From positions 1 through 43,328 of the forward strand of contig JABDLA010000064.1 in assembly GCA_013001965.1 (NCBI GenBank): a stretch of DNA of 43,328 nucleotides, in the 5' to 3' direction. Below the pieces are notes generated by a model. That model was not told where the DNA came from and did no database searches. It saw only the letters and a program-made list of their open reading frames with translations. Numbering within the stretch: the first letter of the stretch is position 1; every line of letters begins with the position of its first letter. Made by a program: the position numbers and the translations under genes. Source of the DNA: Flavobacteriaceae bacterium. GTDB lineage: Bacteria > Bacteroidota > Bacteroidia > Flavobacteriales > Flavobacteriaceae. Below are positions 1 through 43,328 of this stretch, piece after piece.

Positions 1-62
1 GTGGCACTCAGCACAAACCCAATACAAAGTAAAATCAAATATGGCCATTTGCACCTATTCAC
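1..62 (-). CDS. N-terminus of an exported protein (partial, runs off left edge)
   Basis: Only the first ~20 codons are in the window. Read from a GTG at 62, the frame gives a short charged start (MNRCK) followed by a hydrophobic stretch (YLILLCIGFVLSA), which looks like a signal peptide or membrane anchor. The GTG overlaps the last codons and TAG stop of the upstream membrane-protein gene, typical of translational coupling. A second frame with an ATG at 48 gives a less convincing peptide with two Cys. In related genomes the gene after RDD/SpoIIM/membrane-protein clusters is often a DUF4129 protein; that identity is inferred from context only. Confidence 0.5.
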   Translation of the reverse strand, partial: MNRCKWPYLILLCIGFVLSA

Positions 63-993
63 CCGATCCTATTTGGTCTATGATACTTTTGGTATTGATA
101 TTTTCATTGTCTTCTTTCAGACTGTAAAATACAATGCCTTGATTCAGAAGCACGATATTATTTAAAAAAGCCCCCAATAAAAATCCTGCAACGAACATGG
201 CTATCATAACAACCGACATCGTCCCTTGAAAATCCTGGGGATTGGTGGCAGTATTGTCAATACCCACAAAAAATTGAACCATTCCGAATACATAAGCGAT
301 AATGGTAATGATATTTTGAAGGAGATAACTCATTAAGAAAAACAGTCCAACACTTCCAACAGCCGCCCAAAATTTTGAAGACATCAGTTTCCAGGAATAA
401 CCATAGCAATCCCAAACGCCTCTTTCATCTTCCAGGTATTCCATAAAGGCCATGATGAAAAATAATGAGAAAGCTCCAATCACCAAAGGCAGTACCATAA
501 TTCCAATAATCGTTATGAATAACACAAATACCAAAAGTCCGAGAACGATCATTAATGGAATGCTAACGAGAATGCTGCTCAGTAAAAAAATGAACAATTT
601 GCCAAGATTTTTTTTATAAGAATCTACAATGGCCTTTGTTCCAAAATCAGTCGTTTCATTGACATTATATAGCTTTAAATAGAGGGCGGGATAAGCATTC
701 ATCAGAACTGTAAAAATCAAAAATACGGTTAAGAATAAGATCATAAGAAGGATGAATAAACCGCCATTTTCATTCATATAGTTCTCTATGCTATTTGGGT
801 CATTTTGAAACATGCCTCCAAATAAAACTTCCGTATATAACTGCATGAAGAAATAACCCAATACCATCAACACCAGGATCAATATGCCATTGACGATAAA
901 GAAATGCTTAAAGAAATGCTTTCCATGCCGTTTGATGAATGCAAATGTATCCTGAAAAAAAGCGCTAAAATCTCGAGACCTATATAACTCCAT
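55..993 (-). CDS. Polytopic inner-membrane protein of the SpoIIM/RDD cluster
   Basis: A 312-residue membrane protein. After an amphipathic N-terminus (about residues 1-30) there are five to six strongly hydrophobic segments, at roughly 33-55, 78-105, 130-150, 155-185, 210-240 and 260-285. No catalytic motif is visible. The gene starts inside the end of the SpoIIM-like gene (14-nt overlap) and its stop overlaps the next gene, so it sits mid-operon. Bacteroidota genomes commonly group an RDD protein, a SpoIIM-like protein and such a membrane protein with DUF4129/MoxR/DUF58 genes. Its role is unknown; a part in a membrane or envelope assembly complex is inference. Confidence 0.75.
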   Translation of the reverse strand: MELYRSRDFSAFFQDTFAFIKRHGKHFFKHFFIVNGILILVLMVLGYFFMQLYTEVLFGGMFQNDPNSIENYMNENGGLFILLMILFLTVFLIFTVLMNAYPALYLKLYNVNETTDFGTKAIVDSYKKNLGKLFIFLLSSILVSIPLMIVLGLLVFVLFITIIGIMVLPLVIGAFSLFFIMAFMEYLEDERGVWDCYGYSWKLMSSKFWAAVGSVGLFFLMSYLLQNIITIIAYVFGMVQFFVGIDNTATNPQDFQGTMSVVMIAMFVAGFLLGAFLNNIVLLNQGIVFYSLKEDNENINTKSIIDQIGSGE

Positions 994-1957
994 GTTCCTT
1001 TTTTAGTTTTTTTGTCAATATATAGGGATAAATCAGATAGTAATATGAAATAATGCTTAATGTAACCAGGATGATCCCAACCGATAACCAATTCGGCATG
1101 CTGTCGCTATAACGTGTAACATAACCTTCAAGGAAACCTGCGGAAAAAGTAAATGGGAATGTACTTATTAAAATTTTGACCCCATCTTTGACTCCCATTT
1201 TAAATGAGGTCAACCTGGAATAGGTCCTGGGAAATAAAATACTCGCGCCTAACATTAATCCTGCAGCAGCTTCTATAACAATTGCAAATATTTCCATGGC
1301 ACCATGGATCCAAATTCCACGTACACTTTCCCAGAAGACGCCTTGCTCGTAAAAGAAATATTGAAACGACCCCAGCATAACCCCATTTTGTAAAAGGACA
1401 TAACCAGTGCCGAAACCACCAAAAACCCCATAAATAAATGATAATATACCAACATATAAATTGTTTAGGGTTATAGCGATGAAGCCACCCCAATTACTAC
1501 CGCTTTTATACACAGCAACAGGATCTCCGTTTTCAATATTTTCCAAGGTCATATTGACGTATTGATCACCCATGATCAGACGTACGAAGGCGTCGTCATT
1601 TGCAGCCGATAAGGCGCCAATGGCAACGAATGTAGCAAACAACAAAAACGCATAAAGGACGTATCGTCTGTATTGATAAACGATCAATGGAACTTCAATT
1701 TTCCAGAAGTGGACAAATCGATTGGTATCCTCACGTTTGGTTTTATAAATTTTTTGAAATGCTTTGGCGGCGAGGTTGTTTAAGTAAAGAATTGTTTTAC
1801 TTTTGGGATAGTATGTTTGAGCGTATGAGAGATCATTGATGAGATGGACATACAAGGAAGCTAGATCGTCGGGTTTTTTTAAGGTTTTTCCAAAAATGGC
1901 CTTTTCAAAATTTAACCATTTTTCCTTGTTTTGTTTAATAAAAGCGACTTCTCTCAT
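980..1957 (-). CDS. Stage II sporulation protein M-like (SpoIIM/DUF95) membrane protein
   Basis: A 325-residue protein starting at the ATG at 1957 (MREVAFIKQN); a TTG two codons upstream is less likely. The first ~100 residues are soluble and basic. They are followed by a TM segment at ~103-120, a periplasmic stretch, and a cluster of TM segments from ~170 to 320. The Gly-rich stretch LSFIYGVFGGFGTGYVLLQNG and the following HGAMEIFAIVIEAAAGLMLG are characteristic of the SpoIIM family. In non-sporulating bacteria these proteins form part of membrane clusters of unknown function. It is divergent from the RDD gene. A TAnnTTTG match on the minus strand (1965-1972) lies only a few bases before the start, so it is a weak promoter candidate. 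Confidence 0.85.
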   Translation of the reverse strand: MREVAFIKQNKEKWLNFEKAIFGKTLKKPDDLASLYVHLINDLSYAQTYYPKSKTILYLNNLAAKAFQKIYKTKREDTNRFVHFWKIEVPLIVYQYRRYVLYAFLLFATFVAIGALSAANDDAFVRLIMGDQYVNMTLENIENGDPVAVYKSGSNWGGFIAITLNNLYVGILSFIYGVFGGFGTGYVLLQNGVMLGSFQYFFYEQGVFWESVRGIWIHGAMEIFAIVIEAAAGLMLGASILFPRTYSRLTSFKMGVKDGVKILISTFPFTFSAGFLEGYVTRYSDSMPNWLSVGIILVTLSIISYYYLIYPYILTKKLKKEHGVI

Positions 1958-2081
1958 AGGCAATCAAAACTACATAATTTTTTTATTCTGATTTTCATTT
2001 AATAGGATAAAAAAATTATAAAGTAGTTTCCCTCTGACAGCTAAAAATAATAATTTTAAATAGAGGAAATTAACGTATGTA

Positions 2082-2828
2082 ATGGTAGAGTTACAAATAA
2101 ACACAACCCAAAATGTGAACATCAATTTCATTGCTGCAAGCGTAGGTGAACGCATCCTCGCATACGGCATTGACTGGATCATTAAAATAGCTTATATCAT
2201 TGTGACCTATCAGATCATGTTCAACCTCATTGGTATGGATGAGGTATTCCGCGATCTCGATGATTGGAGTATCATTGCCGTACTTTTGCTCTTCTATACG
2301 CCTGTAATTTTTTATACGCTCATTTTTGAAACGCTTTTGGACGGACAAACCATTGGGAAGCGCATCATGAAGATCAAAGTGGTTAAAATTGATGGCTATC
2401 AGGCCTCATTAGCCGATTTTGTGGTTCGCTGGTTTTTCAGGATCGTCGATCTTAATATCATGAGCGGTGTCATTGCCATGATCGCAATAGTTACGAGTCC
2501 GAGAAATCAGCGCTTGGGAGATATGACAGCCGGAACCTCGGTGATCACCTTAAAGAATAATGTTAATATCAACCATACTATTTTGGAGGAGATCAAGGAA
2601 GGCTATCAGCCAACCTATCCGAACGTTATTCGCTTAAGCGACAATGACGCCCGTATCATAAAGGATACCTTCAGAATTGCTCGAAAAACCAAAGATTATA
2701 AGACCCTGATCAAACTGCGAAACAAGATCAAGGAAGTGGTAGAGATCAAAGATGTGAAACAAAGCAATGATGTGGAGTTTATCAATACCATCTTAAAAGA
2801 TTACAATTACTATACACAGAATATGTAA
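2082..2828 (+). CDS. RDD family membrane protein
   Basis: A 248-residue protein with the RDD family layout. The N-terminal region carries ASVGERILAYGIDWIIK, the Arg/Asp-containing first TM region. A second TM lies at ~65-90. Then comes the conserved DGQTIGKRIMKIKVV loop and a third TM with RNQRLGDMTAGT. The last ~80 residues are a soluble charged domain. RDD proteins are small membrane proteins often linked to transport or ion stress; the exact role is unknown. The divergent SpoIIM-like gene on the other side of a ~125-bp spacer indicates a shared functional cluster. A strong terminator follows directly. Confidence 0.88.
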   Translation: MVELQINTTQNVNINFIAASVGERILAYGIDWIIKIAYIIVTYQIMFNLIGMDEVFRDLDDWSIIAVLLLFYTPVIFYTLIFETLLDGQTIGKRIMKIKVVKIDGYQASLADFVVRWFFRIVDLNIMSGVIAMIAIVTSPRNQRLGDMTAGTSVITLKNNVNINHTILEEIKEGYQPTYPNVIRLSDNDARIIKDTFRIARKTKDYKTLIKLRNKIKEVVEIKDVKQSNDVEFINTILKDYNYYTQNM

Positions 2829-2830
2829 TA

Positions 2831-2861
2831 AAAAAAGCCACGTAAATGACGTGGCTTTTTT
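2831..2861. terminator. Bidirectional intrinsic terminator
   Basis: A perfect 7-bp stem GCCACGT/ACGTGGC (2837-2843 and 2849-2855) closes a 5-nt loop. It is flanked by A6 on the left and T6 on the right, so it can terminate both the RDD gene (plus strand) and the convergent M3 peptidase gene (minus strand). Confidence 0.9.
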
Positions 2862-2879
2862 AGTTCTAAATCTTTCTAT

Positions 2880-5042
2880 TTACTGTGTTACAGGAAATCC
2901 ACGATCGCGCATTAAAGCTTCGATCTTGGCATCACGCCCTCTAAATAGTCTATAGGCTTCTGCCGGATCCATGGAGTTTCTCGGTGCAAATAAATACTTC
3001 ACCAATTTACCAGCAACCTCTTCATCATAGAATCCGCCCGGAGCTTCCTTAAATGCTTCAGAGGCATCAGAGGTCAACACATCTGCCCACATATAGCCAT
3101 AATAAGCTGTCGCATAGCCTTCACCTGAAAAGACGTGCCCGAAGTGTGGCGTTCTGTGACGCATTGGCAATTCTTTTGGCATCTTTAATTCTGCTAAAGT
3201 TTCGCGTTCGAATTTATCAACGTCGATGTTTTCAGGATCTGCCAAATGCAATTTCATATCGATTAAGGCCGAAGCTAAATATTCAGTAGTTCCGAAGCCT
3301 TGATTAAATGTAGCGGCTTTTTTGATCTTATCAACCAATGATGCGGGGATGGGTTCTCCGGTTTCATGATGTACAAGGAACTGATTGATCACTTCATCAG
3401 TTGATAACCAACGTTCTAATAATTGTGATTGGAATTCGGTATAATCTCTAACCCCGCCATTTAGGGTAGGGTAGCGAACTTCCGAAGAGAAGAAATGCAA
3501 GGCATGCCCAAATTCATGGAAAAAGGTAGTCGCATCATCCCAACTTACAAGAACGGCTTCACCGGGAGCCGGTTTAACGAAATTGGAATTGTTGGAGGCC
3601 AAAACAGTCTCTTTACCATCAAAAGTGGTATGACTTCTATAGGTTGTTGCCCATGCACCGGATCGTTTGCCCGGACGTGCATAAGGATCGAGATACCATA
3701 GCCCGATGTGATCACCCGAATCTTTATCGGTGACCTCCCATACATTCACGTCTTCATGAAAAACCGGAACACTGCCTTCAGGAACAGGCTCGAAATTATA
3801 ATTAAATAATCGTCCTGCTACGTAAAACATAGCATCGGTTAATTTATCAAGCTGAAGATATTGTTTGACTTCATCGGAATCGAGATCATATTTTGCCTGT
3901 CGCACTTTTTCGGCATAATAGCGATAATCCCAAGGTTCAATCGTAATATTATCACCTGCTGCATCGGCAACTGCCTGCATGTCGGCAACTTCTTCAGCGA
4001 CACGCGCTATGGCTGCAGGCCAAACGGCTTCCATCAATGCCATAGCATTTTCAGGATTTTTTGCCATACGGTCCTGAAGACGCCATTCGGCATAGTTCTT
4101 ATGACCCAAAAGTTCAACGCGTTCACGTCGCAATTTTAAGATCTGTGCAATGATCTCATTGTTGTCATATTCATCACCATTATCACCTCTTGAATAGTAA
4201 TTTGACCATACTTGTTTACGCAAATCACGCTCGGTTGAATAGGTCAGGAACGGATCCATGGAAGAGCGCGTATTGGTAACGGCATACTTTCCGGCCTGCC
4301 CATTATCTTCTGCGATCTTTGCCGCCGATTTTATATAGCCTTCAGAAAGTCCGCCCAATTGATCTTCAGTCAGGTAAGTAATATAGTTTTCCTCGTCATG
4401 AAGGACGTTGTTTGAGAAATTGGTATACAAGGAAGATAACTCTTTATTAATAGCGGCATAACGCTCTTTTTTCTCTGCTTCCAGTTCGGCTCCATTCATT
4501 GCGAATCCTTTGTAAGTCAAATCAAGGACGCGCATTTGATCGTCATCAAGCGGATTTTCCTGAGCATTATCGTATACGGTTTTAATGCGATTGAACAGCT
4601 TTTCGTTTTGACTGATTTTCGATTGAAATTCTGAAAATTTAGGAGCTAATTTACCTTGGATCTCTCTGAATTCAGGAGAAGACATATTGGCGCTTAAAAT
4701 ACCATAATAGCTAAAGAAATTACCTAACTCCTTACCGGCACGTTCCATTTCTTCAATGGTATTTGCGAAAGTTGGAGCTTCCGAATTATTGGCAATTGCA
4801 TCGATTTCAGCCAAATTCATTTCCATACCTTTTTCGGCTGCTTCCATCACATCTTCAACTTTCATTTTATCAAAGGCGGGTACACCGCCATATGGACCGG
4901 TATAATCTTTTAATAACACGTTATCTATCATAGCAGTTGTGTCTGAATCTTTGGTCTCAGCATCTTTTTTGCAACTGTTAACAGTGACAAACAAAGACAA
5001 ACTCAGAACCATTAAAATCTTAAAAAATGGTTTTGTAATCAT
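2880..5042 (-). CDS. dcp: M3 family metallopeptidase lipoprotein (Dcp-like peptidyl-dipeptidase)
   Basis: A 720-residue zinc peptidase of the M3 (thimet oligopeptidase/Dcp) family. The zinc motif HEFGHALHFF is near residue 508, with downstream family signatures GYATAYYGYMWADVL and YEFQSQLLERW-like sequence. The N-terminus is a lipoprotein signal (FFKILMVLSLSLFVTVNSC), with the lipobox Cys near residue 24, so it is probably anchored on the periplasmic side or at the outer membrane. E. coli Dcp has no lipobox. Family members remove dipeptides from the C-terminus of oligopeptides, which here suggests periplasmic peptide scavenging. Length is normal for the family. It is monocistronic, with a terminator at its 3' side. 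Confidence 0.92.
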   Translation of the reverse strand: MITKPFFKILMVLSLSLFVTVNSCKKDAETKDSDTTAMIDNVLLKDYTGPYGGVPAFDKMKVEDVMEAAEKGMEMNLAEIDAIANNSEAPTFANTIEEMERAGKELGNFFSYYGILSANMSSPEFREIQGKLAPKFSEFQSKISQNEKLFNRIKTVYDNAQENPLDDDQMRVLDLTYKGFAMNGAELEAEKKERYAAINKELSSLYTNFSNNVLHDEENYITYLTEDQLGGLSEGYIKSAAKIAEDNGQAGKYAVTNTRSSMDPFLTYSTERDLRKQVWSNYYSRGDNGDEYDNNEIIAQILKLRRERVELLGHKNYAEWRLQDRMAKNPENAMALMEAVWPAAIARVAEEVADMQAVADAAGDNITIEPWDYRYYAEKVRQAKYDLDSDEVKQYLQLDKLTDAMFYVAGRLFNYNFEPVPEGSVPVFHEDVNVWEVTDKDSGDHIGLWYLDPYARPGKRSGAWATTYRSHTTFDGKETVLASNNSNFVKPAPGEAVLVSWDDATTFFHEFGHALHFFSSEVRYPTLNGGVRDYTEFQSQLLERWLSTDEVINQFLVHHETGEPIPASLVDKIKKAATFNQGFGTTEYLASALIDMKLHLADPENIDVDKFERETLAELKMPKELPMRHRTPHFGHVFSGEGYATAYYGYMWADVLTSDASEAFKEAPGGFYDEEVAGKLVKYLFAPRNSMDPAEAYRLFRGRDAKIEALMRDRGFPVTQ

Positions 5043-5144
5043 TAGATCGGTTTTTGAATTTTATTTTAATATTTAATCGTGAAAATCTGAGGAACTGCAA
5101 GGTATTAAAAATAGCATTTTGAAACTGTTAAAAACCTCTTATTT

Positions 5145-5849
5145 TTATTTGATGATCTCCACCTTTTGAATATATATGTTTTTTAAGGGCCAGTCGGCAT
5201 TATCGGTTTCAACGGCTGCAATTTTATCAACGACACTCATGCCTCTTATCACCTTACCGAAAATGGTATAATCGCCGTCAAGACGATATTCACCACGCGG
5301 GTTTTGAATAATAAAAAATTCGTAAGGTGAAGCTAATTTATGCGGGTTGTCAATGTCACTACTTGGCATTGAAATCGTTCCACGATGATGTCTGTATCCT
5401 CGTTTTGTATCCTTGGGTAGCAGGTATTTTCCAATTTTTCGACGTTTGCGTTTCACTTTTGGATCATCGGTATTTCCGGCCTGAATCATAAAATTATTGA
5501 TCACCCTGTAAAATTGGGTGTTATCAAAATAGCCTTGTTTGGTTAAAAAAATAAAATTTGCGCGATGAAATTTGGTCTTTGGATAGAGCAATATATCAAT
5601 CTCCCCGTAATCGGTGGTTAGCCGAACCTTGTTCTCAGGATTGACTTTTTCGTATTCTAAAAAGAAATCCATGGCATTTTTTTCGGTAAGCAGAGGGAAT
5701 TCCCGTTCTTCCTTTTTTATGGTGTCCGTTTGTTGGATAGTCTCCTTTTCGGTGGAAGTTTCAACTGCTTTGGGCGTTGTTATTGTAGAAGATTTTTTAT
5801 CTTCACAAGACATTAACAATAGGATCAAACTATAAAGCACATATCGCAT
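5145..5849 (-). CDS. Cyclophilin-type peptidyl-prolyl isomerase lipoprotein
   Basis: A 234-residue protein. The start was set at the ATG at 5849 because it gives a clean lipoprotein signal (MRYVLYSLILLLMSC); the frame stays open a further 24 codons upstream. The cyclophilin fold runs from ~residue 75 to the end. It begins with KVRLTTDYGEIDILLYP, then HRANFIFLTKQGYFD, the active-site stretch FYRVINNFMIQAGN, and YTIFGKVIRGMSVVDKI. It carries a basic insert (KVKRKRRKIGKYLLPKDTK) between the core strands. It catalyses cis-trans isomerisation of Xaa-Pro bonds in exported proteins. Its start codon is only 2 bp from the divergent Nudix gene's start. Confidence 0.9.
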   Translation of the reverse strand: MRYVLYSLILLLMSCEDKKSSTITTPKAVETSTEKETIQQTDTIKKEEREFPLLTEKNAMDFFLEYEKVNPENKVRLTTDYGEIDILLYPKTKFHRANFIFLTKQGYFDNTQFYRVINNFMIQAGNTDDPKVKRKRRKIGKYLLPKDTKRGYRHHRGTISMPSSDIDNPHKLASPYEFFIIQNPRGEYRLDGDYTIFGKVIRGMSVVDKIAAVETDNADWPLKNIYIQKVEIIK

Positions 5850-5851
5850 AA

Positions 5852-6493
5852 ATGGAATTTGGATATTTTTTAGATTCAATATCAAAAATAAAAAATATAC
5901 CTCTACCAGCCGAAGCTTCACAATTTAAAATGTCACCGCCTTTCAGAACCGAACTCTTAGAGCGTTATAAGGATGAAATGACATTTGCCAAGCGGGCAGG
6001 AGTGTTGGCTTTGTTTTACCCTGATGTTAAGCAACGAACCCGAATTGTTCTCATTTTGCGGAAAACCTATAAAGGCGTTCATTCGGCGCAAATTGGATTT
6101 CCCGGTGGAAAAATTGAACCTGAGGACGATGATCTAAAAATGACAGCCATTCGCGAAACCTACGAAGAGGTTGGCGTTAATATGGAACATATTGAGGTCT
6201 TAAAGGAATTAACCGAAGTATATATACCACCGAGCAATTTTTATGTACAACCCTTTTTTGGTATCAGTAAAAAAACTCCGGTATTCAAAAAACAGGATGA
6301 CGAGGTCGAAGACATCATTGAAGTATTATTAGACCATCTTCTTGATGAAGAGACGATTACAACACGACTGGTGCCTACAAACTACAACATCGAAGTTGAA
6401 GTACCGGCTTTTCAACTTAATGGTCATATCGTATGGGGTGCCACCGCAATGATGCTTAGCGAAATTAAAGACTTGTTAAAACTCACCATCTAA
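5852..6493 (+). CDS. Nudix hydrolase, probable coenzyme A pyrophosphatase (NudL/UPF0035 type)
   Basis: A 213-residue Nudix enzyme. The Nudix box spans FPGGKIEPEDDD and AIRETYEEVG (about residues 85-110). It is preceded by VLILRKTYKGVHSAQIGFPGG, which matches the CoA-pyrophosphatase subfamily signature in position. These enzymes split CoA and its derivatives into phosphopantetheine and 3',5'-ADP. The early start at 5852 was kept because the N-terminal helix preceding AEASQFKMSPPFR is typical of flavobacterial homologues. A later Met (5930) would give more room for a promoter but would remove that helix. Substrate assignment is by family, not proven. Confidence 0.85.
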   Translation: MEFGYFLDSISKIKNIPLPAEASQFKMSPPFRTELLERYKDEMTFAKRAGVLALFYPDVKQRTRIVLILRKTYKGVHSAQIGFPGGKIEPEDDDLKMTAIRETYEEVGVNMEHIEVLKELTEVYIPPSNFYVQPFFGISKKTPVFKKQDDEVEDIIEVLLDHLLDEETITTRLVPTNYNIEVEVPAFQLNGHIVWGATAMMLSEIKDLLKLTI

Positions 6494-6550
6494 TATTCTA
6501 GTTTTTTTACATTTGTCAGAACTAACTAACTATCTTCTAAATAAAAATTA

Positions 6551-7348
6551 ATGGGTTTATTCAAAAAAAATCCCTTTGGGCACTATTTGTTTTTAAAAAA
6601 GTGGTTGATCAGAATACTCGGCCTGTTAACACATAGAAGATTCCGTGGTTTCAACGAATTGACGATTGAAGGCTCGGAGGTTATAAAAAATCTTCCGGAT
6701 ACTAATGTTTTATTTATTTCCAATCATCAAACCTATTTTGCGGATGTCGTCGCTATGTTTCATGTCTTTAACGCAAGTTTAAATGGTCGCGTTGATACAA
6801 TCAAAAATGTTGGTTATTTATGGCAGCCAAAACTCAATATTTATTATGTGGCTGCTAAAGAAACCATGAAATCGGGTTGGTTGCCAAAAATCCTGGCCTA
6901 TGTAGGATCTATAAGTATTGAGCGTACCTGGCGTTCGAAAGGGGAGAACGTAAATCGCCAGGTAAAAATGAGTGATATATCCAATATCAGAAAAGCCTTG
7001 GATGATGGTTGGGTGATCACTTTTCCGCAGGGGACAACCACGCCCTTTAAGCCAATCAGAAAGGGAACAGCTCATATCATCAAACATTATAAACCCATTG
7101 TGATACCAATAGTCATCGATGGTTTCAGACGCGCTTATGATAAAAAAGGGCTTCGGGTTAAAAAGAAAAATATATTGCAGTCTATTGAGATCAAACAGCC
7201 CTTGGAAATAGATTATGAAAACGAATCCATCGAAGAGATCGTTGAGAAAATTGAATATGCCATTGAACAGCACTCTTCATTTCTGAAGGTGATTCCACAG
7301 GAAGAATTGATGGCCCTTGAAGAGCTCAACAAGCAGCGTGAGTGGTAA
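6551..7348 (+). CDS. Lysophospholipid/1-acylglycerol-phosphate acyltransferase-like protein (PlsC family)
   Basis: A 265-residue member of the PlsC acyltransferase family. Block I reads NHQTYFAD (residues 58-65), with five residues between His and Asp instead of the canonical four. Block III reads FPQGTTTPFK instead of FPEGT(R/S). The middle contains SISIERTWRSKG and the end VIPIVIDGFRRAY, as in the family. The basic N-terminus and short hydrophobic segment (residues 12-27) suggest membrane attachment. It probably acylates a lysolipid, but the altered blocks leave the acceptor uncertain. It follows the Nudix gene by 57 bp on the same strand, and its stop codon directly abuts the stop of the convergent small gene. 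Confidence 0.8.
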   Translation: MGLFKKNPFGHYLFLKKWLIRILGLLTHRRFRGFNELTIEGSEVIKNLPDTNVLFISNHQTYFADVVAMFHVFNASLNGRVDTIKNVGYLWQPKLNIYYVAAKETMKSGWLPKILAYVGSISIERTWRSKGENVNRQVKMSDISNIRKALDDGWVITFPQGTTTPFKPIRKGTAHIIKHYKPIVIPIVIDGFRRAYDKKGLRVKKKNILQSIEIKQPLEIDYENESIEEIVEKIEYAIEQHSSFLKVIPQEELMALEELNKQREW

Positions 7349-7519
7349 CTAAAAGGTTTTGTTATGATCGCCTTCACCGGCTCGTCTGCCATTTGCAAAA
7401 AGCGCATATAAAACTAAAACGATTCCCACCAGCCAAAAGAAATTATGCCAGTTGAATGCGCCGGCGACTAAAATAAGAATGATCCCGGCAATGAAATGTT
7501 CTTTGTGTACTATTTCCAT
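7349..7519 (-). CDS. Small membrane protein (56 aa) in the sigma-factor operon
   Basis: A 56-codon reading frame on the minus strand. It starts MEIVHKEHFIAGIILILV, has two hydrophobic segments (about residues 9-22 and 25-43) and ends in a charged, soluble tail (ANGRRAGEGDHNKTF). Its ATG shares one base with the TAA of the upstream membrane-protein gene (TAATG), which strongly suggests translational coupling. I do not recognise a named family. It is most likely the third gene of the ECF sigma/membrane-protein operon. The stop abuts the stop of the convergent acyltransferase gene with no bases between. Confidence 0.72.
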   Translation of the reverse strand: MEIVHKEHFIAGIILILVAGAFNWHNFFWLVGIVLVLYALFANGRRAGEGDHNKTF

Positions 7520-8160
7520 TATGCTTCCAGTTTTTTGAGTTCTTTATAATTACGATTAAGTCGTTTCAATAAAATACCATAGATCAGGTAATAAAAGATA
7601 AGAATAAGCCCGATGGCAAGCCCCAATGCAATTAAAGTGGCTAAAATTGTCTTAGCATACAACAGGAATAACTCACCATTAGCTGAGGCTTCATCTATTA
7701 TTGAGGCAAAATCATCATCTCTTTTAAACAGGATACCTAAAGCAACGAAAGTACTAATGAATAAATAGATCAAATTGAAGGCGACATATTGCTTTACGGT
7801 TCGCCTGGTCTTAAGAATTTTCTCCATTAGCTTTTTGGCGCTGTCTGTTGCAGATATCGATCTGTAATTCTTATAAAAAAGGTAAAAGAAATACGCTAAG
7901 ATCACATAACCAATAATGCTTAAAGGGATAAGGATATTTTCGGCATTATATTCTTTAAACTTAAGAATTGATTCAGAATCCTTGAAAGCAAAGGAAATAA
8001 AGGTCCAGAAGGCAAACTCCAACAGACTTATAATAAATATCCACTTTACGATTGAAGATGATTTTTTTAAGATCATTTTATAGATCTCATTATAGGTCAA
8101 CTTCGGATATCTATCATCCTGTTTTTGCCAATCTCTTTTTAATAATTCTAATTCATCCAT
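7519..8160 (-). CDS. Four-TM membrane protein downstream of ECF sigma factor
   Basis: A 213-residue protein. A soluble N-terminal segment (MDELELLKRDWQKQDDRYPKL) is followed by TM segments at about 37-58, 74-95, 120-145 and 165-195. It begins 4 bp after the sigma factor stop, a position typical of anti-sigma factors, but no zinc-binding anti-sigma motif is present. Homologues in Flavobacteriia regularly follow this sigma factor and are often mislabelled as beta-carotene monooxygenase. I infer a regulatory or membrane-stress role for the pair, possibly with the N-terminal tail contacting sigma. The function is not established. Confidence 0.78.
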   Translation of the reverse strand: MDELELLKRDWQKQDDRYPKLTYNEIYKMILKKSSSIVKWIFIISLLEFAFWTFISFAFKDSESILKFKEYNAENILIPLSIIGYVILAYFFYLFYKNYRSISATDSAKKLMEKILKTRRTVKQYVAFNLIYLFISTFVALGILFKRDDDFASIIDEASANGELFLLYAKTILATLIALGLAIGLILIFYYLIYGILLKRLNRNYKELKKLEA

Positions 8161-8164
8161 CCTC

Positions 8165-8659
8165 CTACGGATTTAAAATGGTTCTTAATTTTGTTTTTAC
8201 ACGGTTCATTTTGACCCGCGCATTAACCTCACTAATCCCCATAGTTTCACTAATTTCTTTATAGTTCTTGTCTTCCAAATACAGAAATACAAGCGCTTTT
8301 TCAATATCATTCAGCTCCTGAACAGCACTATAAAGAAGCTTTAATTGTTGTTCTTCAGTATCGTCATAGGCCTCGGCTGAGATCTTAAATTGAACGTCCT
8401 CAAACTCTTGGGTGTTAACACGTCTTTTATTCTTTCTATACAGCGTTATAGCTGTATTCAGCCCAACACGATACATCCAGGTACTGAATTTAGCATCACC
8501 TCGAAACTTAGGATATGCCTTCCATAACTGGATGGTGATCTCCTGGAACAGATCGTTATGTGCATCTTGATTATTCGTATATAATCGACATACCTTATGA
8601 ACGATGTTCTGGTGTTTTTCCAGCAACTCAACGAAACTATGTTCCAGTTCTTTATTCAA
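8165..8659 (-). CDS. ECF-type RNA polymerase sigma factor (sigma-70 family)
   Basis: A 164-residue protein with both ECF domains. Region 2 is at about residues 15-85 and includes DLFQEITIQLWKAYPKFRG and FSTWMYRVGLNTAI. Region 4 is at about 105-160 and includes LVFLYLEDKNYKEISETMGI, followed by the recognition helix ARVKMNRVKTKLR. It directs RNA polymerase to a set of envelope- or stress-related promoters. It leads an operon with the membrane protein and the 56-aa peptide, so their products probably control its activity. Its own promoter was not identified in the 71-bp spacer. Confidence 0.93.
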   Translation of the reverse strand: MNKELEHSFVELLEKHQNIVHKVCRLYTNNQDAHNDLFQEITIQLWKAYPKFRGDAKFSTWMYRVGLNTAITLYRKNKRRVNTQEFEDVQFKISAEAYDDTEEQQLKLLYSAVQELNDIEKALVFLYLEDKNYKEISETMGISEVNARVKMNRVKTKLRTILNP

Positions 8660-8730
8660 TCTTATTGTTGGTTAGTTACTTTGTAGGTAGCCATATTGCC
8701 GAAAACGTTACAGCTAAATTTGAGATTTTA

Positions 8731-10155
8731 TCAATTCCTGTAATTTAAAGCCGGTTCACGGTCTCCCAGTAATGGAATATATTTAAAATCATTGCCACGT
8801 CTTCTAAGAAATTCAACCTTGGCCTTAGCGATGATCTCAGGATCAGAAAATAAGTCAATTGCAGTTGCGGTAAGTGTTTTGGCTGCGATCATCATGCCTT
8901 TGATGCCAATGCCTGTTCCACCTGCAGAAACAGCCTGCCAGCTATGAGCCGGAGTTCCCGGCACCCAGGTCGCAGCCGCCATTCCAACCGTGGGGACAGC
9001 AAAACTCACATCGCCTACGTCCGTCGAACCATAGGCCTTTGAATTTTCAGTATAAGGAATAATTCCTTCTGTAAACCTTGTATCAAGGGTTTTTTGACCC
9101 AGGCTTTTAGATATTTTTTCAGCATAGGTGCGTTCTTCTTCATTATAGCTGAAACCACCTATAGCTGTTAAATTAGCATGCATTAGTTTTTGTAAGGTCA
9201 TATTAGGCAGTAACTCATGTGTTCCACCAATCATTTCATATTCCATAGTAGTATCCGTACCTAAAGCAGCACCCTTGGCGGCATTGATCATACGATCAAA
9301 AATATCAATAACAACGTCCCGTTTACCATGTCTTGCGTAGTAATAGACTTCGGCATAATCCGGTACAACATTTGGAGCCTTTCCGCCATCGGTGATCACA
9401 TAATGAATACGTGCATCCTGGGGGATATGCTCCCGCATCATATTTATCATATAGTTCATGGATTCTACAGCGTCCAGAGCCGAGCGTCCGCGTTCAGGGG
9501 CGCCGGCCGCATGAGCAGAGACTCCATAGAATCTGAATTTAGCCGATTTGTTGGCTAAAGCGGCACCCGGATTTGCCGCATTTACAGATGCAGGATGCCA
9601 ATGAAGAACGGCGTCTACATCATCAAAAAGGCCGGCTCTTGTCATATATACTTTTCCTGAACCACCTTCCTCAGCAGGACAACCATAGTAGCGTATAGTT
9701 CCTTGTTTATTATTGGTTTGCAACCAGGTTTTTGCATTGATAGCCGCAGCCATTGAAGCTGTTCCGAACAAATGATGACCACAGGCATGGCCCGCTTCAC
9801 CACCTGCTGATTTTTTTTCAGGAACTGCCTCTTGAGAAAGTCCGGGCAATGCATCATATTCACCTAAAATGGCAATAATGGGTGATCCACTTCCATATTC
9901 GGCGATAAATGCTGTAGGTATTCCGGCAACACCTTTCTTGATGCTAAAACCTTCATCTGCCAGGCCTTTTTGAAGTAAGGCCGTACTTTTTTCTTCCTGA
10001 TATCCCATTTCAGCGAGGGACCAGATCGTTTGAGCGATCTCTCCGTAATATTGGGTTTTTGAATCCAGTCCGTTTAAAATTTGATCTCGGTTTTTTTGTG
10101 CATGACTATCAATTCCTAACAGCAGCAAAAGAATACTTAATGCAATAGCTTTCAT
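8731..10155 (-). CDS. Exported M20 amidohydrolase (AbgB-like)
   Basis: A 474-residue M20-family metal-dependent amidohydrolase. It has a Sec signal peptide (MKAIALSILLLLLGIDSHAQ). Metal-site motifs are GEYDALPG (98-105), AGHACGHHLFG (121-131) and PAEEGGSGK (about 161-169); the C-terminal part has YGSTDVGDVSF and PAHSWQ. Length and motifs match the aminobenzoyl-glutamate utilisation protein B type, but E. coli AbgB is cytoplasmic and has no signal peptide. It probably hydrolyses amide-linked amino-acid conjugates in the periplasm; the exact substrate is unknown. A perfect TAnnTTTG promoter element lies 27 bp upstream. Confidence 0.88.
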   Translation of the reverse strand: MKAIALSILLLLLGIDSHAQKNRDQILNGLDSKTQYYGEIAQTIWSLAEMGYQEEKSTALLQKGLADEGFSIKKGVAGIPTAFIAEYGSGSPIIAILGEYDALPGLSQEAVPEKKSAGGEAGHACGHHLFGTASMAAAINAKTWLQTNNKQGTIRYYGCPAEEGGSGKVYMTRAGLFDDVDAVLHWHPASVNAANPGAALANKSAKFRFYGVSAHAAGAPERGRSALDAVESMNYMINMMREHIPQDARIHYVITDGGKAPNVVPDYAEVYYYARHGKRDVVIDIFDRMINAAKGAALGTDTTMEYEMIGGTHELLPNMTLQKLMHANLTAIGGFSYNEEERTYAEKISKSLGQKTLDTRFTEGIIPYTENSKAYGSTDVGDVSFAVPTVGMAAATWVPGTPAHSWQAVSAGGTGIGIKGMMIAAKTLTATAIDLFSDPEIIAKAKVEFLRRRGNDFKYIPLLGDREPALNYRN

Positions 10156-10181
10156 TTCAATAAATAATATGGGTTTGAATT

Positions 10182-10189
10182 CAAATATA
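10182..10189 (-). promoter_or_regulatory. Bacteroidota -7 element upstream of M20 amidohydrolase
   Basis: The minus strand reads TATATTTG, a perfect match to TAnnTTTG, 27-34 bp upstream of the amidohydrolase start codon. No clear TTTG -33 element is present at the usual spacing, so the call rests on the -7 element and its position. Confidence 0.5.
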
Positions 10190-10250
10190 AGCGATAAACT
10201 GCTATTATAAATCTCAAGTAATGTTTAATTTTACAGGAGATATTTTTTCT

Positions 10251-11522
10251 ATGAATATTCCTGATTCCGGATTAGCCAGAGTAGTGATTATAGGTGGTGG
10301 ATTTGCCGGTGTAAATTTGGCAAAATCCCTGGCAAATAAGAAGGTTCAGGTTGTCTTACTTGATCAGCATAATTACCATACATTTCAGCCCTTGTTGTAT
10401 CAAGTGTCATCGGCCGGTTTAGAACCGGACTCCATTGCTTATCCGCTACGGAAAATAATTAAGAATCATAAGAACTCATTTTTCCGAATGGCGAAAGTAA
10501 ATTTGATTCATCCGGAATCAAACACGGTTTCAACAAACATAGGTGAGCTTTCCTATGATTATTTGGTCATTGCTACAGGAACCAAAACGAATTTCTTCGG
10601 AAATCAGTCGATAGAAGACTATAGCATGCCCATGAAAAAAATTCCGCAGGCATTGAATATCCGAAGTTTGATCCTTCAAAACCTGGAGAAAGCAACGATA
10701 GCGGAAACCATTGAGGAGCGACGTTCATATTTGAATTTCGTTATTGTAGGTGGAGGCCCAACAGGTGTAGAATTGGCCGGCGCTATCGCCGAACTCAAAA
10801 ACCATATTGTTCCCAGGGATTATCCCGATTTGGATACCGGCGATATGTTTATTCATCTTCTTGAAGGGAATGATCGCCTATTATCGGCAATGAGTATTCA
10901 GGCGTCAAAAAAATCGGAGCAGTTTTTAAAGAAGCTCGGCGTGCATGTGCATTGCAATACCTATGTTAGTGGATATGATGGAAAAATTGTTCAAACCAAT
11001 ACTGATCTTAAATTACAGTCGGAAACCCTCATTTGGGCAGCGGGAATAACCGGCAACCCTGTTGAAGGTATTGCCACGGCTTCAATTGATACACGGCCAA
11101 ATCGGTATAAGGTCAACCAGTTCAATCAAGTTGAAGGTTACGACAATATTTTTGCACTGGGCGATATTGCCTTAATGTCTACCGAAGATTATCCATTGGG
11201 CCATCCACAGGTGGCACAACCGGCCATTCAGCAAGGTAAATTATTAGGAAAGAATCTTTTAAAACTACTAAAAGGGGAGGCGATGAAGCCTTTCAAGTAT
11301 AAAGATAAAGGCTCAATGGCAACCATTGGAAGAAACAAGGCTGTGGTTGATCTAAAACATTTTAATTTTGCCGGTTTTTTTGCCTGGTTTGTTTGGATGT
11401 TTATTCACTTAATGGCATTGGTAGGTTTTAGAAATCGGGTGATCGTTTTCTTTAATTGGACCTATAACTACATCAATTTCGATAAGGCCGCCCGATTGAT
11501 CATAAGGCCTTTTAAAAAATAA
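10251..11522 (+). CDS. ndh: Type II NADH:quinone oxidoreductase (NDH-2)
   Basis: A 423-residue flavoprotein when started at the ATG at 10251 (MNIPDSGLARVVIIGGG). An earlier ATG at 10221 adds ten residues but puts the Rossmann strand unusually far from the N-terminus. The first FAD-binding motif is VVIIGGGFAGVNLA; HNYHTFQPLLYQ is the characteristic NDH-2 quinone-site region. The NAD-binding motif is VIVGGGPTGVELAGAIAEL, and a second FAD motif is IFALGDIALM. The C-terminal ~50 residues contain amphipathic and aromatic-rich stretches (FAGFFAWFVWMFIHLMALVG) for membrane attachment. It oxidises NADH and reduces menaquinone without pumping protons, feeding the respiratory chain that also includes the cbb3 oxidase at the right end. 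Confidence 0.93.
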   Translation: MNIPDSGLARVVIIGGGFAGVNLAKSLANKKVQVVLLDQHNYHTFQPLLYQVSSAGLEPDSIAYPLRKIIKNHKNSFFRMAKVNLIHPESNTVSTNIGELSYDYLVIATGTKTNFFGNQSIEDYSMPMKKIPQALNIRSLILQNLEKATIAETIEERRSYLNFVIVGGGPTGVELAGAIAELKNHIVPRDYPDLDTGDMFIHLLEGNDRLLSAMSIQASKKSEQFLKKLGVHVHCNTYVSGYDGKIVQTNTDLKLQSETLIWAAGITGNPVEGIATASIDTRPNRYKVNQFNQVEGYDNIFALGDIALMSTEDYPLGHPQVAQPAIQQGKLLGKNLLKLLKGEAMKPFKYKDKGSMATIGRNKAVVDLKHFNFAGFFAWFVWMFIHLMALVGFRNRVIVFFNWTYNYINFDKAARLIIRPFKK

Positions 11523-11648
11523 TTAAGGGGCTCACTTTTTCAATTCATCAACAATATTTTACAGTTCAGTCGGAATAAATTTTTTTTCATTCGACTTTCG
11601 CTCAATTTTGAACTATCAATAAAACGCGAACAGTTAATCAATCAATAA

Positions 11649-13802
11649 ATGAAGATCTACTTATCAATTCTTTTCGGTGTCCTTTCAATGACCCTGGTGG
11701 CCCAATCAACCATCCAGGGCCATGTTACCGATCAGGCAGGTTTACCTATTATTGGAGCAAATGTTTATCTCAAAGGCACCTATGATGGCGGATCGACCAA
11801 TGACACCGGTGAATTTTCATTTAAAACCGAAGCGCAAGGGATTCAAACATTGGTCATATCATATTTATCCTTTGAAACCTTCACCCTTGTTGATGAGGTC
11901 ACAAAGATGAATAAACTGTTAATCAGTTTAAGGGATGAGGTCAATTCCCTGGACGCCGTGGTTCTTTCAGCCGGCTCATTTTCGGCTGGCGACAATAGTA
12001 AAATATCTGTTTTAAAGCCTCTGGACGTAGTTACGACAGCAAGCGCTTTGGGCGATTTTGTTGGAGCGCTGCAAACCTTACCCGGAACAACCACGGTAGC
12101 TGAAGATGGACGCCTTTTCGTACGAGGTGGAGATGCGGAGGAAACTCAAATATTTATCGATGGCCTTCGCGTTTTTACGCCTTATAGTCCAACCACCAAC
12201 AATGTACCAACCCGTGGGCGTTATTCACCATTTCTATTTGATGGTATCACCTTTTCTACCGGTGGCTATTCAGCAGAATACGGACAGGCATTATCGAGTG
12301 TTTTACTTTTGAATACGATCAATGAGCCCGACCAGGATAAAACCGATATTGGAATGATGAGTGTTGGAGCCACATTAGGGAATACTCAAAAATGGGAGAG
12401 ATCGTCATTAAGCGTCAATGCTTCCTATATCAATTTAGCACCTTATATCGCCTTGTTCCCAGACCGCAATGAGTGGGAGAAACCCTTTGAAGTTTTAGCC
12501 GGCGAGGCCGTATTCAGAAGAAAATTTGACAATGGCCTGCTTAAATTATATTCGGCATTTGATGCTTCAAATTTTGAACTCACCCAGGAAGACATCAATT
12601 CGGAAGACGGTGTACATTTTAAATTAAACAACAAAAATTTATACTTCAATGGCTCCTATTTAGGCATGCTCAATGACACCTGGACAATCTTCGGCGGACT
12701 CAGTTATACACACGGAAGAACCAAGGTCGGACTTTCAACCAATGCCATTGATGACACCGAAAACTCATTTCATGCAAAACTTAAATTAAAAAAACGCTTT
12801 AGCAGTCGCTTCAAACTGAATACAGGAATAGAATATTTCGCAACGGATTTTGAAGAAGATTTTTCCAACGAGTTTGTGAGTGCTGAGACCTATGCATTCG
12901 ATAATAATATTTTGGGGAGTTTTGCCGAAGCCGATATTTTCTTTTCAAAAAATATGGCTCTAAAAGCCGGAATTCGTGCTGAATATTTACAGATTTTTGA
13001 AGACTTTGCCCTTTCACCCAGACTATCTTTTGCCTATAAAACGGGAAGCAACAGCCAATTCTCCTTGGCCTACGGTACCTTTAATCAAAATCCAACAAAT
13101 GATATTTTGAAGTTTGAAGAAGATCTTGATAAACAACGAACTGCACATTACATTTTCAATTATCAATACAATAAGAACGGACAGATTTTCAGAGCCGAAA
13201 CCTACTATAAAGATTACGATAACCTGATCACTTTCGATTCTGAATTCGCCGATTTCGATTCCGAATACTCCAACGAGGGTTATGGTTATGCGGCAGGTGT
13301 GGACTTTTTCTGGAGAGACAATCGAAGTATAAAGAATTTAGACTATTGGGTAAGTTATTCCTTTTTGGATACTCAGCGTAAATACAAAAATTATCCGAAG
13401 CAATCACAGCCCGATTTTATCAATAAACACAATATTTCAATCGTTGGAAAGTACTGGGTAGATGCATGGAAAAGTCAGATTGGTTTTAGCTATGGTTATG
13501 CTACTGGCCGAACCTATACGAACCCGAATACCGATGGTTTTCTGGATCAAAAAACAAAACCGTTTAACAGTTTGAGTTTAAACTGGGCCTATCTTATCAG
13601 TCCGCAGAAGATTTTATACTTTTCGGTCAATAATGCACTTAACTTCAAAAATATCAATGGCTATCAATATGCCGATAGTCCTGATTTGAATGGTCAGTTT
13701 CAGCGGCGTGCATTGCAGCCTGCGGCAGATCAGTTTTTCTTTGTTGGTTTTTTCTGGACGATTAGTGAAGATAAAAGCAGTAATCAACTCGATAATCTTT
13801 AG
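11649..13802 (+). CDS. TonB-dependent outer-membrane receptor
   Basis: A 717-residue receptor. The signal peptide is MKIYLSILFGVLSMTLVAQ. A carboxypeptidase-regulatory-like domain follows at about residues 22-105 (GHVTDQAGLPIIGANVYLKG, GEFSF). The plug domain is at about 115-225 and contains LQTLPGTTTVAEDG, RLFVRGGDAEETQIFIDGL and YSAEYGQALSSV. The rest is a 22-strand-type beta-barrel ending ...QFFFVGFFWTIS. It imports an unknown substrate across the outer membrane using the proton-motive force. It is not a SusC-type giant receptor and has no SusD partner. The downstream gene is its probable energy transducer TonB. Confidence 0.92.
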   Translation: MKIYLSILFGVLSMTLVAQSTIQGHVTDQAGLPIIGANVYLKGTYDGGSTNDTGEFSFKTEAQGIQTLVISYLSFETFTLVDEVTKMNKLLISLRDEVNSLDAVVLSAGSFSAGDNSKISVLKPLDVVTTASALGDFVGALQTLPGTTTVAEDGRLFVRGGDAEETQIFIDGLRVFTPYSPTTNNVPTRGRYSPFLFDGITFSTGGYSAEYGQALSSVLLLNTINEPDQDKTDIGMMSVGATLGNTQKWERSSLSVNASYINLAPYIALFPDRNEWEKPFEVLAGEAVFRRKFDNGLLKLYSAFDASNFELTQEDINSEDGVHFKLNNKNLYFNGSYLGMLNDTWTIFGGLSYTHGRTKVGLSTNAIDDTENSFHAKLKLKKRFSSRFKLNTGIEYFATDFEEDFSNEFVSAETYAFDNNILGSFAEADIFFSKNMALKAGIRAEYLQIFEDFALSPRLSFAYKTGSNSQFSLAYGTFNQNPTNDILKFEEDLDKQRTAHYIFNYQYNKNGQIFRAETYYKDYDNLITFDSEFADFDSEYSNEGYGYAAGVDFFWRDNRSIKNLDYWVSYSFLDTQRKYKNYPKQSQPDFINKHNISIVGKYWVDAWKSQIGFSYGYATGRTYTNPNTDGFLDQKTKPFNSLSLNWAYLISPQKILYFSVNNALNFKNINGYQYADSPDLNGQFQRRALQPAADQFFFVGFFWTISEDKSSNQLDNL

Positions 13803-13822
13803 TAAAAGTCAATTTTCTTAAC

Positions 13823-13836
13823 ATGACAAAAGTCAT
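13823..13836. promoter_or_regulatory. ATGAC-N4-GTCAT palindrome upstream of tonB (Crp/Fnr-type box)
   Basis: Perfect palindrome ATGAC-AAAA-GTCAT, 50 bp before the tonB start. At 33 bp downstream of its centre lies TAACTTCA (13859-13866), a partial match to TAnnTTTG. The same motif occurs at 24062, 26965 and 37525. The 5-4-5 layout resembles Fnr-family boxes (TTGAT-N4-ATCAA) with a different half-site; the regulator is not in this window. Confidence 0.6.
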
Positions 13837-13885
13837 TGTGATTCTTTTTTGAAGATCATAACTTCATGATATTAAAACTCTTATC

Positions 13886-14608
13886 ATGGAAGCAAAGAAA
13901 AATCCGAAACTGGACATTAGCGCGAATAGCAGTTTATACTTTGCTATTGGGTTAAATATCATGCTGTTTTTTACTTACAGTGCATTAGAATATAAATCAT
14001 ACGATTCTGCCGGCATAACATTAGATATGTTGCAGGTTGAAGAAGTTATTGAAGAGGAAATTCCTATTACTGAACAAATTCAAACACCGCCACCACCACC
14101 ACCTCAAGCGGCTCCTGAAGTGATAACAATTATTGAGGATATTCAGGAAATTGAAGAGACGGTTATCGAAAGCTCGGAGATCACACAGGAAGATGCCATT
14201 GAGGATGTTGTAGAAGTTGAAGAAGTAGAGGTCGAAGATCTTGATGAGGATGTTCCGGTACCATTTTCAGTTGTTGAAAAAGTGCCAATCTTTCCTGGTT
14301 GTACAGGCAGATCAAATGCCGAATTAAAAACCTGTTTTCAGAAAAAAATGCAGGAACATTTAATCAAGCATTTTAAATATCCGGAAGTGGCTATGGAGAT
14401 GGAGATCACTGGAAAAGTATTTGTCATGTTCGAGATCAATAAAGATGGTGTTGTCTCGGGAATTAGATCGCGAGGGCCAGACAAACTTCTTGAAAAAGAA
14501 GCTGAGAGGATCATCAGTTTATTACCAAAGATGATTCCGGGAAAACAACGGGGAATGGCTGTACGAGTACCATACAGTATCCCGATAAATTTCCAAATAT
14601 TAAATTAG
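13886..14608 (+). CDS. tonB: Energy transducer TonB
   Basis: A 240-residue TonB. A cytoplasmic N-terminus is followed by one TM segment (about 17-34) and a periplasmic linker. The linker begins with a Pro run (QTPPPPPPQAAP) and is then very acidic, rich in Glu, Val and Ile, without the Lys-Pro repeats of E. coli TonB. The C-terminal TonB fold is at ~135-240. It starts VPFSVVEKVPIFPGC, has a Cys pair (PGCTGRSNAELKTC), then VFVMFEINKDGVVSGI and ends with YSIPINFQI. With ExbB/ExbD (not in the window) it would energise the receptor encoded just upstream. A 83-bp spacer with its own regulatory palindrome suggests it can be transcribed separately from the receptor. Confidence 0.93.
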   Translation: MEAKKNPKLDISANSSLYFAIGLNIMLFFTYSALEYKSYDSAGITLDMLQVEEVIEEEIPITEQIQTPPPPPPQAAPEVITIIEDIQEIEETVIESSEITQEDAIEDVVEVEEVEVEDLDEDVPVPFSVVEKVPIFPGCTGRSNAELKTCFQKKMQEHLIKHFKYPEVAMEMEITGKVFVMFEINKDGVVSGIRSRGPDKLLEKEAERIISLLPKMIPGKQRGMAVRVPYSIPINFQILN

Positions 14609-14643
14609 ATCATTACTGAAAAGTCTATGATATGAGTTTTAAT

Positions 14644-14681
14644 ATCTCCTGCTGCATTCATAATGTGGCAGGAGATTTTTT
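14644..14681. terminator. Intrinsic terminator after tonB
   Basis: A 9-bp perfect stem ATCTCCTGC/GCAGGAGAT (14644-14652 and 14668-14676) is extendable inward by five more pairs including two G-U pairs, leaving a 5-nt loop. A T6 run follows. The convergent DUF1684 gene ends just downstream. Confidence 0.88.
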
Positions 14682-14690
14682 GTGGCATTT

Positions 14691-15569
14691 TTAAAGCCGT
14701 TTTAAGGTTTCTCCGGCGGTCACTTTAAACGGTAAATGATTCTGTTGAGGTGGATATAAACAGGTTGTAAACTGCGAAAATGAACAGGGTGGATTATATA
14801 ATTTGTTAAAATCGATGGTGACCTTACCGTCCTGTTCGGGAAGATCAAGGTATACATAGCGCCCACCGCCATATGTATCATCACCTGAAGTTTCATCATT
14901 GACCATGGTAAATCCACTACTCCCAACATCCAGCTGATAGCTGTTGCCCTCATAGTCAAAGGTGACATAACCAATAAAATTTGTACTTGTTTTAACACCC
15001 AGTTGCGAATCTACCTTCTCTTCCTTTTCCTTGTCGTAATAGCTGAAGAATCCGTCAAAAATAAAATCTGAATTCAGTTCATAATGTTCATAACCCTTGA
15101 AGCGTTCTACCATAGGATTATTTTCATACCATACACGAAGATAAAGTGATCCGGCTCGCGTAATCACTTGCCAATTGATATCATTATGAAAGAGTTTTAT
15201 GGAACTGCCATATTCATCGAGCGGTAAATGTAAGTCCGTAACCAATGAATCAGATGCTGTTTTGATCATAACATTTTCTGCAGCTTTAAAACTGACGGAA
15301 TCTGATTTGACGGTTATCGTACCAACGGTTTCGGCTATACTTTCAATATTCATCACAAAATGGTTTAATGCTCCTTTTCCGAAGCTATTATCATTGTCCT
15401 TCAATTTATGAAGTCCGTTCAGCTGTAAATATTTTATACGGTTTTGTTGAAGTTTCTCAGTATAGGTTTCAAATTCCGATTTATAGTTGGCATCCAGTTT
15501 CGCACTTTTAGAATCGCTTTTGCAGGCAAAAAGTAGCATAAGAAGGCATAAAGCAATAATAGATCTCAT
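14691..15569 (-). CDS. DUF1684 lipoprotein
   Basis: A 292-residue protein started at the ATG at 15569, giving the lipoprotein signal MRSIIALCLLMLLFAC; the frame is open 19 codons further upstream. The DUF1684 signature is clear. LNGLHKLKDNDNSFG lies near residue 45. The C-terminal block has TSGDDTYGGGRYVYLDLP, then TIDFNKLYNPPCSFS, TCLYPPQQNHLPF and a final AGE. The family's activity is not known. The lipobox places it in the periplasm or at the outer membrane. It is a single-gene unit, convergent with tonB. Confidence 0.85.
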   Translation of the reverse strand: MRSIIALCLLMLLFACKSDSKSAKLDANYKSEFETYTEKLQQNRIKYLQLNGLHKLKDNDNSFGKGALNHFVMNIESIAETVGTITVKSDSVSFKAAENVMIKTASDSLVTDLHLPLDEYGSSIKLFHNDINWQVITRAGSLYLRVWYENNPMVERFKGYEHYELNSDFIFDGFFSYYDKEKEEKVDSQLGVKTSTNFIGYVTFDYEGNSYQLDVGSSGFTMVNDETSGDDTYGGGRYVYLDLPEQDGKVTIDFNKLYNPPCSFSQFTTCLYPPQQNHLPFKVTAGETLKRL

Positions 15570-15727
15570 AATTTGAAGGGTTTGATTATTGAAAAGACAA
15601 GTTAAGATTTTCTGACCTAATATCATATTTTACAAATCATCCTTAAAAAATAACAGTTCGGTACTTCATTTTTTAAAATATGATCCTGAGCTGTGATATT
15701 TGTACCATAATCAAAAAACAAACTATT

Positions 15728-16348
15728 ATGCAAAAGATCGCAATTATTATCGCAATTTTCGTTTCCGGACTATTAAATGCTCAAGGCAATTATGAAAACG
15801 GAATGATGAAAGCATTCGAATTATGGCAAGCCAACAATATGTCTGAAGCCGGACATTTATTTGAGCGCATTGCCGAAGCCGAAGAAGGCAATTGGTTACC
15901 CAAATATTATGCAGCCCATGTTAGTATCTTGAGCAGTTTTGGTGAAACCGATGAAAGCAAACTATCAGCACGGCTTGAAAAAGCTCAAAACCTGCTCAAT
16001 GATGCCATGACCTATTCGCCCGAAAATCCGGAGATCATGGTGCTACAAGCATTGCTGTACACGGCATGGATCTCTTATGATGGTGCGAAATACGGGATGA
16101 CCTTATCCGGGAAAGTTTACGCCACTTATGCAAAGGCTCAAACAATGGCACCAACGAATCCAAGAGTAGTATTGGCGAAAGCCGAATGGGAAATGGGCAG
16201 TGCATCTTATTTTGGGCAGGATACAAAACCGTTTTGTAAGGATGTTGAAAGGTCTCTTGATCTTTTTGCTAACTTTAAACCGGAAAGCGAATTTCACCCG
16301 AAATGGGGCAAGGAGAGAGCTGAGCAAATTTTATCAAATTGTAACTAA
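15728..16348 (+). CDS. Exported TPR-containing protein
   Basis: A 206-residue protein with signal peptide MQKIAIIIAIFVSGLLNAQ; the ATG at 15728 is chosen because an in-frame ATG 16 codons upstream would bury the signal. The mature part is helical with degenerate TPR-like repeats: ALSKAL-type pairs around WQANNMSEAGHLFERIAEAE, LEKAQNLLNDAMTYSPENPE and TYAKAQTMAPTNPRVVLAKAE. It ends with a Cys pair (PFCKDVERSLDLF ... LSNCN). It lies 8 bp before the LytS-type kinase and is probably the first gene of that signalling operon, so it may be a periplasmic accessory or sensor input (inference). Confidence 0.8.
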   Translation: MQKIAIIIAIFVSGLLNAQGNYENGMMKAFELWQANNMSEAGHLFERIAEAEEGNWLPKYYAAHVSILSSFGETDESKLSARLEKAQNLLNDAMTYSPENPEIMVLQALLYTAWISYDGAKYGMTLSGKVYATYAKAQTMAPTNPRVVLAKAEWEMGSASYFGQDTKPFCKDVERSLDLFANFKPESEFHPKWGKERAEQILSNCN

Positions 16349-16356
16349 AAGTAGTA

Positions 16357-17706
16357 ATGAAGCATTTTATCAAAGTCATAGCCATTGGAGCCTTAATCGG
16401 ATTCATTTTTCTGATCATCGATCAGGTCATTCGATTTTTGAACGGGGTTGATATAGCTTTTGACCAAACAATGCTTAAGCAATTTTATTACTATATGTTG
16501 TATTCAATCCCATTGTCTGTGGTCAATGCCTACTTTTTTGACTATGTTAATCATAAAGTCATTTGGGACCGCTATAAAAAATATCGAATTCTAATTGGTC
16601 TGCTCGGTTCTGTTTCGATAACACTGGTCACCTTATTTTTCCTTAGAGCATTTCAGCGGATGACCATTGAAGGGAAGAGTTACAACGAGTTTATTTCCGA
16701 AGAAAATGCCGGTTTTTATTTTGTAGCTCTGTTGATCACCCTGGTCATTTCACTATTTTTTCATGCGCTTTACTATTATCGTGAATTGCAAAAAAATAAA
16801 ATAAAGGAACAAAAGGTGATCGCCGGAACTGCAAGCGCAAAATTCGATGCTTTAAAGAATCAATTAGATCCTCATTTTTTGTTCAATAGCCTTAATGTGC
16901 TTACCAGCCTAATTGATGAAAATACCGAAAGCGCACAGAAATTTACTACGGCCCTTTCAAAAGTTTATCGTTATGTCCTTGAACAGAAAAATAAAGACCT
17001 GGTCACCGTAGATGAAGAATTGCAATTTGCCAAAACCTATATGTCATTGCTTAAAATGCGGTTTGAAGACAGTATTATTTTTGATATTCCCGAAGCCGCT
17101 TCCAACCCTGACAGCAAGGTCGTGCCATTATCGCTTCAATTGTTGCTGGAAAATGCAGTGAAGCATAATATGGTGACAAGTTCAAAGCCCTTGCACATTA
17201 AAATTTATGAGGAAGGCGGCAACCTGGTCATCATGAATAATTTACAGCCCAAACAAATTGTAAAGAAGGGAAGTGGTGTGGGATTAAGTAATATAAAGCA
17301 ACGCTATCAATTGCTCACCAATAGAAAAGTATACATCAATCAACAAGCAGATAGTTTTGCCGTGGCAATTCCAATGCTTACTAAACAAGTTAAAGTTATG
17401 AGAAATCAATCAAAATCTGAGTATGACGATCGCTATGTCAGAGCGCGAAAACATGTTGACGAACTTAAGGAATTTTATTATAGCCTGATCTCATACGTCC
17501 TCGTTATTCCGTTTTTAATTTTTATAAATTATCAAACCTCATGGCATTTTCAATGGTTTTGGTTCCCGCTTTTCGGATGGGGAATCGGACTCTGTTTTCA
17601 TGCCTACAAGGTATTTGTAAATGATGGTGTCTTCGGAAGGAGCTGGGAAAGTAATAAGATCAAACAATTCATGCAAGAGGAAGAAGAGCGCGGAAAATGG
17701 AGCTAA
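16357..17706 (+). CDS. LytS/YehU-type sensor histidine kinase with C-terminal 2TM domain
   Basis: A 449-residue membrane kinase. Four TM segments lie in residues 5-140. The His-kinase domain contains QLDPHFLFNSLNVLTSLI, with the phospho-acceptor His at residue 173. The ATP-binding region has LQLLLENAVKHN and GSGVGLSNIKQRY. From residue 348 (an internal Met, 17398) a second module begins, an extra 2TM domain with YVRARKHVDELKEFY, two TM segments and FGRSWESNKIKQFM. The same module occurs as three stand-alone proteins immediately downstream. The partner is the LytTR regulator at 19219-19974. The last 10 nt overlap the next gene. Confidence 0.9.
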   Translation: MKHFIKVIAIGALIGFIFLIIDQVIRFLNGVDIAFDQTMLKQFYYYMLYSIPLSVVNAYFFDYVNHKVIWDRYKKYRILIGLLGSVSITLVTLFFLRAFQRMTIEGKSYNEFISEENAGFYFVALLITLVISLFFHALYYYRELQKNKIKEQKVIAGTASAKFDALKNQLDPHFLFNSLNVLTSLIDENTESAQKFTTALSKVYRYVLEQKNKDLVTVDEELQFAKTYMSLLKMRFEDSIIFDIPEAASNPDSKVVPLSLQLLLENAVKHNMVTSSKPLHIKIYEEGGNLVIMNNLQPKQIVKKGSGVGLSNIKQRYQLLTNRKVYINQQADSFAVAIPMLTKQVKVMRNQSKSEYDDRYVRARKHVDELKEFYYSLISYVLVIPFLIFINYQTSWHFQWFWFPLFGWGIGLCFHAYKVFVNDGVFGRSWESNKIKQFMQEEEERGKWS

Positions 17707-18044
17707 ACCCTATGATTATGAGAGCATTAAGAAACGATAGAAAATATCACAGAGCTAAAAGCAGGGTGGATCGCCTTCGCCGATTCTACACACATGCCCT
17801 TGTTTATGTGGTGGTAAACCTGATGATCTCAGGCCTTAAGATTGGACGAAACCTCCGTAATGGAGAAAGCTTTGAAGAAGCCTTTTTTGATATGAGCCAT
17901 TATATCCTTTGGATATTCTGGGGTATTGCGTTGGCAATACATGCTTTTTCAGAATTTGGATTACCATTGCTACTAGGTAGTAACTGGGAAGAGGAAAAGA
18001 TAGAAGAATATATGAAACACGACCAACAAGATCGTTGGCAATAA
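17697..18044 (+). CDS. 2TM domain protein (copy 1 of 3)
   Basis: A 115-residue protein consisting almost entirely of one 2TM domain. Its parts are the basic entry motif YHRAKSRVDRLRRFYTHALV, two TM segments (about 42-58 and 75-100) and the exit motif GSNWEEEKIEEYMKHD. The start at 17697 overlaps the kinase stop by 10 nt; Met codons at 17712 and 17718 are alternatives. The tight packing with the kinase and regulator suggests these proteins act in the same membrane signalling complex. No biochemical function is known for the family. Confidence 0.85.
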   Translation: MELNPMIMRALRNDRKYHRAKSRVDRLRRFYTHALVYVVVNLMISGLKIGRNLRNGESFEEAFFDMSHYILWIFWGIALAIHAFSEFGLPLLLGSNWEEEKIEEYMKHDQQDRWQ

Positions 18045-18054
18045 ATTTAGAGTT

Positions 18055-18414
18055 ATGAAAAAATATGAAATAGAACCGTATAAAGATCATACAGATCCCG
18101 ACAGTTTTGCTAGGGAGGAAGCCTATCTCAGGGCAAAAAAGAAACTGGACAAACTGGTTGGATTTTACTGGCACCTGGCTGTTTATGTTATTATCAATAT
18201 ATTTCTAATAATCCTAATTGGAGTTAATTTAGACAGAGGTGACCAATTCTGGAGCTTCGGTACTTTCGCCACGGCTTTGTTCTGGGGAATCGGTTTAGCT
18301 TTCCACTTTTTAAGCGTTTTTGGCCCGGGATTTATTTTTGGAAAGAATTGGGAAGATCGCAAGATCAAGGAGTATATGGATAAAGACCGTACCGATATGC
18401 GTCGTTTTGAATAA
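18055..18414 (+). CDS. 2TM domain protein (copy 2 of 3)
   Basis: A 119-residue protein with the same layout as its neighbours: YLRAKKKLDKLVGFYWHLAV, two TM segments at about 44-62 and 75-100, then FGKNWEDRKIKEYMDKD. The N-terminal ~20 residues are acidic (EPYKDHTDPDSFAREE) and not shared with copies 1 and 3. It starts 10 bp after copy 1. Confidence 0.86.
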   Translation: MKKYEIEPYKDHTDPDSFAREEAYLRAKKKLDKLVGFYWHLAVYVIINIFLIILIGVNLDRGDQFWSFGTFATALFWGIGLAFHFLSVFGPGFIFGKNWEDRKIKEYMDKDRTDMRRFE

Positions 18415-18427
18415 ATATTTAAGAATC

Positions 18428-18742
18428 ATGGAAGAAAAATATACAAAGAAAAAAAAGTATGTGAGAGCGCATAAAAAGGTAAAAGCATTAAAGAACTTTT
18501 ATATTCATCTGTGCATCTTTTTGATCGTAAATATCATCAATATATTGTTGGTTCTAATTATATTGAAGGACAGAAATGAAAATTTCTGGATATGGATGGC
18601 ATCAACGGTTTTAGTGACCTGGAGTATTGTTTTGATCATAGAAGGCTGGAGTATTTTTGGAAGCCATTTGTTGTTCAAAAAAAGTTGGGAGGATCGGAAG
18701 ATCGAAGAATTTATGAAAGAGGAAGAACAAATTTGGGAATAG
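18428..18742 (+). CDS. 2TM domain protein (copy 3 of 3)
   Basis: A 104-residue protein started at the ATG at 18428 (MEEKYTKKKKYVRAHKKV), 13 bp after copy 2; the frame is open further upstream but that part overlaps copy 2. Entry motif YVRAHKKVKALKNFYIHL, two TM segments (about 25-45 and 55-80) and exit motif KKSWEDRKIEEFMKEEE match the other copies. It is the most Lys-rich copy at the N-terminus and lacks the WGI(A/G)L(A)H pattern of copies 1 and 2 in the second TM (WSIVLIIEGWSIFG instead). Confidence 0.85.
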   Translation: MEEKYTKKKKYVRAHKKVKALKNFYIHLCIFLIVNIINILLVLIILKDRNENFWIWMASTVLVTWSIVLIIEGWSIFGSHLLFKKSWEDRKIEEFMKEEEQIWE

Positions 18743-18748
18743 ACGAAA

Positions 18749-19219
18749 ATGCTCGAGAACATCATTCATAGCAGTACGGGATGGTTCCATACCGTTAGCG
18801 CGGTACTTGCACTTATTTTTGGTACAACCGTTGTTCTGAAGACCAAGGGGACAACACTTCATAAACGTATAGGATATGCCTATGTAACTTGTATGATCTT
18901 GCTAAATGCAAGTTCATTTTTTCTTAATAATTTTGGTGGATTTAGTTTATTTCACTTCTTTGCCATTGTAAGTTTGTTAACTGTTCTGGCAGGGATTATC
19001 CCGGCAATATTAAGAGTAAAGAATTGGTTTCCCTTACATTATTATTTTATGAGTTGGTCGGTTGTTGGTCTTTATGCAGCATTATGGGCTGAAATAGGGA
19101 CGCGATTTGTAAAAAGCGAAAATCAATTTTGGTGGGCAGTTGCACTTGCCACCTTTATTACCGTTGGTATTGGAAACACTATTATAAAAAGAAAAGCAAA
19201 ACAATTAAAGCTGAAGTAA
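18749..19219 (+). CDS. DUF2306 family membrane protein
   Basis: A 156-residue membrane protein with four TM segments. It shows the DUF2306 pattern: an early His (GWFHTVSAVLALIFG), then LHKRIGYAYVTCMILLNASSF, FSLFHFFAIVSLLTVLAG and LHYYFMSWSVVGLYAALWAEI. The spaced His residues in TM segments suggest a cofactor- or metal-binding membrane fold, but this is unproven. It lies 6 bp after the third 2TM gene and its TAA shares a base with the ATG of the response regulator (TAATG), so it belongs to the same operon. Confidence 0.82.
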   Translation: MLENIIHSSTGWFHTVSAVLALIFGTTVVLKTKGTTLHKRIGYAYVTCMILLNASSFFLNNFGGFSLFHFFAIVSLLTVLAGIIPAILRVKNWFPLHYYFMSWSVVGLYAALWAEIGTRFVKSENQFWWAVALATFITVGIGNTIIKRKAKQLKLK

Positions 19220-19974
19220 TGCGGGTTATAATTATTGAAGACGAAAAACCATCGGCACGTCGACTGGAACGTATGCTGAGCCGACTTAATGTTAAGGCCG
19301 AAACCATGCTGCATTCGGTCGAGGAAGCGGTTGACTGGTTTCAGCAGAATGATCATCCTGATCTCATATTTTTGGATATTCAATTGAGTGACGGACTGTC
19401 CTTTGAAATATTCGAAATTGTTGAAATAAATTCGGCCATCATTTTTACGACGGCTTACGACGAGTATGCCCTTCAGGCATTTAAATTGAATAGTATTGAT
19501 TATTTGTTGAAGCCCATCGATGAGGAAGACCTGGCTAAGGCCGTAGAAAAATATAAGGAGCGTACACCTCAGCAAAAGTCGGTAACCCTGGATTTCGAGG
19601 ATATTAAAAAATTATTGGTCAACCCCATTGAACGAGACTACAAAAAGCGATTTTCTGTTAAAGTTGGCCAGCATTTAAAGCTTATAAATATTGAGGACAT
19701 CGAATGTTTTTACAGTGAGAATAAAGGCACTTATTTATATACTACTGAAGGACGAAATTATTTGTTGGACCTTACCCTCGATCAACTTGAAAACGATTTG
19801 GAACCCCATACATTTTTTAGGATCAATCGAAAATTCTACGTTAATATTAACGCTATCAAGGATATGGTGTCTTACACAAATTCCCGATTGCAAATCAAAT
19901 TAAAATCCTACAACGAACAGGACGTTATTGTTGCCCGGGAGCGTGTTAAGGCCTTCAAGAATTGGCTGGAATAA
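19219..19974 (+). CDS. LytTR-family response regulator
   Basis: A 251-residue regulator started at the ATG at 19219, which overlaps the stop of the DUF2306 gene. The receiver domain (1-118) has the acidic pair IIEDE near residue 7, phospho-acceptor Asp53 in LIFLDIQLSDG, TTAYDEYA and LLKPID. The LytTR DNA-binding domain is at about 150-251 and has FSVKVGQHLKLINIEDIE, FYSENKGTYLYTTEG and FFRINRKFYVNINAI. It is the cognate partner of the kinase at 16357-17706. Likely targets are direct-repeat LytTR sites; none was recognised nearby. Confidence 0.93.
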   Translation: MRVIIIEDEKPSARRLERMLSRLNVKAETMLHSVEEAVDWFQQNDHPDLIFLDIQLSDGLSFEIFEIVEINSAIIFTTAYDEYALQAFKLNSIDYLLKPIDEEDLAKAVEKYKERTPQQKSVTLDFEDIKKLLVNPIERDYKKRFSVKVGQHLKLINIEDIECFYSENKGTYLYTTEGRNYLLDLTLDQLENDLEPHTFFRINRKFYVNINAIKDMVSYTNSRLQIKLKSYNEQDVIVARERVKAFKNWLE

Positions 19975-20214
19975 TCAGGTCTTTTTTTCAGGCATAGGGC
20001 CTCGTAAATGGATGATCAGGCCATCCAGAAAATTACGTAAAAACTGGTCACCACATTCCATATACTTCGGGTGATTTTCATTTCTGAAGATGGCACCGAG
20101 TTCACTTTTTGACACTCTGAAATCCTTTAATGCGCAAATCTTTACAATGTCGTCATCACGTAATTGATGTGCTACGCGTAGTTTTTTGAAAATATCGTTG
20201 TTCGTTAATCCCAT
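19975..20214 (-). CDS. Single-repeat DUF1456 protein (YehS-like, half length)
   Basis: A 79-residue protein with one DUF1456 unit: NNDIFKKLRVAHQLRDDDIV, a middle SKSELGAIFRNENHPKYMEC, then GDQFLRNFLDGLIIHLRG. E. coli YehS and most relatives (about 155 residues) have two such units in tandem. The single unit here is complete at both ends, so it is either a natural one-repeat form or has lost a repeat. The stop abuts the stop of the convergent response regulator gene with no intervening base. Function unknown. Confidence 0.8.
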   Translation of the reverse strand: MGLTNNDIFKKLRVAHQLRDDDIVKICALKDFRVSKSELGAIFRNENHPKYMECGDQFLRNFLDGLIIHLRGPMPEKKT

Positions 20215-20237
20215 AAGTTAAAGATAGATGATTCTGA

Positions 20238-20675
20238 TTAGTACCGGGCGGCTCGGATCAATATAATTGAAATAATTAAGCCAAGAAGAGCAAAGCCAAT
20301 TATTTTTAATGGGCGTTTTATCAAGTTTTTATTCCTTACAATTGTCGCCTTAGATTGAGAAATTTCCAGTTTATATCCCAGTTTAGGTATGGTTACCAAA
20401 TGAAATTCATTCATATGATTGGTCTGAAAAAATTTGCGTAAATCGGAAGCGGCTTTACTTACTGAATCCTCAGAAACGATGAGGTCCTTCCATACATGAT
20501 TCATAATTTCCTCCCTGGTAACGACCTCATTTTTGTTCGAAATCAGGAGAGCCATTAAATCCTTCAGACGATTTTCTAAGAATATTTCATTACCCTTTTT
20601 TGATATCATACTTCCGTTCCTGACATTAAACTCGTAATTCGGACTAAGAGGAATAGTTTTTTGGGCTGTACTCAT
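20238..20675 (-). CDS. Membrane-tethered OmpR/CadC-type winged-helix regulator
   Basis: A 145-residue protein; the ATG at 20675 (MSTAQKTIPL) is preferred over a TTG three codons upstream. Residues ~8-105 form an OmpR/PhoB-type winged helix: FLENRLKDLMALLISNKNEVVTREEI without a preceding receiver domain, then SVSKAASDLRKFFQ and IPKLGYKLE. The last ~25 residues are one TM segment (LKIIGFALLGLIISIILIR), and almost nothing follows on the far side. This is a ToxR/CadC-like topology lacking a periplasmic sensor. A likely target is the 11-bp-periodic TTTCA array at 20679-20720, immediately upstream of its own start. Confidence 0.87.
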   Translation of the reverse strand: MSTAQKTIPLSPNYEFNVRNGSMISKKGNEIFLENRLKDLMALLISNKNEVVTREEIMNHVWKDLIVSEDSVSKAASDLRKFFQTNHMNEFHLVTIPKLGYKLEISQSKATIVRNKNLIKRPLKIIGFALLGLIISIILIRAARY

Positions 20676-20678
20676 CAA

Positions 20679-20720
20679 TTTCAATTAAGTTTCATTTTTC
20701 TTTCAGCTTATTTTCAGCTT
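20679..20720. repeat. Four TTTCA direct repeats with 11-bp period (candidate operator)
   Basis: TTTCA occurs at 20679, 20690, 20701 and 20712, each exactly 11 bp apart; the last two copies extend to a perfect 9-mer TTTCAGCTT. The array fills the start of the spacer between the winged-helix regulator (start at 20675) and the DoxX gene (start at 20770). OmpR/PhoB-type winged helices bind tandem half-sites at 11-bp spacing, so this is a likely operator, probably autoregulatory. Confidence 0.65.
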
Positions 20721-20769
20721 CTTACAAATTACATTTATGAATTTTGCAGTACATCAAATTACGAATAAT

Positions 20770-21135
20770 ATGAAAAAGTATGAAATTGTTTTAAGTTGGA
20801 TACTACGAATAATTATTGCTCTTGGCTTTTTATTGGCTAGTTCAGCTAAACTTCTTAGTGATCCGGGAGTGGTAGAACTATTTAAAAACTGGGGATTTCC
20901 AAATGGTTTTCATCTTTTAATTGGCGCCCTGGAGTTGATTTTGGCAGTCATGATATTAATTCCGAAGACATTGAAGGTCGCTATTTTTGGATTATTGATT
21001 ATTATGGTTGGGGCTTTGATTACTCACCTCATCAATGACCCAATTTCAAATATTATTAGGCCACTTATTTTTATGATCTTCCTGGGATTGGTATTTTATT
21101 TCAATTTCAAGCAAGCTAGATCAATTCAAAAATAA
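20770..21135 (+). CDS. DoxX-like membrane protein
   Basis: A 121-residue protein with four TM segments, started at the ATG at 20770 (MKKYEIVLSW). The DoxX-type pattern is seen in LRIIIALGFLLASSAKLL, followed by a Gly-rich FPNGFHLLIGALELILAVML-like second segment. Two further helices and a short basic tail follow. DoxX-like proteins of this size are integral membrane proteins of mostly unknown role, some linked to oxidative-stress complexes. It diverges from the winged-helix regulator across the TTTCA array and may be its target. Confidence 0.78.
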   Translation: MKKYEIVLSWILRIIIALGFLLASSAKLLSDPGVVELFKNWGFPNGFHLLIGALELILAVMILIPKTLKVAIFGLLIIMVGALITHLINDPISNIIRPLIFMIFLGLVFYFNFKQARSIQK

Positions 21136-21175
21136 TTAGACTTTCGAAATTTTAAACCTCCTGGGATTCGGAAAC

Positions 21176-21553
21176 TTATTTAGGTTCGATGATCAAAAAA
21201 ACAGCAGTACTATCCCCAATATTCAGCGCCTGATGCCATTCAATGCCTTCATTGAAATAGCTATAGCCTGTAGGCACATCAACCTCTCTGATGCCTGAGG
21301 CATCCTCAATCTTCATTTTGCTTCCTGCAAGTGTATAGCCAAAATGAGGTTTATGGTAATGGCGTTCATGGCCAACCTTGGGAGGGAAGGTACATTTTAA
21401 AACTCGCATTTCATCATTGTCCTCCAGAACTTCACAAACAGCCTGTTTGTTCCAGCCGGCTTCTAATGGATCAGGCAATGGATTCGTTTTTTTGCAACCT
21501 AGCAGAAAGATAAAAATACCGACGACAGCAAGAATTTTAAAACGGTTCATCAT
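21176..21553 (-). CDS. Cupin-domain lipoprotein
   Basis: A 125-residue protein with lipoprotein signal MNRFKILAVVGIFIFLLGC (the first of two adjacent Met codons is used here). The mature part is one cupin fold. Metal-site residues are likely in HERHYHKPHFGYTLAG, with a second motif near GYSYFNEGIEWHQALNIG. Small cupins bind metals or ligands and may be isomerases or sensors; no activity can be assigned. It is convergent with the DoxX gene and 38 bp from the amidase gene upstream on its strand. Confidence 0.8.
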   Translation of the reverse strand: MMNRFKILAVVGIFIFLLGCKKTNPLPDPLEAGWNKQAVCEVLEDNDEMRVLKCTFPPKVGHERHYHKPHFGYTLAGSKMKIEDASGIREVDVPTGYSYFNEGIEWHQALNIGDSTAVFLIIEPK

Positions 21554-21590
21554 TAATTGTTTTGCAGACGAATATACAAATTACACGATA

Positions 21591-23174
21591 CTATTCCGGT
21601 TTTAAAAACTGTGGTGGTTTTCTATGTTTGGTACCCTGTTCATAGCCATAGGCGATCTCAATCAGTATGGGCTCGCTCCATGCTCTTCCGAAAAAAGAGA
21701 TCCCAACAGGTAATTCATCGATAAACCCCATTGGAATAGTAATATTTGGATAACCGGCTCTTGCAGCGGGTGAGGAACTGCCCACATGAAAGCTGTCGCC
21801 ATTGACGAGATCGGTTTTCCAGGCGGGGCCACCGGTTGGCGCCATTATAGCATCAAGATCATGCTCGTCCATGACACGGTCAATACCTTCTTCGCGACTG
21901 CGTTTCATCAATTTCGACAGTGCATCCAGATAGGCCTCCGAATTTAAGTCTTCCTTTTCCTGGGCCATTTCCAAATAGCGTTGATCGTAATGCAACAGTT
22001 CAATGGAGTCTTGTTTATTAAAGGCGATCAATTCTTCAAGATTTTTGATAGGAGCTTCTGGGCCAAGAGAAGCAAAATAGTTGTTCAGCCCGTCTTTATA
22101 TTCATGAAGCATGACCTGAAAAGAGGGCCCACCCGTACTTTCTTTCGAGATGGCATCGATCTCTATGATTTCAACGCCCTGACTTTTTAAATAATCAACA
22201 GCCTCATAAACTAAAGTATCCACTTTGTAATGACGGCCAATAGGTCCGGTATATAAGCCAATGCGTTTGCCTTTCAAACCATCTGCTTTTAAAAACTGGG
22301 TATAATCTGATAGTGCCTTGCCCTGGCTTTCCAATGTTTTTACATCGCTCGAATCAGATCCTGTTAAAGCACCCAGACAAATAACCGCGTCGCTTAAAGT
22401 TCTGGCCATTGGTCCGGCTGTATCCTGGGTAAAGGATATAGGAATAATTCCTGAACGACTTACCAAGCCAACGGTTGGTTTGATACCTACGATGCCATTA
22501 TTGTTTGACGGACAAACAATACTGCCGTTCGTTTCAGTGCCAATAGCGACCATACACAAGTTGGCCGATACCGCCACTCCCGAACCTGCACTTGAACCAC
22601 AAGGATTCCGATCTAATATATATGGATTCTTTGTCTGTCCGAGAATCCCACTCCAACCACTGGAGGAGAGTTCTCCTCTAAAATTTGCCCATTCACTTAA
22701 ATTGGTCTTGCCCAGGATAACTGCCCCGGCTTCCCGCAGCTTTTTTGCCACATGGCTGTCTTGTAGTGGGTGTGATTCCTTTAAGGCCCTTGAACCGGCA
22801 GTAGTATGCATTTCATCATGAGTATCAATATTGTCTTTTAGAAGAACCATTACGCCATGCATTGGGCCTCTGGATTTACCTTGTTTTAACTCTTCATCCA
22901 GTGCTTCAGCGATCTCCATTGCATCAATATTCAAATCGATTATGGAATTTAATTGAGGCCCATCCATATCGATGGCAACAATACGTTCCAGATAAGCTTC
23001 AGTCACCTGTGCAATAGTAAAGTCGCCATTTTTATAACCTTCCTGAAAATCGGTTATTTCCATTTCGAGGAATTGAAAATCATTGAGATCTTTGGTATTC
23101 GCCTCCTCTGTGCTGGTAGTTTGACAGCTTAAGAGTAGAATAGTAAGGCATGCAATAATGGATAGTTTTTTCAT
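21591..23174 (-). CDS. Amidase-signature family lipoprotein
   Basis: A 527-residue amidase of the amidase-signature family. The catalytic Lys is in VLLKDNIDT (about residue 112). The cis-Ser and nucleophile Ser lie in PCGSSAGSGVAVSA and GTETNGSIVCPS. The N-terminus is a lipoprotein signal (MKKLSIIACLTILLLSC), so it is exported, unlike cytoplasmic GatA. It probably hydrolyses an amide in the periplasm; the substrate is unknown. It lies 23 bp after the ureohydrolase gene on the same strand and is probably co-transcribed with it. Confidence 0.9.
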   Translation of the reverse strand: MKKLSIIACLTILLLSCQTTSTEEANTKDLNDFQFLEMEITDFQEGYKNGDFTIAQVTEAYLERIVAIDMDGPQLNSIIDLNIDAMEIAEALDEELKQGKSRGPMHGVMVLLKDNIDTHDEMHTTAGSRALKESHPLQDSHVAKKLREAGAVILGKTNLSEWANFRGELSSSGWSGILGQTKNPYILDRNPCGSSAGSGVAVSANLCMVAIGTETNGSIVCPSNNNGIVGIKPTVGLVSRSGIIPISFTQDTAGPMARTLSDAVICLGALTGSDSSDVKTLESQGKALSDYTQFLKADGLKGKRIGLYTGPIGRHYKVDTLVYEAVDYLKSQGVEIIEIDAISKESTGGPSFQVMLHEYKDGLNNYFASLGPEAPIKNLEELIAFNKQDSIELLHYDQRYLEMAQEKEDLNSEAYLDALSKLMKRSREEGIDRVMDEHDLDAIMAPTGGPAWKTDLVNGDSFHVGSSSPAARAGYPNITIPMGFIDELPVGISFFGRAWSEPILIEIAYGYEQGTKHRKPPQFLKPE

Positions 23175-23197
23175 AGTATTAAAAATACAAAATTGTT

Positions 23198-23971
23198 TTA
23201 TCCCATTTTAACCATGATCTCCTTAAGCAGCTTTGCTGCCAAATATGCGGTCATCTTATTGACATCACGGGTTGGATTATATTCGACGATATCGGCGCCA
23301 ATAATTTCAGCCTTCAGGCTTAAGATCAGATCAATCACTTGCCGTGCCGAAAAGCCTCCGGGTTCATAGTGCGATACCCCGGGAGCGTAAGCCGGATCAA
23401 AGGCATCCATGTCTAATGAAATGTAAAGCGGATTTTCAAACTTTGGAATTTTACTGAGGGCATGATCCTTCATTTCAATGATTTCTACACCAAATTTTGC
23501 AGCTTGTTCCCGTTGGTGAGTACTCAAGGTACGAATACCAACCTGCACTAGTCGTGATGCCAGGCCCTTTTCCATTATGCGGGCGAATGGACAAGCATGG
23601 GAGTAGGGATCACCTTCAAAATGATCATAGAGGTCGCCATGGGCATCGATATGTAGAATATCGAGTTTTGGATAATGTTCATGATACGCTTTAATTATTG
23701 GAAATGTGATGGAGTGGTCTCCTCCAAGTGTAATGAGCTTAGAATCCTTTTTAAGATGATTGGCTGTAATGGTCTCAATTTCCAAATAGTCGGATATTGC
23801 GAAATCACCTTCATCGTTTAGGTTGATATGTTCTATACTATTTCCTTGTTCAGCAAAAAGATTAGATGAATCGCTATAAAGGGCCTCTCGAATTAAAGGA
23901 GGCGCTAATTTTGGTCCCTGTAAAAAGGAAGACTTGGCGTCGTAACAGATGCCTTGAAGAGATATGATCAT
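23198..23971 (-). CDS. speB: Agmatinase/arginase family ureohydrolase
   Basis: A 257-residue manganese ureohydrolase. Metal-ligand motifs are GGDHS (about residue 83), DAHGDLYDHFEG, and SLDMDAFDPAYAPG; the EPGGFS segment is also typical. No signal peptide, so cytoplasmic. By family it releases urea from agmatine or a related guanidino compound. The divergent position from the coiled-coil gene leaves ~160 bp of spacer. Family certain; agmatine versus arginine or another guanidino substrate cannot be decided from the sequence. Confidence 0.87.
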   Translation of the reverse strand: MIISLQGICYDAKSSFLQGPKLAPPLIREALYSDSSNLFAEQGNSIEHINLNDEGDFAISDYLEIETITANHLKKDSKLITLGGDHSITFPIIKAYHEHYPKLDILHIDAHGDLYDHFEGDPYSHACPFARIMEKGLASRLVQVGIRTLSTHQREQAAKFGVEIIEMKDHALSKIPKFENPLYISLDMDAFDPAYAPGVSHYEPGGFSARQVIDLILSLKAEIIGADIVEYNPTRDVNKMTAYLAAKLLKEIMVKMG

Positions 23972-24061
23972 GATAGGTAAAGTTAGCCAATATATTTGAG
24001 AATAAGGTAAATTGAACCAGATCTGCTCGACTCTAATTCTGACATAATCTTCAAGCCAAAG

Positions 24062-24075
24062 CTGACAAAAGTCAT
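24062..24075. promoter_or_regulatory. Near-palindrome CTGAC-N4-GTCAT upstream of coiled-coil gene
   Basis: CTGAC-AAAA-GTCAT differs from the ATGAC-N4-GTCAT palindrome by one base. Its centre is 24068.5. At the position 33 bp downstream (24098-24105) the sequence GACCTTAG is only a partial match to TAnnTTTG (4 of 6 fixed positions). A start site near 24109 would favour the ATG at 24132 for the following gene. Confidence 0.5.
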
Positions 24076-24131
24076 GGGATTTCCCTTTTGATTTTTAGAC
24101 CTTAGTGAAAATGCTCAAAAACCTCAATTTT

Positions 24132-24734
24132 ATGAAAAATACCGATAATATACATTTCATTGACAAGGTAGCCCTTGCACTCAGAAAAGCGGCTACAGAA
24201 ATGGAGGAATTTCAAGTACAGGCTGCTCTTGGTAAGGCAGAAGCACAGGATGCTTTTGAAGATGCCAAGAAACGGTTTAGCAAATTTCTTCAAGACAGTA
24301 AATATAAGTTTCAAGAAGGCAAAGAACAATTCAAAGAAATTGATCCTAAATTGGACGAATTAAGGGTACAATTAGAATTAGGAAAGGCTGAAGCTTTAGA
24401 TAAGTTTAGAGAACAAAAAAAGGAATTGCTGATGAAGCTTCATGAATTGGAATTTCAAATCAAGCAAAATCCTAGGTTTGATCGCATGAATGCTTTCATG
24501 CAGATCGAAATTGAGAAGTTCAAGGTAAAATTGGATCTTCTTGAAGAGCGGTTTGAAGAAAATAAGGAAGGGGCCAAATTGGCGTTCGAAAAGGGTAAGA
24601 TGGAATTTAATGCATTTATCAACAAGTTTAAAGAACGTTATGCTAAGCAGGAGGAAACCAAATGGGAACATTTCCGATCAGAGGTTTCCGAAGCCTTTAA
24701 GCATTTAAAGGGTGCCCTTGAACCATTTGCTTAA
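24132..24734 (+). CDS. Charged alpha-helical protein with internal repeats
   Basis: A 200-residue protein with no Cys or signal peptide, rich in Lys, Glu, Phe and Ala. It is predicted almost wholly helical/coiled-coil. Two clear repeats are visible: VQAALGKAEAQDAFEDAKKR (near residue 30) and VQLELGKAEALDKFREQKK (near residue 78). A weaker third copy is KLAFEKGKMEFNAFINKF (near residue 155). The pattern recalls phasin-like or stress-associated amphipathic proteins, but I do not recognise a family. The ATG at 24132 is used (MKNTDNIHFI); an ATG at 24111 is also possible. It is preceded by a Crp/Fnr-like palindrome and followed by a strong terminator. Confidence 0.8.
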   Translation: MKNTDNIHFIDKVALALRKAATEMEEFQVQAALGKAEAQDAFEDAKKRFSKFLQDSKYKFQEGKEQFKEIDPKLDELRVQLELGKAEALDKFREQKKELLMKLHELEFQIKQNPRFDRMNAFMQIEIEKFKVKLDLLEERFEENKEGAKLAFEKGKMEFNAFINKFKERYAKQEETKWEHFRSEVSEAFKHLKGALEPFA

Positions 24735-24757
24735 GTTCTCTTAATTTAAAAAAGAAG

Positions 24758-24787
24758 AGCACAATGCTAATCATTGTGCTTTTTTTT
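24758..24787. terminator. Intrinsic terminator after coiled-coil gene
   Basis: A perfect 9-bp stem AGCACAATG/CATTGTGCT (24758-24766 and 24772-24780) with a 5-nt loop is followed by T7. It separates the coiled-coil gene from the convergent UbiB-type kinase gene. Confidence 0.92.
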
Positions 24788-24803
24788 GTGCCGTTTATTT
24801 CAT

Positions 24804-26531
24804 TTAATTTGAATCATTCCAAACTTCCGAATCGTCGTGATCTCCTTTCCGCAGGTTTCTCAGCATACCAATCCCCAGAATAATAGCTATGATTAAGCAG
24901 AGGACGCCAAGCAATGAATAGGTACCCCAGAGCGGTTTTACTTCGAAAATTATTAGCAAAACACCGCTAACAATTAAAGCTGTCATGATAAATGCGGAAA
25001 TGAGCTGTTTTGTGACACGCTGAATTGTATGCACCATAGGATCAATTCCTTTATGTGTAATATCCACTTTCACTTCACCACTATTTATTTTGCGAATAGC
25101 ATTCTTAAGGTCGCGCGGAAACTCTTCCATATAATTTCCTAGTTCGTAAATAGAATTAATGGCTTTTTCACCCATTTTTATAGGGTTGAATTTCTTAGAA
25201 ATTACTTTCAATAAATACGGCCTTACCATCGCAAATTGATCTAAATCCGGATCAAGCTTTTGAATAACACCTTCAATTGTGACCAGTGACCTCGCGAACA
25301 GGTAGAAATGTGTTGGCACCTTAAGCTCATGAGCGATGATAATATCTTTGAGTTCCAGCATGATGGTACTCATTTCGTTCTTATGTACCGAACGTACATA
25401 ATGCTTCTCAACAAATTCGTTAATATCGAATTCAAGAGCCCGCATATCTCCTATAACCTGGTTGTTAGTTAAACGTTGCAAGGCTTTGATGATCTTGTTT
25501 ACGTCCTTTCGTGTAATCGATAGGAAAAGCTGACCCAAAACCTGAATATCACGCGGTAGGATACTGCCCATCATACCGAAATCCAGATAACAAATGTGGC
25601 TATTTGGCATGACTAGCAGGTTGCCCGGGTGCGGATCGGCATGAAAAAAGCCATATTCGAAAATCTGTTTGAAATAGGTTTTTACTAATCTATGTGCAAT
25701 GATCTTCGGATCTATCTCTTTTTCCTTCAATTCTTCCAACCGATCGATCTTGATCCCATTCATGAATTCCAATGCCAGGACTTTGTCGGTGGAATATTCT
25801 TGATATACCTTAGGGGCAAGGGCAAATTGGTCGATACTTTCATCTTGGATGATATTGTTATAAAAACGCTGCACATTGATTGACTCATGGATAAAATCGA
25901 GTTCCTTAATAATGGCTTCTTCAAAATTTCGAACGAGTCCAATCGGGTCAAAACTCTTCAAGGTAGGAATCCGTTTTTCAAAGATCTCGGCAATGGTATA
26001 CATAAGTTTGATATCCTCAACAATCGTTTCTTTGATGCCAGGGCGTTGGATCTTCAGTGCTACACGTTTACCCGAATGAAGTGTCACAATATGAACCTGA
26101 GCCATTGAAGCCGATGCGAAAGGCTTGGGATCAAACCAGGCAAACAATGTATCTACGTCATCCTTAAGCTCAGTTTCAACGACCTCCCTGGCTTTTTTAT
26201 CGGACATTGGCGGAACCTTATCCTGAAGTTTTTCCAATTCGGTGATCAGTTCGGTAGGGATGAGTTCTGAATAATTACTTATGATCTGTCCAAACTTCAC
26301 GAAAGTGGGGCCTAGTTCTTCACAAACCAATCTCATTTTTTCCCATTTGGTAAATGACAAGGCATGTTTTCGAGATGCTCTCGGCACTAATTTTCGAACT
26401 AATCCATATTTCTTGTGCGTCTCTAAATAGTAGACTAAATCCTCGAAGCCATATTTGACCAAGACCCTAAGGATCTGATTATATCGAGCCGCAGAACGAT
26501 ATTTGCCTTTTAAATCCGGATAGATATTCAT
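24804..26531 (-). CDS. ABC1/AarF/UbiB family atypical kinase
   Basis: A 575-residue atypical kinase. The family KxGQ-type signature is in TFVKFGQIISNYSELIP. The Ala-rich loop and Lys are in ASASMAQVHIV and GKRVALKIQRPG. The catalytic HADPHPGNLL and metal-binding LDFGMMG follow. The C-terminus (about 505-560) has two TM segments. Family members support quinone biosynthesis or other lipid metabolism through ATPase activity. Flavobacteria make menaquinone, not ubiquinone, so a direct Coq8/UbiB role should not be assumed. It starts 3 bp after the small coiled-coil gene and shares its promoter. Confidence 0.9.
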   Translation of the reverse strand: MNIYPDLKGKYRSAARYNQILRVLVKYGFEDLVYYLETHKKYGLVRKLVPRASRKHALSFTKWEKMRLVCEELGPTFVKFGQIISNYSELIPTELITELEKLQDKVPPMSDKKAREVVETELKDDVDTLFAWFDPKPFASASMAQVHIVTLHSGKRVALKIQRPGIKETIVEDIKLMYTIAEIFEKRIPTLKSFDPIGLVRNFEEAIIKELDFIHESINVQRFYNNIIQDESIDQFALAPKVYQEYSTDKVLALEFMNGIKIDRLEELKEKEIDPKIIAHRLVKTYFKQIFEYGFFHADPHPGNLLVMPNSHICYLDFGMMGSILPRDIQVLGQLFLSITRKDVNKIIKALQRLTNNQVIGDMRALEFDINEFVEKHYVRSVHKNEMSTIMLELKDIIIAHELKVPTHFYLFARSLVTIEGVIQKLDPDLDQFAMVRPYLLKVISKKFNPIKMGEKAINSIYELGNYMEEFPRDLKNAIRKINSGEVKVDITHKGIDPMVHTIQRVTKQLISAFIMTALIVSGVLLIIFEVKPLWGTYSLLGVLCLIIAIILGIGMLRNLRKGDHDDSEVWNDSN

Positions 26532-26534
26532 ATA

Positions 26535-26909
26535 TCAGTTCTTTTTTTCCAGATGATTTAATCGTGCCTCCAAGAGAGCAATAGTAGCATCTGAAGCTTG
26601 AAGCTTTTCATGTAACGCTTTAATTTCATCCCTATGTGCGATATTCACTTTCTTATAAAATGCAACAACTGATTCCTCAATTTTCTCTTCCAATTCTTTC
26701 TTAAGCTGATTAGCTTTTACGATGAGTTTATCGGTTAAATCCAGTTCCTTGCCGTCAGGATCCAAATCCGGCCCCGATTCGGAGCCATTGCTGGCTTCGA
26801 CCTTGGTTTTCGAAAGTTCATTGATTCTATCTATCAAATTGGTATCCCTCGCCAGATAATAAAGGCTTGACGAAAGGGTTATCAGTTCTATGAGTGTTTT
26901 GGTTTTCAT
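26535..26909 (-). CDS. Small coiled-coil (phasin-like) protein upstream of UbiB-type kinase
   Basis: A 124-residue protein. A short hydrophobic-leaning N-terminus (LIELITLSSSLYYLA) is followed by an acidic, disordered stretch (GSESGPDLDPDGKELD). A long coiled coil from ~60 to the end contains ANQLKKELEEKIEESVVAFYKK and ends in ALHEKLQASDATIALLEARL. This is similar in style to phasin/PhaF-like proteins and to the small partners of UbiB kinases, but no named family is certain. It is the first gene of the two-gene operon, directly behind the palindrome/-7 promoter at 26935-26978. Confidence 0.78.
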   Translation of the reverse strand: MKTKTLIELITLSSSLYYLARDTNLIDRINELSKTKVEASNGSESGPDLDPDGKELDLTDKLIVKANQLKKELEEKIEESVVAFYKKVNIAHRDEIKALHEKLQASDATIALLEARLNHLEKKN

Positions 26910-26934
26910 AATTCTTCATATTATGGACTATTAT

Positions 26935-26978
26935 CAAATATATTGCTGATAACCGAAATTTAATATGACTTTGGTCAT
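26935..26978 (-). promoter_or_regulatory. Crp/Fnr-type box plus -7 element for the UbiB operon
   Basis: The palindrome ATGAC-TTTG-GTCAT spans 26965-26978. On the minus strand a perfect TATATTTG (TAnnTTTG) spans 26942 to 26935. The centres (26971.5 and 26938.5) are exactly 33 bp apart, placing the palindrome near -40 from the inferred start site. The start codon at 26909 leaves a leader of roughly 20 nt. No TTTG -33 element is needed if an activator binds there. Confidence 0.72.
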
Positions 26979-27019
26979 TTAACCATAATTGAAGACGAAA
27001 AACTCAACGTTTACGAATT

Positions 27020-28204
27020 TTATTGAGATTGGAATGATTGATTTGAAATTAAATTTTTCAGAACTCGCCCGATATCATAATTCCGTTTAACATCGGCAAA
27101 GTATCGGGCGCCTGGGCCATAAGCCAAAAGCGGAACAACAGCTGCAGTATGTCCTTTGGTTCCCCAGCTGATTTGCAAATTAGGGTAGTCATCTTCGGAA
27201 ACAGCTGCAAGGCCGCCGGTCTCATGATCGGATGTGAACACCAGCAATGTTTCTCCATTGTTTTTTGAAAATTCCATGACGAGTTCAAGGGTTGTTTGAA
27301 GTGCTGCCAAGCCATCAATCAATCGGCCGGAAGCATTGCTATGCGAGGCGGAATCCATTTCCTCACATTCTACAAATAATATGAACGGACTTTCCTGATT
27401 ACTTAAATAGTTCAATGCGGTCTCTGTCAATTGTGGCAGATTCGGCGTGGAGCTCAAATCCTGAATTTCATCTTCATCAAAAAGGACAGCCACAGGTTTC
27501 GAGGCATCATTTCCCTTTGGTAATTCCAGCGATCTGTCGAGAAGTTGAAATCGTTTACCTATGATCTCAAGTGATTCATCCTTTTCCGGTACATCATCTT
27601 CACCCAGATCCTCCAATTCGCCAAATATCAGATCCAGATCTGAAGCTGCGATTTGCTTAAGAATATCCCTGGCGTCATCTTCATTTCTGCTATGTGCCAC
27701 AAAAGCTGCCGGAGAACCATCCCATATGTAGGAGTCGGTTACGATTCCAGTTGTATAGTTATTGGCAGAGGCTATTTCAAATATGTTTTCAAGGGTATTA
27801 CCGTCCTTATCCATTCCTATATGACCAAAGTTGGTTGAATTACCGGTGGCCATGGCAGTTGCTGATGCTTCAGAATCGGTTAAGGGTCCATAAATTGAAC
27901 GGGTATTATGCCAGCCCCTGACCTCAAATTCATCCCAAACTGAGCTTTTGCCTTCCAATTGTTGTGTCATCATGGCAAGGGACATATGACTGAATCCCAT
28001 ACCATCAGCAATGAATATGATAATATTCTTTGGCTTAATACTGTCGTATTCCTGTTCTGCCATTGCCTTCTGTTCCCCTGGAGAAAATTCGATATTTTTT
28101 AGTGGTGTAACCTTAACACTTAAATTGAAGGCGTAAATAAGGCCGATAAATAAAGCAATTAGAAAAGCAATGGTAAACAGACTTGTTTTTTGCCAGTGTC
28201 TCAT
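27020..28204 (-). CDS. Membrane-anchored alkaline phosphatase family protein
   Basis: A 394-residue protein of the PhoA-type alkaline phosphatase superfamily. An N-terminal TM anchor (residues ~9-30, FTIAFLIALFIGLIYAF) is followed by the first metal motif IIIFIADGMGFSHM. The nucleophile Ser is in LTDSEASATAMATG. Further metal ligands are in EMDSASHSN, VFTSDHETGGL and the His of WGTKGHTAAVVP. All key residues are present. It hydrolyses phosphate monoesters on the periplasmic face. A Pho-type operator was not recognised. The gene is single and divergent from hsp20 across 324 bp. Confidence 0.9.
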   Translation of the reverse strand: MRHWQKTSLFTIAFLIALFIGLIYAFNLSVKVTPLKNIEFSPGEQKAMAEQEYDSIKPKNIIIFIADGMGFSHMSLAMMTQQLEGKSSVWDEFEVRGWHNTRSIYGPLTDSEASATAMATGNSTNFGHIGMDKDGNTLENIFEIASANNYTTGIVTDSYIWDGSPAAFVAHSRNEDDARDILKQIAASDLDLIFGELEDLGEDDVPEKDESLEIIGKRFQLLDRSLELPKGNDASKPVAVLFDEDEIQDLSSTPNLPQLTETALNYLSNQESPFILFVECEEMDSASHSNASGRLIDGLAALQTTLELVMEFSKNNGETLLVFTSDHETGGLAAVSEDDYPNLQISWGTKGHTAAVVPLLAYGPGARYFADVKRNYDIGRVLKNLISNQSFQSQ

Positions 28205-28356
28205 AATGATCGGTTTTTGAAGATGACTTTTTAAAGATAAAAATTATAATTCAATATTAAGGCTGCACAAAACAAAGGCTTTAAATACCGACCGGAAGGA
28301 GAATTCTATGGGAAAAAAGAAACATAATATTTGGTTCATGAGTTTGTTGGTTTAAA

Positions 28357-28371
28357 ATGTCATTCTGACAT
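28357..28371. promoter_or_regulatory. Perfect palindrome ATGTCA-TTC-TGACAT
   Basis: A 15-bp palindrome with 6-bp arms and a 3-bp centre lies between the divergent alkaline phosphatase and hsp20 genes. It contains TGAC/GTCA half-sites in the reverse arrangement to the ATGAC-N4-GTCAT boxes, and no TAnnTTTG lies 33 bp away on either side. Probably an operator for a different dimeric regulator. Confidence 0.45.
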
Positions 28372-28386
28372 ATTTTTTGCATTAAA

Positions 28387-28454
28387 AAATGCCAAAATGT
28401 ACAATCAATCGCTTAAAAGAAGCTTTTAAATATGCTTTTTCCATTTTGGCATTT
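28387..28454. repeat. 13-bp inverted repeat with nested hairpin upstream of hsp20
   Basis: AAATGCCAAAATG (28387-28399) and its perfect complement CATTTTGGCATTT (28442-28454) enclose 42 bp. Inside lies a second perfect hairpin, TTAAAAG-aag-CTTTTAA (28413-28429). No T-run follows, so it is not a simple terminator. It could be a paired operator, a structured leader of hsp20 mRNA, or a small MITE-like remnant. Confidence 0.6.
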
Positions 28455-28528
28455 CGTTTGCTTAAGGGTAATCGAAACCGATCAGGTTTTCAACTTTGAA
28501 ATATTGTTTAATTTAAAATTTTGTAGTT

Positions 28529-29005
28529 ATGAGCAATTTAATTAATGTTCCTAAGAATCGAGGTTTAACAAACACTAGTTCAAGATTAAGCTTTCCAGAC
28601 TGGTCGAACTGGTTGGATGATTTCTTCAACAGAGACCTGTCACCCGTATTCACTTCAAATTTTAATATGGGTATGACTCTTCCAAAAGTGAATATTAAGG
28701 AAACTGCCGATAATTTTGTAGTGGAAATGGCTGTTCCGGGATTAAAGAAATCCGATTTCAATATTGACCTGGACAATCAGGTACTGTCAATTTCTACAGA
28801 GCTCAAGGAAGAACATGAACAAAAAGAGGAAAACTATACGCGCAGAGAATATGGGTATTCTTCTTTTAAGAGAACGTTTACGCTTCCTGAAAGTGTAAAT
28901 GATGAAAAGATCAACGCGAGCTATAACGATGGTATCTTAAGTATTCTTCTGCCCAAAAAAGAAGAGGCAAAACAAAAACCGGTGAGAACCATTAAAATTT
29001 CATAA
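28529..29005 (+). CDS. hsp20: Small heat shock protein Hsp20 (alpha-crystallin family)
   Basis: A 158-residue Hsp20 chaperone. A short N-terminal arm with WSNWLDDFFNRDL is followed by the alpha-crystallin domain from ~residue 50 (LPKVNIKETADNFVVEMAVP). The domain closes with INASYNDGILSILLPKK. The C-terminal IxI-type motif (TIKIS) mediates oligomer contacts. It holds unfolding proteins in a refoldable state, in the cytoplasm. Single gene, followed by a strong stem-loop. Upstream is the structured 324-bp spacer. Confidence 0.95.
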   Translation: MSNLINVPKNRGLTNTSSRLSFPDWSNWLDDFFNRDLSPVFTSNFNMGMTLPKVNIKETADNFVVEMAVPGLKKSDFNIDLDNQVLSISTELKEEHEQKEENYTRREYGYSSFKRTFTLPESVNDEKINASYNDGILSILLPKKEEAKQKPVRTIKIS

Positions 29006-29034
29006 TTGAACTTTTAATTTTTAGGATTAGATGT

Positions 29035-29072
29035 AAAGATTTGGAGGACACCCAAAGCTCCTCCAAATCTTT
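29035..29072. terminator. Stem-loop terminator after hsp20
   Basis: A 14-bp perfect stem (29035-29048 with 29059-29072, arms starting AAAGATTTGGAGGA) and a 10-nt loop lie 30 bp after the hsp20 stop. The T run after the stem is short (TTT then AA), so termination may be partial or the structure may protect the mRNA 3' end. Confidence 0.75.
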
Positions 29073-29136
29073 AATTCTAAGTCATATTGATTTATATTTA
29101 ATATGCTGAAATATGATAAACTTAAAATAGCAAACA

Positions 29137-29625
29137 ATGAAAACACATATTTTATTTTTATTGATTGGCCTGTTAAGTTTAAGTTGTAATGGCCAGAAAG
29201 ATGACAAAAAAAATGAAAATGACCAGCAAAATGAAAAGATCGCAGCTGTAAAACCTGAAGGGAGTTGGAAAGTGAATAAAGAATTTGATGAACAGGGTAA
29301 TTTGATCCGTTATGATAGCACCTATTCCTGGTCGTCAACAGAAAGGTCACATGATCTTAGCACATTAGATCAGGACAGCTTGTTAAAATCTTTCAGATCC
29401 AGATTTTTTACGAATTTCTCAGACTTCAGAAATCAAGGATTCGAGGACATTTTTGCCCAGGATTCATTATTTAGCAAGCGATTTTTTGGAGACGACTTTT
29501 TTAAGAGCGATTTTGGAAGGGATTTCATGGATATGGACAGCATCATGGAACACATGATGGAACGGCAAAAAAAGTTTCTGGAAAAATACCGTTCCAAATG
29601 GATTGAACCGGAAGATGATAATTAA
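29137..29625 (+). CDS. Acidic, Asp/Phe-rich lipoprotein of unknown function
   Basis: A 162-residue lipoprotein with signal MKTHILFLLIGLLSLSC. A Lys/Asn/Asp-rich linker follows, then an unusual region rich in Asp, Phe and Ser (FRSRFFTNFSDFRNQ, FSKRFFGDDFFKSDF, FMDMDSIMEHMMER). The spaced FF-D motifs look like a short, degenerate repeat. I recognise no family. It is downstream of hsp20 but separated from it by a strong stem-loop, so it probably has its own promoter. Confidence 0.78.
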   Translation: MKTHILFLLIGLLSLSCNGQKDDKKNENDQQNEKIAAVKPEGSWKVNKEFDEQGNLIRYDSTYSWSSTERSHDLSTLDQDSLLKSFRSRFFTNFSDFRNQGFEDIFAQDSLFSKRFFGDDFFKSDFGRDFMDMDSIMEHMMERQKKFLEKYRSKWIEPEDDN

Positions 29626-29721
29626 ACCGTTCTTGCCTAATACTATAAAACCCATCATTCGGTTTATAAAATATATATCTGTATTTAATCTATGGTAGCA
29701 GGATTGCGGATTGATATGAGA

Positions 29722-30894
29722 TCATTCCTTGATCCTGTTATCGTCAAAGGCTGAAGGTAATAGCTTCGGAATAAATTTAATGACAAGGGGCAGCAATAAT
29801 GCACCTCCGGGAAGCATAAAAATAGCGAGGCTTGGGATACTCTTAAAAATATCCAGTAATTGCTGTTGCAATTGCTTTTGCTCTTCCTGGCTGAGATCAC
29901 GAATTGTCGACTGGGAGATTAGGCGCATCACCTCCTTACTTTCCTTTAATTCTTTCAGTAATCGTTTTTTATTGCGACTCAATAATTTTGAAACCATACG
30001 ACTGCTGTTGTCATAAAAATTCTTTACGGTATTCTTGGTACTTAGTAGTGAGATGTCACCCTTATGCTGGGAGTAAAATTTGTTGACGCTTAATATGGCC
30101 GATTGAATCTGTTGGTTGTCCAGTTGCAGGTCTTTGCCCAATTCCAGTAAAAAGACATGCTCTTCAGCATCGATCTGATGATCTCCCCAACTCGTCATAC
30201 AGCCAATATCGAATAAATACCTGCGCTCGGTCATGTAGTTAAGATGAGTAATCGCTTCATCATAATCAATTGAGTGGTAATCCTGGTAACGCAGCGAAGA
30301 TTCGATGAGTTCCATAAGGTTGTCATCGTACTTATTCTTTTGTTCTTTTGCCTGCAGCACTTTATAGCTAACGGCTTCAACTGTAGCTTCCAGATTTTTC
30401 AAATAGTCTTCTGAAACCTTGCCCGCCTTTACAAAATTGATATAGGCCAGGACATCGAGGTACAGCAAGGCATTCGTGACAAAATAATTGAAATTCTTGG
30501 TTAGGATATTTGAGTCAATCTGAACACGTTTATGAATGATGCCTTCCAGGGTCGTTGCTGATGTCTTCCTACCAAAAATCTTTCCAATTAAAGAGGTTTT
30601 ATAATCGTCTATCCCGCTATAAAATTCAATGAGGTGCTTTACAAAGGGCTGGTTTAATTCTGAATTTTTATATACGGAATTCAATGCGATAAGCAAATTG
30701 ATCTTACTGCATTCCTCTGCCGTAAGATCTTCCGCTGGCAAATAATCATTCACCACCTTGACGCTTCTCCCATAAATAAAACCGGCCTCGCGAAGACCCG
30801 AATACAAGTTATCCACACTAATGCGACTATAGCCTTTATTGTTGAATAAAGCCGTTAATAACTTGGGTATCCATCCTCTTGCTGACGGGTTCAT
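29722..30894 (-). CDS. LETM1-related biofilm-associated-type protein
   Basis: A 390-residue protein; the ATG at 30894 (MNPSARGWIPKLL) is used because homologues begin this way, although the frame is open ten codons further. The middle contains a TerB-like helical region (YLFDIGCMTSWGDHQIDAEE, FLLELGKDLQLD). The C-terminal ~100 residues are LETM1-like: LKELKESKEVMRLIS, a run of Gln/Leu (QEEQKQLQQQLLDIFKSIP) and a hydrophobic segment FMLPGGALLLPLVIKFIPK. In Bacteroidota such proteins are annotated as LETM1-related and linked to biofilm behaviour; mechanism unknown. Confidence 0.8.
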   Translation of the reverse strand: MNPSARGWIPKLLTALFNNKGYSRISVDNLYSGLREAGFIYGRSVKVVNDYLPAEDLTAEECSKINLLIALNSVYKNSELNQPFVKHLIEFYSGIDDYKTSLIGKIFGRKTSATTLEGIIHKRVQIDSNILTKNFNYFVTNALLYLDVLAYINFVKAGKVSEDYLKNLEATVEAVSYKVLQAKEQKNKYDDNLMELIESSLRYQDYHSIDYDEAITHLNYMTERRYLFDIGCMTSWGDHQIDAEEHVFLLELGKDLQLDNQQIQSAILSVNKFYSQHKGDISLLSTKNTVKNFYDNSSRMVSKLLSRNKKRLLKELKESKEVMRLISQSTIRDLSQEEQKQLQQQLLDIFKSIPSLAIFMLPGGALLLPLVIKFIPKLLPSAFDDNRIKE

Positions 30895-30934
30895 AAATGT
30901 AGTTAGACCCGCAAAATTAAGCATCCAAAATTAC

Positions 30935-31010
30935 ATTAACAAAAGATTAACAAAACCGTCTGCTCACTTTTTGCGTAAGTATGGCTGAAATCAAATTTTT
31001 ATTAACAAAA
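30935..31010. repeat. Three perfect ATTAACAAAA direct repeats upstream of the DUF4331 operon
   Basis: The 10-mer ATTAACAAAA occurs at 30935-30944, 30946-30955 and 31001-31010, all on the plus strand. The offsets are 11 and 55 bp, both multiples of 11, so the copies would lie on the same helix face. The last copy ends 11 bp before the DUF4331 start codon. It may be an operator array, or partly the A-rich leader common in Flavobacteriia. Confidence 0.5.
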
Positions 31011-31021
31011 CTTCAATAATT

Positions 31022-31675
31022 ATGAAAAAATTTAATAGTAAGATCGCAATTTTCGCTTTGCTGGTCCTTGGTGCAATTGCAATTGCTGCCGATCACATCG
31101 ATGCTCCTGCTGTACAAGGCGGAACATCTGATATCACCGATTTTTATGCTTTTCAGGCACAGGACACCAACAATATTGTCTTTGTCGCTAACGTACAGGG
31201 ATTATTAAGCCCTGCCAATACGGCCAACGCAGCCTTTGATGAGAACACCCTTGTAGAATTCAATATCGATACCGATGGCGACAATATCGAAGATCTGGTC
31301 ATTCAAGCCACGCCACGAGACGGAAAGATGTATTTCTTCGGACCGGTTGCACCGGCACAAACCGGGTTGAACAGTACCATCATGGCCGATCAAACAGTAG
31401 GGGGAATAGTTGACATTACAGCTTATGGGTCCAATCCCATCATTTCTACTAATATGGGAATGAGCTTTTTTGCAGGACCTCGAGATGATCCCTTCTTTAT
31501 GGATTTTGCTCAATACAGTGAGATCATCGCAGGAAATGCTACAAGCTTTAACATGCCCGGAAGCGATACTTTCGCCGGTACAAATGTCTTGTCCATTGTC
31601 GTCGAAGTCCCTAAACTCATGGTTGGTGGCTCAGGCACCATCAATACATGGGTAGAATCAAAACGTAAACAATAA
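31022..31675 (+). CDS. DUF4331 family protein, N-terminal-half type
   Basis: A 217-residue exported protein. The signal peptide is MKKFNSKIAIFALLVLGAIA, followed by ADHIDAPAVQGGTSDITDFYAF, the hallmark start of DUF4331 (His-Asp-Ala-Pro). Asp/Asn-rich loops (NIDTDGDNIED) may bind calcium. AGPRDDPFFMDF is the second family motif. It stops at about VVEVPKLMVGG, where full-length DUF4331 proteins continue. The following gene encodes what looks like the missing half, with its own export signal, 19 bp downstream. Confidence 0.88.
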   Translation: MKKFNSKIAIFALLVLGAIAIAADHIDAPAVQGGTSDITDFYAFQAQDTNNIVFVANVQGLLSPANTANAAFDENTLVEFNIDTDGDNIEDLVIQATPRDGKMYFFGPVAPAQTGLNSTIMADQTVGGIVDITAYGSNPIISTNMGMSFFAGPRDDPFFMDFAQYSEIIAGNATSFNMPGSDTFAGTNVLSIVVEVPKLMVGGSGTINTWVESKRKQ

Positions 31676-31694
31676 TCTAAAAATTCTTAATAAA

Positions 31695-32252
31695 ATGAAA
31701 ACCTTAAAATTAATAAGTATACTTGGTCTGGCCCTCCTTTTAACCGTAAGTTGTTCAACCAATGATGACGATATGCCAACCGGGCCAACAGGACCAAATT
31801 TCCTGGGCACTTATGTGCAGCAGGATCAAATGGGCCGACCGGCTGTGAATACTGTATTTGTGTCTTCGGCTAGCAAGGACGATTTTAATACGACCATTCC
31901 TTCTGAACAAAATGCAGCCTTTCAGGCGATGTTTGAAGCCAATTTAACAACCTTAAGTCCGGCATATGCCAATCCCGGAGATATGAATGCCCTTGGATTA
32001 GATGCTGCCGCCTTTACCGGCTTGTTGGCTACCGATGTCTTGAATGTATCACTAGATGGAACAACGACCTTTTTCGATGGAACAAATGTACTTACAGGAC
32101 GGGCTTTAGCCGATGACGTGATCACCGTGGAACTTTTGCTCATTTTTGGCGGTGAAGATTTTACCGAAAATCCCGGATTGTCTAATGACAATGTAGATGC
32201 TAATGACGTCGCATTTCTGAATTCATTTCCTTACCTCGCTTCGCCTTGGTAG
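31695..32252 (+). CDS. DUF4331-like lipoprotein, C-terminal-half type
   Basis: A 185-residue lipoprotein with signal MKTLKLISILGLALLLTVSC. The mature region begins QQDQMGRPAVNTVFVSSASKD, which corresponds to the second half of full-length DUF4331 proteins. It ends with the family tail TGRALADDVITVELLL and AFLNSFPYLASPW. It lacks the N-terminal HIDAPA motif, which is on the preceding gene. The two products probably form one complex at the cell surface or periplasm. Confidence 0.85.
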   Translation: MKTLKLISILGLALLLTVSCSTNDDDMPTGPTGPNFLGTYVQQDQMGRPAVNTVFVSSASKDDFNTTIPSEQNAAFQAMFEANLTTLSPAYANPGDMNALGLDAAAFTGLLATDVLNVSLDGTTTFFDGTNVLTGRALADDVITVELLLIFGGEDFTENPGLSNDNVDANDVAFLNSFPYLASPW

Positions 32253-32261
32253 ACCATTACT

Positions 32262-32296
32262 GATCAGGGCAAAATGTCCCAGACTGCCCTGGTCTT
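32262..32296. terminator. Stem-loop after the DUF4331 lipoprotein
   Basis: A 10-bp stem with one G-U pair, GATCAGGGCA/TGCCCTGGTC (32262-32271 and 32285-32294), lies 10 bp after the stop. It is followed by a weak TTATATTATT tail, so it may attenuate expression of the TPR gene rather than fully terminate. Confidence 0.6.
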
Positions 32297-32326
32297 ATAT
32301 TATTAAAACAAACAAAAACAAAACCA

Positions 32327-33622
32327 ATGAAAACACGTATTCACATTTTTATAATGACCACTATTTTAATCGTCCTTAACAGTTGCTCTAAGGAATCTGC
32401 CTTCAAAACCGATCCTTCCGATTATGCGATCTATCTTAACTATAGTGAGAGAGAGGCGCTCGAATTATCTAGGGAAGACTATATATTTTGGGAAAAAAAG
32501 CTGAAAAAGAATCCGCAACAATTCCCGTATAGTGTAAAGCTCGCAGCGTCTCAATCTCTATTGTTCCAGCAAACAGGACAGATTGAATTCCTGATTGAGG
32601 CAGAACAAAATTTAAAAAAAGCGTTGAGTATGACCAATTATAATGATGCTGCTCAACTTCGAGCGTTGGCTCGAAATTATATCAGCCAGCATCGATTTAA
32701 GGAAGCACTTGAACTTTTATATAAAGCCGAAAAAAACGGTGAGCGCTTGTTAGCCACTCAGAAGATGTTATTCGATGTCCATCTCGAATTGGGGAATGAA
32801 GCCATGGCATATACTTATTTAAAGGAAATTAAGGATCTGAGCGACATTGATTACCTTATTAGAATCTCAAAATGGAGTGATTACCAGGGCAATTTGGATG
32901 CGGCCATAGACTATATGGAGAAAGCCGTATTAAACGCAGAAAGCTCGAACAATAAAGGCCTCATGCAATGGGCCTATACCAACATCGCCGATTTCTACGG
33001 CCATGATGGACAAATTGAACGCTCATATCAATATTATATTAAGGCCTTAACATTAGATCCTTCTGATGCTTATGCAAAAAAAGGCATAGCTTGGATCGTT
33101 TATTCTTACGAGCGAAACCCTGAAGAAGCACTTCGAATCTTAAATACGGTGACAAACACTTATGCGGCGCCCGATTACCTTTTACTGAAAGCAGAGATCG
33201 CAGAATACATGGAAGACGATGAAACTGCCAAATCCTATCTGAACCTATATTCCGAAGCCGTCTCCAATCCACTTTATGGCGACATGTACAACGCCTATAA
33301 TATCGAGCTCATTTCTGAGGGTGAAGACAATATTGAATCTGCATTAAATCTTGCTTTAGAGGAAGTAGAGAATCGTCCTACACCTGAAACTTATGACTTA
33401 CTGGCATGGACTTTATTTCAGTTGAATGATCATAAAAAGGCTTTGGAGATCATTGAAAATCATGTCTATGAAAAAACTACCGAACCTATGGCATTGTACC
33501 ATATGGCCCATATTTATAAAGCCAACGAAAATGAACAAAAAGTGAATGAATTTAAAGCGGAGCTTGAAATGAGTTTATTTGAATTAGGTCCGTTAAAGGA
33601 ACATCCAATAAAGGCATTATAG
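32327..33622 (+). CDS. TPR-repeat lipoprotein
   Basis: A 431-residue lipoprotein with signal MKTRIHIFIMTTILIVLNSC. At least six TPR-like units follow, among them ARNYISQHRFKEALELLYKA, ISKWSDYQGNLDAAIDYMEK, YGHDGQIERSYQYYIKALTL and AWTLFQLNDHKKALEIIEN. It is likely a scaffold for protein contacts at the periplasmic or outer-membrane face. It lies third in the DUF4331 gene set, which suggests an accessory role for that module; the stem-loop between may lower its expression. Confidence 0.85.
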   Translation: MKTRIHIFIMTTILIVLNSCSKESAFKTDPSDYAIYLNYSEREALELSREDYIFWEKKLKKNPQQFPYSVKLAASQSLLFQQTGQIEFLIEAEQNLKKALSMTNYNDAAQLRALARNYISQHRFKEALELLYKAEKNGERLLATQKMLFDVHLELGNEAMAYTYLKEIKDLSDIDYLIRISKWSDYQGNLDAAIDYMEKAVLNAESSNNKGLMQWAYTNIADFYGHDGQIERSYQYYIKALTLDPSDAYAKKGIAWIVYSYERNPEEALRILNTVTNTYAAPDYLLLKAEIAEYMEDDETAKSYLNLYSEAVSNPLYGDMYNAYNIELISEGEDNIESALNLALEEVENRPTPETYDLLAWTLFQLNDHKKALEIIENHVYEKTTEPMALYHMAHIYKANENEQKVNEFKAELEMSLFELGPLKEHPIKAL

Positions 33623-33656
33623 CCTAAAGATTTGGAGTTTTTGTTTGTTTGAACTG

Positions 33657-33689
33657 AAGTGTCTGCCGTAAAATGCAGGCACTTTTTTT
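33657..33689. terminator. Intrinsic terminator after the TPR lipoprotein gene
   Basis: A 10-bp stem with one G-U pair, AAGTGTCTGC/GCAGGCACTT (33657-33666 and 33675-33684), closes an 8-nt loop. T7 runs from 33683, overlapping the stem end. The convergent anti-sigma gene ends at the same point. Confidence 0.85.
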
Positions 33690-34491
33690 ATGGTGAAGAT
33701 GATACCACGCCCAAAGTATATAATTGCTCCATTGTTGGAGTCGGGCTTCCGCCTTCCGGCTCAAGCGTAATGCCAAAGGCTTCCGAAGCATTTGGATTTT
33801 CTATGGTAAAGATCTTATTGTCATCAGATTCAAAGTTGGCAATCACGCCAAGGCTTGTAGGTGTTAGTGGATTTAGAGTTAAAGACCATAACTGGTAAAC
33901 CTTGCCTTCCGGTGGTTCAGGGAGGCCCTGAGCATCTAAATAAATGGCATTGGTAGCTTTATCCCAATACACCTTGGCATAAGTATCCTGGAAGGCCGCC
34001 TGTCCGGCTAAAGGCACTGCAATAATGTCCTTATCCCTCATTATGGCCAAAAGATTTTCTGCTTCTTTTAGATCATCCTGTGCCAATTCAATTTGTTGTT
34101 CCAGGAATTCTTTTTCGGTTTCAACGGTTTCAATATGTTCTTTTAGGTCATTATTAGAGATCATTACATAGATAAGCCCGGCAGACAAAATAACCGATGC
34201 TGCCCAACCCACATAATTGAACCAATTGATTTTCGATTCAGGAAGGGAGATCAGGTCATTATCAGGGGTCAAACCAATTTTTTCTTTGATGATTTTTAAT
34301 GTGGACTCATAGGAAGCCGGGGCAACTCCTGAGGTCAATTTTAATACAGCCTCCTCAATTTTAAGAACCTCGTTTAGAATTTCCTCATGCATGATCATAT
34401 TGGCATACACTTCCTCGTTTTCTTTTTCTGAAAGTACGCCGGCAACATAAAGTTCAAGTATGCCTGATGCTATGTATTCTTTAACGTTCAT
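33688..34491 (-). CDS. RskA-type anti-sigma factor
   Basis: A 267-residue anti-sigma factor. The cytoplasmic N-terminal domain (~1-90) begins VKEYIASGILELYVAGVL, the usual helical start of RskA proteins. One TM segment is at about 92-110 (FNYVGWAASVILSAGLIYV). A coiled-coil stalk (NDLKEHIETVETEKEFLE) is followed by the periplasmic RskA domain with GKVYQLWSLTLNPLTPTSLG and ITLEPEGGSPTPT. It binds the sigma factor encoded just upstream until a periplasmic signal triggers release. Its start directly abuts the sigma stop codon. Confidence 0.92.
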   Translation of the reverse strand: MNVKEYIASGILELYVAGVLSEKENEEVYANMIMHEEILNEVLKIEEAVLKLTSGVAPASYESTLKIIKEKIGLTPDNDLISLPESKINWFNYVGWAASVILSAGLIYVMISNNDLKEHIETVETEKEFLEQQIELAQDDLKEAENLLAIMRDKDIIAVPLAGQAAFQDTYAKVYWDKATNAIYLDAQGLPEPPEGKVYQLWSLTLNPLTPTSLGVIANFESDDNKIFTIENPNASEAFGITLEPEGGSPTPTMEQLYTLGVVSSSP

Positions 34492-35022
34492 TTAAATATC
34501 CAGCATTTGCCGAAGCTCATTAATGCAATTTCTATTTCTTGTTTTAATTGTTCCAATTGGTATTTCAAGAGTTTCCGAGGCTTCCTTTTGAGTAAATCCT
34601 TTGAAATACAGTAACTCAATGATTTTCTTACACTTATCGGCAAGTTTTTCAACAAAAGCTTTTAATCCGATAGCGTCAGTTTGCCTATTGAGATCAGTTT
34701 TATTTTGTAATATATCTACGAAAAAATCGACCTTTAGGTTTTGCTTTCCCTTTTTGAAATCCTTAGAGCGTGTTTTGTCGATGGAAGCGTTTCTGGCAAT
34801 ATTTAATAACCAGGTAAAAAAACGTCCTTTGGCAGCGGAATAGGAATCTGACTTTTGCCAGGCTTTTACAAATACATCCTGCATCAGTTCTTCAGCAATG
34901 GCCTCATCTCTTACAATATTGAAAATGACCCCACGAATACTTTCCTGATACATATGATATAGTGCCTCAAAGGCCGATTCGTCTTTTTTCTGAAATTGGA
35001 GTACAAGGGTTTCCAGGGACAT
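34492..35022 (-). CDS. ECF sigma factor (SigK-like)
   Basis: A 176-residue ECF sigma factor. Region 2 has EALYHMYQESIRGVIFNI, AEELMQDVFVKAWQK and RFFTWLLNIARNASID. Region 4 has KIIELLYFKGFTQKEASE and LEIPIGTIKTRNRNCI. The pairing with an RskA-type anti-sigma factor and the DUF4331 genes placed convergently resembles SigK/RskA arrangements. The DUF4331-TPR genes are natural candidates for its regulon, but no matching promoter pair was identified by eye. Confidence 0.93.
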   Translation of the reverse strand: MSLETLVLQFQKKDESAFEALYHMYQESIRGVIFNIVRDEAIAEELMQDVFVKAWQKSDSYSAAKGRFFTWLLNIARNASIDKTRSKDFKKGKQNLKVDFFVDILQNKTDLNRQTDAIGLKAFVEKLADKCKKIIELLYFKGFTQKEASETLEIPIGTIKTRNRNCINELRQMLDI

Positions 35023-35084
35023 AAAAATATATAGTCATTAAAAAAAGCCACTCTAAAGCAGCTTCTTCAATATGTTTAAAATAT

Positions 35085-35699
35085 TTACTGAATTATTCCA
35101 CCACAACTCACGCGTCCACCTGCAGCTCCTGTTGGTTGCGAAGTAAAATCATCAACGCCCTGATGAACGATAATAGCCTTACCTAAAATATCCTTGGCAG
35201 GATCGCCACAGCCAATACACCATTCACTGGTAATGAATGTTATGGTTCCTTGTCCGCTGGCATTAGCAGTAAAATTACCGATATCACCTTTATGATATCC
35301 GGTTTCTGCACCCCATTTTCCATGTGGTTCTTTAGTAGGGTTCCAATGTCCTCCAGTTGAAGTACCATCCTCCGAAGAGCAATCCGCTTTTTCGTGAAGG
35401 TGAATGGCATGCATGCCTTCAGATAGTCCGCTAAACACAGCTATCATGGTCACTACACCGTTATCTTCTTTAAATACAGCATTACCACTGACACCGCTGT
35501 TGCTTTTAGCACTAAGCGCAACTTTTAATTTATTTTCTTCGGAATTCGATGTTGAGGTAGTTGTTGTATTATTATTTGTTTCAACATCGCTGTTTTCTAC
35601 CTGAGCATCTGTTGGCGTTTCAGTTTCCTTTTTATCTTTTTTACAAGCGACGCTAAAAACAAGTATAAAAGCAACTAAAACTATGGCTATTTTTTTCAT
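35085..35699 (-). CDS. sodC: Cu/Zn superoxide dismutase lipoprotein
   Basis: A 204-residue lipoprotein with signal MKKIAIVLVAFILVFSVAC and a Thr/Ser/Asn linker (residues ~26-55). The SodC fold follows: copper ligands in MHAIHLHEKADC, zinc loop GGHWNPTKEPHGKWG and GYHKGDIGN, and VHQGVDDFTSQPTGAAGGR near the end. The structural disulfide would join Cys of EKADC with Cys of RVSCGG. An extra Cys pair, EWCIGCGDPAKD, sits next to the metal region where homologues mostly have Ser/Thr. It dismutes superoxide in the periplasm. Confidence 0.94.
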   Translation of the reverse strand: MKKIAIVLVAFILVFSVACKKDKKETETPTDAQVENSDVETNNNTTTTSTSNSEENKLKVALSAKSNSGVSGNAVFKEDNGVVTMIAVFSGLSEGMHAIHLHEKADCSSEDGTSTGGHWNPTKEPHGKWGAETGYHKGDIGNFTANASGQGTITFITSEWCIGCGDPAKDILGKAIIVHQGVDDFTSQPTGAAGGRVSCGGIIQ

Positions 35700-35763
35700 G
35701 GGTTTTGAGTTAGTATTTCGTAGTGAAAGTTAAGTCAATATTTTCCGAATTGCAAGTTTGAAT

Positions 35764-36249
35764 TCAAATTGGCTTTAGCAATAATTTCATATCGGACATA
35801 CCGCGTTTCAAATTTTCAGCGAGGGTAAGTGATTTGTCGATCCGTGTTTGTGAATTCTTGTATCTCAATATGGCATAAATGATACTTCGTTTCTTTCCCG
35901 CAGTACACGCTTCAAAAATATCTGAAGCTTCGGGATCACTCTCTAAAACCGCCTGAAGCTCTTCCGGCATCTCCACACCATATTTGCTGTCATCTTCAAA
36001 AAATTGTAGCTGGAACAAATCAGTTGGGAAAACCCCTAATTCATTCTGAAGGTTCTGATTGAATGTAATTCGGTACTGTCCGTTTTTATCCGTTCTCAGG
36101 GCAGCATGAAAATGAACCTTGTTCCCATTAAACGAAGCTTCAACCTTGACACGTTTGTGATTTTGATTCACGAACAAATCGGCCATTTCTTTTGGAATCA
36201 TTAAACTGTGCATACCTACCAATGCTGTTTCAAAAACCGGACTTTTCAT
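35764..36249 (-). CDS. YdeI/OmpD-associated family protein with DUF1905-like domain
   Basis: A 161-residue cytoplasmic protein. Residues ~1-95 form the DUF1905-like beta-domain (KRVKVEASFNGNKVHFHAAL, QYRITFNQNLQNELGVFPTD). Residues ~100-161 are the YdeI helical part (EELQAVLESDPEASDIFEAC, GKKRSIIYAILRYKNSQTRI). Function is not established; relatives are linked to bacteriocin or envelope stress resistance. It follows the hydrolase-OsmC gene with a 1-bp gap and is probably co-translated from the same mRNA. Confidence 0.82.
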   Translation of the reverse strand: MKSPVFETALVGMHSLMIPKEMADLFVNQNHKRVKVEASFNGNKVHFHAALRTDKNGQYRITFNQNLQNELGVFPTDLFQLQFFEDDSKYGVEMPEELQAVLESDPEASDIFEACTAGKKRSIIYAILRYKNSQTRIDKSLTLAENLKRGMSDMKLLLKPI

Positions 36250-36250
36250 A

Positions 36251-37462
36251 TTAAATAAGCGTGGTTATCACTTGCGTTTCACTGTGCAATGTACGATGAA
36301 CAGGGCATTTGTCGGCAATACTCAATATACGTGCAATTTGCTTATCATCGAGTTCACCTTCAAGTTTGATTTCACGTTCGAAAGTGTCGATCTTAGAATC
36401 ATGATCCTCACATCCCTTACAATCGATCGCATGGGTCTTGCCGTAGCTCGTATGAACTTCCACATTTTGCAAATCCCATCCTTTGCGTTTTACATACATT
36501 TGAATGGTCATAGCAGTACAGGCTGAAAGTCCGGCCGACACTAATTCGTATGGAGAGGGACCATAATCATTGCCGCCATATGAAATGGGTTCATCAGCGG
36601 TCATCATATGACTGCCAACTTTCATTTGTGTAGTGAAGCCATCTTCTCTATCAAGGCTGGCCACGACCTGGTGTTTTGTACGTAACTGATCGTCCGTTGG
36701 CAAATCGACATATCGCTTTGCCCATCCAGCAATAACGTCACCTACATAAATGGAATCTTTTTTATTGGACAGAAGATGGTCGGCACCATCCAGGGACACG
36801 AAACTTTTTGGGTGATGCGCAGCTTTATAGATATCTTCTGCGTTTTTAATTGAAACTGTCATGTCTTGTGGTGAATGCATGACCAGCAATGATTTCCGAA
36901 GAGCTTTGGCAACCTCAGGAAGCGCATTCGATTCAAGGTCATCGATGAACTGTTTCTTAATAGTGAAATTACGTCCACTTAAATTGACGATCGCTTTTCC
37001 GGTCGACTTAATTTCTTCAAGATCATTCTGAAACAAATGCTTAACATGTTCGGGATTGGAAGGTGCACCAATGGTTGCAACGGCCTTGACCGATTCCAGT
37101 TGTGAGGCCGCAAAAATGACGGCTGCACCACCCAATGAATGGCCAACAAGTAGGGAAGGAGCAGCAAAATCTTTCGTAAGAAAATCGGCAGCACTAATAA
37201 GGTCGTCTACATTACCCGAAAAATTACTATCTGCAAAATCACCATCGCTTTCACCCAAACCGGTGAAGTCAAATCGGAGGACTCCAAACCCGCTCGAAGT
37301 TAGAGAACGGCTTATGTTCTTCACGGCCGAAAGATTTTTGGTACATGTAAAACAGTGTGCAAAGATGGCAAAGTTGTGAGGATTCCGGTCTGCCGGGAGC
37401 TCCAATCGTCCTGAAAGTTCAAGCCCCTCTTTATTGATAAATGTAACTTTTTGAATGTTCAT
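36251..37462 (-). CDS. Alpha/beta hydrolase-OsmC fusion protein
   Basis: A 403-residue two-domain protein. Residues ~1-255 are an alpha/beta hydrolase with nucleophile elbow GHSLGG (Ser near 108) and later HSPQDMTV and GADHLLSN, giving the Asp and His. Residues ~265-403 are an OsmC domain. Its peroxidatic Cys is in SAGLSACTAMTIQMYV and the resolving Cys in ADKCPVHRTLHSE. A Cys pair is also present in IDCKGCEDHD. OsmC proteins reduce organic hydroperoxides with thiols. The fusion is known in Bacteroidota; it may hydrolyse and detoxify the same ester or peroxide. Confidence 0.9.
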   Translation of the reverse strand: MNIQKVTFINKEGLELSGRLELPADRNPHNFAIFAHCFTCTKNLSAVKNISRSLTSSGFGVLRFDFTGLGESDGDFADSNFSGNVDDLISAADFLTKDFAAPSLLVGHSLGGAAVIFAASQLESVKAVATIGAPSNPEHVKHLFQNDLEEIKSTGKAIVNLSGRNFTIKKQFIDDLESNALPEVAKALRKSLLVMHSPQDMTVSIKNAEDIYKAAHHPKSFVSLDGADHLLSNKKDSIYVGDVIAGWAKRYVDLPTDDQLRTKHQVVASLDREDGFTTQMKVGSHMMTADEPISYGGNDYGPSPYELVSAGLSACTAMTIQMYVKRKGWDLQNVEVHTSYGKTHAIDCKGCEDHDSKIDTFEREIKLEGELDDKQIARILSIADKCPVHRTLHSETQVITTLI

Positions 37463-37524
37463 AAATGATTATTTAAATGATTAGGTCGATTAATAATGCT
37501 ATTACTTTCGTATTATTTTCGGAA

Positions 37525-37568
37525 ATGACAATTATCATATTTTTTGATGTAATATCTAGATAAATTTG
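37525..37568 (+). promoter_or_regulatory. Crp/Fnr-type box plus -7 element for the universal stress protein
   Basis: ATGAC-AATT-ATCAT (37525-37538) matches the ATGAC-N4-GTCAT palindrome with one mismatch. TAAATTTG (37561-37568) is a perfect TAnnTTTG. Their centres are exactly 33 bp apart, as at the UbiB operon. An inverted repeat TAATATC/GATATTA (37550-37556 and 37568-37574) straddles the -7 element and could be an overlapping operator. The predicted leader is about 90 nt. Confidence 0.72.
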
Positions 37569-37666
37569 ATATTATAAGATGAACTATTGCTTCGTCTCTA
37601 AAAAATTATGTTTAATCAGGACCTCTAAAGTTACAAAACCCTCTGAGGTGAATAAAACTTGAGCTT

Positions 37667-38500
37667 ATGAAAAAAATAATTGTACCTATAGATTTTTCTG
37701 AACATTCTGAATTTGCACTGGAAGCAGCAGCCATGATCGCCCAAAAGCATCAAGCGGAAATCATAGCTTTGCATATGCTTGAAATTTCAGATGCTATATT
37801 AACACATAGAAATGACGAACAACAGGCGAAAGCATTTTTCTTGCTGCAATTAGCTGAAAAACGGTTTAAAGAGTTTTTGGATAAAGAGTATTTGAAGGAT
37901 TTGAAGGTCACGCCTGTGGTGAAGCATTTTAAAGTGTTTAGTGAGGTCAATGATGTTGCTAAAGAACAGAACGCCGATATGATCGTTATGGGATCTCATG
38001 GCGCTAGTGGTGTCAAAGAATTTTTGGTAGGATCAAATACCGAAAAGGTAGTTCGCCACTCAGATATACCAGTTTTAGTTATCAAACATAATCCGATTTT
38101 AATGGATTTTGAAAATGTGGTATTTGCCTGCGATTTCTCAGAGGAATCTGTTGAACCGTACCTTAAAGCCAACAATTTATTTAAAAAACTGGGAGCGAAG
38201 GTGCATATGGTTTATGTGAACCTGCCAAACATTGGTTTTCGCTCAACTGCAGAAATGCAGAAACGGGTTAGTGAGTTTATGAAAAGGGCCAACGGCAATC
38301 TCGATGAAATGGCCGATGTCACTTATGTGGACGACTATTCAGTTGAAAAAGGTATTTTAAATTTTGCAAATGTGATCAATGCTGACCTTGTTGCCATCGC
38401 GACCCATGGAAGAAAAGGTTTGGCTCATTTTTTTGAAGGAAGTATTTCGGAAGACCTGGCCAATCATTCGACCTTACCAGTTATGACATTTAAGATTTAA
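37667..38500 (+). CDS. Tandem-domain universal stress protein
   Basis: A 277-residue protein of two UspA domains (~1-142 and ~146-277). Domain 1 ends with the full ATP-binding motif G-x2-G-x9-G-S (GSHGASGVKEFLVGS). Domain 2 has ATHGRKGLAHFFEGS, in which the first Gly is Ala, so nucleotide binding there may be weaker. USPs help cells survive growth arrest, oxygen limitation or stress. Proximity to the cbb3 operon and the Crp/Fnr-like promoter support an oxygen or energy signal. Single gene with its own terminator. Confidence 0.92.
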   Translation: MKKIIVPIDFSEHSEFALEAAAMIAQKHQAEIIALHMLEISDAILTHRNDEQQAKAFFLLQLAEKRFKEFLDKEYLKDLKVTPVVKHFKVFSEVNDVAKEQNADMIVMGSHGASGVKEFLVGSNTEKVVRHSDIPVLVIKHNPILMDFENVVFACDFSEESVEPYLKANNLFKKLGAKVHMVYVNLPNIGFRSTAEMQKRVSEFMKRANGNLDEMADVTYVDDYSVEKGILNFANVINADLVAIATHGRKGLAHFFEGSISEDLANHSTLPVMTFKI

Positions 38501-38542
38501 TTAGATGATTAGAAGTAGTTAGTTAATCATTGCGTTCAAGAA

Positions 38543-38571
38543 AAGCCGAAATTTCAATTTCGGCTTTTTTT
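38543..38571. terminator. Bidirectional terminator between universal stress gene and SafE-like gene
   Basis: A perfect 10-bp stem AAGCCGAAAT/ATTTCGGCTT (38543-38552 and 38557-38566) with a 4-nt loop is flanked by A and T runs. It ends both convergent transcripts. Confidence 0.92.
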
Positions 38572-39271
38572 AATGACATTCGATTTGATTGGCCGCCATT
38601 TCAACTACAGGCTCCGGAGAAATAAATGGAATCCCCAGCCCTAAGCCACGCAAGATAAAAAGTAAGCCAACGATAACCACAAAGACCGGTATAGCCTTCC
38701 GAATTCGAGTTTTGATTTTTGTATTTAAAAATTTTCCAAAATAAATCACTGTAGTCATTAAGGGGATGGTCCCTATGCCAAATACGAACATATAGAGACT
38801 TCCTTGAAGTACATTTCCCATGGCGATGGCGGCAAATATGGCCATATAAACCAATCCGCAAGGTAAAAATCCGTTAAGAAAGCCTATGGTTAAAAGCGCA
38901 TCGGCCGATTTGCGTTTTAATGCTGTTCCTAATCCCGATTTGATTTTTGATATGATCCCAAAGAGTGGTTTAGAAAAATTAAATCGATTGAAGATAGGTT
39001 GTGGAATTAACACAACCACGATCATCAAAATTCCAAGAATGATGGACAATTTTTGCTGAAATCCGAAGAGATATAATCCTTTTCCCAATAAGCCGAAAAA
39101 CAATCCCATGAGGCTATACGCGATAAGCCTTCCCAAATGATAGGCTGAAATCTGCGCTATTTTTTTGTATGAATTTGTTCGGTCAACAGGTAACATAAAA
39201 GCAATAGGGCCGCACATGCCAATGCAATGAAAACTGCCTAGTAAGCCTAATATGAGCGCTGTGTATAGCAT
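38570..39271 (-). CDS. Sulfite exporter TauE/SafE family protein in the cbb3 operon
   Basis: A 233-residue membrane protein with six TM segments. It shows the family patterns GLLGSFHCIGMCGPIAFMLP at the N-terminus (Cys-x3-Cys near residue 20) and FLNGFLPCGLVYMAIFAAI in the middle (another Cys). This Cys-bearing subtype is typical of cbb3-oxidase operons and is thought to take part in metal handling or oxidase assembly rather than sulfite export. Its ATG shares a base with the CcoH stop (TAATG). Confidence 0.86.
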   Translation of the reverse strand: MLYTALILGLLGSFHCIGMCGPIAFMLPVDRTNSYKKIAQISAYHLGRLIAYSLMGLFFGLLGKGLYLFGFQQKLSIILGILMIVVVLIPQPIFNRFNFSKPLFGIISKIKSGLGTALKRKSADALLTIGFLNGFLPCGLVYMAIFAAIAMGNVLQGSLYMFVFGIGTIPLMTTVIYFGKFLNTKIKTRIRKAIPVFVVIVGLLFILRGLGLGIPFISPEPVVEMAANQIECH

Positions 39272-39717
39272 TAATAGATGATCTCTTTTTTATATAAATA
39301 GGCGGTGCCTTCGTACTCCCAGTCAACATAAATGTTCCATCGACCATCCAATAAACGATTGTCAGGTATGAGCAAATAATGATCAGATAAAGAAATTGTG
39401 GTTTCAAAATCTAACTGTTTATTAGATGGTCTATAAAGGAACATTTTGCCATTAATTTTTTTGATATCCAGGTTTTGGGGAAAGGTGATCTTCAGGCCTT
39501 CATCGGTTCTCGACCAACTTAGATTTTCAAGGAGGTTTTTCGCATTATTTTCCTTATCAATGGTGTTTTGATATATCAATTCTTCCTTGTAATAATCATC
39601 AGTGACGAGATCATAATCATATTTTTCATTGGAACTCATATTGATCACGAAATACATGATAAAGCTCATAAATGCGATGAATGCTATTACTATTCCTGTT
39701 CCCCAATTGATTTTCAT
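39271..39717 (-). CDS. ccoH: CcoH/FixH-like protein
   Basis: A 148-residue protein with one N-terminal TM segment (residues ~5-25, GTGIVIAFIAFMSFIMYF). The soluble domain begins DYDLVTDDYYKEELIYQNTID, as in FixH, and ends with the Ig-like WNIYVDWEYEGTAYLYKKEI. CcoH assists assembly of the cbb3 oxidase. It lies 7 bp after ccoG and overlaps the SafE-like gene. Confidence 0.9.
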   Translation of the reverse strand: MKINWGTGIVIAFIAFMSFIMYFVINMSSNEKYDYDLVTDDYYKEELIYQNTIDKENNAKNLLENLSWSRTDEGLKITFPQNLDIKKINGKMFLYRPSNKQLDFETTISLSDHYLLIPDNRLLDGRWNIYVDWEYEGTAYLYKKEIIY

Positions 39718-39724
39718 AATGATA

Positions 39725-41149
39725 TTATTTATAACTTCTCGGGCCTAAAAAATTAACTGTTGTGGTCTCGATCATTTGATCACCACTATATACTTCGATC
39801 ATCAGTTTGTTTTTATCACCGCTTAAGTTGTTTCTATTGATTTCTATAAATATGGTGCCTTCGGCAATGCCTTGTTTTGGTACACTGAAATTATTACGTG
39901 TCGAGACTAATTTTATACTGCCTTCATATTTTCGTAATTTAAAGGTGACATCTTCAATGTCATGGGTTGTTTTATTGATCAGTTTGTAGGTAAAAACATT
40001 ACTAATGACATTGTTTGCCTTGGTTTCATATAACTGACCGGGTAGTCGTAACACCCTGGCTTCAACATCATTTCTTAAGGCAAGCATGCCCGATAGTACA
40101 CCAAGCAATATGATAAGCACTGCGATGTAACCAATGACACGCGGGCTCAGTTTAAATTTCTCCTTCTTTTCAATATTATCTTCACTGGCATAGCGTATTA
40201 AGCCCTTCGGAAAGCCGACCTTATCCATTATGGTGTCACACTCATCGATACAGGCTGTACAGTTCACACATTCGAGCTGGGTACCATTTCTAATATCGAT
40301 TCCTGTGGGACATACATGAACACATTGAAAACAATCGATACAATCGCCATGTCCTAAAGATTTTCTGTCCTCATTTTTTCTGATTTTCTTTCGGCCATTT
40401 TCGCCTTCACCACGCTTATGGTCATAGGCAACGACGATCGACTTATTGTCAAGAAGTACACCTTGTAGTCGTCCATAAGGGCAGGCGATGATACAGACCT
40501 GTTCTCTGAACCAGGCGAATACAAAATAAAAAACGGCCGTAAAAATGATCAGTGGTATGAGAGTCCCCATATGTTGAAAAGGGCCTTCGGAAATATATCG
40601 GATAAGCTTGTCGCTGCCAATGAGATAGGCCAGAAATACATTGGCAATAAGGAATGAGATCGCTAAAAAGATAAACCATTTCAAAAGGCGCTTTCTAATT
40701 TTTTCGGCATTCCAGACCTGTTTAGCGAGTCGGATTTGCTTACCTCGATCACCATCGATCCAGAATTCAATTCGCCGAAATACCATTTCCATAAAAATGG
40801 TTTGCGGACAGATCCATCCACAGAAAATACGGCCAAAAGCCACTGTAAACAGGGTGATGAATATTACGCCTATGATCATGGAAATTACAAAGAGATGAAA
40901 ATCCTGTGGCCAGAAAGGCAGGCCAAAAATGTTAAACCGGCGTTCAAGGACGTTGAACATCAGGAACTGGTTGCCATTGATCTTTATAAACGGAGCCAGG
41001 ACCAAAAAAGCCAACAGGAAATAGCTTACAATTTTACGTTGATCATAAAATCGACCGCTAGGTTTCTTTGGAAATATCCACGCCCGTTTGCCTTCCTCAT
41101 TTATGGTCCCGATGGAATCTCTGAATACTTCCGTTTCCTGTGTTGCCAC
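39725..41149 (-). CDS. ccoG: Cytochrome c oxidase accessory protein CcoG (FixG/RdxA)
   Basis: A 474-residue membrane iron-sulfur protein. TM segments lie at about 38-58, 85-110, 157-180, 195-212 and 345-365. The ferredoxin part has Cys clusters CIDCFQCVHVCP and CVNCTACIDECD, giving two [4Fe-4S] sites. Earlier motifs are RIFCGWICPQT and CIIACPYGRLQG. The C-terminal ~100 residues are the FixG Ig-like domain. It reduces copper or otherwise assists in maturing the cbb3 oxidase copper centre. It begins 21 bp after ccoP. Confidence 0.94.
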   Translation of the reverse strand: MATQETEVFRDSIGTINEEGKRAWIFPKKPSGRFYDQRKIVSYFLLAFLVLAPFIKINGNQFLMFNVLERRFNIFGLPFWPQDFHLFVISMIIGVIFITLFTVAFGRIFCGWICPQTIFMEMVFRRIEFWIDGDRGKQIRLAKQVWNAEKIRKRLLKWFIFLAISFLIANVFLAYLIGSDKLIRYISEGPFQHMGTLIPLIIFTAVFYFVFAWFREQVCIIACPYGRLQGVLLDNKSIVVAYDHKRGEGENGRKKIRKNEDRKSLGHGDCIDCFQCVHVCPTGIDIRNGTQLECVNCTACIDECDTIMDKVGFPKGLIRYASEDNIEKKEKFKLSPRVIGYIAVLIILLGVLSGMLALRNDVEARVLRLPGQLYETKANNVISNVFTYKLINKTTHDIEDVTFKLRKYEGSIKLVSTRNNFSVPKQGIAEGTIFIEINRNNLSGDKNKLMIEVYSGDQMIETTTVNFLGPRSYK

Positions 41150-41170
41150 GATTTTCTCTATTAGATTTAT

Positions 41171-42127
41171 CTAGTTCGATCCGGATTGCACCGAATCGGT
41201 TTCAACAGCATTTGTTTCCTGGGTAGTTTCTTCGATGGTTTCTTCAGGTATGCTTTCATCAATCCAGATTTCACCTTCAGCCGCTTTAGGTTCTGCCGGA
41301 GTCGTTCCTTGAAATTGCAAAACATAACTCGACACTTGAGCGATCTCTGATGGTTTCAAAATTTGTTTCCAGGCCACCATTCCTTTTCCATCACGACCTC
41401 CTTCCGATACAGTTTTAAAGACATTTTTGATGCCACCACCGAGAATCCAATACTCATCGGTCATGTTAGGCCCAATGCCACCACCACCATCGGCTTTATG
41501 ACAGGCAACACAATTCACATCAAAGATTTGCTTACCCTGTGCGAGGTCAGAAACATCAGTCAGGAGTTCAACCGTATTGTAATCTACAAGGTCTTTGGCT
41601 GTCTTTTTATATTCTTCTATAGCGATTTTTGCTTCCGCCAGTTCAGTTTCAAGTTCAGTAATTTGATTATCACCATCAAATACATGGTATTTCAGCATAT
41701 ACACAACACCAAAAATAATAGTGATATAGAAACCATAAAGCCACCAAGGCGGGAGAGCATTATCAAGTTCTTTTATGCCATCATAATTATGATCGAGAAT
41801 GATCTCAGACTCTTCTTCAATAGGTCGGGTTCCGGTAAGCTTTTCATATAGTCTTGATAACCATCCGAAGTTAACCTCTTTATTTTTCGAAGCGAGGAAA
41901 CGTTCCTTACCGACCTCGTCGAGGCTGTGCAACATCACATTTTCAAGAGATCCGATAATTGCCTCTATGGCAATTAGTATTATTAAAACCAATAACAAAA
42001 ACAGAATGACCACCGGGTATTTCATAAATGCCGGCTGATCTCCTGATTCTATAGCAAATTCAATGAGCCCGAAAATGATAAAAAAGAATACCGGAACTCT
42101 GACGTAGGATGGAAATAAATTTTTCAT
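41171..42127 (-). CDS. ccoP: cbb3 oxidase subunit III (CcoP), single-heme type
   Basis: A 318-residue membrane c-type cytochrome. There are two TM segments at the N-terminus (about 10-30 and 33-55) and a third at ~127-145 (WWLYGFYITIIFGVVYML). The soluble heme domain is at ~205-285 with CVACHKADGGGGIGPNM, and an acidic tail runs to the end. Only one CxxCH is present, whereas proteobacterial CcoP has two. The start overlaps the ccoQ stop by 4 nt. Confidence 0.92.
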   Translation of the reverse strand: MKNLFPSYVRVPVFFFIIFGLIEFAIESGDQPAFMKYPVVILFLLLVLIILIAIEAIIGSLENVMLHSLDEVGKERFLASKNKEVNFGWLSRLYEKLTGTRPIEEESEIILDHNYDGIKELDNALPPWWLYGFYITIIFGVVYMLKYHVFDGDNQITELETELAEAKIAIEEYKKTAKDLVDYNTVELLTDVSDLAQGKQIFDVNCVACHKADGGGGIGPNMTDEYWILGGGIKNVFKTVSEGGRDGKGMVAWKQILKPSEIAQVSSYVLQFQGTTPAEPKAAEGEIWIDESIPEETIEETTQETNAVETDSVQSGSN

Positions 42128-42309
42128 AATGTAATGTCATTTTGGTTATCGAATGGAATATTGCTCATTTTGGTGATATAGTCTTTTTTAGCAGAAAGCA
42201 CCCACCAAAATAAAAGGACGAAAAAGATAAAAAAGATGAGTAACGAGATAATAGGATAGATCTCAATTCCCGTTATACTTTCCATATGTTGTTTTACAAA
42301 TTTTAACAT
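42124..42309 (-). CDS. ccoQ: cbb3 oxidase CcoQ/FixQ-like small subunit
   Basis: A 61-residue protein with one TM segment (residues ~18-40, IYPIISLLIFFIFFVLLFWW) followed by KKDYITKMSNIPFD, as in Bacteroidota CcoQ. It stabilises the oxidase complex. It lies 6 bp after ccoNO and overlaps ccoP. Confidence 0.9.
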   Translation of the reverse strand: MLKFVKQHMESITGIEIYPIISLLIFFIFFVLLFWWVLSAKKDYITKMSNIPFDNQNDITL

Positions 42310-42315
42310 GGCTTC

Positions 42316-43328
42316 TTAGTTTTGGTTGCTTACTTCAAGATTTGATTCATCGACCTTAATATCGGTGCCCAGACGCTGCAAATAGGCAATCAGGGCCACG
42401 ATTTCACGGTTTCGCATTTCTATGAATTCGTCACCTCCGTCGGCCTTGTCTTCTTCATAGGTTTTGGCAAAATCAGGATCGGAGTAAAGGTTCTGTTCTA
42501 TTTGAGTACCCTGATCGGTCATGCTTTGCTGTGCATTCGCGATATCATCTTCAGAATACGGAACACCCAGTTTCACCATGGCATTCATTTTAGCCTCCGT
42601 TAGCGATTTATCGAGTTCATTCCTTATGAGCCATTGATAGGCTGGCATAATAGAACCCGACGAGGTACTTTGCGGATCATACATATGATTCAAATGCCAA
42701 TTATCGGAATATTTTTTTCCGATTCGATGTAGATCGGGCCCGGTTCGTTTACTACCCCAAAGGAATGGATGATCATAAACGTATTCTCCCGCTTTCGAAT
42801 ATTCACCATAGCGTTCCACCTCATCCCTGAACGGCCTGATCATCTGGGAATGGCAGCTCACACAACCTTCCCTGATATAAATATCGCGGCCTTCCAGTTC
42901 AAGCGGCGTATAGGGTTGCACACTTGTTATTGTTGGGATATTAGACTTAACCATGATCGTAGGTACAATTTGTACGATTCCTCCAATTAAAATGGCTACC
43001 GTAGCTAATATTGTCAATTGAACAGGACGGCGTTCCAACCAGGTATGCCAGGCTTCTCCAAGAACACGACGTTTTGAAACTTTGGTTAAAGCTGGTGCTT
43101 CAGCAAGATCGTCAGTAACTTTGCTGCCATATTTAATGGTGGCCACAATATTATAAGCCAATACAAGAATACCAATGACATAAAGTGATCCACCTATAGC
43201 TCGCATCCAGTACATTGGAAGGATCTCGGTCACAGTTTCAAGGAAGTTTCCATAGACCAATGTTCCATCCGGATTGAATTGTTTCCACATGGCCCATTGC
43301 GTAAATCCGGCCACATACATTGGAAGGG
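42316..43328 (-). CDS. ccoNO: cbb3 oxidase fused subunits I-II (CcoNO), partial
   Basis: The C-terminal part (about 336 codons) of a fused catalytic subunit; the frame stays open across the right edge. The first ~70 residues visible are the end of CcoN: LPMYVAGFTQWAMWKQF followed by a TM segment with YWMRAIGGSLYVIGILVLAY. The CcoO module follows: a TM anchor at ~100-118, then the heme site REGCVSCHSQMIRPFRDEVE, GPDLHRIGKKY and the distal Met region SIMPAYQWL. Fused CcoNO is typical of Bacteroidota. It carries electrons from periplasmic cytochrome c to the oxygen-reducing centre, with high oxygen affinity. Confidence 0.94.
   Translation of the reverse strand, partial: LPMYVAGFTQWAMWKQFNPDGTLVYGNFLETVTEILPMYWMRAIGGSLYVIGILVLAYNIVATIKYGSKVTDDLAEAPALTKVSKRRVLGEAWHTWLERRPVQLTILATVAILIGGIVQIVPTIMVKSNIPTITSVQPYTPLELEGRDIYIREGCVSCHSQMIRPFRDEVERYGEYSKAGEYVYDHPFLWGSKRTGPDLHRIGKKYSDNWHLNHMYDPQSTSSGSIMPAYQWLIRNELDKSLTEAKMNAMVKLGVPYSEDDIANAQQSMTDQGTQIEQNLYSDPDFAKTYEEDKADGGDEFIEMRNREIVALIAYLQRLGTDIKVDESNLEVSNQN

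Follow-up and report, generated by a model that had tools for sequence, protein, structure and literature searches.

The locus described here raises the question of why a DUF4331 protein is divided over two exported chains, and whether it belongs with the ECF sigma factor and anti-sigma factor encoded opposite it. The window, i.e. the whole 43,328-nt stretch of DNA that was analysed, comes from an incomplete Flavobacteriaceae assembly (202 contigs, 86.7% complete, 1.24% contamination). On its forward strand lies the gene for the N-half of DUF4331 (31022-31675, 217 aa, a hydrophobic leader followed by ADHIDAP) and, after a spacing of 19 nt, the gene for the C-half (31695-32252, 185 aa), which has its own lipobox (...TVSC-STNDDD) with acidic residues after the cysteine. 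A TPR lipoprotein (32327-33622, 431 aa, lipobox ...NSC) completes this operon. Convergent to it, on the reverse strand, are the genes for an ECF sigma factor (34492-35022) with Sigma70 region profiles and an anti-sigma factor (33688-34491) with an N-terminal region, a hydrophobic segment at about residues 89-112, and an RskA_C domain. The two genes abut, with the last base of the sigma stop codon at 34492 and the first base of the anti-sigma ATG at 34491. All of this layout, including the ORF positions, the N-half/C-half spacing, the lipoboxes, the downstream TPR gene, and the abutting sigma pair, agrees with the initial annotation. Between the two operons lies a terminator-like hairpin with a T tail (33656-33685, forward strand), which is weak evidence by itself, with five terminator-like sites found versus 4.4 expected in shuffles. 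The sigma gene is adjoined by the gene for a SodC lipoprotein (Cu/Zn superoxide dismutase; 35085-35699, reverse strand; PF00080, 2.1e-35).

The division of DUF4331 over two exported proteins, which the initial annotation had proposed, is borne out by the domain profile. Both halves exceed the curated cut-off of PF14224 (27 bits): the N-half (3.3e-24, 86.4 bits) covers model positions 132-237 of 421 with its best stretch and about 2-77 with another, and the C-half (1.4e-15, 57.9 bits) covers positions 247-421. Together, they tile the model with zero overlap and an almost gapless junction, and the whole domain, which is not found here on a single chain, is spread over two ORFs with a leader on each. 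The same arrangement occurs in 40 further genomes. DUF4331 was present in 12 genomes of a set of 60 relatives that includes the window's own genome, and in 52 of 392 Bacteroidota genomes, which manual sorting divided into 30 of the split and 22 of the single-chain type. A first locus set was then formed from the 11 other positives among the relatives, 29 other split genomes, and 18 of the 22 single-chain genomes (G267, G274, G331, and G403 were left out of this neighbourhood set). N- and C-half are separate neighbours in all 41 split loci (the window and 40 other genomes). Across the 43 N/C pairs of these loci, the N-halves have near-constant ends (mostly ..W.E.K.KQ), nearly all C-halves start with their own leader, and the gene order is always N-C. 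A same-strand TPR gene lies downstream of the pair in 37 of the 41 loci. A second set, the best 80 of 556 confirmed loci and thus biased to close relatives, has the C-half beside the N-half in 79/80 loci and the TPR gene in 76/80, with some stretches ending at contig edges.

In other Bacteroidota, single-chain DUF4331 proteins share the PF14224 domain and the adjacent TPR protein (17/18 loci, one scoring only 25 bits), but consist of one chain of 565-1526 aa instead of two short ones. In a tree built by a short search from 49 N-halves of the split form and the N regions of 22 single-chain proteins, a deep branch with a support of 100 parts the two types. As judged from these comparisons, the split form is an old subfamily, since the two-gene arrangement is found in 41 loci and the types are separated at this branch support. 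A recent frameshift or an assembly error is ruled out, the split being clade-wide with near-constant ends. No relatives were found in a scan of viral contigs.

The two chains most likely represent a conserved two-subunit version of the protein that is a single chain elsewhere, and would probably assemble into one envelope beta-sandwich. We think it rather unlikely that they are independent subunits with separate jobs and not parts of one split unit. Their separate leaders, with a lipobox on only one of them, could place the halves apart, and the linked N+C AlphaFold2 models are middling (window, pLDDT 71.3, pTM 0.72; L163, pLDDT 69.1, pTM 0.65), with the strands of the N-half confident, those of the C-half partly so, and a poor alignment depth, as most relatives are 60-82% identical. 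Against separate roles stand the near-gapless tiling of one Pfam model, the fixed gene order, and the duplications, which copy N-C as a whole pair in all four loci concerned (L031, L037, L150, and L193; L037 and L150 are apparently one organism, as their positions agree). VIA alignments of the linked models also run from about residue 35 in the N-half to about 345-350 in the C-half, at Z scores (up to 6.3 and 8.0) that are common by chance: the matches, immunoglobulin chains and CBM9, have Z scores of 6-8, a level that unrelated models reach. Foldseek with the linked model returned nothing at an E-value of 0.001 or less, and solved structures searched by sequence gave no match for the N-half and two chance-level matches for the C-half. 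For a CBM9 or immunoglobulin-like beta-sandwich, the fold searches gave no convincing match. The linked models are compatible with one beta-sandwich shared by both halves and weakly suggest that the halves dock.

Of the "two-part surface complex" described in the initial annotation, the two-part nature holds, given the PF14224 tiling and the fixed N-C order, but a surface location does not extend to the N-half, which has no lipobox. A cysteine is found within the first 75 residues in 123/124 C-halves, and at least two acidic residues follow soon after it in 111 (a crude count that takes the first cysteine); these acidic stretches resemble the Bacteroidota surface export signal. From their N-termini, the C-half and TPR lipoproteins are at most the parts predicted to reach the surface, next to an N-half with a plain leader. 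If such export takes place, a soluble N-half and a surface-exposed C-half would need a way to meet.

On the opposite strand, the sigma factor exceeds the cut-offs of PF04542, PF04545, and PF08281 (Sigma70 regions 2 and 4) as well as that of TIGR02937 (83.4 versus 42.9 bits). Among NCBIfam models, it comes closest to SigK (NF007228), but its 123.2 bits fall far short of the cut-off of 226. The anti-sigma factor scores 70 bits against PF10099 (RskA_C; cut-off 29.4) and 85.7 bits against NF052375, which is under the cut-off of 100. Of the proposed "SigK/RskA pair", the RskA part thus stands at the level of the domain, while "SigK" is too specific a label for what the profiles identify as an ECF sigma factor. 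Gene order and co-occurrence suggest that the anti-sigma factor would bind and inhibit the sigma factor encoded next to it, possibly under regulated proteolysis.

This pair tracks DUF4331 across genomes. Among the 60 relatives, an anti-sigma orthologue of at least 260 bits is found in 12/12 DUF4331-positive but only 1/48 DUF4331-negative genomes (Fisher p 7e-12, uncorrected for relatedness), so that the two operons do co-occur outside the window. Sigma and anti-sigma genes lie within the stretch in 25 of the 28 same-family loci of the first set (window included), in varying orientation, and in the remaining three genomes (G024, G111, and G210), the anti-sigma orthologue is encoded at another site. 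In the set of the best 80 of 556 confirmed loci, where some stretches end at contig edges, the anti-sigma gene is present in 49/80 and the sigma gene in 44/80. The 36 loci of this set without both genes in the stretch, except L166, L169, L183, and L206 on short contigs, led to a whole-genome anti-sigma search of 43 genomes, 31 from the 80-locus set and 12 from the first set. An orthologue of at least 260 bits was recovered in 33/33 of the 31 genomes plus G111 and G210. The other ten searched genomes, from more distant families, gave matches of only about 110-190 bits, and G039, at 269.5 bits, is an exception among the weaker matches outside the window's family. G031, the one DUF4331-negative relative with the orthologue, contains the sigma and anti-sigma genes, SodC, and the sigma-internal element described below; therefore, the sigma factor can occur without DUF4331 and is not bound to it alone. 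By sequence comparison, a link between the two is nonetheless strongly supported.

A shared DNA element points in the same direction. An ECF-type element, AAACC-N16-CGTA with (G/A)GTA behind it in most cases, lies 5' of the N-half gene; in the window, it is found, followed by AGTA, at 30953-30981 on the forward strand, about 40-45 bp before the N-half start. Among the best 80 of 556 confirmed loci, it precedes the first N copy in 80/80 and all N copies in 80/82, both misses being second tandem copies. In the first locus set, the element is found at 21/30 N copies of the same family; second copies again account for two of the misses, and several more come close to the pattern when inspected by eye. 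The exact element was found at 0/13 N copies of other families. In control windows of 200 bp upstream of each gene, it was absent from TPR (0/115), C-half (0/123), LETM (0/79), sigma (0/71), anti-sigma (0/73), and SodC genes (0/30). Classic positive autoregulation of the sigma gene, for which such an upstream element was sought, is accordingly not seen. Other ORFs have the element upstream in 8/1449 cases, including a fasciclin-like gene, three genes for TonB receptors of a single type, and, at two loci, divergent DUF547 and arsenosugar-type glycosyltransferase genes (families checked for some). Because the exact element is missing and the anti-sigma matches are weaker outside the window's family, the scheme is documented for one family only.

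The sigma coding strand itself carries AAACC-N16-CGTA with a spacing identical to that of the element upstream of the N-half gene. In the window, this second copy lies at 34717-34741 on the reverse strand, and the anti-sigma gene starts about 225 bp downstream of it. It is present in 42/44 linked sigma genes of the set comprising the best 80 of 556 confirmed loci, and in 27 of the 28 sigma genes recovered from 30 further anti-sigma loci. The latter are from genomes without both pair members in the DUF4331 stretch, a few of which are not distant, with the anti-sigma gene in or beside that stretch (e.g. L193, L160, L210, and L144).

It is unlikely, in our view, that the element is the site of another regulator or another ECF sigma factor and merely coincides with the pair, a possibility raised by the further RskA-like paralogues of flavobacterial genomes, many of which contain a second match at around 100 bits. 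The element resembles a promoter, however, in its fixed 16-base spacing and in lying about 40-50 bp ahead of the start, and it is located within this very sigma gene even in genomes whose pair is found beyond the DUF4331 stretch (27/28). Furthermore, DUF4331 tracks the 260-bit orthologue, whereas paralogues of about 100 bits are also present in genomes lacking DUF4331.

The codons that spell the internal element are near-fixed. Among 70 aligned sigma genes, AAC is used in 69/69 cases, TTC in 69/69, and GTA in 69/70, versus expected shares of 0.36, 0.21, and 0.40, respectively, and the leucine codon of the motif is CTN in 65/67, versus 38% across the same loci. AAC, TTC, and GTA are the three largest codon excesses among 76 testable columns; shared descent lowers the weight of such counts, yet equally for the other 73 columns. 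Very improbable is a constraint on the protein or mRNA in place of a promoter, since, although the family also conserves the encoded residues (N, L, F, and V), residue identity leaves the preference for AAC over AAT, TTC over TTT, and GTA over GTT unexplained, and the top three of the 76 columns spell the element found upstream of the N-half with equal spacing. The choice of synonyms in these alignments is not accounted for by protein constraint.

We consider it likely that the locus combines an ECF sigma factor and its RskA_C-type anti-sigma factor with a dedicated DUF4331/TPR target operon and feedback through the anti-sigma factor. In this scheme, the membrane anti-sigma factor would release the sigma factor, which would then read AAACC-N16-CGTA promoters. 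The promoter upstream of the N-half gene would drive N-half, C-half, and TPR lipoprotein, and that inside the sigma gene would transcribe the anti-sigma gene, so that extra anti-sigma factor would exert negative feedback. The suggestion in the initial annotation that the DUF4331 proteins are an output of the sigma system is well supported by the co-occurrence and by the element shared between the N-half upstream region and the sigma gene. The same annotation raised an input role as a possibility, in which the DUF4331 complex would feed the RskA domain. A comparable system is SigK/RskA of mycobacteria, an ECF sigma factor with an RskA-type anti-sigma factor. Both have an ECF sigma gene directly followed by that of a membrane anti-sigma factor with RskA_C. 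Here, in contrast, the sigma factor scores below the SigK cut-off, its gene has the element inside instead of upstream, and a DUF4331/TPR operon is the predicted target.

How far the regulon would extend beyond this operon was assessed from further matches. In the window's own genome, AAACC-N16-CGTAR occurs six times, twice as the two elements described above and four times at sites not evidently 5' of a gene start (by eye); the single strict match, i.e. the pattern with the GTA extension, is the element upstream of the N-half gene. Strict matches number 45 in 30 DUF4331 genomes (backwards control, about 37), and a further 22 genomes that lack DUF4331 yield 7 (control, about 19), G031 being counted apart with zero. 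The genome-wide strict count alone thus gives no clear excess over the backwards control. Manual sorting assigned about 20 of the 45 matches to the N promoter, three to the sigma-internal element, and 22 to other sites. Of these 22, 20 were examined; for 15 of them, an ORF begins no more than 350 bp away, and one of the 15 lies inside another ORF. Among the products encoded near the 15 are two of the fasciclin type, two of a lipoprotein type that matches no Pfam family, one ferritin-like protein, and one TonB-dependent receptor, and some of these will be due to chance, because about 0.3 matches are found per genome without DUF4331. The TonB receptor lacks a strong match in the window's genome (best E-value 8.8e-5) and is strongly present in five of the ten searched. 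Fasciclin-type genes with the element occur in three loci (Pfam checked for one). With one strict match in the window's own genome, a large regulon is unsupported.

The fasciclin genes have a parallel in the RpoE-ChrR photooxidative-stress regulon of Rhodobacter and Azospirillum, which belongs to a different phylum and involves an anti-sigma factor of another type than the RskA_C kind found here. The ECF-controlled genes of that regulon likewise include one for a fasciclin protein. A photooxidative-stress table for Rhodobacter contains the fasciclin gene RSP_1409 (PMC7074977), and a fasciclin gene of Azospirillum is placed under RpoE-ChrR (PMC10949492). We take this likeness as a hint about the kind of stress, not as a result.

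SodC recurs as a neighbour in 22/80 loci (best 80 of 556 confirmed) and is a candidate member of the module. A metal-related role of the operon was also considered. After predicted leader cleavage, which could fall one residue later, the N-half would start with Ala-Asp-His, and a free-amino-terminus Xaa-Xaa-His is a copper- or nickel-binding site. The post-leader residues are Ala-Asp-His in 124/125 copies and Gly-Asp-His in 1/125, and single-chain relatives have Ser-Ser-His at the matching place (22/22). The more specific proposal that the sigma factor reads its own internal promoter for the anti-sigma gene and has as its main product a two-chain DUF4331 envelope metalloprotein is, however, a speculative one that we hold to be improbable. 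If the metalloprotein reading were true, DUF4331 would help to defend the envelope against metal or oxidative stress, alongside SodC.

The literature searched yielded neither 'DUF4331' nor 'PF14224', and a search limited to the wording used found no internal promoter before an anti-sigma gene. To the initial annotation, the present analysis adds the putative promoter, the sigma-internal element, the co-occurrence test, and the evidence that the split is old. To our knowledge, few ECF promoters have been defined in the Bacteroidota; if the internal promoter is real, it would represent a feedback design for ECF circuits in this phylum. If synonymous codons maintain it within the sigma gene, it would clearly exemplify the overlap of a coding with a regulatory constraint. 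Finally, DUF4331 is widespread, and with a specific ECF sigma factor proposed to control it, its role becomes accessible to testing.

The divergent gene upstream of that for the N-terminal half of DUF4331 (N-half) in the window (29722-30924, minus strand) encodes a LETM1-related biofilm-associated protein (NF040639), homologues of which are found in 62 of 80 loci (the best 80 of 556 confirmed). On this gene's side, the ECF-like element AAACC-N16-CGTA occurs in none of the 79 genes tested. In four loci (L031, L037, L150, and L193), the genes for the N- and C-terminal halves are duplicated as a whole pair, in tandem; L037 and L150, both counted here, apparently represent one organism. The second N copy of these tandem pairs lacks an element of its own, as expected for a position inside an operon. 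Tandem arrangements are also found for single-chain DUF4331 proteins (L101, L102, L104, and L107, among loci L101-L118); the single-chain forms are well longer than the domain, reaching a maximum of 1526 aa.

The element is present at both genes of a divergent pair in two genomes (L083, 13728-15437; L088, 6217-7845), encoding a DUF547-type lipoprotein and a TIGR04283 arsenosugar-type glycosyltransferase (family assignments checked on the L083 copy). A TonB-dependent receptor type of ~742 aa with His in its start region (L040, 12381-14615; L041, 11860-14085; L173, 15581-17809; L278) follows the TPR lipoprotein gene in some genomes, and has the element where it is located elsewhere. Genome G013 contains a full copy elsewhere and a C-terminal piece alone just 3' of the TPR gene. 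A search of the window's genome for this receptor type gave no strong match.

Finally, no DUF4331 match was found in genome G031, which retains the sigma factor, anti-sigma factor, and SodC genes (L293, 9040-11071), with the internal element of the sigma gene intact.
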